Assembly (NCBI GenBank): GCA_902760965.1
Contig: CACWIN010000013.1
Coordinates: forward strand, 1-37,910
Direction: 5' to 3'
Length of the DNA stretch: 37,910 nt
Source of the DNA: an uncultured Bacteroidales bacterium
Lineage (GTDB): Bacteria; Bacteroidota; Bacteroidia; Bacteroidales; Bacteroidaceae
Positions 1 to 37,910 of the stretch are shown here, in pieces; position 1 is the first letter of the stretch, and every line of letters starts with the position of its first letter. The notes beneath the pieces were generated by a model, which saw only the letters and a program-made list of their open reading frames with translations, was not told where the DNA came from and searched no databases. Position numbers and translations under genes: made by a program.

Positions 1-789
1 CTGCCGGAAAAGATAGTAGAAAGGAAACTCTATTTTAGCGATGAACTCCAGACACAACTGAGTCTTTTGCAAAAAAGTCTGGAGGAGAATAATTATTTGG
101 AGTTGCGAAGACAACTGGAAGAGAAGGGGATGCAGAAAGGAATAGCCGCGCTTTTATATGGACCACCGGGCACAGGTAAAACGGAGAGTGTCATGCAGGT
201 GGCAAAGGCTACAGGTAGAGCCATCTATCATGTTGATATCAGTTCAACAAAGTCATGCTGGTTTGGAGAAAGTGAAAAACTCATAAAGGAGGTGTTTAAA
301 AGGTATGAAGATATATGTGAGCATAGTGAAAAGCGGCCAATTCTTCTATTCAATGAGGCCGATGGTATCTTTTCCAAGCGTAAAGACACCGATTCCTCTA
401 ACGTAGCACAGACTGAGAATACGATTCAGAACATCATTCTGGAAGAGATGGAGCGTTTGGACGGTATATTGATTGCTACTACCAATATGGCCGAAAACCT
501 AGATGGAGCATTTGAAAGGCGCTTTTTGTTTAAGATTAAATTTGATAAACCTACACTTGAAGCAAGGAAAAGCATATGGCTCTCCAAGATGCCTTCACTC
601 TCAGATGATAACGCTGGGATATTGGCTACTTCATTTAATTTTAGTGGTGGTGAAATAGATAACATTGTCCGTAAGGCTACCATCATGGAAGTTCTTGGTG
701 GTAAAGAGCCGGAGATTCAGGATCTTAAGAGGCTCTGCCACGAAGAAAAACTGCATGGTGGTAGTAGCAGAATAGGTTTTAACACATGA
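1..789 (+). CDS. AAA+ family ATPase, 5' end outside window
   Basis: The reading frame is open from base 1, so the N-terminus lies upstream; the first internal ATG is at 67. The visible 262 residues form an AAA+ ATPase core: Walker A GPPGTGKT, Walker B-type LLFNEADG, a sensor-1 stretch ATTNMAENLDGAF with a following arginine-rich ERRF, and a C-terminal lid region containing FSGGEIDNIVRKA. This layout is that of the classic AAA clade (proteasome-ATPase/SpoVK-like), which remodels or unfolds protein substrates. No substrate-binding domain is visible because the N-terminal part is missing. It ends 10 bases before the stop of the convergent gene at 800. The specific role is unknown. Confidence 0.8.
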   Translation: MPEKIVERKLYFSDELQTQLSLLQKSLEENNYLELRRQLEEKGMQKGIAALLYGPPGTGKTESVMQVAKATGRAIYHVDISSTKSCWFGESEKLIKEVFKRYEDICEHSEKRPILLFNEADGIFSKRKDTDSSNVAQTENTIQNIILEEMERLDGILIATTNMAENLDGAFERRFLFKIKFDKPTLEARKSIWLSKMPSLSDDNAGILATSFNFSGGEIDNIVRKATIMEVLGGKEPEIQDLKRLCHEEKLHGGSSRIGFNT

Positions 790-799
790 GATGATGTAT

Positions 800-1183
800 T
801 TATAGTGTTGCGCGTGTTTTGTAGTATCCGAACTTGTCTCTTTTGATGATGTAGATGGAGGCTTTTCGGGTGCCAAGGGTGCTGATGAACTTGCGCTTAA
901 TTCGGGATATGTTGGTGTAGAAAACGATTTTGGATTCGCCACAAAGGTTTTGTATTGTGTTGAGCATCAGGTCTTTGTTGTCAAAGACTGATTCGTGGGC
1001 ATACAGGAGGTACAGTTCTTGCCAGTGACGGGGGAGGGCATCGGCCTGGATGCCTTCGGGGTGATTTATAAAGAACTGGTATAGTGTTCGTTCTGTTGGA
1101 TTTAGGTACACTATGGTGTTGTCATCGGGCAGATGAAATTCGCCTGGATGGGGGCCTGGGATGATTAGATTTTTGTTGTTCAT
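800..1183 (-). CDS. Hypothetical protein of the HPEGI-motif pair
   Basis: A 127-residue protein without a recognised domain. The frame stays open upstream to 1387, but the ATG at 1183 (MNNKNLIIPG) is preferred, because the extension is low in plausible protein character and overlaps the divergent gene. It has the block TLYQFFINHPEGI followed by a basic C-terminal half (SRIKRKFISTLG...). The divergent gene at 1334 contains TLFILFLRHPEGI in a similar position, so the two look like diverged paralogues. No signal peptide or membrane segment is seen. Function unknown. Confidence 0.55.
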   Translation of the reverse strand: MNNKNLIIPGPHPGEFHLPDDNTIVYLNPTERTLYQFFINHPEGIQADALPRHWQELYLLYAHESVFDNKDLMLNTIQNLCGESKIVFYTNISRIKRKFISTLGTRKASIYIIKRDKFGYYKTRATL

Positions 1184-1333
1184 ACGGACTGATTTTTGTG
1201 ACAAAGGTGCTGTTGGAAATCGGCAATTCAAAGTGATTACAAGCTTGTAATTGTTTGGAAAAGTTGATTGTTTTAATATGGAAAAAATGGCGTTTGGGCT
1301 TGGTGGTTGGCTTTTTTTGCGTACCTTTATGGT

Positions 1334-1930
1334 ATGATAATACGTGGAAACATTGAGGTGCAGTTTTTGTGGCGGTTGCTCTATCATGGAGCGGGCGGGC
1401 GGCTGGAGGAGCCGGCGGTTGATTACAGCGGGATGCTGGATGGTATGGAGGCTGCCGAGCTGATGGCGCTTATGACAATGGTGCAGGAGCGGCTTAAAGT
1501 TATTGGTTTAGAGTCATTTGCTGAGCCTGTGAATCCTCCGGTTGAATTGTTTATTGACAAGCGCTACATTATTAGAATGGGTGATCCAAATGGTCCGATG
1601 CTCCAGCTGCGGCCGTTGGTTAAGACTCTGTTTATCTTGTTTTTACGGCATCCGGAGGGGATTTTACTTAAACAGCGTGATAGTTTTAGGACGGAGCTGG
1701 AGGAGATTTATTCCACGATTAATCCTAATACTTTTAGGGAGTATGTAAAGGCTAGGATTGCGCGTCTGGTGGATCTGGAGGACAATTCTTTCAGCGAGAA
1801 GGCATCGGTCTTGAATGCGCGGTTGGAGGAGTTGCTTCCGGAGGGGATTGCGGGCGATTATCAGATTAAGGGGTACAACGGTTGCCCGCGTAAAATTGCG
1901 GTAAATCCGCTGCTTGTTCACTGGGAATGA
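1334..1930 (+). CDS. Hypothetical protein, paralogue of the divergent neighbour
   Basis: About 198 residues. The frame opens with a TTG at 1307, but ATG 1334 (MIIRGNIEV) is the better start; ATG 1433 (MLDGMEAAEL) is possible. The central part RPLVKTLFILFLRHPEGI and the following helical segment match the general pattern of the protein at 800-1183, with a longer acidic N-terminus. The C-terminus has the pattern DYQIKGYNGCPRKIAVNPLLV, resembling the C-terminus of the partner. The stop TGA is followed with no gap by a family A palindromic element. Function unknown; a regulatory or toxin/antitoxin-like role cannot be read from sequence. Confidence 0.55.
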   Translation: MIIRGNIEVQFLWRLLYHGAGGRLEEPAVDYSGMLDGMEAAELMALMTMVQERLKVIGLESFAEPVNPPVELFIDKRYIIRMGDPNGPMLQLRPLVKTLFILFLRHPEGILLKQRDSFRTELEEIYSTINPNTFREYVKARIARLVDLEDNSFSEKASVLNARLEELLPEGIAGDYQIKGYNGCPRKIAVNPLLVHWE

Positions 1931-1932
1931 TG

Positions 1933-1997
1933 CCATTGGGGACGGTTCCGTTTGGCTCATTTGTTAAAAATGTGCCAAACGGAACCGTCCCCAATGG
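1933..1997 (+). repeat. Family A palindromic element, copy A1
   Basis: A 65-bp near-perfect palindrome: left arm CCATTGGGGACGGTTCCG, right arm CGGAACCGTCCCCAATGG, loop with TTTGTTAAAAA. The palindrome extends outward to GATGCC...GGCATC. It begins two bases after the TGA stop of the preceding gene (0 bases if the flanking TG is counted) and lies upstream of the aminotransferase promoter. One arm mismatch is present near the loop (AATGTGCC instead of AATGAGCC). Confidence 0.93.
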
Positions 1998-2008
1998 CAT
2001 CTTTTTCT

Positions 2009-2016
2009 ATCTTTGC
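2009..2016 (+). promoter_or_regulatory. Bacteroidota -7 box TATCTTTG of the aminotransferase gene
   Basis: TATCTTTG fits the TAnnTTTG -7 consensus and ends only three bases before ATG 2020. Because transcription usually starts several bases after this box, the message would have almost no 5' leader. No clear -33 TTTG is present, as that position falls within the A1 element. Confidence 0.4.
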
Positions 2017-2019
2017 AAT

Positions 2020-3141
2020 ATGATTCCGTTTTTGAGTTTAAAGGAGGTAACGGAGCTGCACGGGGCCGAGATTGAGGAGGCCGTTAAGCGTGTGGTATCT
2101 TCGGGGTGGTATCTGCAGGGCGCTGAGAATGAGCGCTTTGAGGCGGATTATGCTCAGTTTATTGGCTCTAAGTACTGCGTGGGTTGCGCTAACGGGCTTG
2201 ACGCTTTGATCTGGATTTTCAGGGCTTACATTGAGCTGGGCGTGATGAAACCGGGCGATGAAGTCATTGTTCCTGCAAACACGTATATCGCTACTATTCT
2301 GTCAATTACGGAGAATGAGTTAAAGCCGGTTCTGGTGGAACCCAAGGCCGATACGCTCCAAATTGATGACTCAAAAATTGAGGAGGCAATTACTCCCAAG
2401 ACCCGGGCGGTTTGCATTGTTCATCTTTACGGGCGGAACGCTTACACCGACAGGATTGGTGAAATTTGTCGCAAGTATGGGCTTAAGCTGGTGGAGGACA
2501 ATGCTCAAGCGCACGGATGTATATGTGCCGATGGTCGCAAAACCGGTTCGATTGGTGATGCATCGGGCCACAGTTTCTACCCCGGCAAGAACCTGGGCGC
2601 GCTGGGCGACGGCGGCGCTGTTATAACTAACGATCCGGATCTTGCAGCAGCCGTGCGGACGCTGGCAAATTATGGGTCATCGGCCAAATACGTATTTAAA
2701 TATATGGGCCGAAACAGCCGTCTGGATGAGATTCAGGCTGCGGTGCTGGATGTAAAACTCAAGCATTTGGAGGCAGATAATGCGCATCGGCAAAAGGTTG
2801 CGGCAATGTATTATGAGGGGCTGCGCAATCCCCTGATTTCGCTGCCCGAGTGTTTGCCCGATGCTCAAAACGTATATCATCTGTTCCCGATTCTGGTGAG
2901 CGAAAACAAACGCGACGAACTCCAATCCTATCTGAAAGAAAATGGAATAGAAACCCTAATCCATTACCCAATCCCGCCGCACAAACAGGAATGTTATGCC
3001 ACTGAGGAATGGAATAGGTCGCAACTAAACCTTCCCATCACAGAAAAACTTGCAGCTCAAGAGCTTAGCCTTCCCATCGGCCCCACAATTTCGGCCGATA
3101 ATATCAACTACATTATAGATACAATCAACCGCTTCCGCTAA
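2020..3141 (+). CDS. DegT/DnrJ/EryC1/StrS-family sugar aminotransferase
   Basis: A 373-residue PLP enzyme that transaminates keto-sugar nucleotides, probably a dTDP-3- or 4-keto-6-deoxyhexose for surface glycans. The family start MIPFLSLKE, the SGWYLQG block, the VEDNAQAHG motif (Asp about 160) and the PLP lysine in HSFYPGKNLGALGDGGA (about Lys190) are all present. The frame stays open upstream to 1927 through element A1, but that extension encodes the repeat peptide and family members begin at MIPFL, so ATG 2020 is chosen. The sequence resembles FdtB/WecE-like transaminases; the exact sugar cannot be told. It lies upstream of polysaccharide export genes, separated by a block of repeats. Confidence 0.88.
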   Translation: MIPFLSLKEVTELHGAEIEEAVKRVVSSGWYLQGAENERFEADYAQFIGSKYCVGCANGLDALIWIFRAYIELGVMKPGDEVIVPANTYIATILSITENELKPVLVEPKADTLQIDDSKIEEAITPKTRAVCIVHLYGRNAYTDRIGEICRKYGLKLVEDNAQAHGCICADGRKTGSIGDASGHSFYPGKNLGALGDGGAVITNDPDLAAAVRTLANYGSSAKYVFKYMGRNSRLDEIQAAVLDVKLKHLEADNAHRQKVAAMYYEGLRNPLISLPECLPDAQNVYHLFPILVSENKRDELQSYLKENGIETLIHYPIPPHKQECYATEEWNRSQLNLPITEKLAAQELSLPIGPTISADNINYIIDTINRFR

Positions 3142-3162
3142 AAAACGAGGCCAAAGGGGACA

Positions 3163-3268
3163 GGGGCACAAAGGGGACGGTTCTTTTTGTGCCCCTGAGA
3201 TAATAACCCAAAAGTTCTCTTCCTCCCCAAAAATAGGGGCACAAAAAGAACCGTCCCCATTGTGCCCC
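3163..3268. repeat. Inverted pair of family B units (B1, B2)
   Basis: B1 (3163-3195) and B2 (3236-3268) are 33-bp units with ends GGGGCACAAA / TTTGTGCCCC around the core GGGGACGGTTC. B1 has the core on the + strand and B2 on the - strand, with a 40-bp spacer. The outer flanks are also inverted: GGGGACAG before B1 and CTGTCCC after B2. B1 starts 21 bases after the stop of the aminotransferase gene. B2 has an ATTGTGCCCC end variant. Confidence 0.9.
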
Positions 3269-3269
3269 T

Positions 3270-3326
3270 GTCCCTAATGGCGCGAATGTTAAAAATGAGC
3301 CGAACGGAACCGTCCCCTTTGGCGCG
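3270..3326 (+). repeat. Degenerate family A fragment (A')
   Basis: TGTTAAAAATGAGCC followed by GAACGGAACCGTCCCC matches the loop and right arm of family A, but the left arm has been replaced by GTCCCTAATGGCGCG. That segment is a near direct repeat of the right end GTCCCCTTTGGCGCG at 3312-3326. It looks like a decayed or rearranged copy. Confidence 0.7.
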
Positions 3327-3358
3327 GGGCACAAAAAGAACCGTCCCCATTGTGCCCC
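3326..3358 (-). repeat. Family B unit B3, solitary
   Basis: A 33-bp unit with core GGGGACGGTTC on the minus strand and the same ATTGTGCCCC variant end as B2, suggesting local duplication. It is 5 bases upstream of the -33 TTG of the next gene. Confidence 0.88.
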
Positions 3359-3362
3359 TGTC

Positions 3363-3393
3363 TTGCGCGTGTTAAAAATTATTAGTAAATTTG
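3363..3393 (+). promoter_or_regulatory. Promoter of the OPX/Wzz operon
   Basis: TTG at 3363-3365, a 20-base spacer and TAAATTTG at 3386-3393 fit the Bacteroidota -33/-7 arrangement. The predicted leader before ATG 3424 is about 24 bases. Confidence 0.5.
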
Positions 3394-3423
3394 CAGTCCG
3401 GAAACAATTTTTAAAATATCGAT

Positions 3424-6096
3424 ATGAAGAAAATTCTGGCCTTTGTTGCTGTGCTGCTGCCCGTTATGGGTTTTGCGCAGTCAGCTTCCATGATTGCCAT
3501 GGCTCAGTCTGAGCTACAGAAACGCGGTCTGAATGAGACCGAAGTACGTGCCCGTCTTATGGAAAACGGCATTGACGTGGATAATATTCCGCCCACGGAG
3601 TATGCCAACTACCAGAGCAGGGTTATGAGTATCATCAACCAGATGACTGCCGAAAAGAATGCGGCCGATGTTACTCCCGCCGCTCCTGCAACAGGCGGTG
3701 AAGAAGTGGTTGTAAGCGCCGAGGATGCACCTCAGACCACCACAGGTGAGGCTGCCGCCGAGCAGGCACTTGAAGAAGCTCTCAAGGAGAATCACGTTTC
3801 CACCACTGCCGGCGACAACATTTACGGTCACTCGCTCTTTACAGGCACATCGATGGATGTGTTCCGCACTACCGACGGTGCTCAGGCACCTGACACCTAC
3901 GTGCTGGGTGAGGGCGATGAAATTCATATCTCAATTTTCGGTTCGTCACAGACCGAGATTCATCAGCGCATTGGTTCCGACGGTTCAATTCAGCCTGCCG
4001 GTTCAAGCAAGATATTCCTGAAAGGTATGACTATGGCTCAGGGTAGGGAGGCTATCCGTTCCAAACTGGCCGGTCACTACTCATTCCGTCCCGACCAGAT
4101 TGCAGTTACAATCACTACCGCACGTACGGTTACAGTAAGCATTTACGGTGAGGTTGGCGTTCAGGGCGGCTTTACGTTATCGGCCTTGAACTCGGCTTTC
4201 AACGCTCTGGCAGCTGCCGGCGGTCCTACGGCAATGGGTTCTATCCGTAACATCCAGATGAGCCGCGGCGGCAAGACAAACCGTCTGGACCTTTACAAAT
4301 ATATGACCGAGCCCAGTACCGGAATTAATTATGACCTGCAGAACGGCGATGTTATGTTTGTTCCCGTGGCCGATAAAATTGTTACCCTTGAGGGTGCAGT
4401 TAACCGCCCCATGCGTTACGAAATGGTTGCAGGCGAGACAGTTAAGGACCTGCTCCGTTATGCCGGCGGCGTTAAGTACAACGCATATGCCGAATATCTG
4501 CAGATTGAGCGCTACTCCAACGATGAGGTTATTTACCTGGAGTACAAGCTTGAAGATGTAATTAAGGGTTCCAAGAGGATTGAGCTGAACAACGGTGATA
4601 TTGTCCGCGTGCGTGAGTCAAACAAGCCTCTTGAAAAATACGTTTCTATAAACGGTGATGTATTCTATACCGGCCGATACTCATTTGACAACAATAAGAC
4701 CCTTAAGACTCTCATTGACAAGGCTCAGCCCCGATACACAGCCATGATGGATTATGTGTTTGTGGAGCGTACGCGTCCCGATGAGACAGTCGAGGTTCTT
4801 ACCATTCCGTTCCCCGGTGTTAACGGCAATCCCGATTTTGACCTGGAGCCCCGTGATGCAGTTCGCGTTCTGGAGCAGTCAACATACAGTGACCTGGGTA
4901 CCATTGAGGTTAGCGGTCAGGTCAGAGAGCCGTTCTCACGTCAGTTTGGCATTAACGACCGCATGACAGTTGAGCAGGCTATTGGTTATGCAGGTGGTCT
5001 TAAGCCCAGCGTATTCCCCGTTGCTTATATTTTCCGTACCGATTTGACCAATCCGTCAAAGAAAGAGTACCTGCGTATTCTGCTTGATAAGGACGGTGAT
5101 ACTCTGCTGCAGCCGGGTGATAAACTTAAGATTTATGACAACACCACTTATACTAATATAGGTGAGGTAAGGATTAGCGGTGCCGTTAAGAATCCTCTGG
5201 GTACCGAGTATGATCCTTCAATCAGCGTTCATGACCTGATTGAGATGGCAGGCGGTTTTGAGGTTGGCGCAGCTTATGACCGCGTGGAGGTGTTCCGCGT
5301 AAACGTTTCCAAGAAGGATGAGACCGAACTGGATATGATTACTCTGACTGTTGATGAGAACTACAATCCGGTTGGCGGTTTCCAGCTTCAGCCTTATGAC
5401 CACATTGTGGTTCGTAGGGTTCCTAACTTTACCATGGGTCGTACTGTCGAGGTTAACGGCCGAGTTAAGTATCCGGGCGTATATGTTCTGGAGGATGGCC
5501 GCACCCAGCTTTGGGAGGTAATCCAGAAGGCAGGCGGTCTGCTTGACGATGCTGACCCGTACGCTCGTTTGTTCCGTACTTATAAAAACCGCGGTAACAT
5601 CGGCCTTGATTTGCGCAAGGTAAAGAGCAGCAAGGGTAGCCTTAAGGCCGATCCTATCCTTATGGACGGTGATGTGATCAACATTGTTCGTTTGGAAAAT
5701 ACAATGACAATCCGTGAAATGGGTACACGTATGGCTCAGTATGTGCCCGATGAGTATTCATCGACCCAAAAGACTGTCATTTATCAGGGCAAGCACAATG
5801 CTGCATGGTACGTACGTCACTATGCCGGCGGATTTGATAAGATGGCCGATAAGAACAGCGTTACCGTGACTTTCCCCAACAACCAGTCCGAATCAACCAA
5901 ACGCGGATTTTTCTGGATTCGCCGTTATCCTAAAGTTGAGCCGGGTGGTGTGGTTACAATGCGTTTTGACGAAGATAAGCGTGAGAGAGTTGAAAAGCCC
6001 AAGGAGAAGATTGACTGGGGTAATGAGTTGAGAACCTCCTTGTCAACCTTGACATCGGTTATTTCATTGATTATTCTTGTTGACAGACTTAAGTAA
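3424..6096 (+). CDS. SLBB-domain polysaccharide export protein (OPX/Wza family)
   Basis: An 890-residue exported protein. A signal peptide (MKKILAFVAVLLPVMGFA-Q) leads to an alanine/glutamate-rich low-complexity stretch to about residue 130. A Poly_export domain follows (about 155-245, YVLGEGDEIHISIFG), then several SLBB-type ligand-binding repeats recognisable by recurring VSGAVKNPL, VNGRVKYPG and AGG segments, and a C-terminal hydrophobic helix (SVISLIILV). Family members form the outer-membrane or periplasmic conduit for capsule or exopolysaccharide. The protein is much larger than E. coli Wza (about 380 residues), as is common for Bacteroidales SLBB proteins. It is followed after 5 bases by the Wzz-like gene, so the two are probably co-transcribed. 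Confidence 0.9.
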   Translation: MKKILAFVAVLLPVMGFAQSASMIAMAQSELQKRGLNETEVRARLMENGIDVDNIPPTEYANYQSRVMSIINQMTAEKNAADVTPAAPATGGEEVVVSAEDAPQTTTGEAAAEQALEEALKENHVSTTAGDNIYGHSLFTGTSMDVFRTTDGAQAPDTYVLGEGDEIHISIFGSSQTEIHQRIGSDGSIQPAGSSKIFLKGMTMAQGREAIRSKLAGHYSFRPDQIAVTITTARTVTVSIYGEVGVQGGFTLSALNSAFNALAAAGGPTAMGSIRNIQMSRGGKTNRLDLYKYMTEPSTGINYDLQNGDVMFVPVADKIVTLEGAVNRPMRYEMVAGETVKDLLRYAGGVKYNAYAEYLQIERYSNDEVIYLEYKLEDVIKGSKRIELNNGDIVRVRESNKPLEKYVSINGDVFYTGRYSFDNNKTLKTLIDKAQPRYTAMMDYVFVERTRPDETVEVLTIPFPGVNGNPDFDLEPRDAVRVLEQSTYSDLGTIEVSGQVREPFSRQFGINDRMTVEQAIGYAGGLKPSVFPVAYIFRTDLTNPSKKEYLRILLDKDGDTLLQPGDKLKIYDNTTYTNIGEVRISGAVKNPLGTEYDPSISVHDLIEMAGGFEVGAAYDRVEVFRVNVSKKDETELDMITLTVDENYNPVGGFQLQPYDHIVVRRVPNFTMGRTVEVNGRVKYPGVYVLEDGRTQLWEVIQKAGGLLDDADPYARLFRTYKNRGNIGLDLRKVKSSKGSLKADPILMDGDVINIVRLENTMTIREMGTRMAQYVPDEYSSTQKTVIYQGKHNAAWYVRHYAGGFDKMADKNSVTVTFPNNQSESTKRGFFWIRRYPKVEPGGVVTMRFDEDKRERVEKPKEKIDWGNELRTSLSTLTSVISLIILVDRLK

Positions 6097-6101
6097 ATAA
6101 T

Positions 6102-7238
6102 ATGGACGAGAACAATAATAATATGCCTCAGGCTCAAGAGGAGGAAGGCATTGATATAATGGCGCTGGTCAAGCAGCTTTGGGACGGGCGTAAGACCGTT
6201 ATAATCTGGACCTGTGCATTTATGGTGCTGGGCCTGATTGCTGCGCTTACCATGAAGCGTTCGTACGCTGTGAGCACTGTAATGGTGCCTCAGCTGAATT
6301 CAAGCAAGGCATCATCATTGAGCAGTCTGGCATCGTTGGCGGGATTTGATCTTGGATCGGTCAATACCGGAAGCGAGCTTTCACCGCTTATTTATCCGCA
6401 GATTGTTAGCAGCGTTCCTTTCCAGAAGGAGCTTATGTATACTCCGCTTCATTATTCTAAGTGTGATACTGCCATTTGCATGTTTGACTATTCGCTTAGT
6501 GATTATGCCAAACCGGGGCCTGTAGGTGCTGTGTTTCAGGCTATTGGTAAGTATACCATTGGCCTGCCTGGCGTGATTCTTGGGGCAATTAGGGGCAAGA
6601 AAGAGCCTATTGTTTTGCCCGAGGGTGAAGGTGCTGATGGTGGTGCTGCTGCAAAGCCGCTGGTTATTAGTGAGGACGAGGAAAAGGTGCTTAAGGTTTT
6701 GAGTGAGAACGTGTCGCTTGCGGTTGACAAGAAGGAGGGATATGTGACTCTTAACGTTAAGGGGTCCGAGCCTATTCAGACTGCCGAGCTGGCAATGAAG
6801 GCGCAGCAGCTGTTGCAGGATGAGATTACCCGTTTCCGTGTTGAAAAATCACAGAGTGAGTTGGAATATATTCAGGCCCGATATAACGAGATTAAGGCTG
6901 AGACCGAGTCATATCAGGAGCAACTGGCTAAGATTACTGACCGCCAGCAGAGCCTGACCGGTACCCGTGACCGCATAGAGCGTGACCGTATTCAGACCAA
7001 GTACAATATGGCCAGCTCAATTTACAGCGAGCTTGCAAAGCAGCTTGAGCAGTCCAAGATGCAGGTTAAGAAAGATACTCCGGTGTTTACAATTGTTCAG
7101 CCTGTGTCGGTTCCTACCAAGCCTGCCAACAGCCGTGCCAAGACACTTATTGTGTGGACGTTCTTTGGCGGCATTCTGGGTTGCGGCATTGTTCTTGGAA
7201 AGGGGTATTTGCCTAAGATCAAGGAGATGTTTGCTTGA
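6102..7238 (+). CDS. Wzz-type chain-length determinant / PCP protein
   Basis: A 378-residue inner-membrane protein: a cytoplasmic acidic N-terminus, TM1 about residues 34-52, a periplasmic region with a long predicted coiled coil (about 230-320, e.g. EKSQSELEYIQARYNEIKAE), a Pro-rich PTKPANS segment and TM2 about 350-370. This is the layout of polysaccharide co-polymerases that set chain length. There is no kinase domain, unlike the Wzc-type protein at 32529-34982. Its stop TGA is directly followed by element A2. Most likely it works with the OPX protein upstream. Confidence 0.85.
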   Translation: MDENNNNMPQAQEEEGIDIMALVKQLWDGRKTVIIWTCAFMVLGLIAALTMKRSYAVSTVMVPQLNSSKASSLSSLASLAGFDLGSVNTGSELSPLIYPQIVSSVPFQKELMYTPLHYSKCDTAICMFDYSLSDYAKPGPVGAVFQAIGKYTIGLPGVILGAIRGKKEPIVLPEGEGADGGAAAKPLVISEDEEKVLKVLSENVSLAVDKKEGYVTLNVKGSEPIQTAELAMKAQQLLQDEITRFRVEKSQSELEYIQARYNEIKAETESYQEQLAKITDRQQSLTGTRDRIERDRIQTKYNMASSIYSELAKQLEQSKMQVKKDTPVFTIVQPVSVPTKPANSRAKTLIVWTFFGGILGCGIVLGKGYLPKIKEMFA

Positions 7239-7240
7239 TG

Positions 7241-7305
7241 CCATTGGGGACGGTTCCGTTTGGCTCATTTGTTAAAAATGAGCCAAACGGAACCGTCCCT
7301 TTCGG
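7241..7305 (+). repeat. Family A palindromic element, copy A2
   Basis: The left arm and loop are intact, with a perfectly paired GGCTCATT...AATGAGCC inner stem; the outer right end has decayed (CCCTTTCGG instead of CCCCAATGG). The element's TG flank begins immediately after the Wzz stop codon. It lies between that gene and the RAYT gene, i.e. on the left side of the transposase. Confidence 0.9.
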
Positions 7306-7315
7306 CCCTTTTTCT

Positions 7316-7323
7316 TATCTTTG
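7316..7323 (+). promoter_or_regulatory. -7 box TATCTTTG of the RAYT gene
   Basis: A TAnnTTTG box 11 bases after the A2 element; ATG 7361 lies 37 bases downstream. No matching -33 motif is visible: the expected position is inside or at the edge of A2. Confidence 0.4.
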
Positions 7324-7360
7324 CCATGAAACCAATACCTAATTACAAAAATCTATTATT

Positions 7361-8170
7361 ATGGCACGTAAAGCTAGAGAAAACAGTATTTCCGGCATTT
7401 ACCATGTAATGCTTAGAGGTGTTAACCGACAAGACATTTTTGAGTGTGAGAAAGATTACCTTAAGTTTCTTGATTTGCTAAGGCGGGCGGCGTTTCCGCG
7501 CGATGAGTACAATAAGCCTTCGCCTCCTAATCTGGCGGTTTTTGCGTATTGTCTTATGCCTAATCATGTGCATCTTCTGGTTAGGGAGCAGGATGTGAGG
7601 ATATCGGACGCAATTAAAAGTATTACAGTGTCTTATGCGTATTATTTTAATCAAAAGTACGATCATGTGGGGCACCTTTTTCAGGACCGGTTCAGGAGCG
7701 AGACGGTGAATGATATGGCGTATTTTATTTCGCTGATGCGCTATATTCACCAGAATCCTGTGGCGGGGATGCTTTGCAAAAATGTGGATGGGTACCGATG
7801 GAGCAGCTGGTGCGAGTATAATCTTGAGCTGCCCTGCGATGTGGCTGTATGTTCCACAGAATCAGTGTATGACAAGATTACTTTCGATGAGCTGAATGAG
7901 CTTGTTAATGAGCCGATGCCTAAGGCGCAGCGTATTCTGGATTTTGATAACGATACTTTGATCCGGATGACCGATGATAAGGTCCGTGAATTTGTCAGAG
8001 AGGCGTGCGGCGTGAGGTGTCTTGTTGATATTCAGGGGCTTTCTAAGAAGATGCGGAATGAGATTCTGCGTAAGATGGTGGAGTTTGGGGCTTGCGTTCG
8101 GCAGGTTTCCCGCATTACCGGCATTAGCCGCGGGGTTATTGAGCGGGTGTTGAAGAAGAATGAACAGTAG
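7361..8170 (+). CDS. REP-associated tyrosine transposase (RAYT, Y1/HUH family)
   Basis: A 269-residue single-strand transposase of the IS200/Y1_Tnp superfamily. The N-terminal SGIYHVMLRGVNRQDIF block is typical. The HUH metal site is His69-Val-His71 in YCLMPNHVHLLV, and the GHLFQDRF block follows. The catalytic tyrosine is most likely Tyr128 in RYIHQNPV, which aligns with the Tyr-x-x-x-Asn-Pro of E. coli RAYT. The C-terminal about 60 residues (RQVSRITGISRGVIERVL) look like a helix-turn-helix domain, as in several RAYT groups. There are no insertion-sequence ends; instead the gene is flanked by element A2 on the left and the B4-B5 pair on the right, so it is probably domesticated and acts on these repeats. 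Confidence 0.9.
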   Translation: MARKARENSISGIYHVMLRGVNRQDIFECEKDYLKFLDLLRRAAFPRDEYNKPSPPNLAVFAYCLMPNHVHLLVREQDVRISDAIKSITVSYAYYFNQKYDHVGHLFQDRFRSETVNDMAYFISLMRYIHQNPVAGMLCKNVDGYRWSSWCEYNLELPCDVAVCSTESVYDKITFDELNELVNEPMPKAQRILDFDNDTLIRMTDDKVREFVREACGVRCLVDIQGLSKKMRNEILRKMVEFGACVRQVSRITGISRGVIERVLKKNEQ

Positions 8171-8194
8171 CTGGCGGTCCGATGAGGCCCCAGA

Positions 8195-8290
8195 GGGGCA
8201 CAAAGGGGACGGTTCTTTTTGTGCCCCTAAATATGGCTCTAGGAGGGGTTGTAGCGAGGGGCACAAAAAGAACCGTCCCCTTTGTGCCCC
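8195..8290. repeat. Inverted family B pair (B4, B5), REPIN-like
   Basis: B4 (8195-8227, core on +) and B5 (8258-8290, core on -) are separated by 30 bp; total 96 bp. The spacer ends GTTGTAGCGA, shared with the B8-B9 pair. Flanks GATGAG...CCCCAGA and TCTGGG...CTCATC extend the symmetry. The pair lies between the convergent RAYT and marC genes, 24 and 26 bases from their stop codons. Confidence 0.92.
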
Positions 8291-8316
8291 TCTGGGCCCC
8301 TTTGTGCTCATCGGTC

Positions 8317-8898
8317 TTATCCGAGGATTTGACCGATATTGGAGATGAAGAGTTTTACGGAGATTGCAAGGAGGATGATTCCAAAGAACTTGCGGAGTAT
8401 GTAAATGAATCCGGGCCCCAGGATCTTTTCTATTTTGTTGACCGATTTAAGGACAATGTAGATAAAGAGCACGTTGAGCGACAGCGCGATCATTATGTTT
8501 ATGGTGTGGTATTCGGCCTTAAGGGAGAGCAGGGTTGTGAACGAACCGGCTCCAACTATGAGAGGAAATACCAGCGGGACGATTGTGGACATGCCTTGAG
8601 GGCTGGAATCGTACTTGAATATTGACACATCAAAGATCATTTCAAAGCCGATGGCCAGGATCACGATTGAACCCGCTATTGCAAATGACTGAACATCAAC
8701 GCCAAAGAGTGAAAGGATTCCGTCGCCTAGAAAGTAGATTCCGGTGAGCAGTACCCACGAAATTATTGACACTTTCAGTGCCGGAACTCTTCCGGTTTTA
8801 TGCTGCAGGTCAATGATGATTGGGATTGAGCCTATGATATCAAGTATTGCAAACAGAACTACAAATGCTCCTGCTATTTCCTTAAAATTGATGTCCAT
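8317..8898 (-). CDS. MarC family integral membrane protein
   Basis: A 193-residue, very hydrophobic protein with about six membrane helices. The N-terminal FVVLFAILDIIGSIPIII and the central PLVFPLIVGAGSFTTLL segments are typical of the MarC/UPF0056 family (PF01914). The function of MarC proteins is not established; the former link to antibiotic resistance was not supported. ATG 8898 is preceded by a good -7 box at 8923-8930 on the same strand. It has no obvious functional link to the convergent RAYT gene. Confidence 0.85.
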   Translation of the reverse strand: MDINFKEIAGAFVVLFAILDIIGSIPIIIDLQHKTGRVPALKVSIISWVLLTGIYFLGDGILSLFGVDVQSFAIAGSIVILAIGFEMIFDVSIFKYDSSPQGMSTIVPLVFPLIVGAGSFTTLLSLKAEYHTINIMIALSLNVLFIYIVLKSVNKIEKILGPGFIYILRKFFGIILLAISVKLFISNIGQILG

Positions 8899-8922
8899 TT
8901 TTATATGTGTTTAAATTGGGCG

Positions 8923-8930
8923 CAAAGATA
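8923..8930 (-). promoter_or_regulatory. -7 box TATCTTTG of marC
   Basis: TATCTTTG on the minus strand, 24 bases before the marC start. Confidence 0.45.
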
Positions 8931-8980
8931 ATAAAAATACAATAAATATTCAGCAAATGAGGCGCGGTTTATCTTTGATT

Positions 8981-9013
8981 TTTGTGGAATTTTGTAGGAT
9001 TTGCTTACTTTTG
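8981..9013 (+). promoter_or_regulatory. Promoter of the manA-manC operon
   Basis: TTTG at 8981-8984, a 21-base spacer and TACTTTTG at 9006-9013 fit the Bacteroidota consensus; ATG 9042 is 28 bases downstream. A second TATCTTTG at 8970-8977 could be an alternative -7 box. Confidence 0.5.
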
Positions 9014-9041
9014 CAAAGAATTGACAAATAGACAGTGATTG

Positions 9042-10142
9042 ATGGATAAGTTATATCCGATGTTGTTTGAGCCTAATCTTCATACCATTGTTTGGGGTGG
9101 AGACAGGCTTGTCAAATGGAAAGAAACAGGGCCGATGGGGACGGTTCCGTTTGGCTCGTTTGTTAAAAACGAGCCAAACGGAACCGTCCCCAATGGCCCT
9201 ATCGGTGAAAGCTGGGAGGTCAGTGCTGTGGAGAGCTCGCCTAGTGTGGTGAGCAATGGGGCTTGGGCCGGCCGGACGTTGCCGGAGGTGGTGGCATCGG
9301 CCCCCGATGATATTCTTGGTAAGGCGGTGGCAAAGCGTTACGGAGGGCTTATGCCGTTGCTGGTCAAGTTTATAGACGCGCGCAAGGATTTGTCAATTCA
9401 GGTTCATCCAAACGACGAGATGGCTCAGCGCGAGCACGGAAAGTTTGGCAAGACCGAGATGTGGTATATTATTGATGCTGAGCCCGGTGCGTGCATTTAT
9501 TCGGGTTTTAGCAAGACTCTCACGCCCGATGAGTACAAGCGCATGGTGGCCGATGGGACCATTACCGATGCACTGGCCAGACATGAGGCGCATCCGGGCG
9601 ATGTGTTTTACATTCCGGCGGGACGCGTGCATGCAATATGCGGCGGTATTCTATTGGCGGAGATTCAGCAGTCATCGGACGTAACTTACAGAATATTTGA
9701 TTATAACAGGCCGGGATTGGATGGTCGGCCGCGCGAACTGCACACCGAATTGGCGGCAAAGGCGCTTAGTTATAAAGTTGAGAATAGGTATAGGACGGCT
9801 TATTCGGTCAAGGCAAATCATGCCAATAGGGTGGTGGAGACCGCATACTTTAGCGCTCGTGTGACTGAGATCGGGCAGCGTTTTCATCGGGACCTTAAAA
9901 AATATGATAGTTTTATCATAACTATGTGTCTTAAAGGTGATTGCAGGATTAAGATTCGACAAACCGGCGACGGGATTGTGTTGCGCGAGGGGTTCAGCTG
10001 TCTTATTCCGGCGGCGATTGCCGATTATGATATTGAACCTCTGAACGGGAGTTCGCGGGTTCTGGATGCGTTTATTGACAATCAGAAACGTGGTGTTATA
10101 AGGCGGTGGCTTTGGCAGACGTTCCGAAAAACAGAAAAATAA
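9042..10142 (+). CDS. manA: Type I mannose-6-phosphate isomerase carrying an in-frame element A3
   Basis: A 366-residue cupin-fold enzyme interconverting fructose-6-P and mannose-6-P in the cytoplasm, the first step to GDP-mannose. Zn ligands are visible: Gln120 and His122 in IQVHPND, Glu139 in KTEMWYI and His197 in GRVHAICGG. The start is ATG 9042; the TTG just before it is not needed. Residues 31-52 (PMGTVPFG...PNGTVPNG) are encoded by palindromic element A3 and interrupt the conserved N-terminal region between KWKETG and the GESWE motif (55-59). Without the insert the protein would be 344 residues, near family length. manC follows after 3 bases, so the two form an operon. Confidence 0.9.
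   Translation: MDKLYPMLFEPNLHTIVWGGDRLVKWKETGPMGTVPFGSFVKNEPNGTVPNGPIGESWEVSAVESSPSVVSNGAWAGRTLPEVVASAPDDILGKAVAKRYGGLMPLLVKFIDARKDLSIQVHPNDEMAQREHGKFGKTEMWYIIDAEPGACIYSGFSKTLTPDEYKRMVADGTITDALARHEAHPGDVFYIPAGRVHAICGGILLAEIQQSSDVTYRIFDYNRPGLDGRPRELHTELAAKALSYKVENRYRTAYSVKANHANRVVETAYFSARVTEIGQRFHRDLKKYDSFIITMCLKGDCRIKIRQTGDGIVLREGFSCLIPAAIADYDIEPLNGSSRVLDAFIDNQKRGVIRRWLWQTFRKTEK
9132..9196 (+). repeat. Family A element A3, in frame inside manA
   Basis: A 65-bp palindrome, CCGATGGGGACGGTTCCG ... CGGAACCGTCCCCAATGG, flanked by GG on the left and CC on the right (GGCC at both ends). The inner stem GGCTCGTT/AACGAGCC is perfectly paired. It is read as 22 codons (manA residues 31-52). Confidence 0.94.
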
Positions 10143-10145
10143 AAT

Positions 10146-11279
10146 ATGGCAAATCATGTTGTGATTATGGCGGGAGGTGTTGGAAGCAGGTTCTGGCCGC
10201 TCAGCACTCCGGAGTTTCCCAAGCAATTTATTGATATTCTGGGTTGTGGCAGGACGCTTATTCAGCTGACTGTTGACCGGTTTAAGGGCATTTGTCCCGA
10301 GACTAACTTTTGGGTTGTGACCAACCACAGCTACGTTGATATTGTTAAGGAGCAGATTCCGGGGATTCCTGCCGAGCATATCCTGGCTGAGCCGGCTGCG
10401 CGAAATACTGCACCGTGCATTGCATGGGCGTGCTGGAGCATAAGGCAGGAGGATGCCGATGCAAACGTGGTTGTTACTCCGGCCGATGCAGTGGTGATGA
10501 ATACGACCGAATTCCAGCGGGTAATTAGCGGCGCTCTGGCATTTACCCAGGGGCATGACAATATTGTGACCATTGGCATTAAACCTAATCGTCCGGAAAC
10601 GGGGTATGGGTATGTCAAAGCGATGCCGTTGGGGACGGTTCCGTTTGGCTCGTTTGTTAAAAACGAGCCAAACGGAACCGTCCCCAACGGTCCTATTAGG
10701 GGAGTTGAGGCGTTTAAGGAGAAACCGGACCTGGAGACGGCTAAAAAGTATTTGGCCGATGGCAACTATCTTTGGAATGCAGGTATATTTGTTTGGAACG
10801 TTAAGACCATTACCGATTCTATCAGGGCTTATAAACCTGAATTGGCAAAACAAATGGACAAAATGGTACCATTGGGGACGGTTCCGTTTGGCTCATTTGT
10901 TAAAAACGAGCCAAACGGAACCGTCCCCAATGGCATCGTTCAGGAGATATTTCCTCAGTGCGAGAAGATATCGATTGACTATGCTGTGATGGAGCCGGCG
11001 GCATCGGACGGTAAGGTGTTTACATATCCGGCCGATTTTGGTTGGAGCGACCTTGGAAACTGGCAATCGTTACACGAAAAACTGAGTAAGGATGCTCAGA
11101 ACAATGCTGCGGTAGGCAATGTTCATATGTACGAGTGCAAGGATTGCGTGGTTCATACCGAAGGGCTCAAGAAGGTGGTGCTTCAGGGTCTGGAGGGGTA
11201 TATTGTATCTGAAAAGAACGGACAGCTGCTGGTTTGCAGGCGGAGCGAGGAGCAGCGGATTAAGGAGTTTTCGGCCTAA
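10146..11279 (+). CDS. manC: Mannose-1-phosphate guanylyltransferase with two in-frame family A elements
   Basis: A 377-residue nucleotidyltransferase making GDP-mannose from GTP and mannose-1-P. The N-terminal signature MAGGVGSRFWPLSTPEFPKQF (residues 8-28), AEPAARNTAPCIA, a VVTPADAVV metal-binding block, NRPETGYGYV, FKEKPDLETA, LWNAGIFVW and DYAVMEPA are all intact. Two palindromic elements are translated through: residues 161-182 (A4, after GYGYVKAM) and 242-263 (A5, after QMDKMV). Without both the protein is 333 residues. The first interrupts the loop between the GYGY and EKP motifs, the second the segment before the conserved SIDYAVME block. It starts 3 bases after manA and ends before A6. 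Confidence 0.92.
   Translation: MANHVVIMAGGVGSRFWPLSTPEFPKQFIDILGCGRTLIQLTVDRFKGICPETNFWVVTNHSYVDIVKEQIPGIPAEHILAEPAARNTAPCIAWACWSIRQEDADANVVVTPADAVVMNTTEFQRVISGALAFTQGHDNIVTIGIKPNRPETGYGYVKAMPLGTVPFGSFVKNEPNGTVPNGPIRGVEAFKEKPDLETAKKYLADGNYLWNAGIFVWNVKTITDSIRAYKPELAKQMDKMVPLGTVPFGSFVKNEPNGTVPNGIVQEIFPQCEKISIDYAVMEPAASDGKVFTYPADFGWSDLGNWQSLHEKLSKDAQNNAAVGNVHMYECKDCVVHTEGLKKVVLQGLEGYIVSEKNGQLLVCRRSEEQRIKEFSA
10626..10690 (+). repeat. Family A element A4, in frame inside manC
   Basis: A perfect-arm palindrome with CCGTTGGGG...CCCCAACGG outer arms, where both strands changed together relative to the usual CCATTGGGG...CCCCAATGG. The inner stem is GGCTCGTT/AACGAGCC, also paired. It encodes manC residues 161-182. 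Confidence 0.94.
10869..10933 (+). repeat. Family A element A5, in frame inside manC
   Basis: Outer arms CCATTGGGG/CCCCAATGG are perfect. The inner stem has one A-C mismatch (TCATT versus AACGA), as if one arm had drifted or recombined. It encodes manC residues 242-263, 178 bp downstream of A4. Confidence 0.94.
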
Positions 11280-11295
11280 TCGGGCAAAAGTAGTA

Positions 11296-11360
11296 CCATT
11301 GGGGACGGTTCCGTTCGGCCTATTTGTTAAAAACGAGCCAAACGGAACCGTCCCCAATGG
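11296..11360 (+). repeat. Family A element A6
   Basis: A 65-bp copy 16 bases after the manC stop, with left-arm changes near the loop (GTTCGGCCTATT). It is directly preceded by TAGTA and followed, after 3 bases, by family B unit B6. The intergenic space between convergent manC and adk is almost entirely repeat DNA. Confidence 0.92.
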
Positions 11361-11363
11361 CCT

Positions 11364-11396
11364 GGGGCACAAAAAGAACCGTCCCCTTTGTGCCCC
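11364..11396 (-). repeat. Family B unit B6
   Basis: A 33-bp unit with the core on the minus strand, touching the TAA stop codon (11397-11399) of the minus-strand adk gene with no gap. Confidence 0.92.
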
Positions 11397-12377
11397 TTAG
11401 AGCATGTTTTCTTTGGAGAGGGGGCTCCAGGGACCGTCTTGAGCCATGAAGATGATGCTCAGGTCGATTACCTCGAATGTGTGCCACTGGCCCTTGGGGA
11501 TGTTTACGCCAAGCACGCCGGTGTCGCCTCCCATATGGATGCGCTCCTTTTCAACGCCTTTATCATTATAGAATACGGTGTCCATCTGACCGCGCAGAAG
11601 CATGATGGTTTCGGTGGAATAGTTGTGACGATGTATTGCCGTCTTTGTGCCGGGAAGCATCACGTTGAGCATACGCTGTGACTGGTCATCCTCGGAGTTG
11701 CGCAGGTCATAGTTCATGCGCAGGCGGGGTGATTCGTGAGCGAGCATCTGCACATTGTCAAGCAGGGCGTTGTCAATAACTACCTGACGCTCAAGCAGTT
11801 TGTCTATGCCGCGGAATACGCGGAGCATCTCCTTGCGGACTGCTTCAATATCGCCGCACTCGCCGTCAATCTCGTGATATTTGCCGGCATTCTTATAATA
11901 TGTGATAAGCGGTTCGGTCTGCTTGTGGTAGGTTGCTATGCGGTTTTTTATGGTTTCAACGTTGGCGTCATCGGCACGGCCTTCAATCTCGGCGCGGTGC
12001 TGGATGCGCTCTATGATGGTCTGATCCTTGATCATTATGGAAATGACTGCGTTCACTTTCTCGCCGCGAAGTGCCAGCATCTGATCCAGATCGGCGGCCT
12101 GACCTACTGTGCGGGGGAATCCGTCGAGCAGGAATCCGGCAACGTCCTTGTTGGAGTTGAAAGTGTTCTCTATCATGCCCTCCACTACGCTGTCGGGGAC
12201 CAGGTTTCCGGCATCGATCAGCTCTTTTGCCTGACGACCGAGTTCAGTGCCCGCGGCTATTTCGGCACGAAGCATTTCGCCTGTGCTGATGTGTTTAAGG
12301 TTGTACTTTTTTGATATTGCACCGGCCTGTGTGCCTTTTCCGGCACCGGGAGGGCCAAATAAGATGTAGTATTTCAT
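11397..12377 (-). CDS. adk: Adenylate kinase fused to a WbuC-type cupin
   Basis: A 326-residue two-domain protein. Residues 1 to about 190 are a short-type adenylate kinase (AMP + ATP to 2 ADP): P-loop GPPGAGKGT (8-16), STGEMLR, the GFPRT motif, RAEIEGRADD and a C-terminal EIDGECG strand; the long zinc LID is absent. Residues about 200-326 match WbuC-family cupin metalloproteins: ALLDNVQMLAHESPRLRMNYDLRNSEDD, MLPGTKTAIHRHNYSTETIMLLRGQ, GVNIPKGQWHTFE. WbuC is normally a separate gene of O-antigen clusters. The single uninterrupted frame shows a true fusion or a fused paralogue; it lies beside GDP-mannose genes. The stop codon touches element B6. Confidence 0.88.
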   Translation of the reverse strand: MKYYILFGPPGAGKGTQAGAISKKYNLKHISTGEMLRAEIAAGTELGRQAKELIDAGNLVPDSVVEGMIENTFNSNKDVAGFLLDGFPRTVGQAADLDQMLALRGEKVNAVISIMIKDQTIIERIQHRAEIEGRADDANVETIKNRIATYHKQTEPLITYYKNAGKYHEIDGECGDIEAVRKEMLRVFRGIDKLLERQVVIDNALLDNVQMLAHESPRLRMNYDLRNSEDDQSQRMLNVMLPGTKTAIHRHNYSTETIMLLRGQMDTVFYNDKGVEKERIHMGGDTGVLGVNIPKGQWHTFEVIDLSIIFMAQDGPWSPLSKENML

Positions 12378-12406
12378 TGATTTATACGGTTTTCAAAAAA
12401 CAGTTG

Positions 12407-12414
12407 CGAATATA
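12407..12414 (-). promoter_or_regulatory. -7-like box TATATTCG upstream of adk
   Basis: TATATTCG on the minus strand, 29 bases before the adk start, fits the TAnnTTCG variant seen at other genes here. No clear -33 motif. Confidence 0.3.
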
Positions 12415-12556
12415 ATATAAAGATGTGAATTATTTAATTTGATAGTTTTAATTTGGAAACTTGGACTGCGCAAAAATTAAGTATTTGTGTATTTTGGGGA
12501 ATCGGGCTGTTGAAAAGTAGATTGCCTTAAGGGGGAGTTTTTTGGAGCTTTTTTTT

Positions 12557-12564
12557 TATATTTG
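12557..12564 (+). promoter_or_regulatory. -7 box TATATTTG of guaA
   Basis: A TAnnTTTG box 39 bases before the guaA start; no convincing -33 TTTG at the usual distance. The rest of the 226-bp adk-guaA gap is AT-rich, and I see no riboswitch-like structure in it. Confidence 0.4.
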
Positions 12565-12603
12565 TTACCAATAAAAAATATTTACTGAAAAATAATTACA
12601 GAT

Positions 12604-13587
12604 ATGACTCAAGGTAACGTACGTCCGGCCGATATGGAGCGCATCACGACTCCGGCTCTGGCCAAGAAATTCATTGATGAACAGATTAAGGAGCTGCGTG
12701 CTCAGATTGGTGACAAGAAGGTTTTGCTGGCGCTGTCCGGCGGCGTGGATTCATCGGTCGTAGCGGCTTTGCTTATTAAGGCTGTGGGGCAACAGCTTGT
12801 TTCTGTGCATGTTAACCACGGTTTGCTGCGCAAGGGCGAGCCCGAGCAGGTGGTTAAGGTTTTCCGCGATGAGCTGAATGCCAACCTGATTTATGTGGAT
12901 GCTGTTGACCGATTCCTGGACAAGCTGGCAGGCGTGGCCGATCCGGAGCAGAAGCGCAAAATTATTGGCGCCGAGTTTATACGCGTGTTTGAGGAGGAGG
13001 CTAGGAAATTATCTGGCATTTCGTTCCTGGCTCAGGGCACAATTTATCCCGATATTGTGGAATCGGGCCCCGTAAAATCGCACCACAACGTGGGCGGTCT
13101 GCCTGAGGATCTTAAGTTTGAGCTTGTGGAGCCGATAAAGCTGCTGTTCAAGGATGAGGTGCGCGTGGTTGGCAAGGAGCTGGGTCTGCCCGACAACATG
13201 GTGTACAGGCAGCCGTTCCCGGGTCCGGGTCTGGGCGTGCGCTGCACCGGCGCTATTACTCGCGACCGCCTGGAGGCATTGCGTGAGTCCGATGCAATCC
13301 TGCGCGAGGAGTTTGCCAAGAACGGCCTGGAGGGCAAGGTTTGGCAGTACTTTACCATCGTGCCCGATTACAAATCAACAGGCGTTAAGTCCGGGCAGCG
13401 CTCCTGGGATTGGCCGGTGATTATCCGCGCCGTGAATACCCGCGATGCAATGACGGCAACTATTGAGGAGATTCCTTACAAGCTGCTGCACCATATTACT
13501 CAGAGGATTATCACTGAGGTGCCGGGTGTGAACAGGGTGCTTTATGATCTGACTCCGAAACCTACTGGAACCATAGAGTGGGAGTGA
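12604..13587 (+). CDS. guaA: GMP synthase, ATP-pyrophosphatase plus dimerisation part only
   Basis: A 327-residue protein matching the C-terminal two thirds of GMP synthase, which aminates XMP to GMP. The PP-loop LLALSGGVDSSVVAAL (about residues 41-56), VHVNHGLLRKGE, AQGTIYPDIVES, SHHNVGGLPE, PGPGLGVRC and the C-terminal dimerisation segment ending TPKPTGTIEWE are all present. The roughly 190-residue N-terminal glutamine amidotransferase domain of the usual bacterial enzyme (about 510-525 residues) is absent, and nothing in the upstream gap encodes it. The enzyme may use free ammonia or a separate glutaminase subunit as in archaea, or be a second copy beside a full-length guaA elsewhere. A strong terminator follows. 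Confidence 0.9.
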   Translation: MTQGNVRPADMERITTPALAKKFIDEQIKELRAQIGDKKVLLALSGGVDSSVVAALLIKAVGQQLVSVHVNHGLLRKGEPEQVVKVFRDELNANLIYVDAVDRFLDKLAGVADPEQKRKIIGAEFIRVFEEEARKLSGISFLAQGTIYPDIVESGPVKSHHNVGGLPEDLKFELVEPIKLLFKDEVRVVGKELGLPDNMVYRQPFPGPGLGVRCTGAITRDRLEALRESDAILREEFAKNGLEGKVWQYFTIVPDYKSTGVKSGQRSWDWPVIIRAVNTRDAMTATIEEIPYKLLHHITQRIITEVPGVNRVLYDLTPKPTGTIEWE

Positions 13588-13591
13588 TTAT

Positions 13592-13620
13592 AAAAACTCG
13601 GGCCTTGGTCCGAGTTTTTT
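13592..13620 (+). terminator. Intrinsic terminator after guaA
   Basis: A 10-bp stem AAAAACTCGG / CCGAGTTTTT with loop GCCTTGGT, ending in a T6 run, 4 bases after the guaA stop. Confidence 0.85.
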
Positions 13621-13622
13621 AG

Positions 13623-13752
13623 AAATTTTGGGTTGTTGGCAGGCAAAACCGTCGCCACCCTCGGCGCGTTAGAGGGAGCGGCCCGCGCCCAAAGGGCGTG
13701 GGAGGGATAGCGCCTTTAGGCGCGTAGTTTTGCCGTCAATAACCCAAAATTT
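13623..13752. other. Multi-hairpin structured element of about 130 bp
   Basis: Long imperfect inverted ends (13623-13649 and 13727-13752; AAATTTTGGGTT...AACCCAAAATTT and GGCAAAAC...GTTTTGCC) enclose three hairpins: CCCTC/GAGGG (13658-13676), CCCGCGCCC AAA GGGCGTGGG (13682-13702) and GCGCC TTTA GGCGC (13710-13723). The whole would fold into a closed multi-branch junction. It lacks the GGGGACGGTTC core, so it is unrelated to families A and B. It could be a small mobile element or a structured RNA; I do not recognise it. A further hairpin CCCGAT CAAT ATCGGG follows at 13753-13768. Confidence 0.6.
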
Positions 13753-13789
13753 CCCGATCAATATCGGGCTTAATACTCAATTATAAGTA

Positions 13790-13820
13790 TTGATTGGTTT
13801 TGTAGTTAGCAGTAATTTTG
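13790..13820 (+). promoter_or_regulatory. Promoter of feoAB
   Basis: TTG at 13790-13792, a 20-base spacer and TAATTTTG at 13813-13820; ATG 13840 is 19 bases downstream. Confidence 0.5.
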
Positions 13821-13832
13821 CGGGCAAAATTA
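13813..13832. promoter_or_regulatory. Perfect palindrome over the feoAB start region, candidate operator
   Basis: TAATTTTGC GG GCAAAATTA: two 9-bp arms with a 2-bp spacer, overlapping the -7 box and predicted transcription start of feoAB. Its position suits a metal-dependent repressor (Fur- or DtxR-type), but the sequence is not a classic Fur box and the regulator is inferred only from the gene it precedes. Confidence 0.45.
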
Positions 13833-13839
13833 GCGAGGT

Positions 13840-16221
13840 ATGACTTTACGCGAACTTAAGATTGGTGAGAGTGCGGTGGTGACCGCTGTTGGTGGTGAAG
13901 GCGCTCTGCGTCAGCATTTTCTGGATATGGGACTGCTGCCGGGCGTTGAGGTTAAGCTCTTGAAGTATGCGCCGATGGGCGATCCTATGGAGCTGCTGGT
14001 TCGCGGGTATACTCTTTCTTTGCGTCTTGAAGAGGCAGCGAAGATCGAAATGAGGCCATTGGGGACGGTTCCGTTTGGCCCGTTTGTTAAAAACGAGCCA
14101 AACGGAACCGTCCCCAATGGTACCGATTTTGGGTACAACCTGTCGTTGCACGAGCACAACTCGCATCCGGGTTTGGGTGAGGCAGGCAAGTACCATGATC
14201 CGGCGCATGAGAATGCGGTTCCTAAGGGAACGGTGCTCAGGTTTGCGCTGGCGGGGCAGCAGAACTGCGGTAAGACTACCTTATTTAATCAGCTTACGGG
14301 GTCTAACCAGCACGTGGGTAATTTTCCGGGCGTGACTGTGGACCGAAAGGACGGGCAGATTAAGGGGCATCCGGATACGCTTGTGACGGATCTGCCGGGC
14401 ATTTATTCTTTATCGCCCTATACTCAGGAGGAGACGGTTTCGCGCCAGTTCATTATTGAGCAGAAACCTAACTGCATTATCAATATAGTCGATGCGACCA
14501 ACATTGAGCGCAACCTGTATCTGACGGTTCAGCTGATGGAGCTGGGCGTGCCTATGGTGCTGGCTCTCAATATGATGGATGAGCTGACGGGTAACGGCGG
14601 TTCGGTGCGCGTGAATGAGATGGAGCGTATTCTGGGCGTTCCGGTGGTGCCGATATCGGCCGCAAAGGGTGAGGGCATAAAGGAGCTGGTGGAACACGCC
14701 ATTCATGTGGCTGAGTATCAGGAGGTTCCGGCTCGCACAGACTTTTGCACAAAGGATGATCACGGCGGCGCTGTTCACCGTTGCCTGCACAGCATAATGC
14801 ACCTGGTTGAGGATCACACCGAGCGTGCGGGTATTCCGGGCCGATTCGCAGCCGGCAAGCTTGCGGAAGGTGATACTCAAGTGCTTGAGGCACTGCAACT
14901 TACTCAGAATGAAAAAGAGACGATGGAGCACATAATCCTGCAGATGGAAGAGGAGCGTGGGATGGACCGCGCGGCCGCCATTGCCGATATGCGTTTCTCG
15001 TTTATTGAACGCCTTTGCTCTCAGACAGTTATCAAGCCGCAAAAGAGCAAAGAGTATATAAGGAGCCGCAGGATTGACCGCGTTCTGACCGGCCGATGGA
15101 CCGCAATTCCAATTTTTTTGGTTGTGATGTGTCTGGTAATCTGGCTCTCAATAGACGTACTTGGCGCGCCACTGCAGGACTGGCTTGATCAGGGAATCCA
15201 GTGGCTGGCAGGCATTTGCGTGGCTGGTCTTGAGCGGGCCGATGTAAGTCCGGCAATCATATCTTTGGTTGAAGACGGTATTTTTGGCGGCGTGGGAAGC
15301 GTGCTTAGTTTTGTGCCTATCATCATCATCCTATTCTTCTTCCTGAGTCTGATTGAGGACAGCGGATATATGGCACGTATCGCTTTTGTGACCGATAAGC
15401 TGCTGCGTAAACTTGGTCTGTCGGGCCGTTCTATCGTGCCGCTGCTTATCGGTTTTGGCTGTTCGGTGCCGGCTGTGATGGCTACAAGGACGTTGCCATC
15501 GGCCCGTGACCGTAAAATGACAATTCTGCTGACTCCGTTCATGAGCTGCAGCGCCAAGATTCCAATATACGGATTTTTTACCAATGCGTTTTTCCCGGGC
15601 AAGGGCGGTCTGATTCTGGCCGGGCTGTACCTGTTGTCTATTCTGGTGGGTGTGATTGTGGCGCTTGTGACCAAGCTGTTCCGCAAGAATTATGTGGCTG
15701 CGCCGTTTGTGATGGAGCTGCCCAATTATCGTATGCCGGGCCTCAAGAACGTGAGTCATCTGCTTTGGGATAAGACGAAGGATTTTGTTCAGAGGGCGTT
15801 CACCGTAATATTCGTAGCAACAATCGTAATCTGGTTATTGCAAACTTTTGATTTCCGCTTCAATATGGTGGAGAACGGCGAGGGCTCAATGATGGCTTGG
15901 GTTGCCGGCGTGCTGGAACCTTTGTTCCGTCCGCTTGGCCTTGGCGATTGGCGAATCGTAACATCGTTTGTAAGCGGTTTTCTTGCAAAGGAGAGCGTGG
16001 TTGCAACAATGGAAGTGCTTGGCGTAACCGAGTCCCTTACCGTAATTACCGCTGTGCCGATGCTCATATTCAGCCTGCTCTATACACCCTGCGTTGCTGC
16101 AATCAGCAGCGTGCGCCGCGAACTTGGTGACAAGTGGGCAATCTACGTTGTGCTGTTCCAGTGCGTCATTGCCTGGATTGTGGCCTGGTTCGGATACTTA
16201 ATCGCTCAAGCTGTACTATGA
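13840..16221 (+). CDS. feoB: FeoA-FeoB fusion ferrous iron transporter with element A7 in the linker
   Basis: A 793-residue inner-membrane Fe(II) transporter. Residues 1-72 are a FeoA SH3-like domain (LRELKIGESAVV, FLDMGLLPG); then comes the cytosolic G domain with G1 GQQNCGKT (139-146), the NFPGVTVDRK switch, DLPGIYSLSPY and NMMD (G4). A helical region and about ten membrane helices with two Gate-type blocks follow (GFGCSVPAVMATRT, FMSCSAKIPIY). FeoA-FeoB fusions are normal in Bacteroidales. Residues 73-94 (PLGTVPFGPFV...PNGTVPNG) are encoded by palindromic element A7, at the FeoA/G-domain linker, where extra residues should be tolerated. The stop overlaps the start of the next small gene (ATGA). 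Confidence 0.94.
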   Translation: MTLRELKIGESAVVTAVGGEGALRQHFLDMGLLPGVEVKLLKYAPMGDPMELLVRGYTLSLRLEEAAKIEMRPLGTVPFGPFVKNEPNGTVPNGTDFGYNLSLHEHNSHPGLGEAGKYHDPAHENAVPKGTVLRFALAGQQNCGKTTLFNQLTGSNQHVGNFPGVTVDRKDGQIKGHPDTLVTDLPGIYSLSPYTQEETVSRQFIIEQKPNCIINIVDATNIERNLYLTVQLMELGVPMVLALNMMDELTGNGGSVRVNEMERILGVPVVPISAAKGEGIKELVEHAIHVAEYQEVPARTDFCTKDDHGGAVHRCLHSIMHLVEDHTERAGIPGRFAAGKLAEGDTQVLEALQLTQNEKETMEHIILQMEEERGMDRAAAIADMRFSFIERLCSQTVIKPQKSKEYIRSRRIDRVLTGRWTAIPIFLVVMCLVIWLSIDVLGAPLQDWLDQGIQWLAGICVAGLERADVSPAIISLVEDGIFGGVGSVLSFVPIIIILFFFLSLIEDSGYMARIAFVTDKLLRKLGLSGRSIVPLLIGFGCSVPAVMATRTLPSARDRKMTILLTPFMSCSAKIPIYGFFTNAFFPGKGGLILAGLYLLSILVGVIVALVTKLFRKNYVAAPFVMELPNYRMPGLKNVSHLLWDKTKDFVQRAFTVIFVATIVIWLLQTFDFRFNMVENGEGSMMAWVAGVLEPLFRPLGLGDWRIVTSFVSGFLAKESVVATMEVLGVTESLTVITAVPMLIFSLLYTPCVAAISSVRRELGDKWAIYVVLFQCVIAWIVAWFGYLIAQAVL
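14056..14120 (+). repeat. Family A element A7, in frame inside feoAB
   Basis: Outer arms CCATTGGGG/CCCCAATGG are perfect. The inner left arm has GGCCCGTT instead of GGCTCGTT, changing one residue of the peptide to Pro (PFGPFV). Read as feoAB residues 73-94. Confidence 0.94.
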
Positions 16222-16352
16222 ACGCCGCAACCATAATCGCAGTAATCGTTATTGCAGCATCGGTCGTGCTTGCTGTCATCGGCGCCATTAATAAACGCAA
16301 AAAGGGAAACTCTTGCTGCGGCTGCTCTATGAGGGACTGCTGCAAAAAATAG
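16218..16352 (+). CDS. FeoB-associated Cys-rich small membrane protein
   Basis: A 44-residue protein starting at an ATG that overlaps the feoAB stop (ATGA), implying translational coupling. One N-terminal membrane helix (TIIAVIVIAASVVLAVIGAI) is followed by a basic stretch and a Cys-rich tail SCCGCSMRDCCKK. This is the pattern of FeoB-associated Cys-rich membrane proteins (PF12669), thought to assist Feo function. The frame is open further upstream, but the overlap start fits the family. Its stop TAG is directly followed by element A8. Confidence 0.85.
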   Translation: MNAATIIAVIVIAASVVLAVIGAINKRKKGNSCCGCSMRDCCKK

Positions 16353-16354
16353 TG

Positions 16355-16419
16355 CCATTGGGGACGGTTCCGTTTGGCTCATTTGTTAAAAACGAGCCAA
16401 ACGGAACCGTCCCCAATGG
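16355..16419 (+). repeat. Family A element A8
   Basis: A 65-bp copy whose flanks extend the palindrome to AGTGCC...GGCACT. The flanking TG starts immediately after the TAG stop of the small Feo gene. Unit B7 follows after 4 bases, the same A-then-B arrangement as A6/B6. Confidence 0.93.
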
Positions 16420-16423
16420 CACT

Positions 16424-16456
16424 GGGGCACAAAAAGAACCGTCCCCTTTGTGCCCC
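16424..16456 (-). repeat. Family B unit B7
   Basis: A 33-bp unit with the core on the minus strand; its first base (minus strand) is the G of the TAG stop codon of the aminopeptidase gene, a one-base overlap. Confidence 0.92.
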
Positions 16457-17847
16457 TATTTCAGGAAAGATTCCAGATCAGCGGGATGGTAGGGGATGAT
16501 GTTTTTTCCTAATACTCTGCAAGCATTATTGGTGATTAGGATGTCGTCCTCTATGCGGATGCCTCCAAAATCGCGGTACTGTTCAATTTTGTCGTAGTTG
16601 ATGAACTGGGGGAACATTTTATCGGCTTTCCATTTGTCAATCAGGGCGGGGATAAAATAGATGCCGGGTTCGTCGGTCATTACAAATCCGGGTTGGAGAC
16701 GGCGGCCGCAGCGCAGGAAACTGGTGCCGAATTGTGTGGACGGGCGGACATCGTCGTCAAAACCTACGTAAAGCTGGCCAAGACCCTCCATATCGTGCAC
16801 ATCCATACCCATCATGTGACCCAGACCGTGCTGAAGGAAAAGGGTATGGGCACCGGCCTGGACGGCTTCCTGGGGGTCGCCTTTCATGAGTCCAAGCTCC
16901 GTAAGGCGCTCGGCCATGAGGCGGCAAACGTCCATATGCATGTCGAGCCACTTATAACCGGGACGCGACTTTTCAATAACCAGGTCGTGGCAGGCCTCGA
17001 CAATTGAATAAATTTCACGCTGTTTTGTGGTGAACTTGCCACCAATGGGCATGGTGCGGGTGTTGTCGCTGCAGTAGTTGTTCACGGTCTCGGCGCCGGC
17101 ATCGACCAGGAGGAGGCGTCCGGGCTCAAGAGGCTTTAAAGACGGGCTGCCGTGAAAAATCTCGCCGTGCTGGGTCACAATGCTGTTGAACGAAACCTTT
17201 GCGCCGTACGACATGGCAATTCCCTCAATGAGTCCGCCAATGTATTTCTCGGTCACGCCGGGCTTGCAGGCTTTCATGGCGGCGCAGTGCATTTGGTAAC
17301 CAATCTCCATGGCGCGCTCAATTTCCTGCACCTCCTCATCGGACTTAACTGCGCGCATGCTAACCACAGCCTTGATGAGCGGGACCGATGCCGCATCGGG
17401 CGTCTGGGACGGATGAATTCCAAGCATATCGGCCAGCAGAATCATGTGATCATGGCGGTATGGGGGCAGGAAATGCACCTTTTGGCCGGACTTAAGTGCC
17501 TGGGCTACAAGGGACTGAAGCTTGTTGTAAGGGGCGCTGTTATTTACGCCGCACTCAGCTGCCATATCGGCAACCGATGGCACAAAGCCGGTCCAGATTA
17601 TGTCGTCCAGGTCAATGTCGTTACCAAGCAGCCATTCCTGACCGCTGTCGGCATTGATTACGCCAACCAATGACTCGTGGTCCTGACCAAAATAGTACAG
17701 GAAGGAACTGTCCTGACGGAAGGTGTAGGCGTTTTTGGGATAGTTGCAGGGCGTATCGTTGTTTCCCAGCAGGATAATCAGGCCGCTTCCTACTTTCTCT
17801 CTGAGAACGCGGCGGCGCTCAACATATGTCTTAACATCAAACAGCAT
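16456..17847 (-). CDS. Xaa-Pro aminopeptidase (M24B)
   Basis: A 463-residue cytoplasmic dinuclear metallopeptidase that removes N-terminal residues preceding proline. The N-terminal creatinase-like domain (about 1-170) is followed by the pita-bread catalytic fold. Metal ligands are visible in LLVDAGAE, NYCSDNTRTM, QHGLGHMMGMDVHD, TDEPGIYF and GIRIEDD. Length and order match PepP-like enzymes. ATG 17847 is preceded by a good -7 box at 17873-17880. The gene is monocistronic, and its stop codon merges with repeat B7. Confidence 0.9.
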   Translation of the reverse strand: MLFDVKTYVERRRVLREKVGSGLIILLGNNDTPCNYPKNAYTFRQDSSFLYYFGQDHESLVGVINADSGQEWLLGNDIDLDDIIWTGFVPSVADMAAECGVNNSAPYNKLQSLVAQALKSGQKVHFLPPYRHDHMILLADMLGIHPSQTPDAASVPLIKAVVSMRAVKSDEEVQEIERAMEIGYQMHCAAMKACKPGVTEKYIGGLIEGIAMSYGAKVSFNSIVTQHGEIFHGSPSLKPLEPGRLLLVDAGAETVNNYCSDNTRTMPIGGKFTTKQREIYSIVEACHDLVIEKSRPGYKWLDMHMDVCRLMAERLTELGLMKGDPQEAVQAGAHTLFLQHGLGHMMGMDVHDMEGLGQLYVGFDDDVRPSTQFGTSFLRCGRRLQPGFVMTDEPGIYFIPALIDKWKADKMFPQFINYDKIEQYRDFGGIRIEDDILITNNACRVLGKNIIPYHPADLESFLK

Positions 17848-17872
17848 AATTCAATAATTAGTTAGTATGAAA

Positions 17873-17880
17873 CAAAGATA
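17873..17880 (-). promoter_or_regulatory. -7 box TATCTTTG of the aminopeptidase gene
   Basis: TATCTTTG on the minus strand, 25 bases upstream of the start. The remainder of the 270-bp divergent gap holds a possible + strand TAAATTCG box at 17959-17966 and no other structure I could support. Confidence 0.45.
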
Positions 17881-18117
17881 GTGCAAGTCGAGAGGAGAAA
17901 AAAGAAACTTGTTCAATTTTTTATCCCAAGCCCCCGCCAAAATATTCCAGTAAAATAGTAAATTCGCGTCAGCTTAAAAACAGGCACCAGGCCCGCCCAA
18001 AAGCCCGTTCTTTTAACTTTTAAAACATTTTGGAATCTTAATGATAGAACAAACCCTGAACCGGACAAACTGAATCACTGTCAAGGAAGGGCTACGAAAA
18101 ACTAAAAGATTGAGTGT

Positions 18118-18870
18118 ATGAAACGTTTATTTTTGATAGCAGCAATGACATTTCTGGCAGGCAACATGTTGTTTGCGCAGGATATATGGAGGGACGAAAA
18201 GCTTAATTATGTAATGTATCTGGGTCCCATTAAGGCGGGCGAGGCCAGTTTGGTGACCAAGAACGTGGTTCGTGACGGCAAGAAACGGGTGCAGATGGAC
18301 CTGATTGCGCGCACAACCAGCACGGTGGAAAAGATTTTCAGCCTTAACGATACTCTTACAACAATAGTTGATCCAAAGAACAGCGCTCCGGTCTATTTCC
18401 AGAAGCACTGTTTTGAGGGCGATGACATTGTGCGTGAAAAGGTGAACTTTAGCCTTTCGGCCGATGGAATGTGCACAGCTTCAATGCGTAAGGACTACAA
18501 GGACGGTCGCGTAAAGGAGTGTCGCGAGACCAGCGACACGCAGATTTACGATATGGTGAGCGTGGTTGGTTTTGCACGCGCCATAAATACCGATGACCTG
18601 TACAAAGGCAAGCGTATTGAATTCCGCCTGGCCGATGCCTGCGACATTATTGACGAGGTTTTGATTTATCAGGGAAAGGAGACTTTAAAGATATCGGGCA
18701 AAAAGTATAACTGCTTGGTATTCAGACTAGTGGAACCTTATGTTGAGAAAGGCAAGACTAAGGATCGCGATATTCTTACCATTTACGTGAACAACGATGC
18801 TGAGCGTACAATTGTCCAGATGGACATTAAGTTCAAGGTGGGTTCGGCAAAGGCCAAGATTATAAACTAA
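18118..18870 (+). CDS. DUF3108-type exported protein
   Basis: A 250-residue protein with a signal peptide (MKRLFLIAAMTFLAGNMLFA-Q). The mature part, beginning near EKLNYVMYLGPIKAGEASL and containing DLIARTTSTVEKIFSLNDTL, resembles DUF3108 proteins, a beta-rich periplasmic family of unknown function. It precedes a Gly-rich exported protein by 67 bases and may share its transcript. No lipobox. Confidence 0.7.
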   Translation: MKRLFLIAAMTFLAGNMLFAQDIWRDEKLNYVMYLGPIKAGEASLVTKNVVRDGKKRVQMDLIARTTSTVEKIFSLNDTLTTIVDPKNSAPVYFQKHCFEGDDIVREKVNFSLSADGMCTASMRKDYKDGRVKECRETSDTQIYDMVSVVGFARAINTDDLYKGKRIEFRLADACDIIDEVLIYQGKETLKISGKKYNCLVFRLVEPYVEKGKTKDRDILTIYVNNDAERTIVQMDIKFKVGSAKAKIIN

Positions 18871-18937
18871 GGTTTTAACTTTTGGGATTAAACCTTATAG
18901 TAGGTAAAGAATCAAACTATAAACCTTAAATATATTA

Positions 18938-19942
18938 ATGCAAATGAGAAAACTTATGTTGGCCGCCATGATGCTTGCGGCTGTGAGTCTGTCAGTCAAT
19001 GCGGCTAAGAAAGATAAGAAAGAGGCATCAGAGCCTGTTCTTGGTATTAAATCGGGTGTTATAACAATGGCCAACAATATGGGCAACTTTACCGGCGGTG
19101 GCCAGGGTATGGGTGGCTTTGGCGGTGGCCAGATGGGTGGCTTTGGAGGCGGCCAGATGGGCGGTTTTGGCGGAGGCCAGGGCATGCGTCCTCAGGGTCA
19201 AGGCGGCCAGGGCGGTCAGCGTGGCCAGGGCGGTCAGGGCGGTCAGCGTGGCGACCGTCAGATGAATTTTGACCCCAGCACAATGGTTACCAAGATTTAT
19301 TTTGACGATTACGGCAAAAAGACAGTTACCGTTACCACTCGTGGTGAGGCCGGTTCGACCCGTTCACTCCAGATTGGTGAGGACAACTATACCATTAACG
19401 ATGCCGAGAAGACTGCAACCAAGATGCCGTCGTTTGGCGGACGTCGCGGTGGCCAGGGCGGCGGTGGCCGTGGCATGGGCATGGGAATGGGCATGATGGG
19501 CATGGGCGCCCAGACCACTCCTATGTTTGACTGGGAAAACCTGGATGCCAAGACCATTAAAAAGAATAAGATCAAGGAACTGGGCGAGGAGGAAGTTGCA
19601 GGCGTAAAGTGCAAGATGTACTCGGTTACCCAGAGCAATCAGGGCTATTCAACACAGATGACCGTTTGGATTTACAAGAACCTGACCATGAAGAGTGAGT
19701 CAGTTACCGATTTTGGAACCATGGGCCAGACAGTTGAAAAGCTTGAAGAGACAAGCGTTGATCCGTCACTGTTTGAACTTCCTGCCGACTATAAGGTTGA
19801 GGAGCGTCAGATGAACTTTGGCGGCGGCGGCATGGGCGGCTTTGGCGGCGGTGACTTTGGTGGCGGTGCCGGTGGATTCGGCGGCGGCATGGGAGGCGGC
19901 GGCTTTGGCGGCGGCATGGGCGGCTTTGGCGGCGGCTTCTAA
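18938..19942 (+). CDS. Gly/Phe/Met-rich exported protein
   Basis: A 334-residue protein with a signal peptide (to about SVNA-A). Two Gly-rich blocks, about residues 47-110 (repeats of GGFGGGQM) and about 290-334 (GGGMGGFGGG), flank a folded core (about 115-290). The core contains KIYFDDYGKKTVTV, an internal GMGMGMGMMGMG run and EEVAGVKCKMYSV...TVWIYKNLTMKSE, a pattern resembling DUF4412/LolA-like proteins. ATG 18938 and ATG 18944 are both possible starts. The Gly-rich parts may be flexible surface or assembly segments. Function unknown. Confidence 0.65.
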   Translation: MQMRKLMLAAMMLAAVSLSVNAAKKDKKEASEPVLGIKSGVITMANNMGNFTGGGQGMGGFGGGQMGGFGGGQMGGFGGGQGMRPQGQGGQGGQRGQGGQGGQRGDRQMNFDPSTMVTKIYFDDYGKKTVTVTTRGEAGSTRSLQIGEDNYTINDAEKTATKMPSFGGRRGGQGGGGRGMGMGMGMMGMGAQTTPMFDWENLDAKTIKKNKIKELGEEEVAGVKCKMYSVTQSNQGYSTQMTVWIYKNLTMKSESVTDFGTMGQTVEKLEETSVDPSLFELPADYKVEERQMNFGGGGMGGFGGGDFGGGAGGFGGGMGGGGFGGGMGGFGGGF

Positions 19943-19946
19943 AACG

Positions 19947-19990
19947 CGGCTTAAGAAAAATCGGCTTAAGAAAAGCGTCTTAAGAAAAAT
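19947..19990. repeat. Triple tandem repeat after the Gly-rich gene
   Basis: Three 14-15 bp units based on CGGCTTAAGAAAA (third unit CGTCTTAAGAAAA), each with a CTTAAG palindrome, lying between the stop codon and the terminator. Confidence 0.75.
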
Positions 19991-20024
19991 AAAAACCCTT
20001 GCGAGTAACTCGTGAGGGTTTTGT
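19991..20024 (+). terminator. Intrinsic terminator
   Basis: A 14-bp stem: AAAACCCT TGCGAG with loop TAA and CTCGTG AGGGTTTT (two wobble pairs), followed by TTTTG-rich sequence. It ends the 18118-19942 unit. Confidence 0.75.
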
Positions 20025-20051
20025 TTTGTTATAAAATTAATGTTATCTTTA
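20019..20051 (+). promoter_or_regulatory. Probable promoter of the 20075 gene group
   Basis: TTTTG at 20019-20023, a 20-base spacer and TATCTTTA at 20044-20051, 23 bases before ATG 20075. The -33 element overlaps the terminator tail. Confidence 0.35.
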
Positions 20052-20074
20052 CCCCAAATTAATACCCTAAAGTT

Positions 20075-21325
20075 ATGCTTAACAGAATTGTTTGTTTATC
20101 CTTTGCCTTTTTGAGCCTTAGTGCATACGGCCAGATAAGCGCAACTTATTATGTTGACGGGGCCGTTCAGAAAGAAGATAACCGCTCTCATGTTACTCTT
20201 GAGGCTATTGGTAGTGGTAGCAGCGTGGTTTATGCTACAAATCAGGTTGACCTTATTTTGACCGCTGTCAGGATGAGCAAGACATCGGGCGAACTTAAAA
20301 GCAACGAACGTAGGGAAAGGGGCGTAAACTCCGCAATCCTGGCCGATGAGGGCAGCAAGGTGCTTATGGAGCGCTGCGAGGTAAACAGCCATGTATCATA
20401 TGCCGATGCCGTTGCTGCGTACGGTGAGGGCACAAACATAACTATGCAAGAGGGTTTTGTACGCATTACGCGCAGCGGTTCGGCCGGGGCCGATGCCCTG
20501 AACGGCGCAAAAATAAGATTTGAACATACTGAACTGAATACCACCAGCGGCCAGAGTCCGGTAATGATTGCCGGTAATGGTGGTACTGTAGAGGCAATTG
20601 AGACTCTTGGAGGGTCAACGGGCGTGGGTTCGCCGCTGTTCCTTTCGCATGGCGAGTTTCTGGCCCAGAAATGCCGTATGACTGCCAGCGCATGGGCTCT
20701 TGCGCAGGTTGACGGCGGACATTTGACCCTTAAGGAGAATACCCTGGTTACACGTTCGTTCTGCGGCGTGATGGTATACAGCACCGGAAAGACCGTTAAC
20801 AGCGGAAGCGCCGAGCTGAGCAAGAACAAGATCCAGGTTAATGAGGGCCCGCTGTTCTATGTGACAAATGCAAGCGGCGAGATTCATGTGGAGCGCAACA
20901 GCTTTACCCATAAGGATGACGATGTCTTGGTTGCCAAGTCCGATGACTGGGGCGTTAAGGGACAGAACGGAGGCCATGCCGTGCTGGTTGTGCAGAATCA
21001 GAGTCTTGAAGGTAATGTATGGGCCGACAGCATAAGTTCCGTAAAGGTTGTGCTCAACAAGAAAGGTGTGTTGAGCGGCGCCATAAACAGGGACGGCAAC
21101 ATGGTTGCAGAGCACAGGGTGGTGCTAGGCATAGGTGGCAAATGGAACGTAAAGAAAGACTCGTATCTTACATCGGTCCAGTTTGAACAGCCTTTAAGCA
21201 AGGGACTTAAGCAGATTAAGGGAAAACATACGGTTTATTACGATGCCAATGACCCGGCCAATGCGCCTTTGGAAGGAAAGGAGCACAAGATTGGCGGAGG
21301 CGGCATGCTTAAACCTTTAAAATAA
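20075..21325 (+). CDS. Exported right-handed beta-helix-like protein
   Basis: A 416-residue protein with a signal peptide (MLNRIVCLSFAFLSLSAYG-Q). The body consists of many short strands with regularly spaced Gly/Asn turns (GSKVLMERCEVNSH, GAKIRFEHTELNTTSG, GGHLTLKENTLVTRS, GEIHVERNSF), as in pectate-lyase-like parallel beta-helices. No catalytic residues could be assigned. It may bind or process surface glycans or act as an adhesin; function is unknown. It precedes a PepSY-like gene by 6 bases. Confidence 0.6.
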   Translation: MLNRIVCLSFAFLSLSAYGQISATYYVDGAVQKEDNRSHVTLEAIGSGSSVVYATNQVDLILTAVRMSKTSGELKSNERRERGVNSAILADEGSKVLMERCEVNSHVSYADAVAAYGEGTNITMQEGFVRITRSGSAGADALNGAKIRFEHTELNTTSGQSPVMIAGNGGTVEAIETLGGSTGVGSPLFLSHGEFLAQKCRMTASAWALAQVDGGHLTLKENTLVTRSFCGVMVYSTGKTVNSGSAELSKNKIQVNEGPLFYVTNASGEIHVERNSFTHKDDDVLVAKSDDWGVKGQNGGHAVLVVQNQSLEGNVWADSISSVKVVLNKKGVLSGAINRDGNMVAEHRVVLGIGGKWNVKKDSYLTSVQFEQPLSKGLKQIKGKHTVYYDANDPANAPLEGKEHKIGGGGMLKPLK

Positions 21326-21331
21326 GGATTT

Positions 21332-21778
21332 ATGAAAAGGACTTTGTATTTGATTCTGGCTCTGTTCCTGAGTATCCCGGTTATGGCCGAGGACATTCAG
21401 ATAAAGCCGGAACAACTGCCCGAAAAAGCCATGAAGGTCATAAAAAAGGCTTTTCCCGAGGCAAAGATTAAGGAGGCTGTGATTGAGCGCAGAGCCAGTC
21501 TTATCCAGTATGAGGTAATGCTGACCGGCGGCGTAAAACTGCAGTTCCATAAGGACGGTACCTTTACCGAGTGCGTTTGTACCAAAGGGGCTGTTCCGCC
21601 GATTCTTATCCCGGAAAAGATACGCACTTTTATGTCAAAGGAGTTCCCCGACAGGACGGTTGTGGGAATTGAACATGACAGCAAACTGTTTGACCTTACG
21701 CTTGATAACGGTGATGAACTGTGCTTTAACAGCGCATACAGACTAATAGATATTGATCACGCTGATGAAAAAAAGTAG
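21332..21778 (+). CDS. PepSY-like exported protein
   Basis: A 148-residue protein with a signal peptide (MKRTLYLILALFLSIPVMA-E) and two similar alpha/beta repeats: LPEKAMKVIKKAFPEAKIKEAVIE and IPEKIRTFMSKEFPDRTVVGIEHD, each followed by beta strands (YEVMLTGGVKLQF; FDLTLDNGDELCF). This matches Bacteroidales PepSY-like (DUF2874) proteins with a BLIP-like fold. Such proteins may inhibit or chaperone peptidases. The gene overlaps the C11 peptidase gene by 14 bases, which supports a functional link. Confidence 0.8.
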   Translation: MKRTLYLILALFLSIPVMAEDIQIKPEQLPEKAMKVIKKAFPEAKIKEAVIERRASLIQYEVMLTGGVKLQFHKDGTFTECVCTKGAVPPILIPEKIRTFMSKEFPDRTVVGIEHDSKLFDLTLDNGDELCFNSAYRLIDIDHADEKK

Positions 21779-23030
21779 AGTTGTGAGTCATAGCTTAAAC
21801 CTGTTCAAGGTAATACTGTTGCTTGTTGCAATTTCAGTATTGCCTTGTTCCTGTGTTAAGACAGAACAGGTCAATGACGACCCCTCACAGACTACTCTGC
21901 TTGTATATATGGCTGCCGACAACGACCTTAGCTCCAGGGTGACAGGCAATGTGAACGGCATGAGGCAGTCAATTAAAAGCGCCGGCAGCAATGTAAACCT
22001 GGTGCTGTTTATGGACGTAAAGGGCAAGACTCCGTGTCTTGTACAGATAAAAGGTGACAGTACCGATACCCTGAAAGTTTATGATAAGGCAACGACCGAT
22101 TCAACCGACCCCAGCGTATTGAAAATGGTCATAGAGACGGTTCTGGACAGGTTTGAGTCCGATACATACGGCCTGCTTATGTGGTCACACGGGATGGGGT
22201 GGCTGCCTGGTTCCAAGCTTCATAATGTAGCCGACAATATGGGATACGCCCAGATTCGCATGGACCCGTATGAACCTTATGCCGGGAATCTGTACAACCT
22301 TTATTCCGGATATACAAAGACATTCGGTCTGGAAGGCGTGCAGGGTGAGTACCGATTTATGGAGCTAAAGGATATGGCCAACGCCATTCCGGACAATACT
22401 TTTGACTTTATACTGTTTGACGCCTGCTTTATGTCATCGGTCGAGGTGGCATATGCGCTGAGGAACAAGTGCCGTTACTTTATAGGTTCGGCCTATGAGA
22501 TTGTAAGTGAGGGATTTCCGTATGCGTCAATGACAAATGACCTGCTTAACGGCCGTCTGCTCAAGGCATGCCGTGAGTTCAATTCCTACTATGAACTGCA
22601 GTCCGGTTGGAAACAGATGGGTGGTGTGGCGCTTGTAAAGACCAATAAACTGGAGGCTCTGGCGGAGAGTTTCAAGAAGATAGTCGCAAACTCAAAAGAT
22701 ACAATCCCGGATATGAATGCCGATAACATTCAGCGTTTTGACTGTTTTAGGCATCATGTGTTTTATGACCTGGGCGATGTGGCGCGTTACATGTGCAACG
22801 ACGCCCAGCTGCTGAATGAATTCAATATGGCTCTTGACGACTGTGTTCTGTTCAGCAAATCAACGGATTATATCTTTAAGGGTGAGCACCTGCAATCATC
22901 TTATATGGATGAGATAAAGGTGAATTCCTATTGCGGTCTGAGCGTTTTTGTGCCTGTCAGGAAATTTGACAATATGGGACTTAACGCGGAGTACCGGAAG
23001 ACGGAGTGGAGTATGGATACGGAATATTAG
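21765..23030 (+). CDS. Clostripain-family (C11) cysteine peptidase, probable lipoprotein
   Basis: A 421-residue protein. The frame opens with TTG 21753, but ATG 21765 (MKKSRVVSH) is the natural start, overlapping the PepSY-like gene. The N-terminal hydrophobic segment ends VLPCSC, an atypical lipobox. The catalytic His is His142 in LLMWSHGMGW and the catalytic Cys is Cys221 in FILFDACFMSS, both classic C11 motifs. TLLVYMAADNDLS is the usual N-terminal strand. C11 enzymes cleave after basic residues and are surface or secreted proteases in gut Bacteroidales. The upstream PepSY-like protein could be its inhibitor or partner. Confidence 0.88.
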   Translation: MKKSRVVSHSLNLFKVILLLVAISVLPCSCVKTEQVNDDPSQTTLLVYMAADNDLSSRVTGNVNGMRQSIKSAGSNVNLVLFMDVKGKTPCLVQIKGDSTDTLKVYDKATTDSTDPSVLKMVIETVLDRFESDTYGLLMWSHGMGWLPGSKLHNVADNMGYAQIRMDPYEPYAGNLYNLYSGYTKTFGLEGVQGEYRFMELKDMANAIPDNTFDFILFDACFMSSVEVAYALRNKCRYFIGSAYEIVSEGFPYASMTNDLLNGRLLKACREFNSYYELQSGWKQMGGVALVKTNKLEALAESFKKIVANSKDTIPDMNADNIQRFDCFRHHVFYDLGDVARYMCNDAQLLNEFNMALDDCVLFSKSTDYIFKGEHLQSSYMDEIKVNSYCGLSVFVPVRKFDNMGLNAEYRKTEWSMDTEY

Positions 23031-23032
23031 TA

Positions 23033-23067
23033 AATTGAGAATTGAGAATTGAAAATTGAGAATTGAA
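23033..23067. repeat. Five 7-bp tandem repeats (AATTGAG/AATTGAA)
   Basis: Five consecutive 7-mers, three AATTGAG and two AATTGAA, between the C11 peptidase stop and the GH3 gene start. Confidence 0.85.
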
Positions 23068-23087
23068 TTACTGATAACTGACTTAAT

Positions 23088-25418
23088 ATGAAAAGAAACC
23101 TATTACTGACCGCATTGATTGGTGCGGGAGTCCTGATTTGCGGATGCAAAAGTGATCCAACATTGTCACGTGACAAAAAGAGTTATGATGACCCTCTCCT
23201 TAAGAATGAGAAACAGATCAGTGCCATAATTGGCAAGATGACGCTTGAGGAAAAGATTGCTATGCTTCACGGCAAGCACTATTTTACATCGGAGGGCGTT
23301 CCCAGCCAGGGTATTGCCGAGATGAACTATGCCGACGGCCCGTTTGGAATACGTGAGGAGATGGAGCCGCTGTCATGGAATCCGCTGCATTGGTCAACCG
23401 ATTCGGCTACGTTTTTTCCCACCGGTTCGGCCCTGGCCGCCACATGGAGTGAGGACCTTGCATATCAGTACGGCACAGGTATGGCCCGTGAGGCCCGTCT
23501 GCGCGGTAAGGATATGATTCTGGGCCCGGCAATCAATATTCAGCGTATTCCTACCGGAGGACGTACATACGAGTATCTGAGCGAGGATCCGTTCCTGAGC
23601 TCACGTTTATCGGTTGGCTATACCAAGGGTGTTCAGGATAATGGCGTTGCAGTTTGCGTAAAGCATTTTGCGCTTAACAACCAGGAGACCAACCGTGGCA
23701 GCGTGAACGTGATTGTAAGCCCGCGTGCCATGCGTGAGATTTACCTGCCGCCGTTTGAGGCAACTGTAGTTGAGGGAAATGCGTTTGGCGTGATGGCTGC
23801 ATACAACAAGATTAACGGTACATGGTGCGCCGAGAATCCCAACCTGCTGGACCAGATTCTGCGTAAGGACTGGGGATTCAAGGGTATGGTTATATCGGAC
23901 TGGGGTGGTACTCACAGTACAGTAGGATCGGTTACAGCCGGTCTTAACGTGGAGATGCCCAGTCAGGATTACATGGGACAGGCCTTGCTGGATTCCGTAA
24001 ATGCCGGAATAGTATCAGAAAAGGTGATTGATGAGCGTGTACGTGAAATTCTGCGCGTACGTCTGGCTGTTGAGCCGGTTCCTGCCGAGAAGGCCAACAA
24101 GGTAATGACCGCTCAGCCGGAGGATGCCCAGATTACATATCGTGTTGCAGCTCAGTCAATTTGCCTGCTTAAGAATGAGGGAGGTCTGCTGCCTATGGAT
24201 CTGAACAAGATAAAGACCATTGCAGTGATTGGCGATAATGCCGACAAAAAGATGTCAAACGGCGGCGTAGGTGCAGGCGTTAAGGCCCTGTATGAAATTA
24301 CTCCGCTGGCAGGACTCAGGAACCGCGTTGGCAATAAGGCAAAGATTGTATATGCCCAGGGTTATACATCGCAGCAGGCACGCGGCGGATTTGGCGGATT
24401 TGGTGGTTTTGGCGGATTTGGACGCAGTCGCGGTACAACACAGACTGCCTCAAAGCCCGATGATACCGCAAAGAAACTTAAGGACGAGGCTGTTAAGGCC
24501 GCAAAGGGTGCCGATATTGTTCTGTTTATAGGTGGTGACAACCGTCAGTGGGAGACCGAGGGCAGTGACCGCAGGAACATGGACCTGCCTTACAACCAGA
24601 AGGAGGTACTTGAGGCTGTAGCTCAGGTCAACCCCAATGTGGTGTTCATTGCTGTAGCAGGTGCTCCTGTTGATTTGAACCGTGTTCAGGCCTGCAGCCC
24701 CGCAATAGTACAGTCATGGTTTAACGGTACCGAGGGCGGTAACGCACTGGCTGACATACTTATAGGTAAGATATCACCCAGCGGCCGTCTGCCGTTCTCA
24801 TATCCAATAAAGCTTGAGGACAGCCCGGCATATGCTACCGGCAGTTTCCCGCAGACCGATGCCCCTGTAAACCAGGATGTGTTTGTATCGCTGGTTCAGA
24901 AGGATGACAAGGCCGAGGAGATGCTTAAGGGTGCAACAGGTCGCGGTACAGCCCTGTACAGCGAGGATCTTCTGGTTGGTTACCGCTGGTTTGACACCAA
25001 GAACAAGCCGGTTATGTATCCGTTTGGTTATGGTCTGGGATACTCGGAGATTGAGTATACCGATTTCAGTCTGGTTACCGAGACTCCCGAGCAGAAGGCT
25101 TACAAGGATGGTGACAAGATTATGTTCAGCATAACTCTGAAGAATAACGGTAAGTTTGACCAGCTGGATGTTCCGCAGGTTTACGTACACCGTGTTGACT
25201 CAAAGGTAGAGTGGCCGTACAAGGAACTCAAGGCGTTCGGAAAGTACAATGTTCCAGCAGGACAGAGCGTGAACGAGGGGCTGATTATTCCCGTCGAGGA
25301 CCTCAAGTACTGGGACGAGGAGAAGCATGACTGGGTACTGGAGCCGGGCAAGATTGAGCTGCTTTTGGCACACAATGCCGGCAATGTTGTGCTTAAGACT
25401 GAGTGTACTATAAAGTAA
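23088..25418 (+). CDS. GH3 beta-glucosidase-type lipoprotein with a Gly-Phe insert
   Basis: A 776-residue lipoprotein (lipobox LICGC, Cys about 20). The (alpha/beta)8 domain shows GKMTLEEKIAMLHG, ILGPAINIQRIPTGGRTYEYLSEDP, CVKHFALNNQETNR and the nucleophile Asp271 in GMVISDWGGTHS. The alpha/beta sandwich (about 350-600) contains GGDNRQWETEGSDRRNMDLP, where the acid/base would lie. A C-terminal fibronectin-like domain follows (SITLKNNGKFDQLDVPQVYVH). An unusual low-complexity insert GGFGGFGGFGGFGRSR sits at about residues 432-447. GH3 enzymes remove terminal beta-linked sugars from oligosaccharides; the exact sugar cannot be told. A second GH3 gene follows within 30 bases. Confidence 0.9.
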   Translation: MKRNLLLTALIGAGVLICGCKSDPTLSRDKKSYDDPLLKNEKQISAIIGKMTLEEKIAMLHGKHYFTSEGVPSQGIAEMNYADGPFGIREEMEPLSWNPLHWSTDSATFFPTGSALAATWSEDLAYQYGTGMAREARLRGKDMILGPAINIQRIPTGGRTYEYLSEDPFLSSRLSVGYTKGVQDNGVAVCVKHFALNNQETNRGSVNVIVSPRAMREIYLPPFEATVVEGNAFGVMAAYNKINGTWCAENPNLLDQILRKDWGFKGMVISDWGGTHSTVGSVTAGLNVEMPSQDYMGQALLDSVNAGIVSEKVIDERVREILRVRLAVEPVPAEKANKVMTAQPEDAQITYRVAAQSICLLKNEGGLLPMDLNKIKTIAVIGDNADKKMSNGGVGAGVKALYEITPLAGLRNRVGNKAKIVYAQGYTSQQARGGFGGFGGFGGFGRSRGTTQTASKPDDTAKKLKDEAVKAAKGADIVLFIGGDNRQWETEGSDRRNMDLPYNQKEVLEAVAQVNPNVVFIAVAGAPVDLNRVQACSPAIVQSWFNGTEGGNALADILIGKISPSGRLPFSYPIKLEDSPAYATGSFPQTDAPVNQDVFVSLVQKDDKAEEMLKGATGRGTALYSEDLLVGYRWFDTKNKPVMYPFGYGLGYSEIEYTDFSLVTETPEQKAYKDGDKIMFSITLKNNGKFDQLDVPQVYVHRVDSKVEWPYKELKAFGKYNVPAGQSVNEGLIIPVEDLKYWDEEKHDWVLEPGKIELLLAHNAGNVVLKTECTIK

Positions 25419-25446
25419 CTTGCTATTTGTAACTAACCTTTATTAT

Positions 25447-28400
25447 ATGAGAAAGTCTTTACAATTACTGACCATTGCGGCTGTGCTGGGTGCTATGAGC
25501 CCGCTGGCTGCACAGGAGAGTGTTCCTGTTTACAAGAACACAAACTACTCGTTCCAGGAGAGGGCGGTTGACCTGGTGTCACGCCTTACACTTGAGGAAA
25601 AGCAGGCCCTTTTGGGCAATAGCATGGCTGCTGTGCCCAGACTGGGTGTTAAGCAGTACAATGTTTGGAGTGAGGCGCTTCACGGAGTGCTGTCGGGTGC
25701 CAATGCATCGGCCGGACTGCAGGGTCCCACATCGTTCCCGGGCAGTGTGGCCCTGGGTTCCAGCTGGGATCCGGAACTTATGGAGCTGGAGGCATCGGTC
25801 ATTGCCGATGAGGCACGTGCCATTTTCCAGACCGGGACCAAGGGACTTACGTTCTGGAGTCCGGTGGTGGAGCCTATCCGTGACCCGCGTTGGGGACGTA
25901 CCGGTGAGAGCTACGGCGAGGACCCGTTCCTGGCTGCCGTTATGAGCAGCGGTTTTGTACGCGGCTTTATGGGCGATGACCCCGATTACATTAAGGCCGT
26001 GCCCTGTGCCAAGCACTATTTTGCCAACAACAGTGAGTTTGACCGTCATGTGGGCAGTTCCAATATGGACAGCCGTGACATGCGCGAGTTTTACCTGTAT
26101 CCTTACAAGGAGCTCATTGAGAAGGATAACCTGCCATCAATCATGTCATCGTATAACGCTGTGAACCATGTGCCTACATCGGCCAGCGCATTGTATCTGG
26201 ATACTATTGCACGCCGCACATACGGCATGAAGGGTTATGTAACAGGTGACTGCGCCGCCATTGAGGATATTTACACGGGTCACTACTATGTGGAGACTGC
26301 CGAGGAGGCTACTGCCGCAGGTCTTAAGGCCGGCGTTGACTCCGACTGCGGAAGCGTTTATCAGCGTTACGCCCTGAGCGCACTTGAGAAGGGTCTTATT
26401 ACCGAGGCCGATATGGACCGTGCGCTGGTGAATATGTTTACCATTCGTATGCGTACCGGTGAGTTTGATCCGCTCATGAAGGTGCCGTATGCCAATTATC
26501 CGGCCAGTACCGTGAACTCGGAGCGCAGCCAGGCAATTGCACTTCAGGTTGCAACCCGCACTCCTGTGCTGCTCAAGAACGAGAAGGTGGTTGGCAAAGA
26601 GAATAAGGCTCTGCCTATAAGCCTTGAGGGTATTAAGAGCATTGCTCTGATTGGCCCGCAGGCTAACCGTGTGGAGCTGGGACCGTACTCGGGACGTCCT
26701 GAGGAGTCAAGCCGTACTACTCCGTATGCAGGTATCAGCAAGTATATTGAGGACAAGGGTCTGGATGTTGAGGTTATGCTGGCATCGGGCGGAAGCACCA
26801 AGAGCAAGAGTAATCTGCTTTATGTGGCCTGGTTTGAGCTTGAGAAATCAGACGGCGCCAAGAGCCGCCATGACGCTACACAGTACAGCTCATCATCGCA
26901 GGGTATTACCGTTGGTTCCGGAATGGGTACCGAGGAGCAGGTTCGTTCTATTGATGACGGTTCGTGGACCGCATATGAGAACATTGACCTGATTAACGTT
27001 GAAAAGATTACAATTGGCGCGAATATTCCTACCGAGGGCGGTATAATTGAGGTGCATGTGGGTTCACCCGAGGGTAACCTGATTAGCACAATTGAGGCTA
27101 CACGTGCATCGGGTAAGCGTGTAGGCGGCGTATACGGCGCAAGCACCCCCATGGAGGCCAAGGTGAACAAGCTGGGTTACAATGGCCCGCAGACCCTGTA
27201 TCTGGTTTATAAGGCACCTGAGGATGATGAGATTCCTGAGGATGTTTTGGAAGCTGCCCGCAAGAGCGACGTTGCAATTGTGTTTGTTGGAACCGATGAG
27301 AACACTGCAACCGAGGAGGCTGACCGTCTGACACTTAGCCTGCCGGGCAACCAGGTCAAGCTGATCCAGGCTGTGGCTAAGGAGAACAAGAATACCGTGG
27401 TGGTTATGCAGACTCTGGGTTGCGTTGAGGTTGAGGACTTTAAGAATCTGGAGAACATTCCGGGCATACTGTGGACCGGTTATAACGGCCAGGCACAGGG
27501 TGCTGCAATTCCGCTGGTGCTGTTTGGTGACGTTACTCCCGGCGGTAAGCTGAACGCTACATGGTACAAGTCTGTTAAGGACCTGCCGCCTATTACCGAT
27601 TATACACTGCGTGCTGAGAACGGTAAACCGGGTCGTACGCTGTGGTACTTTACCAAGCCCGTATCTTATGAGTTCGGTTACGGTATTAGCTACACCACAT
27701 TTGAGTATTCTGATTTCCAGATAAGCAAGAGCAACATTACTCCTAATGACAAGATTACTATAAGTCTGAATGTTAAGAATACAGGTGATTATGACGGTGA
27801 TGAGGTTGTTCAGATTTATGTGACCACTCCTGACAGTCCTGCATCATTGCAGCGTCCTATAAAGAGGCTCAAGGGATTTAAGCGCGTTACCATTCCGCGC
27901 GGACAGATGCGCCGTGTGGAGATTGACATTGACTGCGCTGACCTTTGGTTCTGGGATCTTAAGACTGACCGTATGATATATGATTCCGGCAAGTACGTGT
28001 TTGAGATTGGATCATCATCACAGGATATCCGCGGTAAGGTATCGGCCAACATGAACGGCAGGTTTATTCCTCAGCTTAAGACTGTTGTGGCTGACTGCCG
28101 CGTATCGGTGCTGGAGATTGGCCAGACTGCGCAGACGGTGACATCGGCCTGTCTTAACGATGATTCGTTCATTGATATTAGCAAGGCTACTTTGACTTAT
28201 GTAAGCAGCAATGAAAGCGTTGCTAAGGTTGATGCTACTGGTAAGCTTACCGCTGTGGGTCCCGGTATTGCCACAATTACCGTGAACGTGCTTTATGGAG
28301 GCAAGACGGTAAGTGACAGCTATGCCGTTAAGGTGAATGCCGATTTTACTCTGGCTAGCCTTAAGAACGGTAGCAAGTCTATTTTGAGGAAGGGACGTAC

Positions 28401-29250
28401 ACAGTACAGCGTGCTGGGTAAGCTGTCATCGCAGGTATCGGCTACCGCCAAGGCAAAGGAGCTTAAGGTGGTTGTGGAGCAGGCTCCTAAGGTGCCCGGC
28501 ACGACTGTGGTTAAGGTTGTGGAGCCGGTGACCGGTGATGAAAAGACCTATCTGGTGAACTTTGGTACCAAGAGCTCCCCGGATGAGTTCAACAACAACT
28601 CTCTGGGACGTCAGTGGAACGTGGTTCGCCGTAACGATGACAACCTGCTTGTGGCCGACGGAAGGCTGGAGATTACCGCTGCCGCCGGTGACATTAACGC
28701 CGCTGCCGATAACGGTCAGAACATTGTGATTCAGAGCGCAAACAGCGACTGGACCATTGATACAAAACTGCAGGTGAGCGCTTTGCCTACAGGTGCTCAG
28801 AATGCGGGTCTTGTGGCTTATCAGGATGATTCGCATTTTGTTAAGTTTGTATATTCGGGCGCTCAGATGCGTCGCGGTCAGCAGCAGGGGGCTGCTCCGG
28901 CTGCCGGCAGTCTGCAGCTTTATGTTGAGGAGAACGGTGCCGCCAAGAGTACGGCTGTGGTGAATCTGGCCGAGGCCGGAGTCAAGGACAACACTCTGTG
29001 GCTCAAGCTTGAAAAAGACGGCAGCACATATACTGCGTACTATTCGGTTGATGGCAAGAGCTGGTCAATGGCCGGTCAGACCGATGTGGCCCTTAAGGAT
29101 ATACAGGCCGGTCTGATTGCTTGCCAGGGTGCTCAGAACATGCGTATGGGTATGGGCATGGGTATGCGTCCGGGTGGTGCGGCTCCGGTGCAGCAGGCAT
29201 CGGCCCCGCTCAAGGCCTGGTTTGACTGGTTCCATATAAAGAACAGGTAA
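25447..29250 (+). CDS. Very large multidomain GH3 glycosidase
   Basis: A 1267-residue exported enzyme; start ATG 25447 (MRKSLQLLTIAAVLGAMSPLAA-Q signal peptide), not the upstream TTG at 25420. Order: GH3 catalytic domain with SYGEDPFLAA, CAKHYFANN and the probable nucleophile Asp268 in YVTGDCAA; a sandwich domain interrupted by a CBM6-like module (about 455-585, YVAWFELEKSDG...SWTAYENIDL); the rest of the sandwich; a fibronectin-like domain; a Big2-like Ig domain (SSNESVAKVDATGKLTAVGPG); and a C-terminal GH43_C2/concanavalin-like domain (FNNNSLGRQWNVVRR...NAGLVAYQDDSHFVKF). A GMGMGMRPGG run lies near the end. The architecture suggests a beta-xylosidase or related enzyme acting on plant hemicellulose. 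Confidence 0.88.
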   Translation: MRKSLQLLTIAAVLGAMSPLAAQESVPVYKNTNYSFQERAVDLVSRLTLEEKQALLGNSMAAVPRLGVKQYNVWSEALHGVLSGANASAGLQGPTSFPGSVALGSSWDPELMELEASVIADEARAIFQTGTKGLTFWSPVVEPIRDPRWGRTGESYGEDPFLAAVMSSGFVRGFMGDDPDYIKAVPCAKHYFANNSEFDRHVGSSNMDSRDMREFYLYPYKELIEKDNLPSIMSSYNAVNHVPTSASALYLDTIARRTYGMKGYVTGDCAAIEDIYTGHYYVETAEEATAAGLKAGVDSDCGSVYQRYALSALEKGLITEADMDRALVNMFTIRMRTGEFDPLMKVPYANYPASTVNSERSQAIALQVATRTPVLLKNEKVVGKENKALPISLEGIKSIALIGPQANRVELGPYSGRPEESSRTTPYAGISKYIEDKGLDVEVMLASGGSTKSKSNLLYVAWFELEKSDGAKSRHDATQYSSSSQGITVGSGMGTEEQVRSIDDGSWTAYENIDLINVEKITIGANIPTEGGIIEVHVGSPEGNLISTIEATRASGKRVGGVYGASTPMEAKVNKLGYNGPQTLYLVYKAPEDDEIPEDVLEAARKSDVAIVFVGTDENTATEEADRLTLSLPGNQVKLIQAVAKENKNTVVVMQTLGCVEVEDFKNLENIPGILWTGYNGQAQGAAIPLVLFGDVTPGGKLNATWYKSVKDLPPITDYTLRAENGKPGRTLWYFTKPVSYEFGYGISYTTFEYSDFQISKSNITPNDKITISLNVKNTGDYDGDEVVQIYVTTPDSPASLQRPIKRLKGFKRVTIPRGQMRRVEIDIDCADLWFWDLKTDRMIYDSGKYVFEIGSSSQDIRGKVSANMNGRFIPQLKTVVADCRVSVLEIGQTAQTVTSACLNDDSFIDISKATLTYVSSNESVAKVDATGKLTAVGPGIATITVNVLYGGKTVSDSYAVKVNADFTLASLKNGSKSILRKGRTQYSVLGKLSSQVSATAKAKELKVVVEQAPKVPGTTVVKVVEPVTGDEKTYLVNFGTKSSPDEFNNNSLGRQWNVVRRNDDNLLVADGRLEITAAAGDINAAADNGQNIVIQSANSDWTIDTKLQVSALPTGAQNAGLVAYQDDSHFVKFVYSGAQMRRGQQQGAAPAAGSLQLYVEENGAAKSTAVVNLAEAGVKDNTLWLKLEKDGSTYTAYYSVDGKSWSMAGQTDVALKDIQAGLIACQGAQNMRMGMGMGMRPGGAAPVQQASAPLKAWFDWFHIKNR

Positions 29251-29262
29251 GCATCCTTTTTG

Positions 29263-30069
29263 ATGCGTTTGCATACGATTGATATCCGGAGGCTGCTCCT
29301 GGCTGCATTGATTTTGTGGTCGGGGACAGTCTCCGGTTTATTTGCAATTACTCCCGTTGCGGTCGATGTAAAGCCGTATCAGGACGGTTTTGTATTGGCC
29401 CGCGCAAACGGCACGATTGTCTGGACCGATATTGAGGGCAATGCTACGGACAGCGTTAAGATAAGGACCGGCATTGCGGGGATTGACGTGCGTGAGGGCA
29501 GCGTGTTGGCTGTAAGTCCGGATGGCAGTGTATATAGTGTGGAACGCAACGGGAAGAGCCGCCGTCTGTGCAAGAGTCAGCTTAAGAACAGCGCGGACCA
29601 TGTGGTTGGCATTGCATGTTCCATGGACAACACTTTGATTCTTACAGAGGGTGGGGTGATACTGGGTACTGCCGATTTTGATTCGTTTTCCAGTTTTGAC
29701 TTTAACGGCACATATTCGCAGTATTATGATTTTACGCTGTTCTGTGCTATAAGTGCATCGGACAATTTCTTTTATATTGCGGGGACTTTCGGGGACGGGA
29801 TGCCTGCGGTGTTTACATCGGCCACGGGGAAAGTGTGGAGCGAACGGACTCTGGATTATACCGAGGGGCGCGAGAGCCTGCGGCTTGAGGAGCAGCCTTT
29901 GGGACTGGCTTATGACAGGCGGATGGACCGTTTTGTGATGGCCTGCACGGAGGGGTGGCTGTTTTATATGCCGGGGTGCTCGCACTGCAACTCCATTGAA
30001 CGGAGGTCGGTGCGGGATATTGCCGGCGTGGCATTTAATGAGGGAAAGGCTTATTTACTTGAGTTTTAG
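29263..30069 (+). CDS. Exported propeller-like protein of unknown function
   Basis: A 268-residue protein with an N-terminal hydrophobic signal (LLLAALILWSGTVSGLFA). The body has repeated short beta blades (DGFVLARANGTIVWTDIEGN, EGSVLAVSPDGSVYSVERNGK, TGKVWSERTL, GWLFYMPGCSHC) resembling a beta-propeller or the Ycf48-like family. The TTG at 29260 is not needed as start; ATG 29263 is preferred. It lies 12 bases after the GH3 gene and may share its transcript. Its last 15 bases overlap the 3' end of the convergent methyltransferase gene. Confidence 0.6.
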   Translation: MRLHTIDIRRLLLAALILWSGTVSGLFAITPVAVDVKPYQDGFVLARANGTIVWTDIEGNATDSVKIRTGIAGIDVREGSVLAVSPDGSVYSVERNGKSRRLCKSQLKNSADHVVGIACSMDNTLILTEGGVILGTADFDSFSSFDFNGTYSQYYDFTLFCAISASDNFFYIAGTFGDGMPAVFTSATGKVWSERTLDYTEGRESLRLEEQPLGLAYDRRMDRFVMACTEGWLFYMPGCSHCNSIERRSVRDIAGVAFNEGKAYLLEF

Positions 30070-30831
30070 CATGTAAAAGCTGGAGGTGGTAAAGAAGTTA
30101 CGCACCCAGGGGATGCCTCCAACCCAGCGCCAAAGTCTGCGGGGCTTTAGGTGAAACTTGATCTCGTAATGGGGGTTGATGAACCAGAACAGGCGGTCAA
30201 GCTTTACAAACGGGCTCTCTTTTATTATCCTTTCAAATTTTTCTATGGGGCATTTGCACTGCTTTATGTCCAGGAGTTCGTCAAGGTGCTGTTTTTCGCC
30301 AAACATCTTGAGCATGCCCTTGTACATGAATCGGGGGAGCAGGTGGAACCAGGGCAGGTGTGACAGGAACTTGCTCTTGCATATCTGCTGATGGCCGCCA
30401 AAGGGCATTTGCCATGCGGGGAACGACATGAACATTAGGCCTTGGGGCTTGAGCAACACCTGACATTTTGATATGAAGCCCTTTTTATCGGTTATATGTT
30501 CAATCACGTCGTGACAGATAATAAGGTCAAACTCATGTTCCAGCTCCTTGAGTTTGAAGACATCGGACGCAATGAATCGGGCCTGAACGCCTTCCTGTTC
30601 AAAATATTCTATGGCCGATTGTATCTTGTCCTTTGCAATGTCAACGCCGGTAACATTGCAGCCTTTACGGGCAAAAGGCAGCAGGTTTCCTCCTTCGCCG
30701 CAGCCTATCTCAATGATTTTCAGGTCTTTGTCTATATTGAAGAATTTCTGGATGTAAGGCAGGAAATATTTGTTGCTGGTAATTGCAAGCTCGTCAAAAT
30801 ATTGTTTGTGGTCACTATGTCTGGTCTGCAT
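30055..30831 (-). CDS. Class I SAM-dependent methyltransferase
   Basis: A 258-residue protein. Motif I is IIEIGCGEGGNLLPFA, followed by VTGVDIAKDKIQSA, ARFIASDVFKL and FDLIICHDVIEHI, a clear Rossmann-fold methyltransferase of the UbiG/Methyltransf_11 type. The C-terminal half is rich in aromatic and basic residues (RRLWRWVGGIPWVRNFF), suggesting a membrane-peripheral substrate such as a lipid or glycan precursor. Substrate unknown. Its 3' end overlaps the convergent gene by 15 bases. Confidence 0.85.
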   Translation of the reverse strand: MQTRHSDHKQYFDELAITSNKYFLPYIQKFFNIDKDLKIIEIGCGEGGNLLPFARKGCNVTGVDIAKDKIQSAIEYFEQEGVQARFIASDVFKLKELEHEFDLIICHDVIEHITDKKGFISKCQVLLKPQGLMFMSFPAWQMPFGGHQQICKSKFLSHLPWFHLLPRFMYKGMLKMFGEKQHLDELLDIKQCKCPIEKFERIIKESPFVKLDRLFWFINPHYEIKFHLKPRRLWRWVGGIPWVRNFFTTSSFYMLKLK

Positions 30832-30858
30832 ATTGGCACTACTTTTTTGGATTGTTTG

Positions 30859-30866
30859 CGAAGGTA
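30859..30866 (-). promoter_or_regulatory. -7-like TACCTTCG box of the methyltransferase gene
   Basis: TACCTTCG on the minus strand, 27 bases before the start, fits a TAnnTTCG variant box. Confidence 0.3.
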
Positions 30867-30877
30867 GTGATTTTTAT

Positions 30878-30885
30878 TAACTTCG
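30878..30885 (+). promoter_or_regulatory. -7-like TAACTTCG box of the thioesterase gene
   Basis: TAACTTCG 27 bases upstream of ATG 30913, mirroring the box of the divergent gene in this 81-bp gap. Confidence 0.3.
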
Positions 30886-30912
30886 CGCCTAAATCAAATA
30901 AAAGATACATTT

Positions 30913-31647
30913 ATGGCAATCAGAAAACAGGTTCACAAGTATGTTGTAAAGAGTTTTGAATGTGACCGTAAGGATACGCTGCGCCTGCTTACGCTACTTA
31001 ATCTGTTTCAGGATATCGCTGATGACAGCGCCAATGAGATTGGGATAGGGTATGATTATCTCAGGACGGTGGGCAAGGCTTGGATTCTTATTGCCATGAA
31101 CGTTGAGATTGACCGCATGCCTCATTTGCAGGAGGAGATTACCATAAAGAGCTGGCCGTCGGATACATCGGCCCTTTATACGGAGCGTGAGTTTGAGGTT
31201 TGGAGCGCGAGCGGGGAGCGTATTATCCGTGCCTGCAGCCAATGGATTGTGATTGATTTTGCGTCACGCCGCCCGGTGCATCTTAATGAGTGGCTGCCGT
31301 TGTACGAGCCTATCCGCGAAAAGGTGATTACCGAGGGACGGTTCCCTAAACTGCCTGCCGTGGAACGCGATGATTATTCGGAGCGGTTCCTTGTGCGGTA
31401 TGATGATATTGACCGTAACAATCACGTTAACAACGCGATATATTCGCTTTGGGCTAGCGAGAGTCTTGTGCCGGAGTATAGGCTGGAGCACGAGCCGGCC
31501 CGTCTGGACATTAACTTTAAGAAAGAGGGCCTTTTTGGTGAAAAGATCCTTGTCCACACCCAAATGGACGCCAACACCTCCCTTCACAGCATTCAGTCCG
31601 CCGAAGACGGTCGCGAACTTGCCCGAGTCCGCTTCAACTGGCGCTGA
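30913..31647 (+). CDS. Acyl-ACP thioesterase (FatA/FatB family)
   Basis: A 244-residue double-hotdog enzyme releasing fatty acids from acyl carrier protein. The N-terminal hotdog has LTLLNLFQDIADDSANEIGIGYDYL and KAWILIAMNVEIDRMP. The second hotdog has the catalytic stretch DDIDRNNHVNNAIYSLWASE, with the family's Asn-x-His arrangement. Length and motifs fit bacterial acyl-ACP thioesterases (PF01643). The gene is monocistronic; three bases after its stop begins the B8-B9 repeat pair. Confidence 0.92.
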   Translation: MAIRKQVHKYVVKSFECDRKDTLRLLTLLNLFQDIADDSANEIGIGYDYLRTVGKAWILIAMNVEIDRMPHLQEEITIKSWPSDTSALYTEREFEVWSASGERIIRACSQWIVIDFASRRPVHLNEWLPLYEPIREKVITEGRFPKLPAVERDDYSERFLVRYDDIDRNNHVNNAIYSLWASESLVPEYRLEHEPARLDINFKKEGLFGEKILVHTQMDANTSLHSIQSAEDGRELARVRFNWR

Positions 31648-31650
31648 TTA

Positions 31651-31746
31651 GGGGCACAAAGGGGACGGTTCTTTTTGTGCCCCTCTTTATTGCGCTAGAA
31701 GGTGTTGTAGCGAGGGGCACAAAAAGAACCGTCCCCTTTGTGCCCC
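31651..31746. repeat. Inverted family B pair (B8, B9), REPIN-like
   Basis: B8 (31651-31683, core on +) and B9 (31714-31746, core on -) with a 30-bp spacer, total 96 bp, exactly the layout of B4-B5. The spacer ends AGAAGGTGTTGTAGCGA, similar to that of B4-B5. It sits between two convergent genes, 3 bases after the thioesterase stop and 29 bases from the phosphatase stop. Confidence 0.93.
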
Positions 31747-31775
31747 TCTTTGGGTCCCAGTGAGCCCCGGTGGAA

Positions 31776-32525
31776 CTAACCAACATTTTGAGCGTATTCG
31801 AAGGATTCGGTGAGGGATTTTTGTTTTAGGGTTTGGAGGGCGTTCACGTCTTTGCCGGTCAGGACTTTGGCCGATAGGGCCTTGCGGAAAACAGACAGGC
31901 GGTGAAGGTCGGATCCATAGAAATCATACTTGCCTTCCAAAAGCAGATGACGGGCTTTTGCGGCAGCTCCATCGCCGTACACGCCAGCCAGCGACATTAT
32001 ACTCAACTGGAACTTTACTCCCATATCCTTGAGCCTGTCATAATCCTTGAGCGTCATGTAAAGATAACGTTCGGGATGAGCCAGAACAGGGAAAAGTCCG
32101 CGCCTGCTTATCTCGTTAAGAGTCTGGTATAATTGTATGGGCGGATTAAAATATGAAGTCTCTACCAACAGATGCGTTCCTTGACCCATAGTGAGCAGAT
32201 CATTATCGTGGAAACGCTGTTCAAATGTTGAGTCCAGCATATTTTCCGATGCAAGATGCATGATGATAGGCCCGTTGTAAGCGGCACACAGCTTATTGAA
32301 TCCCTGACGCAGCTGACAGGTTGAATTGGGGTAGTCTTCCATGATATGCGGCGTAAGCCAAACCTCGGTCACACCGGCCTCCTCATAGTAGGAGAGAGCT
32401 GCCAGTGACTTATCAAGGTTACGTACGCCGTCATCCACACCCGGGAGAATGTGGCAATGATAATCAACAGCTCCATTCAGGAAACCTATCTCATCAAACG
32501 AGTAATGATGGAAAAAGGACCACAT
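31776..32525 (-). CDS. PHP-type protein tyrosine phosphatase (CpsB/YwqE family)
   Basis: A 249-residue metal-dependent phosphatase with the PHP signature DYHCHILPGVDDG near residue 21, LTPHIMEDYPN, ETSYFNPP, LAHPERYLYM and YGSDLHRLSV at the end, which supply the His/Asp/Glu metal ligands. Members dephosphorylate the tyrosine tail of the matching BY-kinase. It lies 3 bases downstream of the kinase gene, as expected for a kinase-phosphatase pair controlling polysaccharide export. Confidence 0.92.
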   Translation of the reverse strand: MWSFFHHYSFDEIGFLNGAVDYHCHILPGVDDGVRNLDKSLAALSYYEEAGVTEVWLTPHIMEDYPNSTCQLRQGFNKLCAAYNGPIIMHLASENMLDSTFEQRFHDNDLLTMGQGTHLLVETSYFNPPIQLYQTLNEISRRGLFPVLAHPERYLYMTLKDYDRLKDMGVKFQLSIMSLAGVYGDGAAAKARHLLLEGKYDFYGSDLHRLSVFRKALSAKVLTGKDVNALQTLKQKSLTESFEYAQNVG

Positions 32526-32528
32526 ACG

Positions 32529-34982
32529 CTATGCTTCTTGGGGTAATCCGTAAGTGTGATAGCCATAGCCGTACTTGCCGTAGCTATAACTGTATTTGTA
32601 TCCATAATGGCCGATACGCTCGGTACCATTAAGAATTACACTGATGTTATTGTATCGCTTGGAGGTGTAATAATGGTCCAGCTGAGGTAGCATGGAACGC
32701 TCAGTAAGACCTGCCATTACCACAAGGATGCAGGAATCGGCCAGCGGAGCCACCACGTCAGGATCGGTCACGATTCCAATGGGCGGGCAATCCAGGAATA
32801 TGTAGTCATACTGTGAACGGAGTGAACTTAACATCTTACCAAGCCGCGGCTCAGCCAGAAGTTCAGCCGGGTTAGGCGGCATGATACCCACCGGCATGAT
32901 ATCCATCTTGCTTCCGTCAACATTGTGTACAATCAGGGATTCAAAATCATCGGTCTTTCCACTCAGATAATCGGCAACGCCTTTCTTGGGTTTGCCTACC
33001 AGAAGACTCAGCGTGAGCTTTCTTAAATCAAGGTCTATAACCAGCACACGACGGTTCTTGAGTGCTATGGCTGCGGACAGATTGGTTGAGATGAATGTCT
33101 TTCCGGAATTTACATTGAATGAAGTAACCATTACTACCTGACTGCCGCCATCGGTTGTGTTGCGCATAAATTCCATATTGGTACGCACCACGCGGAAAGA
33201 CTCATTGACTACGTCACGGCTATGTTCTTTAACCACTATTTCGCGCTTCTTTTCCTCATGGCTGCTCTTTCCGGCAATAAATAGGATCCATTCCAATGCT
33301 CTTTCGTGGAAATGCTTTTTGGGAGCAACCGAAGGGATTTCGCCAAGAAAAGGAACGGAGAGGTTTTCCATGTCTTTCCTGCCGCGGACCGATGTATTAA
33401 GAATTTCCCGCAAATACAGGAAACCGAAAGGTATGGCAAGTCCAAGGAATAAAGCCACCAGAAGAATCATTTTTTTATTGGGGGCTACGGGGGAGTTGGA
33501 GCCGCCGGGAGAAGAGATGATGCGGGTGGTGTAAGCTGTAAACGCCTGAGACAGTTCATTTTCCTCACGCTTTTGGAGCAGGAATATATAGAGCGCCTCC
33601 TTTACCTTTTGCTGACGTTCGTCCGACAGTATCTCACCAGCCTGGCGCGGCACGGCAATGACTCTGGCATCAAAATCATGCTGTACCTGCTCGGTTGAAC
33701 TTATCTGAATGTTGAGTGATTTGATGTAGTTGTCAAGTGATGTAAGAATGGCTTGCCGGAGGGACGCCATCTGTCCGTCCAGATCCTTAACCAACAGATT
33801 ATCCTCGCTGGAATTTTCGGCAAGGCGGTTGCGTTGGAGCATATCGTTATTGAACTGGGTAATGAGCGATTGGGTATTGGCATCGCTCAGGCCAACGTTG
33901 GCGGGGAGAAGTGCTCCGGCCGATGCACCCAGGACATCGGAACGGAGGATGTGGGCGATTGACAACTGGTTGTTCAGGTCTATAAGCAGTTTGCCGGCCT
34001 CGGTGGAAAGCTGCATATCCTGCGATACGGTGTTGTTGTCAGGAAGGCGGTGTGAACTGCGGAAAGAGACGATGGCCTTGTCGACCGAGCCCAACTCCTG
34101 CTCAATGATACTGAGACGTTCGTTAATGAATTCGTTGGCCGATGTGGAAATGATGTTCTTATCCTTGATCCAGTTCTCGTTATATACGTTAATGATCATC
34201 CACAGCACGTCATCGGCCCTTTGTACGACAACATCCTTATAGGTGAGTTCTATAACTGTGGTGTTCTTGCCGGAGAGGGATGCCGTTAGACTGCTCATGC
34301 ATCGGTCTGTGGCGGTACGATAGCCTACACGATTAACAAAGATGGGCTCGGTAAAATCCTGTTGTCCAAACGTGAATGCACGCTCTACCAGAATGCGGCC
34401 CGCAGGCGTATCAACGGTATCTCCGTAAGCAACCATAAGAACGGTTTCATGATACTTTTCCTTACCCCTGACAAAATGAGACAGGATAACATGCATGGAA
34501 TCGGCAGGAGAGACCGTGAGTGAAGCTGATTCATTGAACTCTACTGAAAGAAAACGGACTTTGATGGGGAGGGAATTTCCGTAACGCGGAATATTGTGAA
34601 ACGTACCCTTTGAACTGTAACTTACGTCAAGGTCAAGATTACGAACAACCGACATCATAAGGTCCGGTGACTGGAAATTGACAAGTTCATTGTTAACATT
34701 CACGCGGCTCACGCCAAAGCCCAGATCCGAGAATGACGAGGTGACATCAAGTGCCGATGAACTTTTCATGTCTTCCTTTATCAGGATGGATGCACTGCGG
34801 CTATAGACCGGTGTATAATGCAGGACATATAGAGTTCCGGCCAACAGGCATATTAAGGCCGAAAGGACAAACCATTTCCAATGGTTCAGAACGATAGCCA
34901 CGATATCACGAATCGTAAGCCCGTTGTCGCCTTCCAGGGTATCGGTCTGTGTGTTTAAGGAGTTGGAATAGTTGGAATCCAT
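32529..34982 (-). CDS. BY-kinase / polysaccharide co-polymerase (Wzc-like)
   Basis: An 817-residue inner-membrane tyrosine autokinase. TM1 is about residues 35-53, then a periplasmic Wzz/GNVR-type region with helical segments and a Pro-rich SPGGSNSPVAPNKK before TM2 (about 505-523). The cytoplasmic kinase follows: Walker A SFNVNSGKT (about 619-627), Walker A' VLVIDLDLRK and Walker B YIFLDCPP. The C-terminus is a tail of nine tyrosines within about 20 residues (HYGYKYSYSYGKYGYGYHTY), the autophosphorylation cluster. The gene lies between the OPX and PHP phosphatase genes with gaps of 5 and 3 bases, a complete export control unit. Confidence 0.93.
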   Translation of the reverse strand: MDSNYSNSLNTQTDTLEGDNGLTIRDIVAIVLNHWKWFVLSALICLLAGTLYVLHYTPVYSRSASILIKEDMKSSSALDVTSSFSDLGFGVSRVNVNNELVNFQSPDLMMSVVRNLDLDVSYSSKGTFHNIPRYGNSLPIKVRFLSVEFNESASLTVSPADSMHVILSHFVRGKEKYHETVLMVAYGDTVDTPAGRILVERAFTFGQQDFTEPIFVNRVGYRTATDRCMSSLTASLSGKNTTVIELTYKDVVVQRADDVLWMIINVYNENWIKDKNIISTSANEFINERLSIIEQELGSVDKAIVSFRSSHRLPDNNTVSQDMQLSTEAGKLLIDLNNQLSIAHILRSDVLGASAGALLPANVGLSDANTQSLITQFNNDMLQRNRLAENSSEDNLLVKDLDGQMASLRQAILTSLDNYIKSLNIQISSTEQVQHDFDARVIAVPRQAGEILSDERQQKVKEALYIFLLQKREENELSQAFTAYTTRIISSPGGSNSPVAPNKKMILLVALFLGLAIPFGFLYLREILNTSVRGRKDMENLSVPFLGEIPSVAPKKHFHERALEWILFIAGKSSHEEKKREIVVKEHSRDVVNESFRVVRTNMEFMRNTTDGGSQVVMVTSFNVNSGKTFISTNLSAAIALKNRRVLVIDLDLRKLTLSLLVGKPKKGVADYLSGKTDDFESLIVHNVDGSKMDIMPVGIMPPNPAELLAEPRLGKMLSSLRSQYDYIFLDCPPIGIVTDPDVVAPLADSCILVVMAGLTERSMLPQLDHYYTSKRYNNISVILNGTERIGHYGYKYSYSYGKYGYGYHTYGLPQEA

Positions 34983-34987
34983 ATTGT

Positions 34988-35845
34988 TTATAGTATAACG
35001 CTGATGAGTAGTGTAGTGATTGATGTAGCAAGAGAACTGACAGATATCCAGAATGAAGTGGAGCGGACATTGTTGCCGTTAATGGTTGATTCACGCTGCC
35101 GTTTATCGTTGGGCGTAACATATATTACGTCGCCCTGCTGTACATAGAATGCAGGAGAATCATAAATCTGTTGGATATCAAGCAGGTTAAGCCTATACAG
35201 GACATCGTGATTAACTTCGTGACGCACCAGAGCCACATCTTCCCTTTGGCCGTTTATGGTCAGGTCGCCCGCCAGACTAAGTGCATCAAAGAGCGTAAAT
35301 CGGTCACGGTCAATCTTATAACGCCCGGGTCTGGAGACCTCGCCCAGAACCGAGAATCCCAGGTTCATGAATTCAACAATTACAACAGGATCCTTGATCT
35401 GACGGCTATTAATAAGAAGTGATTTGATAAGGTTCTCGGCCTCCTCACGTGTAAGACCGGCAAGGTGAATCTTTCCCAAAACGGGAAAATCAATATCTCC
35501 ATGGGAATCGACCGTATAACCGGAAATGCTTTGCGCACTGGCATTCATGTTGCCGCCAGAGCCTGTGAGAGACTGCGATTCGGCCAAACGCTTACCGTAA
35601 TACGGAAGGTTAAACATGGACGCAACTTGAGGATCACGACTGTTGACTACGACCGAAATCTGGTCAGTGGGTTGGAGACGGATGTAGTCAATCTTAAGAG
35701 GAGAGAGCTCCTCATTGTGAGGCGCATCCTGAAAATAGACAATATTTGCAGGAGTGCTGCAGGCCGCCAAAAGGACCAAGCCAATCAAAAATAGCAAGTT
35801 CCGGATATGACCAGAACAGGAATAAAGCAACTGTTTGACCATCAT
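34988..35845 (-). CDS. Polysaccharide export outer-membrane lipoprotein (OPX/Wza family)
   Basis: A 285-residue lipoprotein: hydrophobic signal with lipobox LLAAC, Poly_export domain (about 50-150: LQPTDQISVVVNSRDPQ, GYTVDSHGDIDFPVLGKIHLAGLTREEAENLI), one SLBB-like domain (LGEVSRPGRYKIDRDRFTLFDALSLAGDL) and a C-terminal hydrophobic segment. It is the standard Bacteroidales EpsA/Wza form and first gene of the minus-strand operon with the BY-kinase and PHP phosphatase. Two adjacent ATGs (35845, 35842) are possible starts. Confidence 0.92.
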   Translation of the reverse strand: MMVKQLLYSCSGHIRNLLFLIGLVLLAACSTPANIVYFQDAPHNEELSPLKIDYIRLQPTDQISVVVNSRDPQVASMFNLPYYGKRLAESQSLTGSGGNMNASAQSISGYTVDSHGDIDFPVLGKIHLAGLTREEAENLIKSLLINSRQIKDPVVIVEFMNLGFSVLGEVSRPGRYKIDRDRFTLFDALSLAGDLTINGQREDVALVRHEVNHDVLYRLNLLDIQQIYDSPAFYVQQGDVIYVTPNDKRQRESTINGNNVRSTSFWISVSSLATSITTLLISVIL

Positions 35846-35952
35846 AATGGTTCAATCAATAATTGGAATAGGACTAAAAAGTTAGAGTAAAAGGACTATT
35901 CAATTACTTCTAACCAAACAATACTTGTATACTGCTTAAAATTAAATTGGCG

Positions 35953-35960
35953 CGAAATTA
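35953..35960 (-). promoter_or_regulatory. -7-like TAATTTCG box of the OPX operon
   Basis: TAATTTCG on the minus strand, about 107 bases before the OPX start and just after the terminator of the upstream gene. A long leader would result; low confidence. Confidence 0.3.
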
Positions 35961-36000
35961 TAAAAAAACTACCAACATGAAATATGCTGGTAGTCTTTTT
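35961..36000 (-). terminator. Intrinsic terminator of the thioesterase/ligase unit
   Basis: Stem ACTACCAACAT / ATGCTGGTAGT with loop GAAAT (one mismatch), followed on the minus strand by a T7 run. It lies about 20 bases past the stop of the gene at 36020. Confidence 0.75.
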
Positions 36001-36019
36001 AATATTTATTCATTAATAT

Positions 36020-36502
36020 TTATTCGCCTTCAACCTTGCAGCCTGAAGCGGGGAATGAGTTTTCGTCAAGCTTGAATTTGGGGGTACAGAAGTAGATGAG
36101 TTCAGCACGGGTAAGGACTGTATTGTCGGCATCCATGATTTCGGCCTCGATAAATGCTACGTTGCGCATCATCTTGCTTATGCGGGCGCGGACGGTAATC
36201 TCGTCCAGAAGTGTGCTGACGGGCTTTAGGTACTCCATGTTCATTTTTGAGGTCACGCCGTTGGTCTGCAGCTTGCGGCAAACGACCCAACCTGCGGTTT
36301 CGTCAATGAGCAGGGCCTGAAGACCTCCGTGAAACGTGTTCTGCCAACTCTCGTAATCGTGTGTGGGGTGGAACTTGGTTACAATGTAGTCACCATCCTC
36401 CCAGAATTCCTGATGGAGTCCGATGGGGTTAGTGGGGCAGCATACAAAGCAGTTGTACCCTTGGGTACCAATCCATGGGTTAATTATCTTTTTCATACTC
36501 AT
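36020..36502 (-). CDS. Hotdog-fold (PaaI/4HBT-type) thioesterase
   Basis: A 160-residue hotdog protein. The helix-containing segment WQNTFHGGLQALLIDETAGW has the usual HGG and acidic residues of PaaI-type thioesterases; the strands VTSKMNMEYLKPV and EITVRARISKMMRNVAFIEAEIMD follow. ATG 36502 overlaps the TGA of the acyl-CoA ligase gene upstream (ATGA), so the two are translationally coupled and probably form an acyl activation/release pair. The acyl substrate is unknown. Confidence 0.85.
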   Translation of the reverse strand: MSMKKIINPWIGTQGYNCFVCCPTNPIGLHQEFWEDGDYIVTKFHPTHDYESWQNTFHGGLQALLIDETAGWVVCRKLQTNGVTSKMNMEYLKPVSTLLDEITVRARISKMMRNVAFIEAEIMDADNTVLTRAELIYFCTPKFKLDENSFPASGCKVEGE

Positions 36503-37910
36503 TTATTTTTGTCTGTTTTTTTGTCCTGATACAGAAAGCGGCGGATTTTGTGCGTGGCGGTTTTGTTGAACGGTTCTTTCATTACCTCCACGTCCTTGAT
36601 CTTTAGGAAATGGCTCACCTTGGAGTTTACAAATTCCATAACCTCTTTCTTGCGGCGCTCTATGTTCTCAAGGAACTTTTCCTGGCCTTCAAGGTTCCAG
36701 TCAATGGCGCCGTCGTTAAACTGAACCAGCGCTACGAGCTGTCCGGCTCGGCTTATAACGAGTGATTCATTAACGTCCGATATCTTATTGATTACGCTCT
36801 CTATCTCCTCAGGGTAGATGTTCTCGCCCGATGCTCCGATGATTACGTTACCTGATCGGCCCAGGATTGAGTATCGGCCCTTCTTGTCCATGGTGGCGAT
36901 ATCGCCGGTGCGCATCCAGCCGTCATCGGTCATTACGGCACGGGTACGGGCGTAATCCTTGTAGTATCCCAGCATTACGTTGGGGCCTTTTACCTGCAGT
37001 TCACCCTGACCGGTTTCAGGGTTGACATCGGCCAGACGTACCTGCACCTCATATGATGCGGTACCGGTGGTGCCCAGATGTGTGCGCTTGGGGCCGGCGT
37101 CGCATATTAGCGGGGCGGTCTCAGTGAGGCCGTAGCCTATTGCGTAGGGGAATTTGATGTTGCGCAGGAACTCCTCAACATCGCGGTCCAGCTTGGAGCC
37201 GCCTATGCCAAAGAAACGAACCCTGCCGCCAAACTGCTGCTTGACTTTTTTGCCCACCAGGAAATAGAGAATGTGCGGAAAATGTTTCTTGAGGTAGCGC
37301 AGATACTTGCTGCCGGCTATGGTTGGGAATATCTTGCCACGGATTACTTTCTCGATGATAAGAGGTACCGACAGTATCGTGGTGGGACGTATCTTGAGCA
37401 GCGCCTGACTCAGTATGGTGGGAGTGGGGGGCTTCTGGATGTAATAGACGGGGCAGCCGGTGGAGAACGGATAGAGCATTCCGATGCTCATCTCATACGT
37501 ATGGGCCAGCGGCAGGATGGACAGGAATACGTCCTTGCGGCGATAAACCTTGTGCGCATACCATGCCTCGAGCACGTTGTGGCAGAAGTTGCGGTGACTC
37601 AGCATCACTCCCTTGGCGTTGCCGGTGGTGCCCGATGTGTATATGATGGCGGCAATATCAGTAGCATCGGGCACTTTACTGCGTCCGTCACACGTATAGC
37701 TCTCATCCTCGGCCTTTATCAGGTCAAAGGTGCTGATATCTATTATGATATTCAGGCGGTTATATGATTCTTTACTAATCTTTGGAAGCTGTTTCCGACT
37801 TACGAATATGGCTTTCGCCTCAGAGTGAACCAGGATATTCTCAACCTCGTTAGGTGAAAGATCCGGTAACATTGGCACGGCAATACGGCCGTGAGCTGTT
37901 ATTGCGAAGA
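36499..37910 (-). CDS. AMP-forming acyl-CoA ligase (long-chain type), 5' end outside window
   Basis: The frame is open to the window edge; residues before MLPDLSPNEVENIL (FAITAHGRIAVP) continue the family pattern, so the GTG at 37878 is not the true start. ANL-superfamily motifs are all present: P-loop IIYTSGTTGNAKGVMLSH, IGYGLTETAPLI, DGWMRTGDIATMDKKGRYSILGR and the C-terminal lysine in FNKTATHKIRRFLY. It activates a fatty acid to acyl-AMP and then acyl-CoA. At least 470 residues are visible, against about 550-600 for complete enzymes. Its stop overlaps the hotdog gene start. Confidence 0.9.
   Translation of the reverse strand, partial: FAITAHGRIAVPMLPDLSPNEVENILVHSEAKAIFVSRKQLPKISKESYNRLNIIIDISTFDLIKAEDESYTCDGRSKVPDATDIAAIIYTSGTTGNAKGVMLSHRNFCHNVLEAWYAHKVYRRKDVFLSILPLAHTYEMSIGMLYPFSTGCPVYYIQKPPTPTILSQALLKIRPTTILSVPLIIEKVIRGKIFPTIAGSKYLRYLKKHFPHILYFLVGKKVKQQFGGRVRFFGIGGSKLDRDVEEFLRNIKFPYAIGYGLTETAPLICDAGPKRTHLGTTGTASYEVQVRLADVNPETGQGELQVKGPNVMLGYYKDYARTRAVMTDDGWMRTGDIATMDKKGRYSILGRSGNVIIGASGENIYPEEIESVINKISDVNESLVISRAGQLVALVQFNDGAIDWNLEGQEKFLENIERRKKEVMEFVNSKVSHFLKIKDVEVMKEPFNKTATHKIRRFLYQDKKTDKNK

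Follow-up and report, generated by a model that had tools for sequence, protein, structure and literature searches.

Species-specific REP palindromes in common in-frame slots of ManC and other proteins, close to a conserved RAYT locus, in a Bacteroidales genus

The window analysed here, i.e. the whole stretch of 37,910 bp (positions 1 to 37,910 of contig CACWIN010000013.1, assembly GCA_902760965.1), belongs to the genome of an uncultured Bacteroidales bacterium (G000; assembly completeness 81 %). It harbours a gene for a RAYT (REP-associated tyrosine transposase), manA, manC and feoAB, and eight full copies of a 65-bp palindromic repeat (REP), four of which lie inside ORFs:

1933..1997, forward strand: REP copy 5' of a DegT aminotransferase gene, in an open frame, probably before the true start
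3287..3317, forward strand: partial REP copy
7241..7305, forward strand: intergenic REP copy upstream of the RAYT gene, right end diverged
7361..8170, forward strand: RAYT, IS200-like Y1 transposase of 269 aa, with MPNHVH and YIHQNP motifs
8194..8293, no strand assigned: pair of type-B palindromes downstream of the RAYT gene, sharing the core GGGGACGGTTC
9042..10142, forward strand: manA, class I mannose-6-phosphate isomerase (TIGR00218 above cut-off)
9132..9196, forward strand: REP copy of 65 bp in frame in manA, ETG-PMGTVPFGSFVKNEPNGTVPNG-P, between WK and IGESWEV
10146..11279, forward strand: manC, mannose-1-phosphate guanylyltransferase
10626..10690, forward strand: REP copy in frame in manC (slot 1), after GYGYVK and before VEAFKEKP
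10869..10933, forward strand: REP copy in frame in manC (slot 2), after DKM and before IFPQCEKIS
11296..11360, forward strand: intergenic REP copy after manC, abutting a type-B half palindrome
13840..16221, forward strand: feoAB, ferrous iron transporter, FeoA-FeoB fusion
14056..14120, forward strand: REP copy in frame in the FeoA-FeoB linker of feoAB
16355..16419, forward strand: intergenic REP copy after feoAB, abutting a type-B half palindrome

As claimed in a preliminary description of this DNA, the same palindrome stands in frame once in manA, twice in manC and once in feoAB, with the ORFs open and the domains on both sides intact (PMI_typeI_cat and MPI_cupin_dom in ManA, NTP_transferase in ManC, FeoA and FeoB in FeoAB). 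The statement that these four copies agree in orientation and frame, two forward frames of the REP being open and the third containing TAA, was likewise confirmed. Elsewhere in the genome, pcrA/uvrD (L010:6349-8757, outside the window) carries a fifth internal copy in frame, and a sixth makes up the C-terminal tail of a tRNA_edit-domain protein (L006:3248-3922). One reading frame is common to all six; the last copy runs in the opposite orientation, so that a single orientation for all such copies of the genome is not supported. The one-frame rule is not genus-wide either, since the frame differs in FeoAB of G025, G029 and G014. Rejected as in-frame cases were the DegT ORF at 1927, where the repeat probably precedes the true start, the radical-SAM (L017) and GuaA (L003) frames, with the repeat upstream of the likely start, and a NUDIX frame (L020), which has only mixed half palindromes at its end.

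The palindromic, hairpin-forming character of the 65-bp REP is far beyond chance: 62 of the 65 positions of one copy equal its own reverse complement, and the copy folds into a single unbroken hairpin (-40.7 kcal/mol, z = -15). With a pattern allowing up to 6 substitutions, 26 full copies were found in the window and in 20 stretches around the other matches of the genome, every one exactly 65 bp long and all of a single type, spread over many contigs. The window contains 8 of the 26 (clustering p = 6e-9, a figure biased upward, since its repeats were the reason for selecting the window).

Each element encodes 22 codons, as had been stated; the net gain over REP-less relatives, however, is only 15-19 residues, i.e. 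about +19 in ManA (26 versus 7 residues, with GLPEQDH-like residues at the REP site of relatives), +15 to +18 in slot 1 of ManC (versus G011, G007 and G009) and +19 in slot 2. The gain falls short because original loop residues are missing, and the clean 22-residue insertion that had been expected was not found on alignment with relatives. The slot-1 loop of G012 is long, yet contains no REP. The copies of ManA and ManC probably sit in loops (for ManC as read from alignment with solved homologues; an AlphaFold2 model from a 2-row alignment has a mean pLDDT of 35.8), those of FeoAB and PcrA in the FeoA-FeoB linker and a linker region, respectively. Judging from their intact domains, the REP-bearing proteins should work. 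The idea that palindromes of a RAYT-tied repeat are carried in frame in tolerated loops or linkers of a Bacteroidales bacterium is supported.

For comparison, 36 genomes of the same genus were used, which belong to ruminant-gut bacteria and were all, or nearly all, assembled from metagenomes. Among same-genus orthologues, REPs occupy slot 1 of ManC in 14 of 25, slot 2 in 12 of 24 and the FeoAB linker in 12 of 20. The REP types filling the slots differ species by species, the window having a long type (GGGGACGG) and other genomes short types (GGGGTCAG/GGGGACAG).

Eleven genomes have the short type in both slots of ManC. Here, the mean distance between slots 1 and 2 is 0.09/22 nt within a genome and 3.06 between genomes (permutation p = 1e-5; p = 3.7e-4 after collapse to 7 haplotype pairs), and 163 of 173 pairwise site differences represent the identical change in both slots. 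Between G021 and G022, manC is 94.5 % identical at the DNA level, and 3 sites differ in each slot. Slot REPs are also closer to non-slot REPs of their own genome than to those of others (1.88 versus 3.64, p = 4e-5; 10 genomes, sampled DNA), with p = 0.001 to 0.004 for one genome per haplotype; the nearest non-slot sample came from the same genome in only 5 of 10 cases. In the majority of the species analysed, the palindrome version carried by the enzyme loops is the species' own. An exception is G020, where the ManC slot type differs from the main type of the genome and of the RAYT flanks; any rewriting is therefore not prompt.

The RAYT matches PF01797 above cut-off (7.8e-13) and the REP-associated tyrosine transposase model NF047646 below it (E = 2.7e-14; 53 bits, cut-off 80), and contains HUH and YIHQNP motifs; it is thus a Y1 (IS200-like HUH) transposase of the RAYT kind. 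Its position beside manA-manC is a conserved hub: RAYT and manC lie 1.1-3.4 kb apart in 12 genomes (that of the window and 11 others), and in G000 and 11 syntenic genomes the genome's own REP type adjoins the RAYT gene, as in REPtrons. A single clade (SH-aLRT 99) unites the 9 short-type RAYTs, and in 8 of 9 short-type genomes the RAYT-flanking REPs agree with the ManC slots in their core (G005: one slot only). REP density amounts to 5.6 per 10 kb at RAYT-manAC versus 0.36 in control regions (~15x), an excess observed in each of the 11 genomes compared (Wilcoxon p = 5e-4), and this drop away from the RAYT gene suggests local action. Filled ManC slots without a RAYT seen nearby occur in G010, G026 and G029, on contigs that end early; no RAYT match was obtained anywhere in G010 and G026 (genomes about 80 % complete). 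With these three genomes kept, RAYT and filled slots are associated at 12/12 versus 3/7 (p = 0.009), and with the three dropped at 12/12 versus 0/4 (p = 5e-4). These counts leave out G015 and G033, which are without usable ManC, and score G012 as RAYT-lacking, a RAYT fragment being present on the contig of its feoAB.

A probability of roughly 0.6 is assigned to the reading that REPs are disseminated locally from a resident RAYT hub, and that those lying in frame in a loop that tolerates them are retained there and become rewritten upon a change of the RAYT/REP pair. The inserts would represent REP-type palindromes of the RAYT beside manA-manC, which would distribute REPs predominantly in its own vicinity; where a copy comes to lie in frame in a tolerant loop or linker (ManC, ManA, the FeoA-FeoB linker, the PcrA linker), it would persist as part of the enzyme. 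When the RAYT of a lineage and its REP diverge, the new REP type would overwrite the slots within fixed borders, and the loops of unrelated enzymes would therefore change in step. For such replacement in place, the RAYT may cleave REP hairpins in single-stranded DNA and then exchange strands or provoke conversion from another copy; TnpAREP of E. coli cleaves and recombines single-stranded REPs in vitro, according to the available part of PMC8266576. Somewhat short of even odds, a domesticated transposase could serve here as an intragenomic protein copy-editor, with its REPs in permanent in-frame slots of several enzymes, whose non-homologous loops would be rewritten in place, and jointly, at each change of the RAYT/REP pair.

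Alternatively, tolerant loops may take up each lineage's current REP by recurrent independent insertion after the old one was lost, with no conversion in place. This is unlikely, albeit in line with several observations: the slot-1 flanks of G000 and G008 are unlike those of the other 12 genomes, which points to separate insertions, REPs of the FeoAB linker occur in two different frames across the genus, the slots of G007, G009 and G012 are empty, and among the genus orthologues compared only G000 has an internal insertion in ManA. The other 12 genomes, however, have the derived slot-1 flanks KT...II[LQ]VE in common around different REPs, and the borders of slot 2 (ATG-GTACC...GGTA) are constant around an interior varying from 23 to 65 bp, the GTAC border being kept across 23- and 65-bp types. 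With constant borders around varying REPs, independent insertion would require every loss and every reinsertion to be exact to the same base.

Overwriting by the RAYT also competes with RecA-type gene conversion among dispersed repeats, which would homogenise the slots with the RAYT uninvolved. Gene conversion of REPs was reportedly proposed in a 1988 review and would account for concerted change within genomes, but it is rendered improbable by a common tract of only 23 bp (short for homologous recombination) between unrelated flanks, by the clustering of REPs at the RAYT locus and by the RAYT clade predicting the REP class. Very improbable is a movement of the RAYT-manA-manC-feoAB block between species as a unit, with slots and local REPs travelling together. 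Its indication, the different placement of G009 and G012 in the ManC and concatenated trees (many branches weak), is opposed by two slots in one block changing together, for which it gives no account, by the occurrence of the 26 full G000 copies on many contigs in one type, and by G021 and G022, sisters in both trees whose slots nevertheless differ in parallel. An assembly or binning artefact, for which the draft state of all genomes and the 81 % completeness of G000 could be adduced, is practically negligible, as the slots recur across several named sources (RUG, RGIG), the frames stay open and repeats of 23-65 bp are presumably shorter than the usual read length.

In-frame REPs as such are already known: the available part of PMC3733652 describes RAYT-linked intragenic in-frame REPs from many phyla, including those in UvrD/Rep helicases, and different REPs at about the same recB site in two Xanthomonas species. 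The novelty of kind implied in the preliminary description is thereby not supported, and its interpretation as a whole is partly supported. REPtrons, as far as covered in that part, resemble the present system in having short palindromes linked with a Y1 transposase, the majority between genes and some in frame inside them; they differ by their GTAG tag, no such tetranucleotide being fixed in the flanks of the 26 copies, and species-specific REPs co-changing in the same slots of several genes were not found in this part of the source. Rickettsia palindromic elements likewise add a peptide in frame to unrelated housekeeping genes (PMC3733652, same part), as is seen here for genes whose function is likely from their intact domains, but they differ in host phylum, in sequence and in end tag, CGTC being located within the stem of the present REP and not at its end. 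Moreover, the present repeats have a neighbouring RAYT, while the CGTC class including RPE-4 and RPE-6 is reported there without transposase association. With the TIRYT/TIR systems (parts of PMC3733652; subclass 2.1 in PMC6006769) the locus shares a transposase gene flanked by inverted repeats, and the short-type cores GGGGTCAG and GGGGACAG fit their GGGGWSAS motif; the long type GGGGACGG of the window breaks it at the seventh base. REPINs also involve one resident, vertically inherited RAYT per REP type together with a REP population, which is extragenic there; clustering at the RAYT and rewriting of loops were not found in the available parts of PMC3116915 and PMC8049555.

What looks new is that the same slots across a genus are filled by species-specific, co-changing REPs. 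In-frame palindromes have so far been treated as one-off insertions; here, the slots persist across the genus and their content tracks the REP type of the genome. If rewriting by the resident RAYT is true, a mobile element would keep generating protein change in a manner coordinated across unrelated enzymes, amounting to concerted evolution across non-homologous genes. Slots in conserved genes further provide landmarks with known borders and ancestral state, by which the spread of REPs becomes a testable question. Against such rewriting speak the presence of 14 short cores in G000 and the PcrA linkers of G021, G022, G036, G026 and G012, which contain long-type remnants, though the short type dominates most of these genomes.

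Eight full copies of the palindrome (a REP tied to the resident RAYT, an IS200-like Y1 transposase) were detected in the window, and together with 20 stretches taken around other palindrome matches in the same genome (G000) 26 full copies were obtained, every one exactly 65 bp long (type A, the long type). Five of these lie deep inside long ORFs, namely those of manA (one copy), manC (two copies, slots 1 and 2), feoAB (one copy) and a PcrA/UvrD helicase; in a tRNA_edit-domain protein, a sixth coding copy makes up the C-terminus. The long type dominates G000, yet 14 cores of the 23-bp short type are present elsewhere in the genome; both types keep the frame open.

7361-8170, RAYT gene, 0.9 kb from manA
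L010:6349-8757 (stretch on contig C35 of G000), PcrA/UvrD with REP

The reading frame is identical in all six coding copies (0.5^6 = 0.016, if two frames are taken as equally likely), and the loop orientation is common to five. The single frame claimed in the preliminary description for the four in-frame window copies extends to the two further proteins with a copy, PcrA/UvrD and the tRNA_edit-domain protein; the single orientation holds for those four copies and PcrA/UvrD and fails for the tRNA_edit copy, which is reversed. The ManA, ManC and FeoAB domains are otherwise still recognised by Pfam. The insertion is not the clean 22 residues proposed earlier, as alignment with REP-less relatives gives a net gain of ~19 residues in ManA and of 15-18 (slot 1) and 19 (slot 2) in ManC. 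In the PcrA of G000, the REP occupies the position held in most relatives by a conserved FQ(K/V)VTESML-like segment, ahead of the tudor domain. The ManC gaps align to corresponding positions of the solved homologue 2x5s and the ManA segment falls before the GESW motif of 1qwr; from these alignments, the insert sites are probably surface loops.

Among 37 genomes of the genus, G000 included, REPs occupy slot 1 in 14 of 25 ManC orthologues with readable slot, slot 2 in 12 of 24 (degenerate remains in G029 and G011) and the FeoAB linker in 12 of the 20 rows listed; REP-like peptides, judged by eye, are found in the PcrA linker of at least 10 of 30 rows. The slot peptides vary by species, and further species-specific ones exist beyond these seven:

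PLGTVPFGSFVKNEPNGTVPNG, G000
EPKGTVLFGPISKKEPNRTVPFG, G008
VPMGPDPNG, G002, G006, G010, G020
VQKGSDPNC, G017, G022
VPKGSVPNG, G021
VQLGPDPNC, G025
VQKGTVPNC, G026

Both ManC slots hold the short type in 11 genomes used for comparison (G029 was left out for its degenerate slot 2, G000 and G008 for their non-alignable long type); there, slots 1 and 2 differ by 0.09 of 22 nt within versus 3.06 between genomes (permutation p 1e-5). As the pairs are phylogenetically non-independent, the fairer test is that after collapse to 7 haplotype pairs (p 3.7e-4). The identical change is present in both slots for 163 of the 173 pairwise site differences. The slots also resemble the non-slot REPs of their own genome (distance 1.88) more than those of others (3.64; p 4e-5), as compared in 10 of 12 genomes (elements were too scarce in G010 and G029) with REPs from 6-40 kb of DNA sampled per genome. 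The nearest sample is the own genome in 5 of 10 cases, counting ties between same-type genomes. A clear exception is G020, whose slots share their type with G006 and whose other REPs and RAYT flanks differ in type.

A homologue of the window RAYT was identified in 22 of the 37 genomes (E 1e-15), and in G000 and 11 others it is located 1.1-3.4 kb from manC. In those 11, the manC region carries on average 5.6 REPs per 10 kb, slot REPs included, versus 0.36 in a control region (pcrA in 10 genomes; feoAB with hand-picked coordinates in G005). Density is 0-1.5 per 10 kb in the regions of G007, G009, G012, G013 and G033, which are without such a RAYT. The RAYTs of all nine short-type genomes fall into one clade (SH-aLRT 99), and RAYT-flanking REPs match the slot core in eight of the nine. 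Syntenic RAYTs share just 59-67 % identity with the G000 protein, versus 81-86 % for ManC and 92-96 % for FeoAB in most of those genomes; the RAYT therefore evolves fast.

A plausible mechanism, by inference, is RAYT-driven replacement of the slot interior within fixed borders. Single-stranded REPs are cleaved and recombined in vitro by E. coli TnpAREP (PMC8266576). If the RAYTs here act likewise, strand exchange between REPs would swap the slot interior and leave the borders fixed; alternatively, a nicked REP may be repaired from another copy, with the same outcome. Replacement would be strongest close to the RAYT. Tolerant loops must, in addition, receive new insertions repeatedly: at least three kinds of flanking sequence surround ManC slot 1, FeoAB REPs are read in two frames and, among the ManA rows aligned, the internal insertion is restricted to G000. 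In-frame REPs are described from many species, including in UvrD-type helicase genes, and recB of two Xanthomonas species is noted to carry different REPs at roughly one position (PMC3733652); RAYTs are described as vertically inherited, domesticated genes (PMC8049555). No account of concerted rewriting of coding slots was found in the open literature, a scope outside which most subscription papers lie.

The long element matched 13 of 81 relatives searched, and these 13 all belong to this genus. A 19-base pattern occurs in at least 94 stretches of named genomes; among the matches listed, 91 are from Bacteroidales-type bins, several of them named for ruminants, and the other three from one Microcoleus, one actinobacterial and one verrucomicrobial record.

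In G012, contig C35 opens on a fragment of a RAYT that has 62 % identity to the window RAYT; a feoAB with a REP follows ~7.6 kb further on. The GGGGACGGTTC core recurs in a second palindrome family (type B, GGGGCACAAAGGGGACGGTTCTTTTTGTGCCCC), which also flanks a second RAYT in G005. Full-length GuaA is encoded elsewhere in G000 (L003), in addition to the C-terminal GMP synthase half in the window.

8194-8293 and 31650-31749, type B palindromes
near 3325, 11363 and 16421, type B half copies abutting type A copies
12604-13587, C-terminal half of GMP synthase (PP-loop and GMP_synt_C, without glutaminase domain)
11397-12377, minus strand, adenylate kinase-like ORF whose C-terminus carries an additional, cupin-like part (read by eye)
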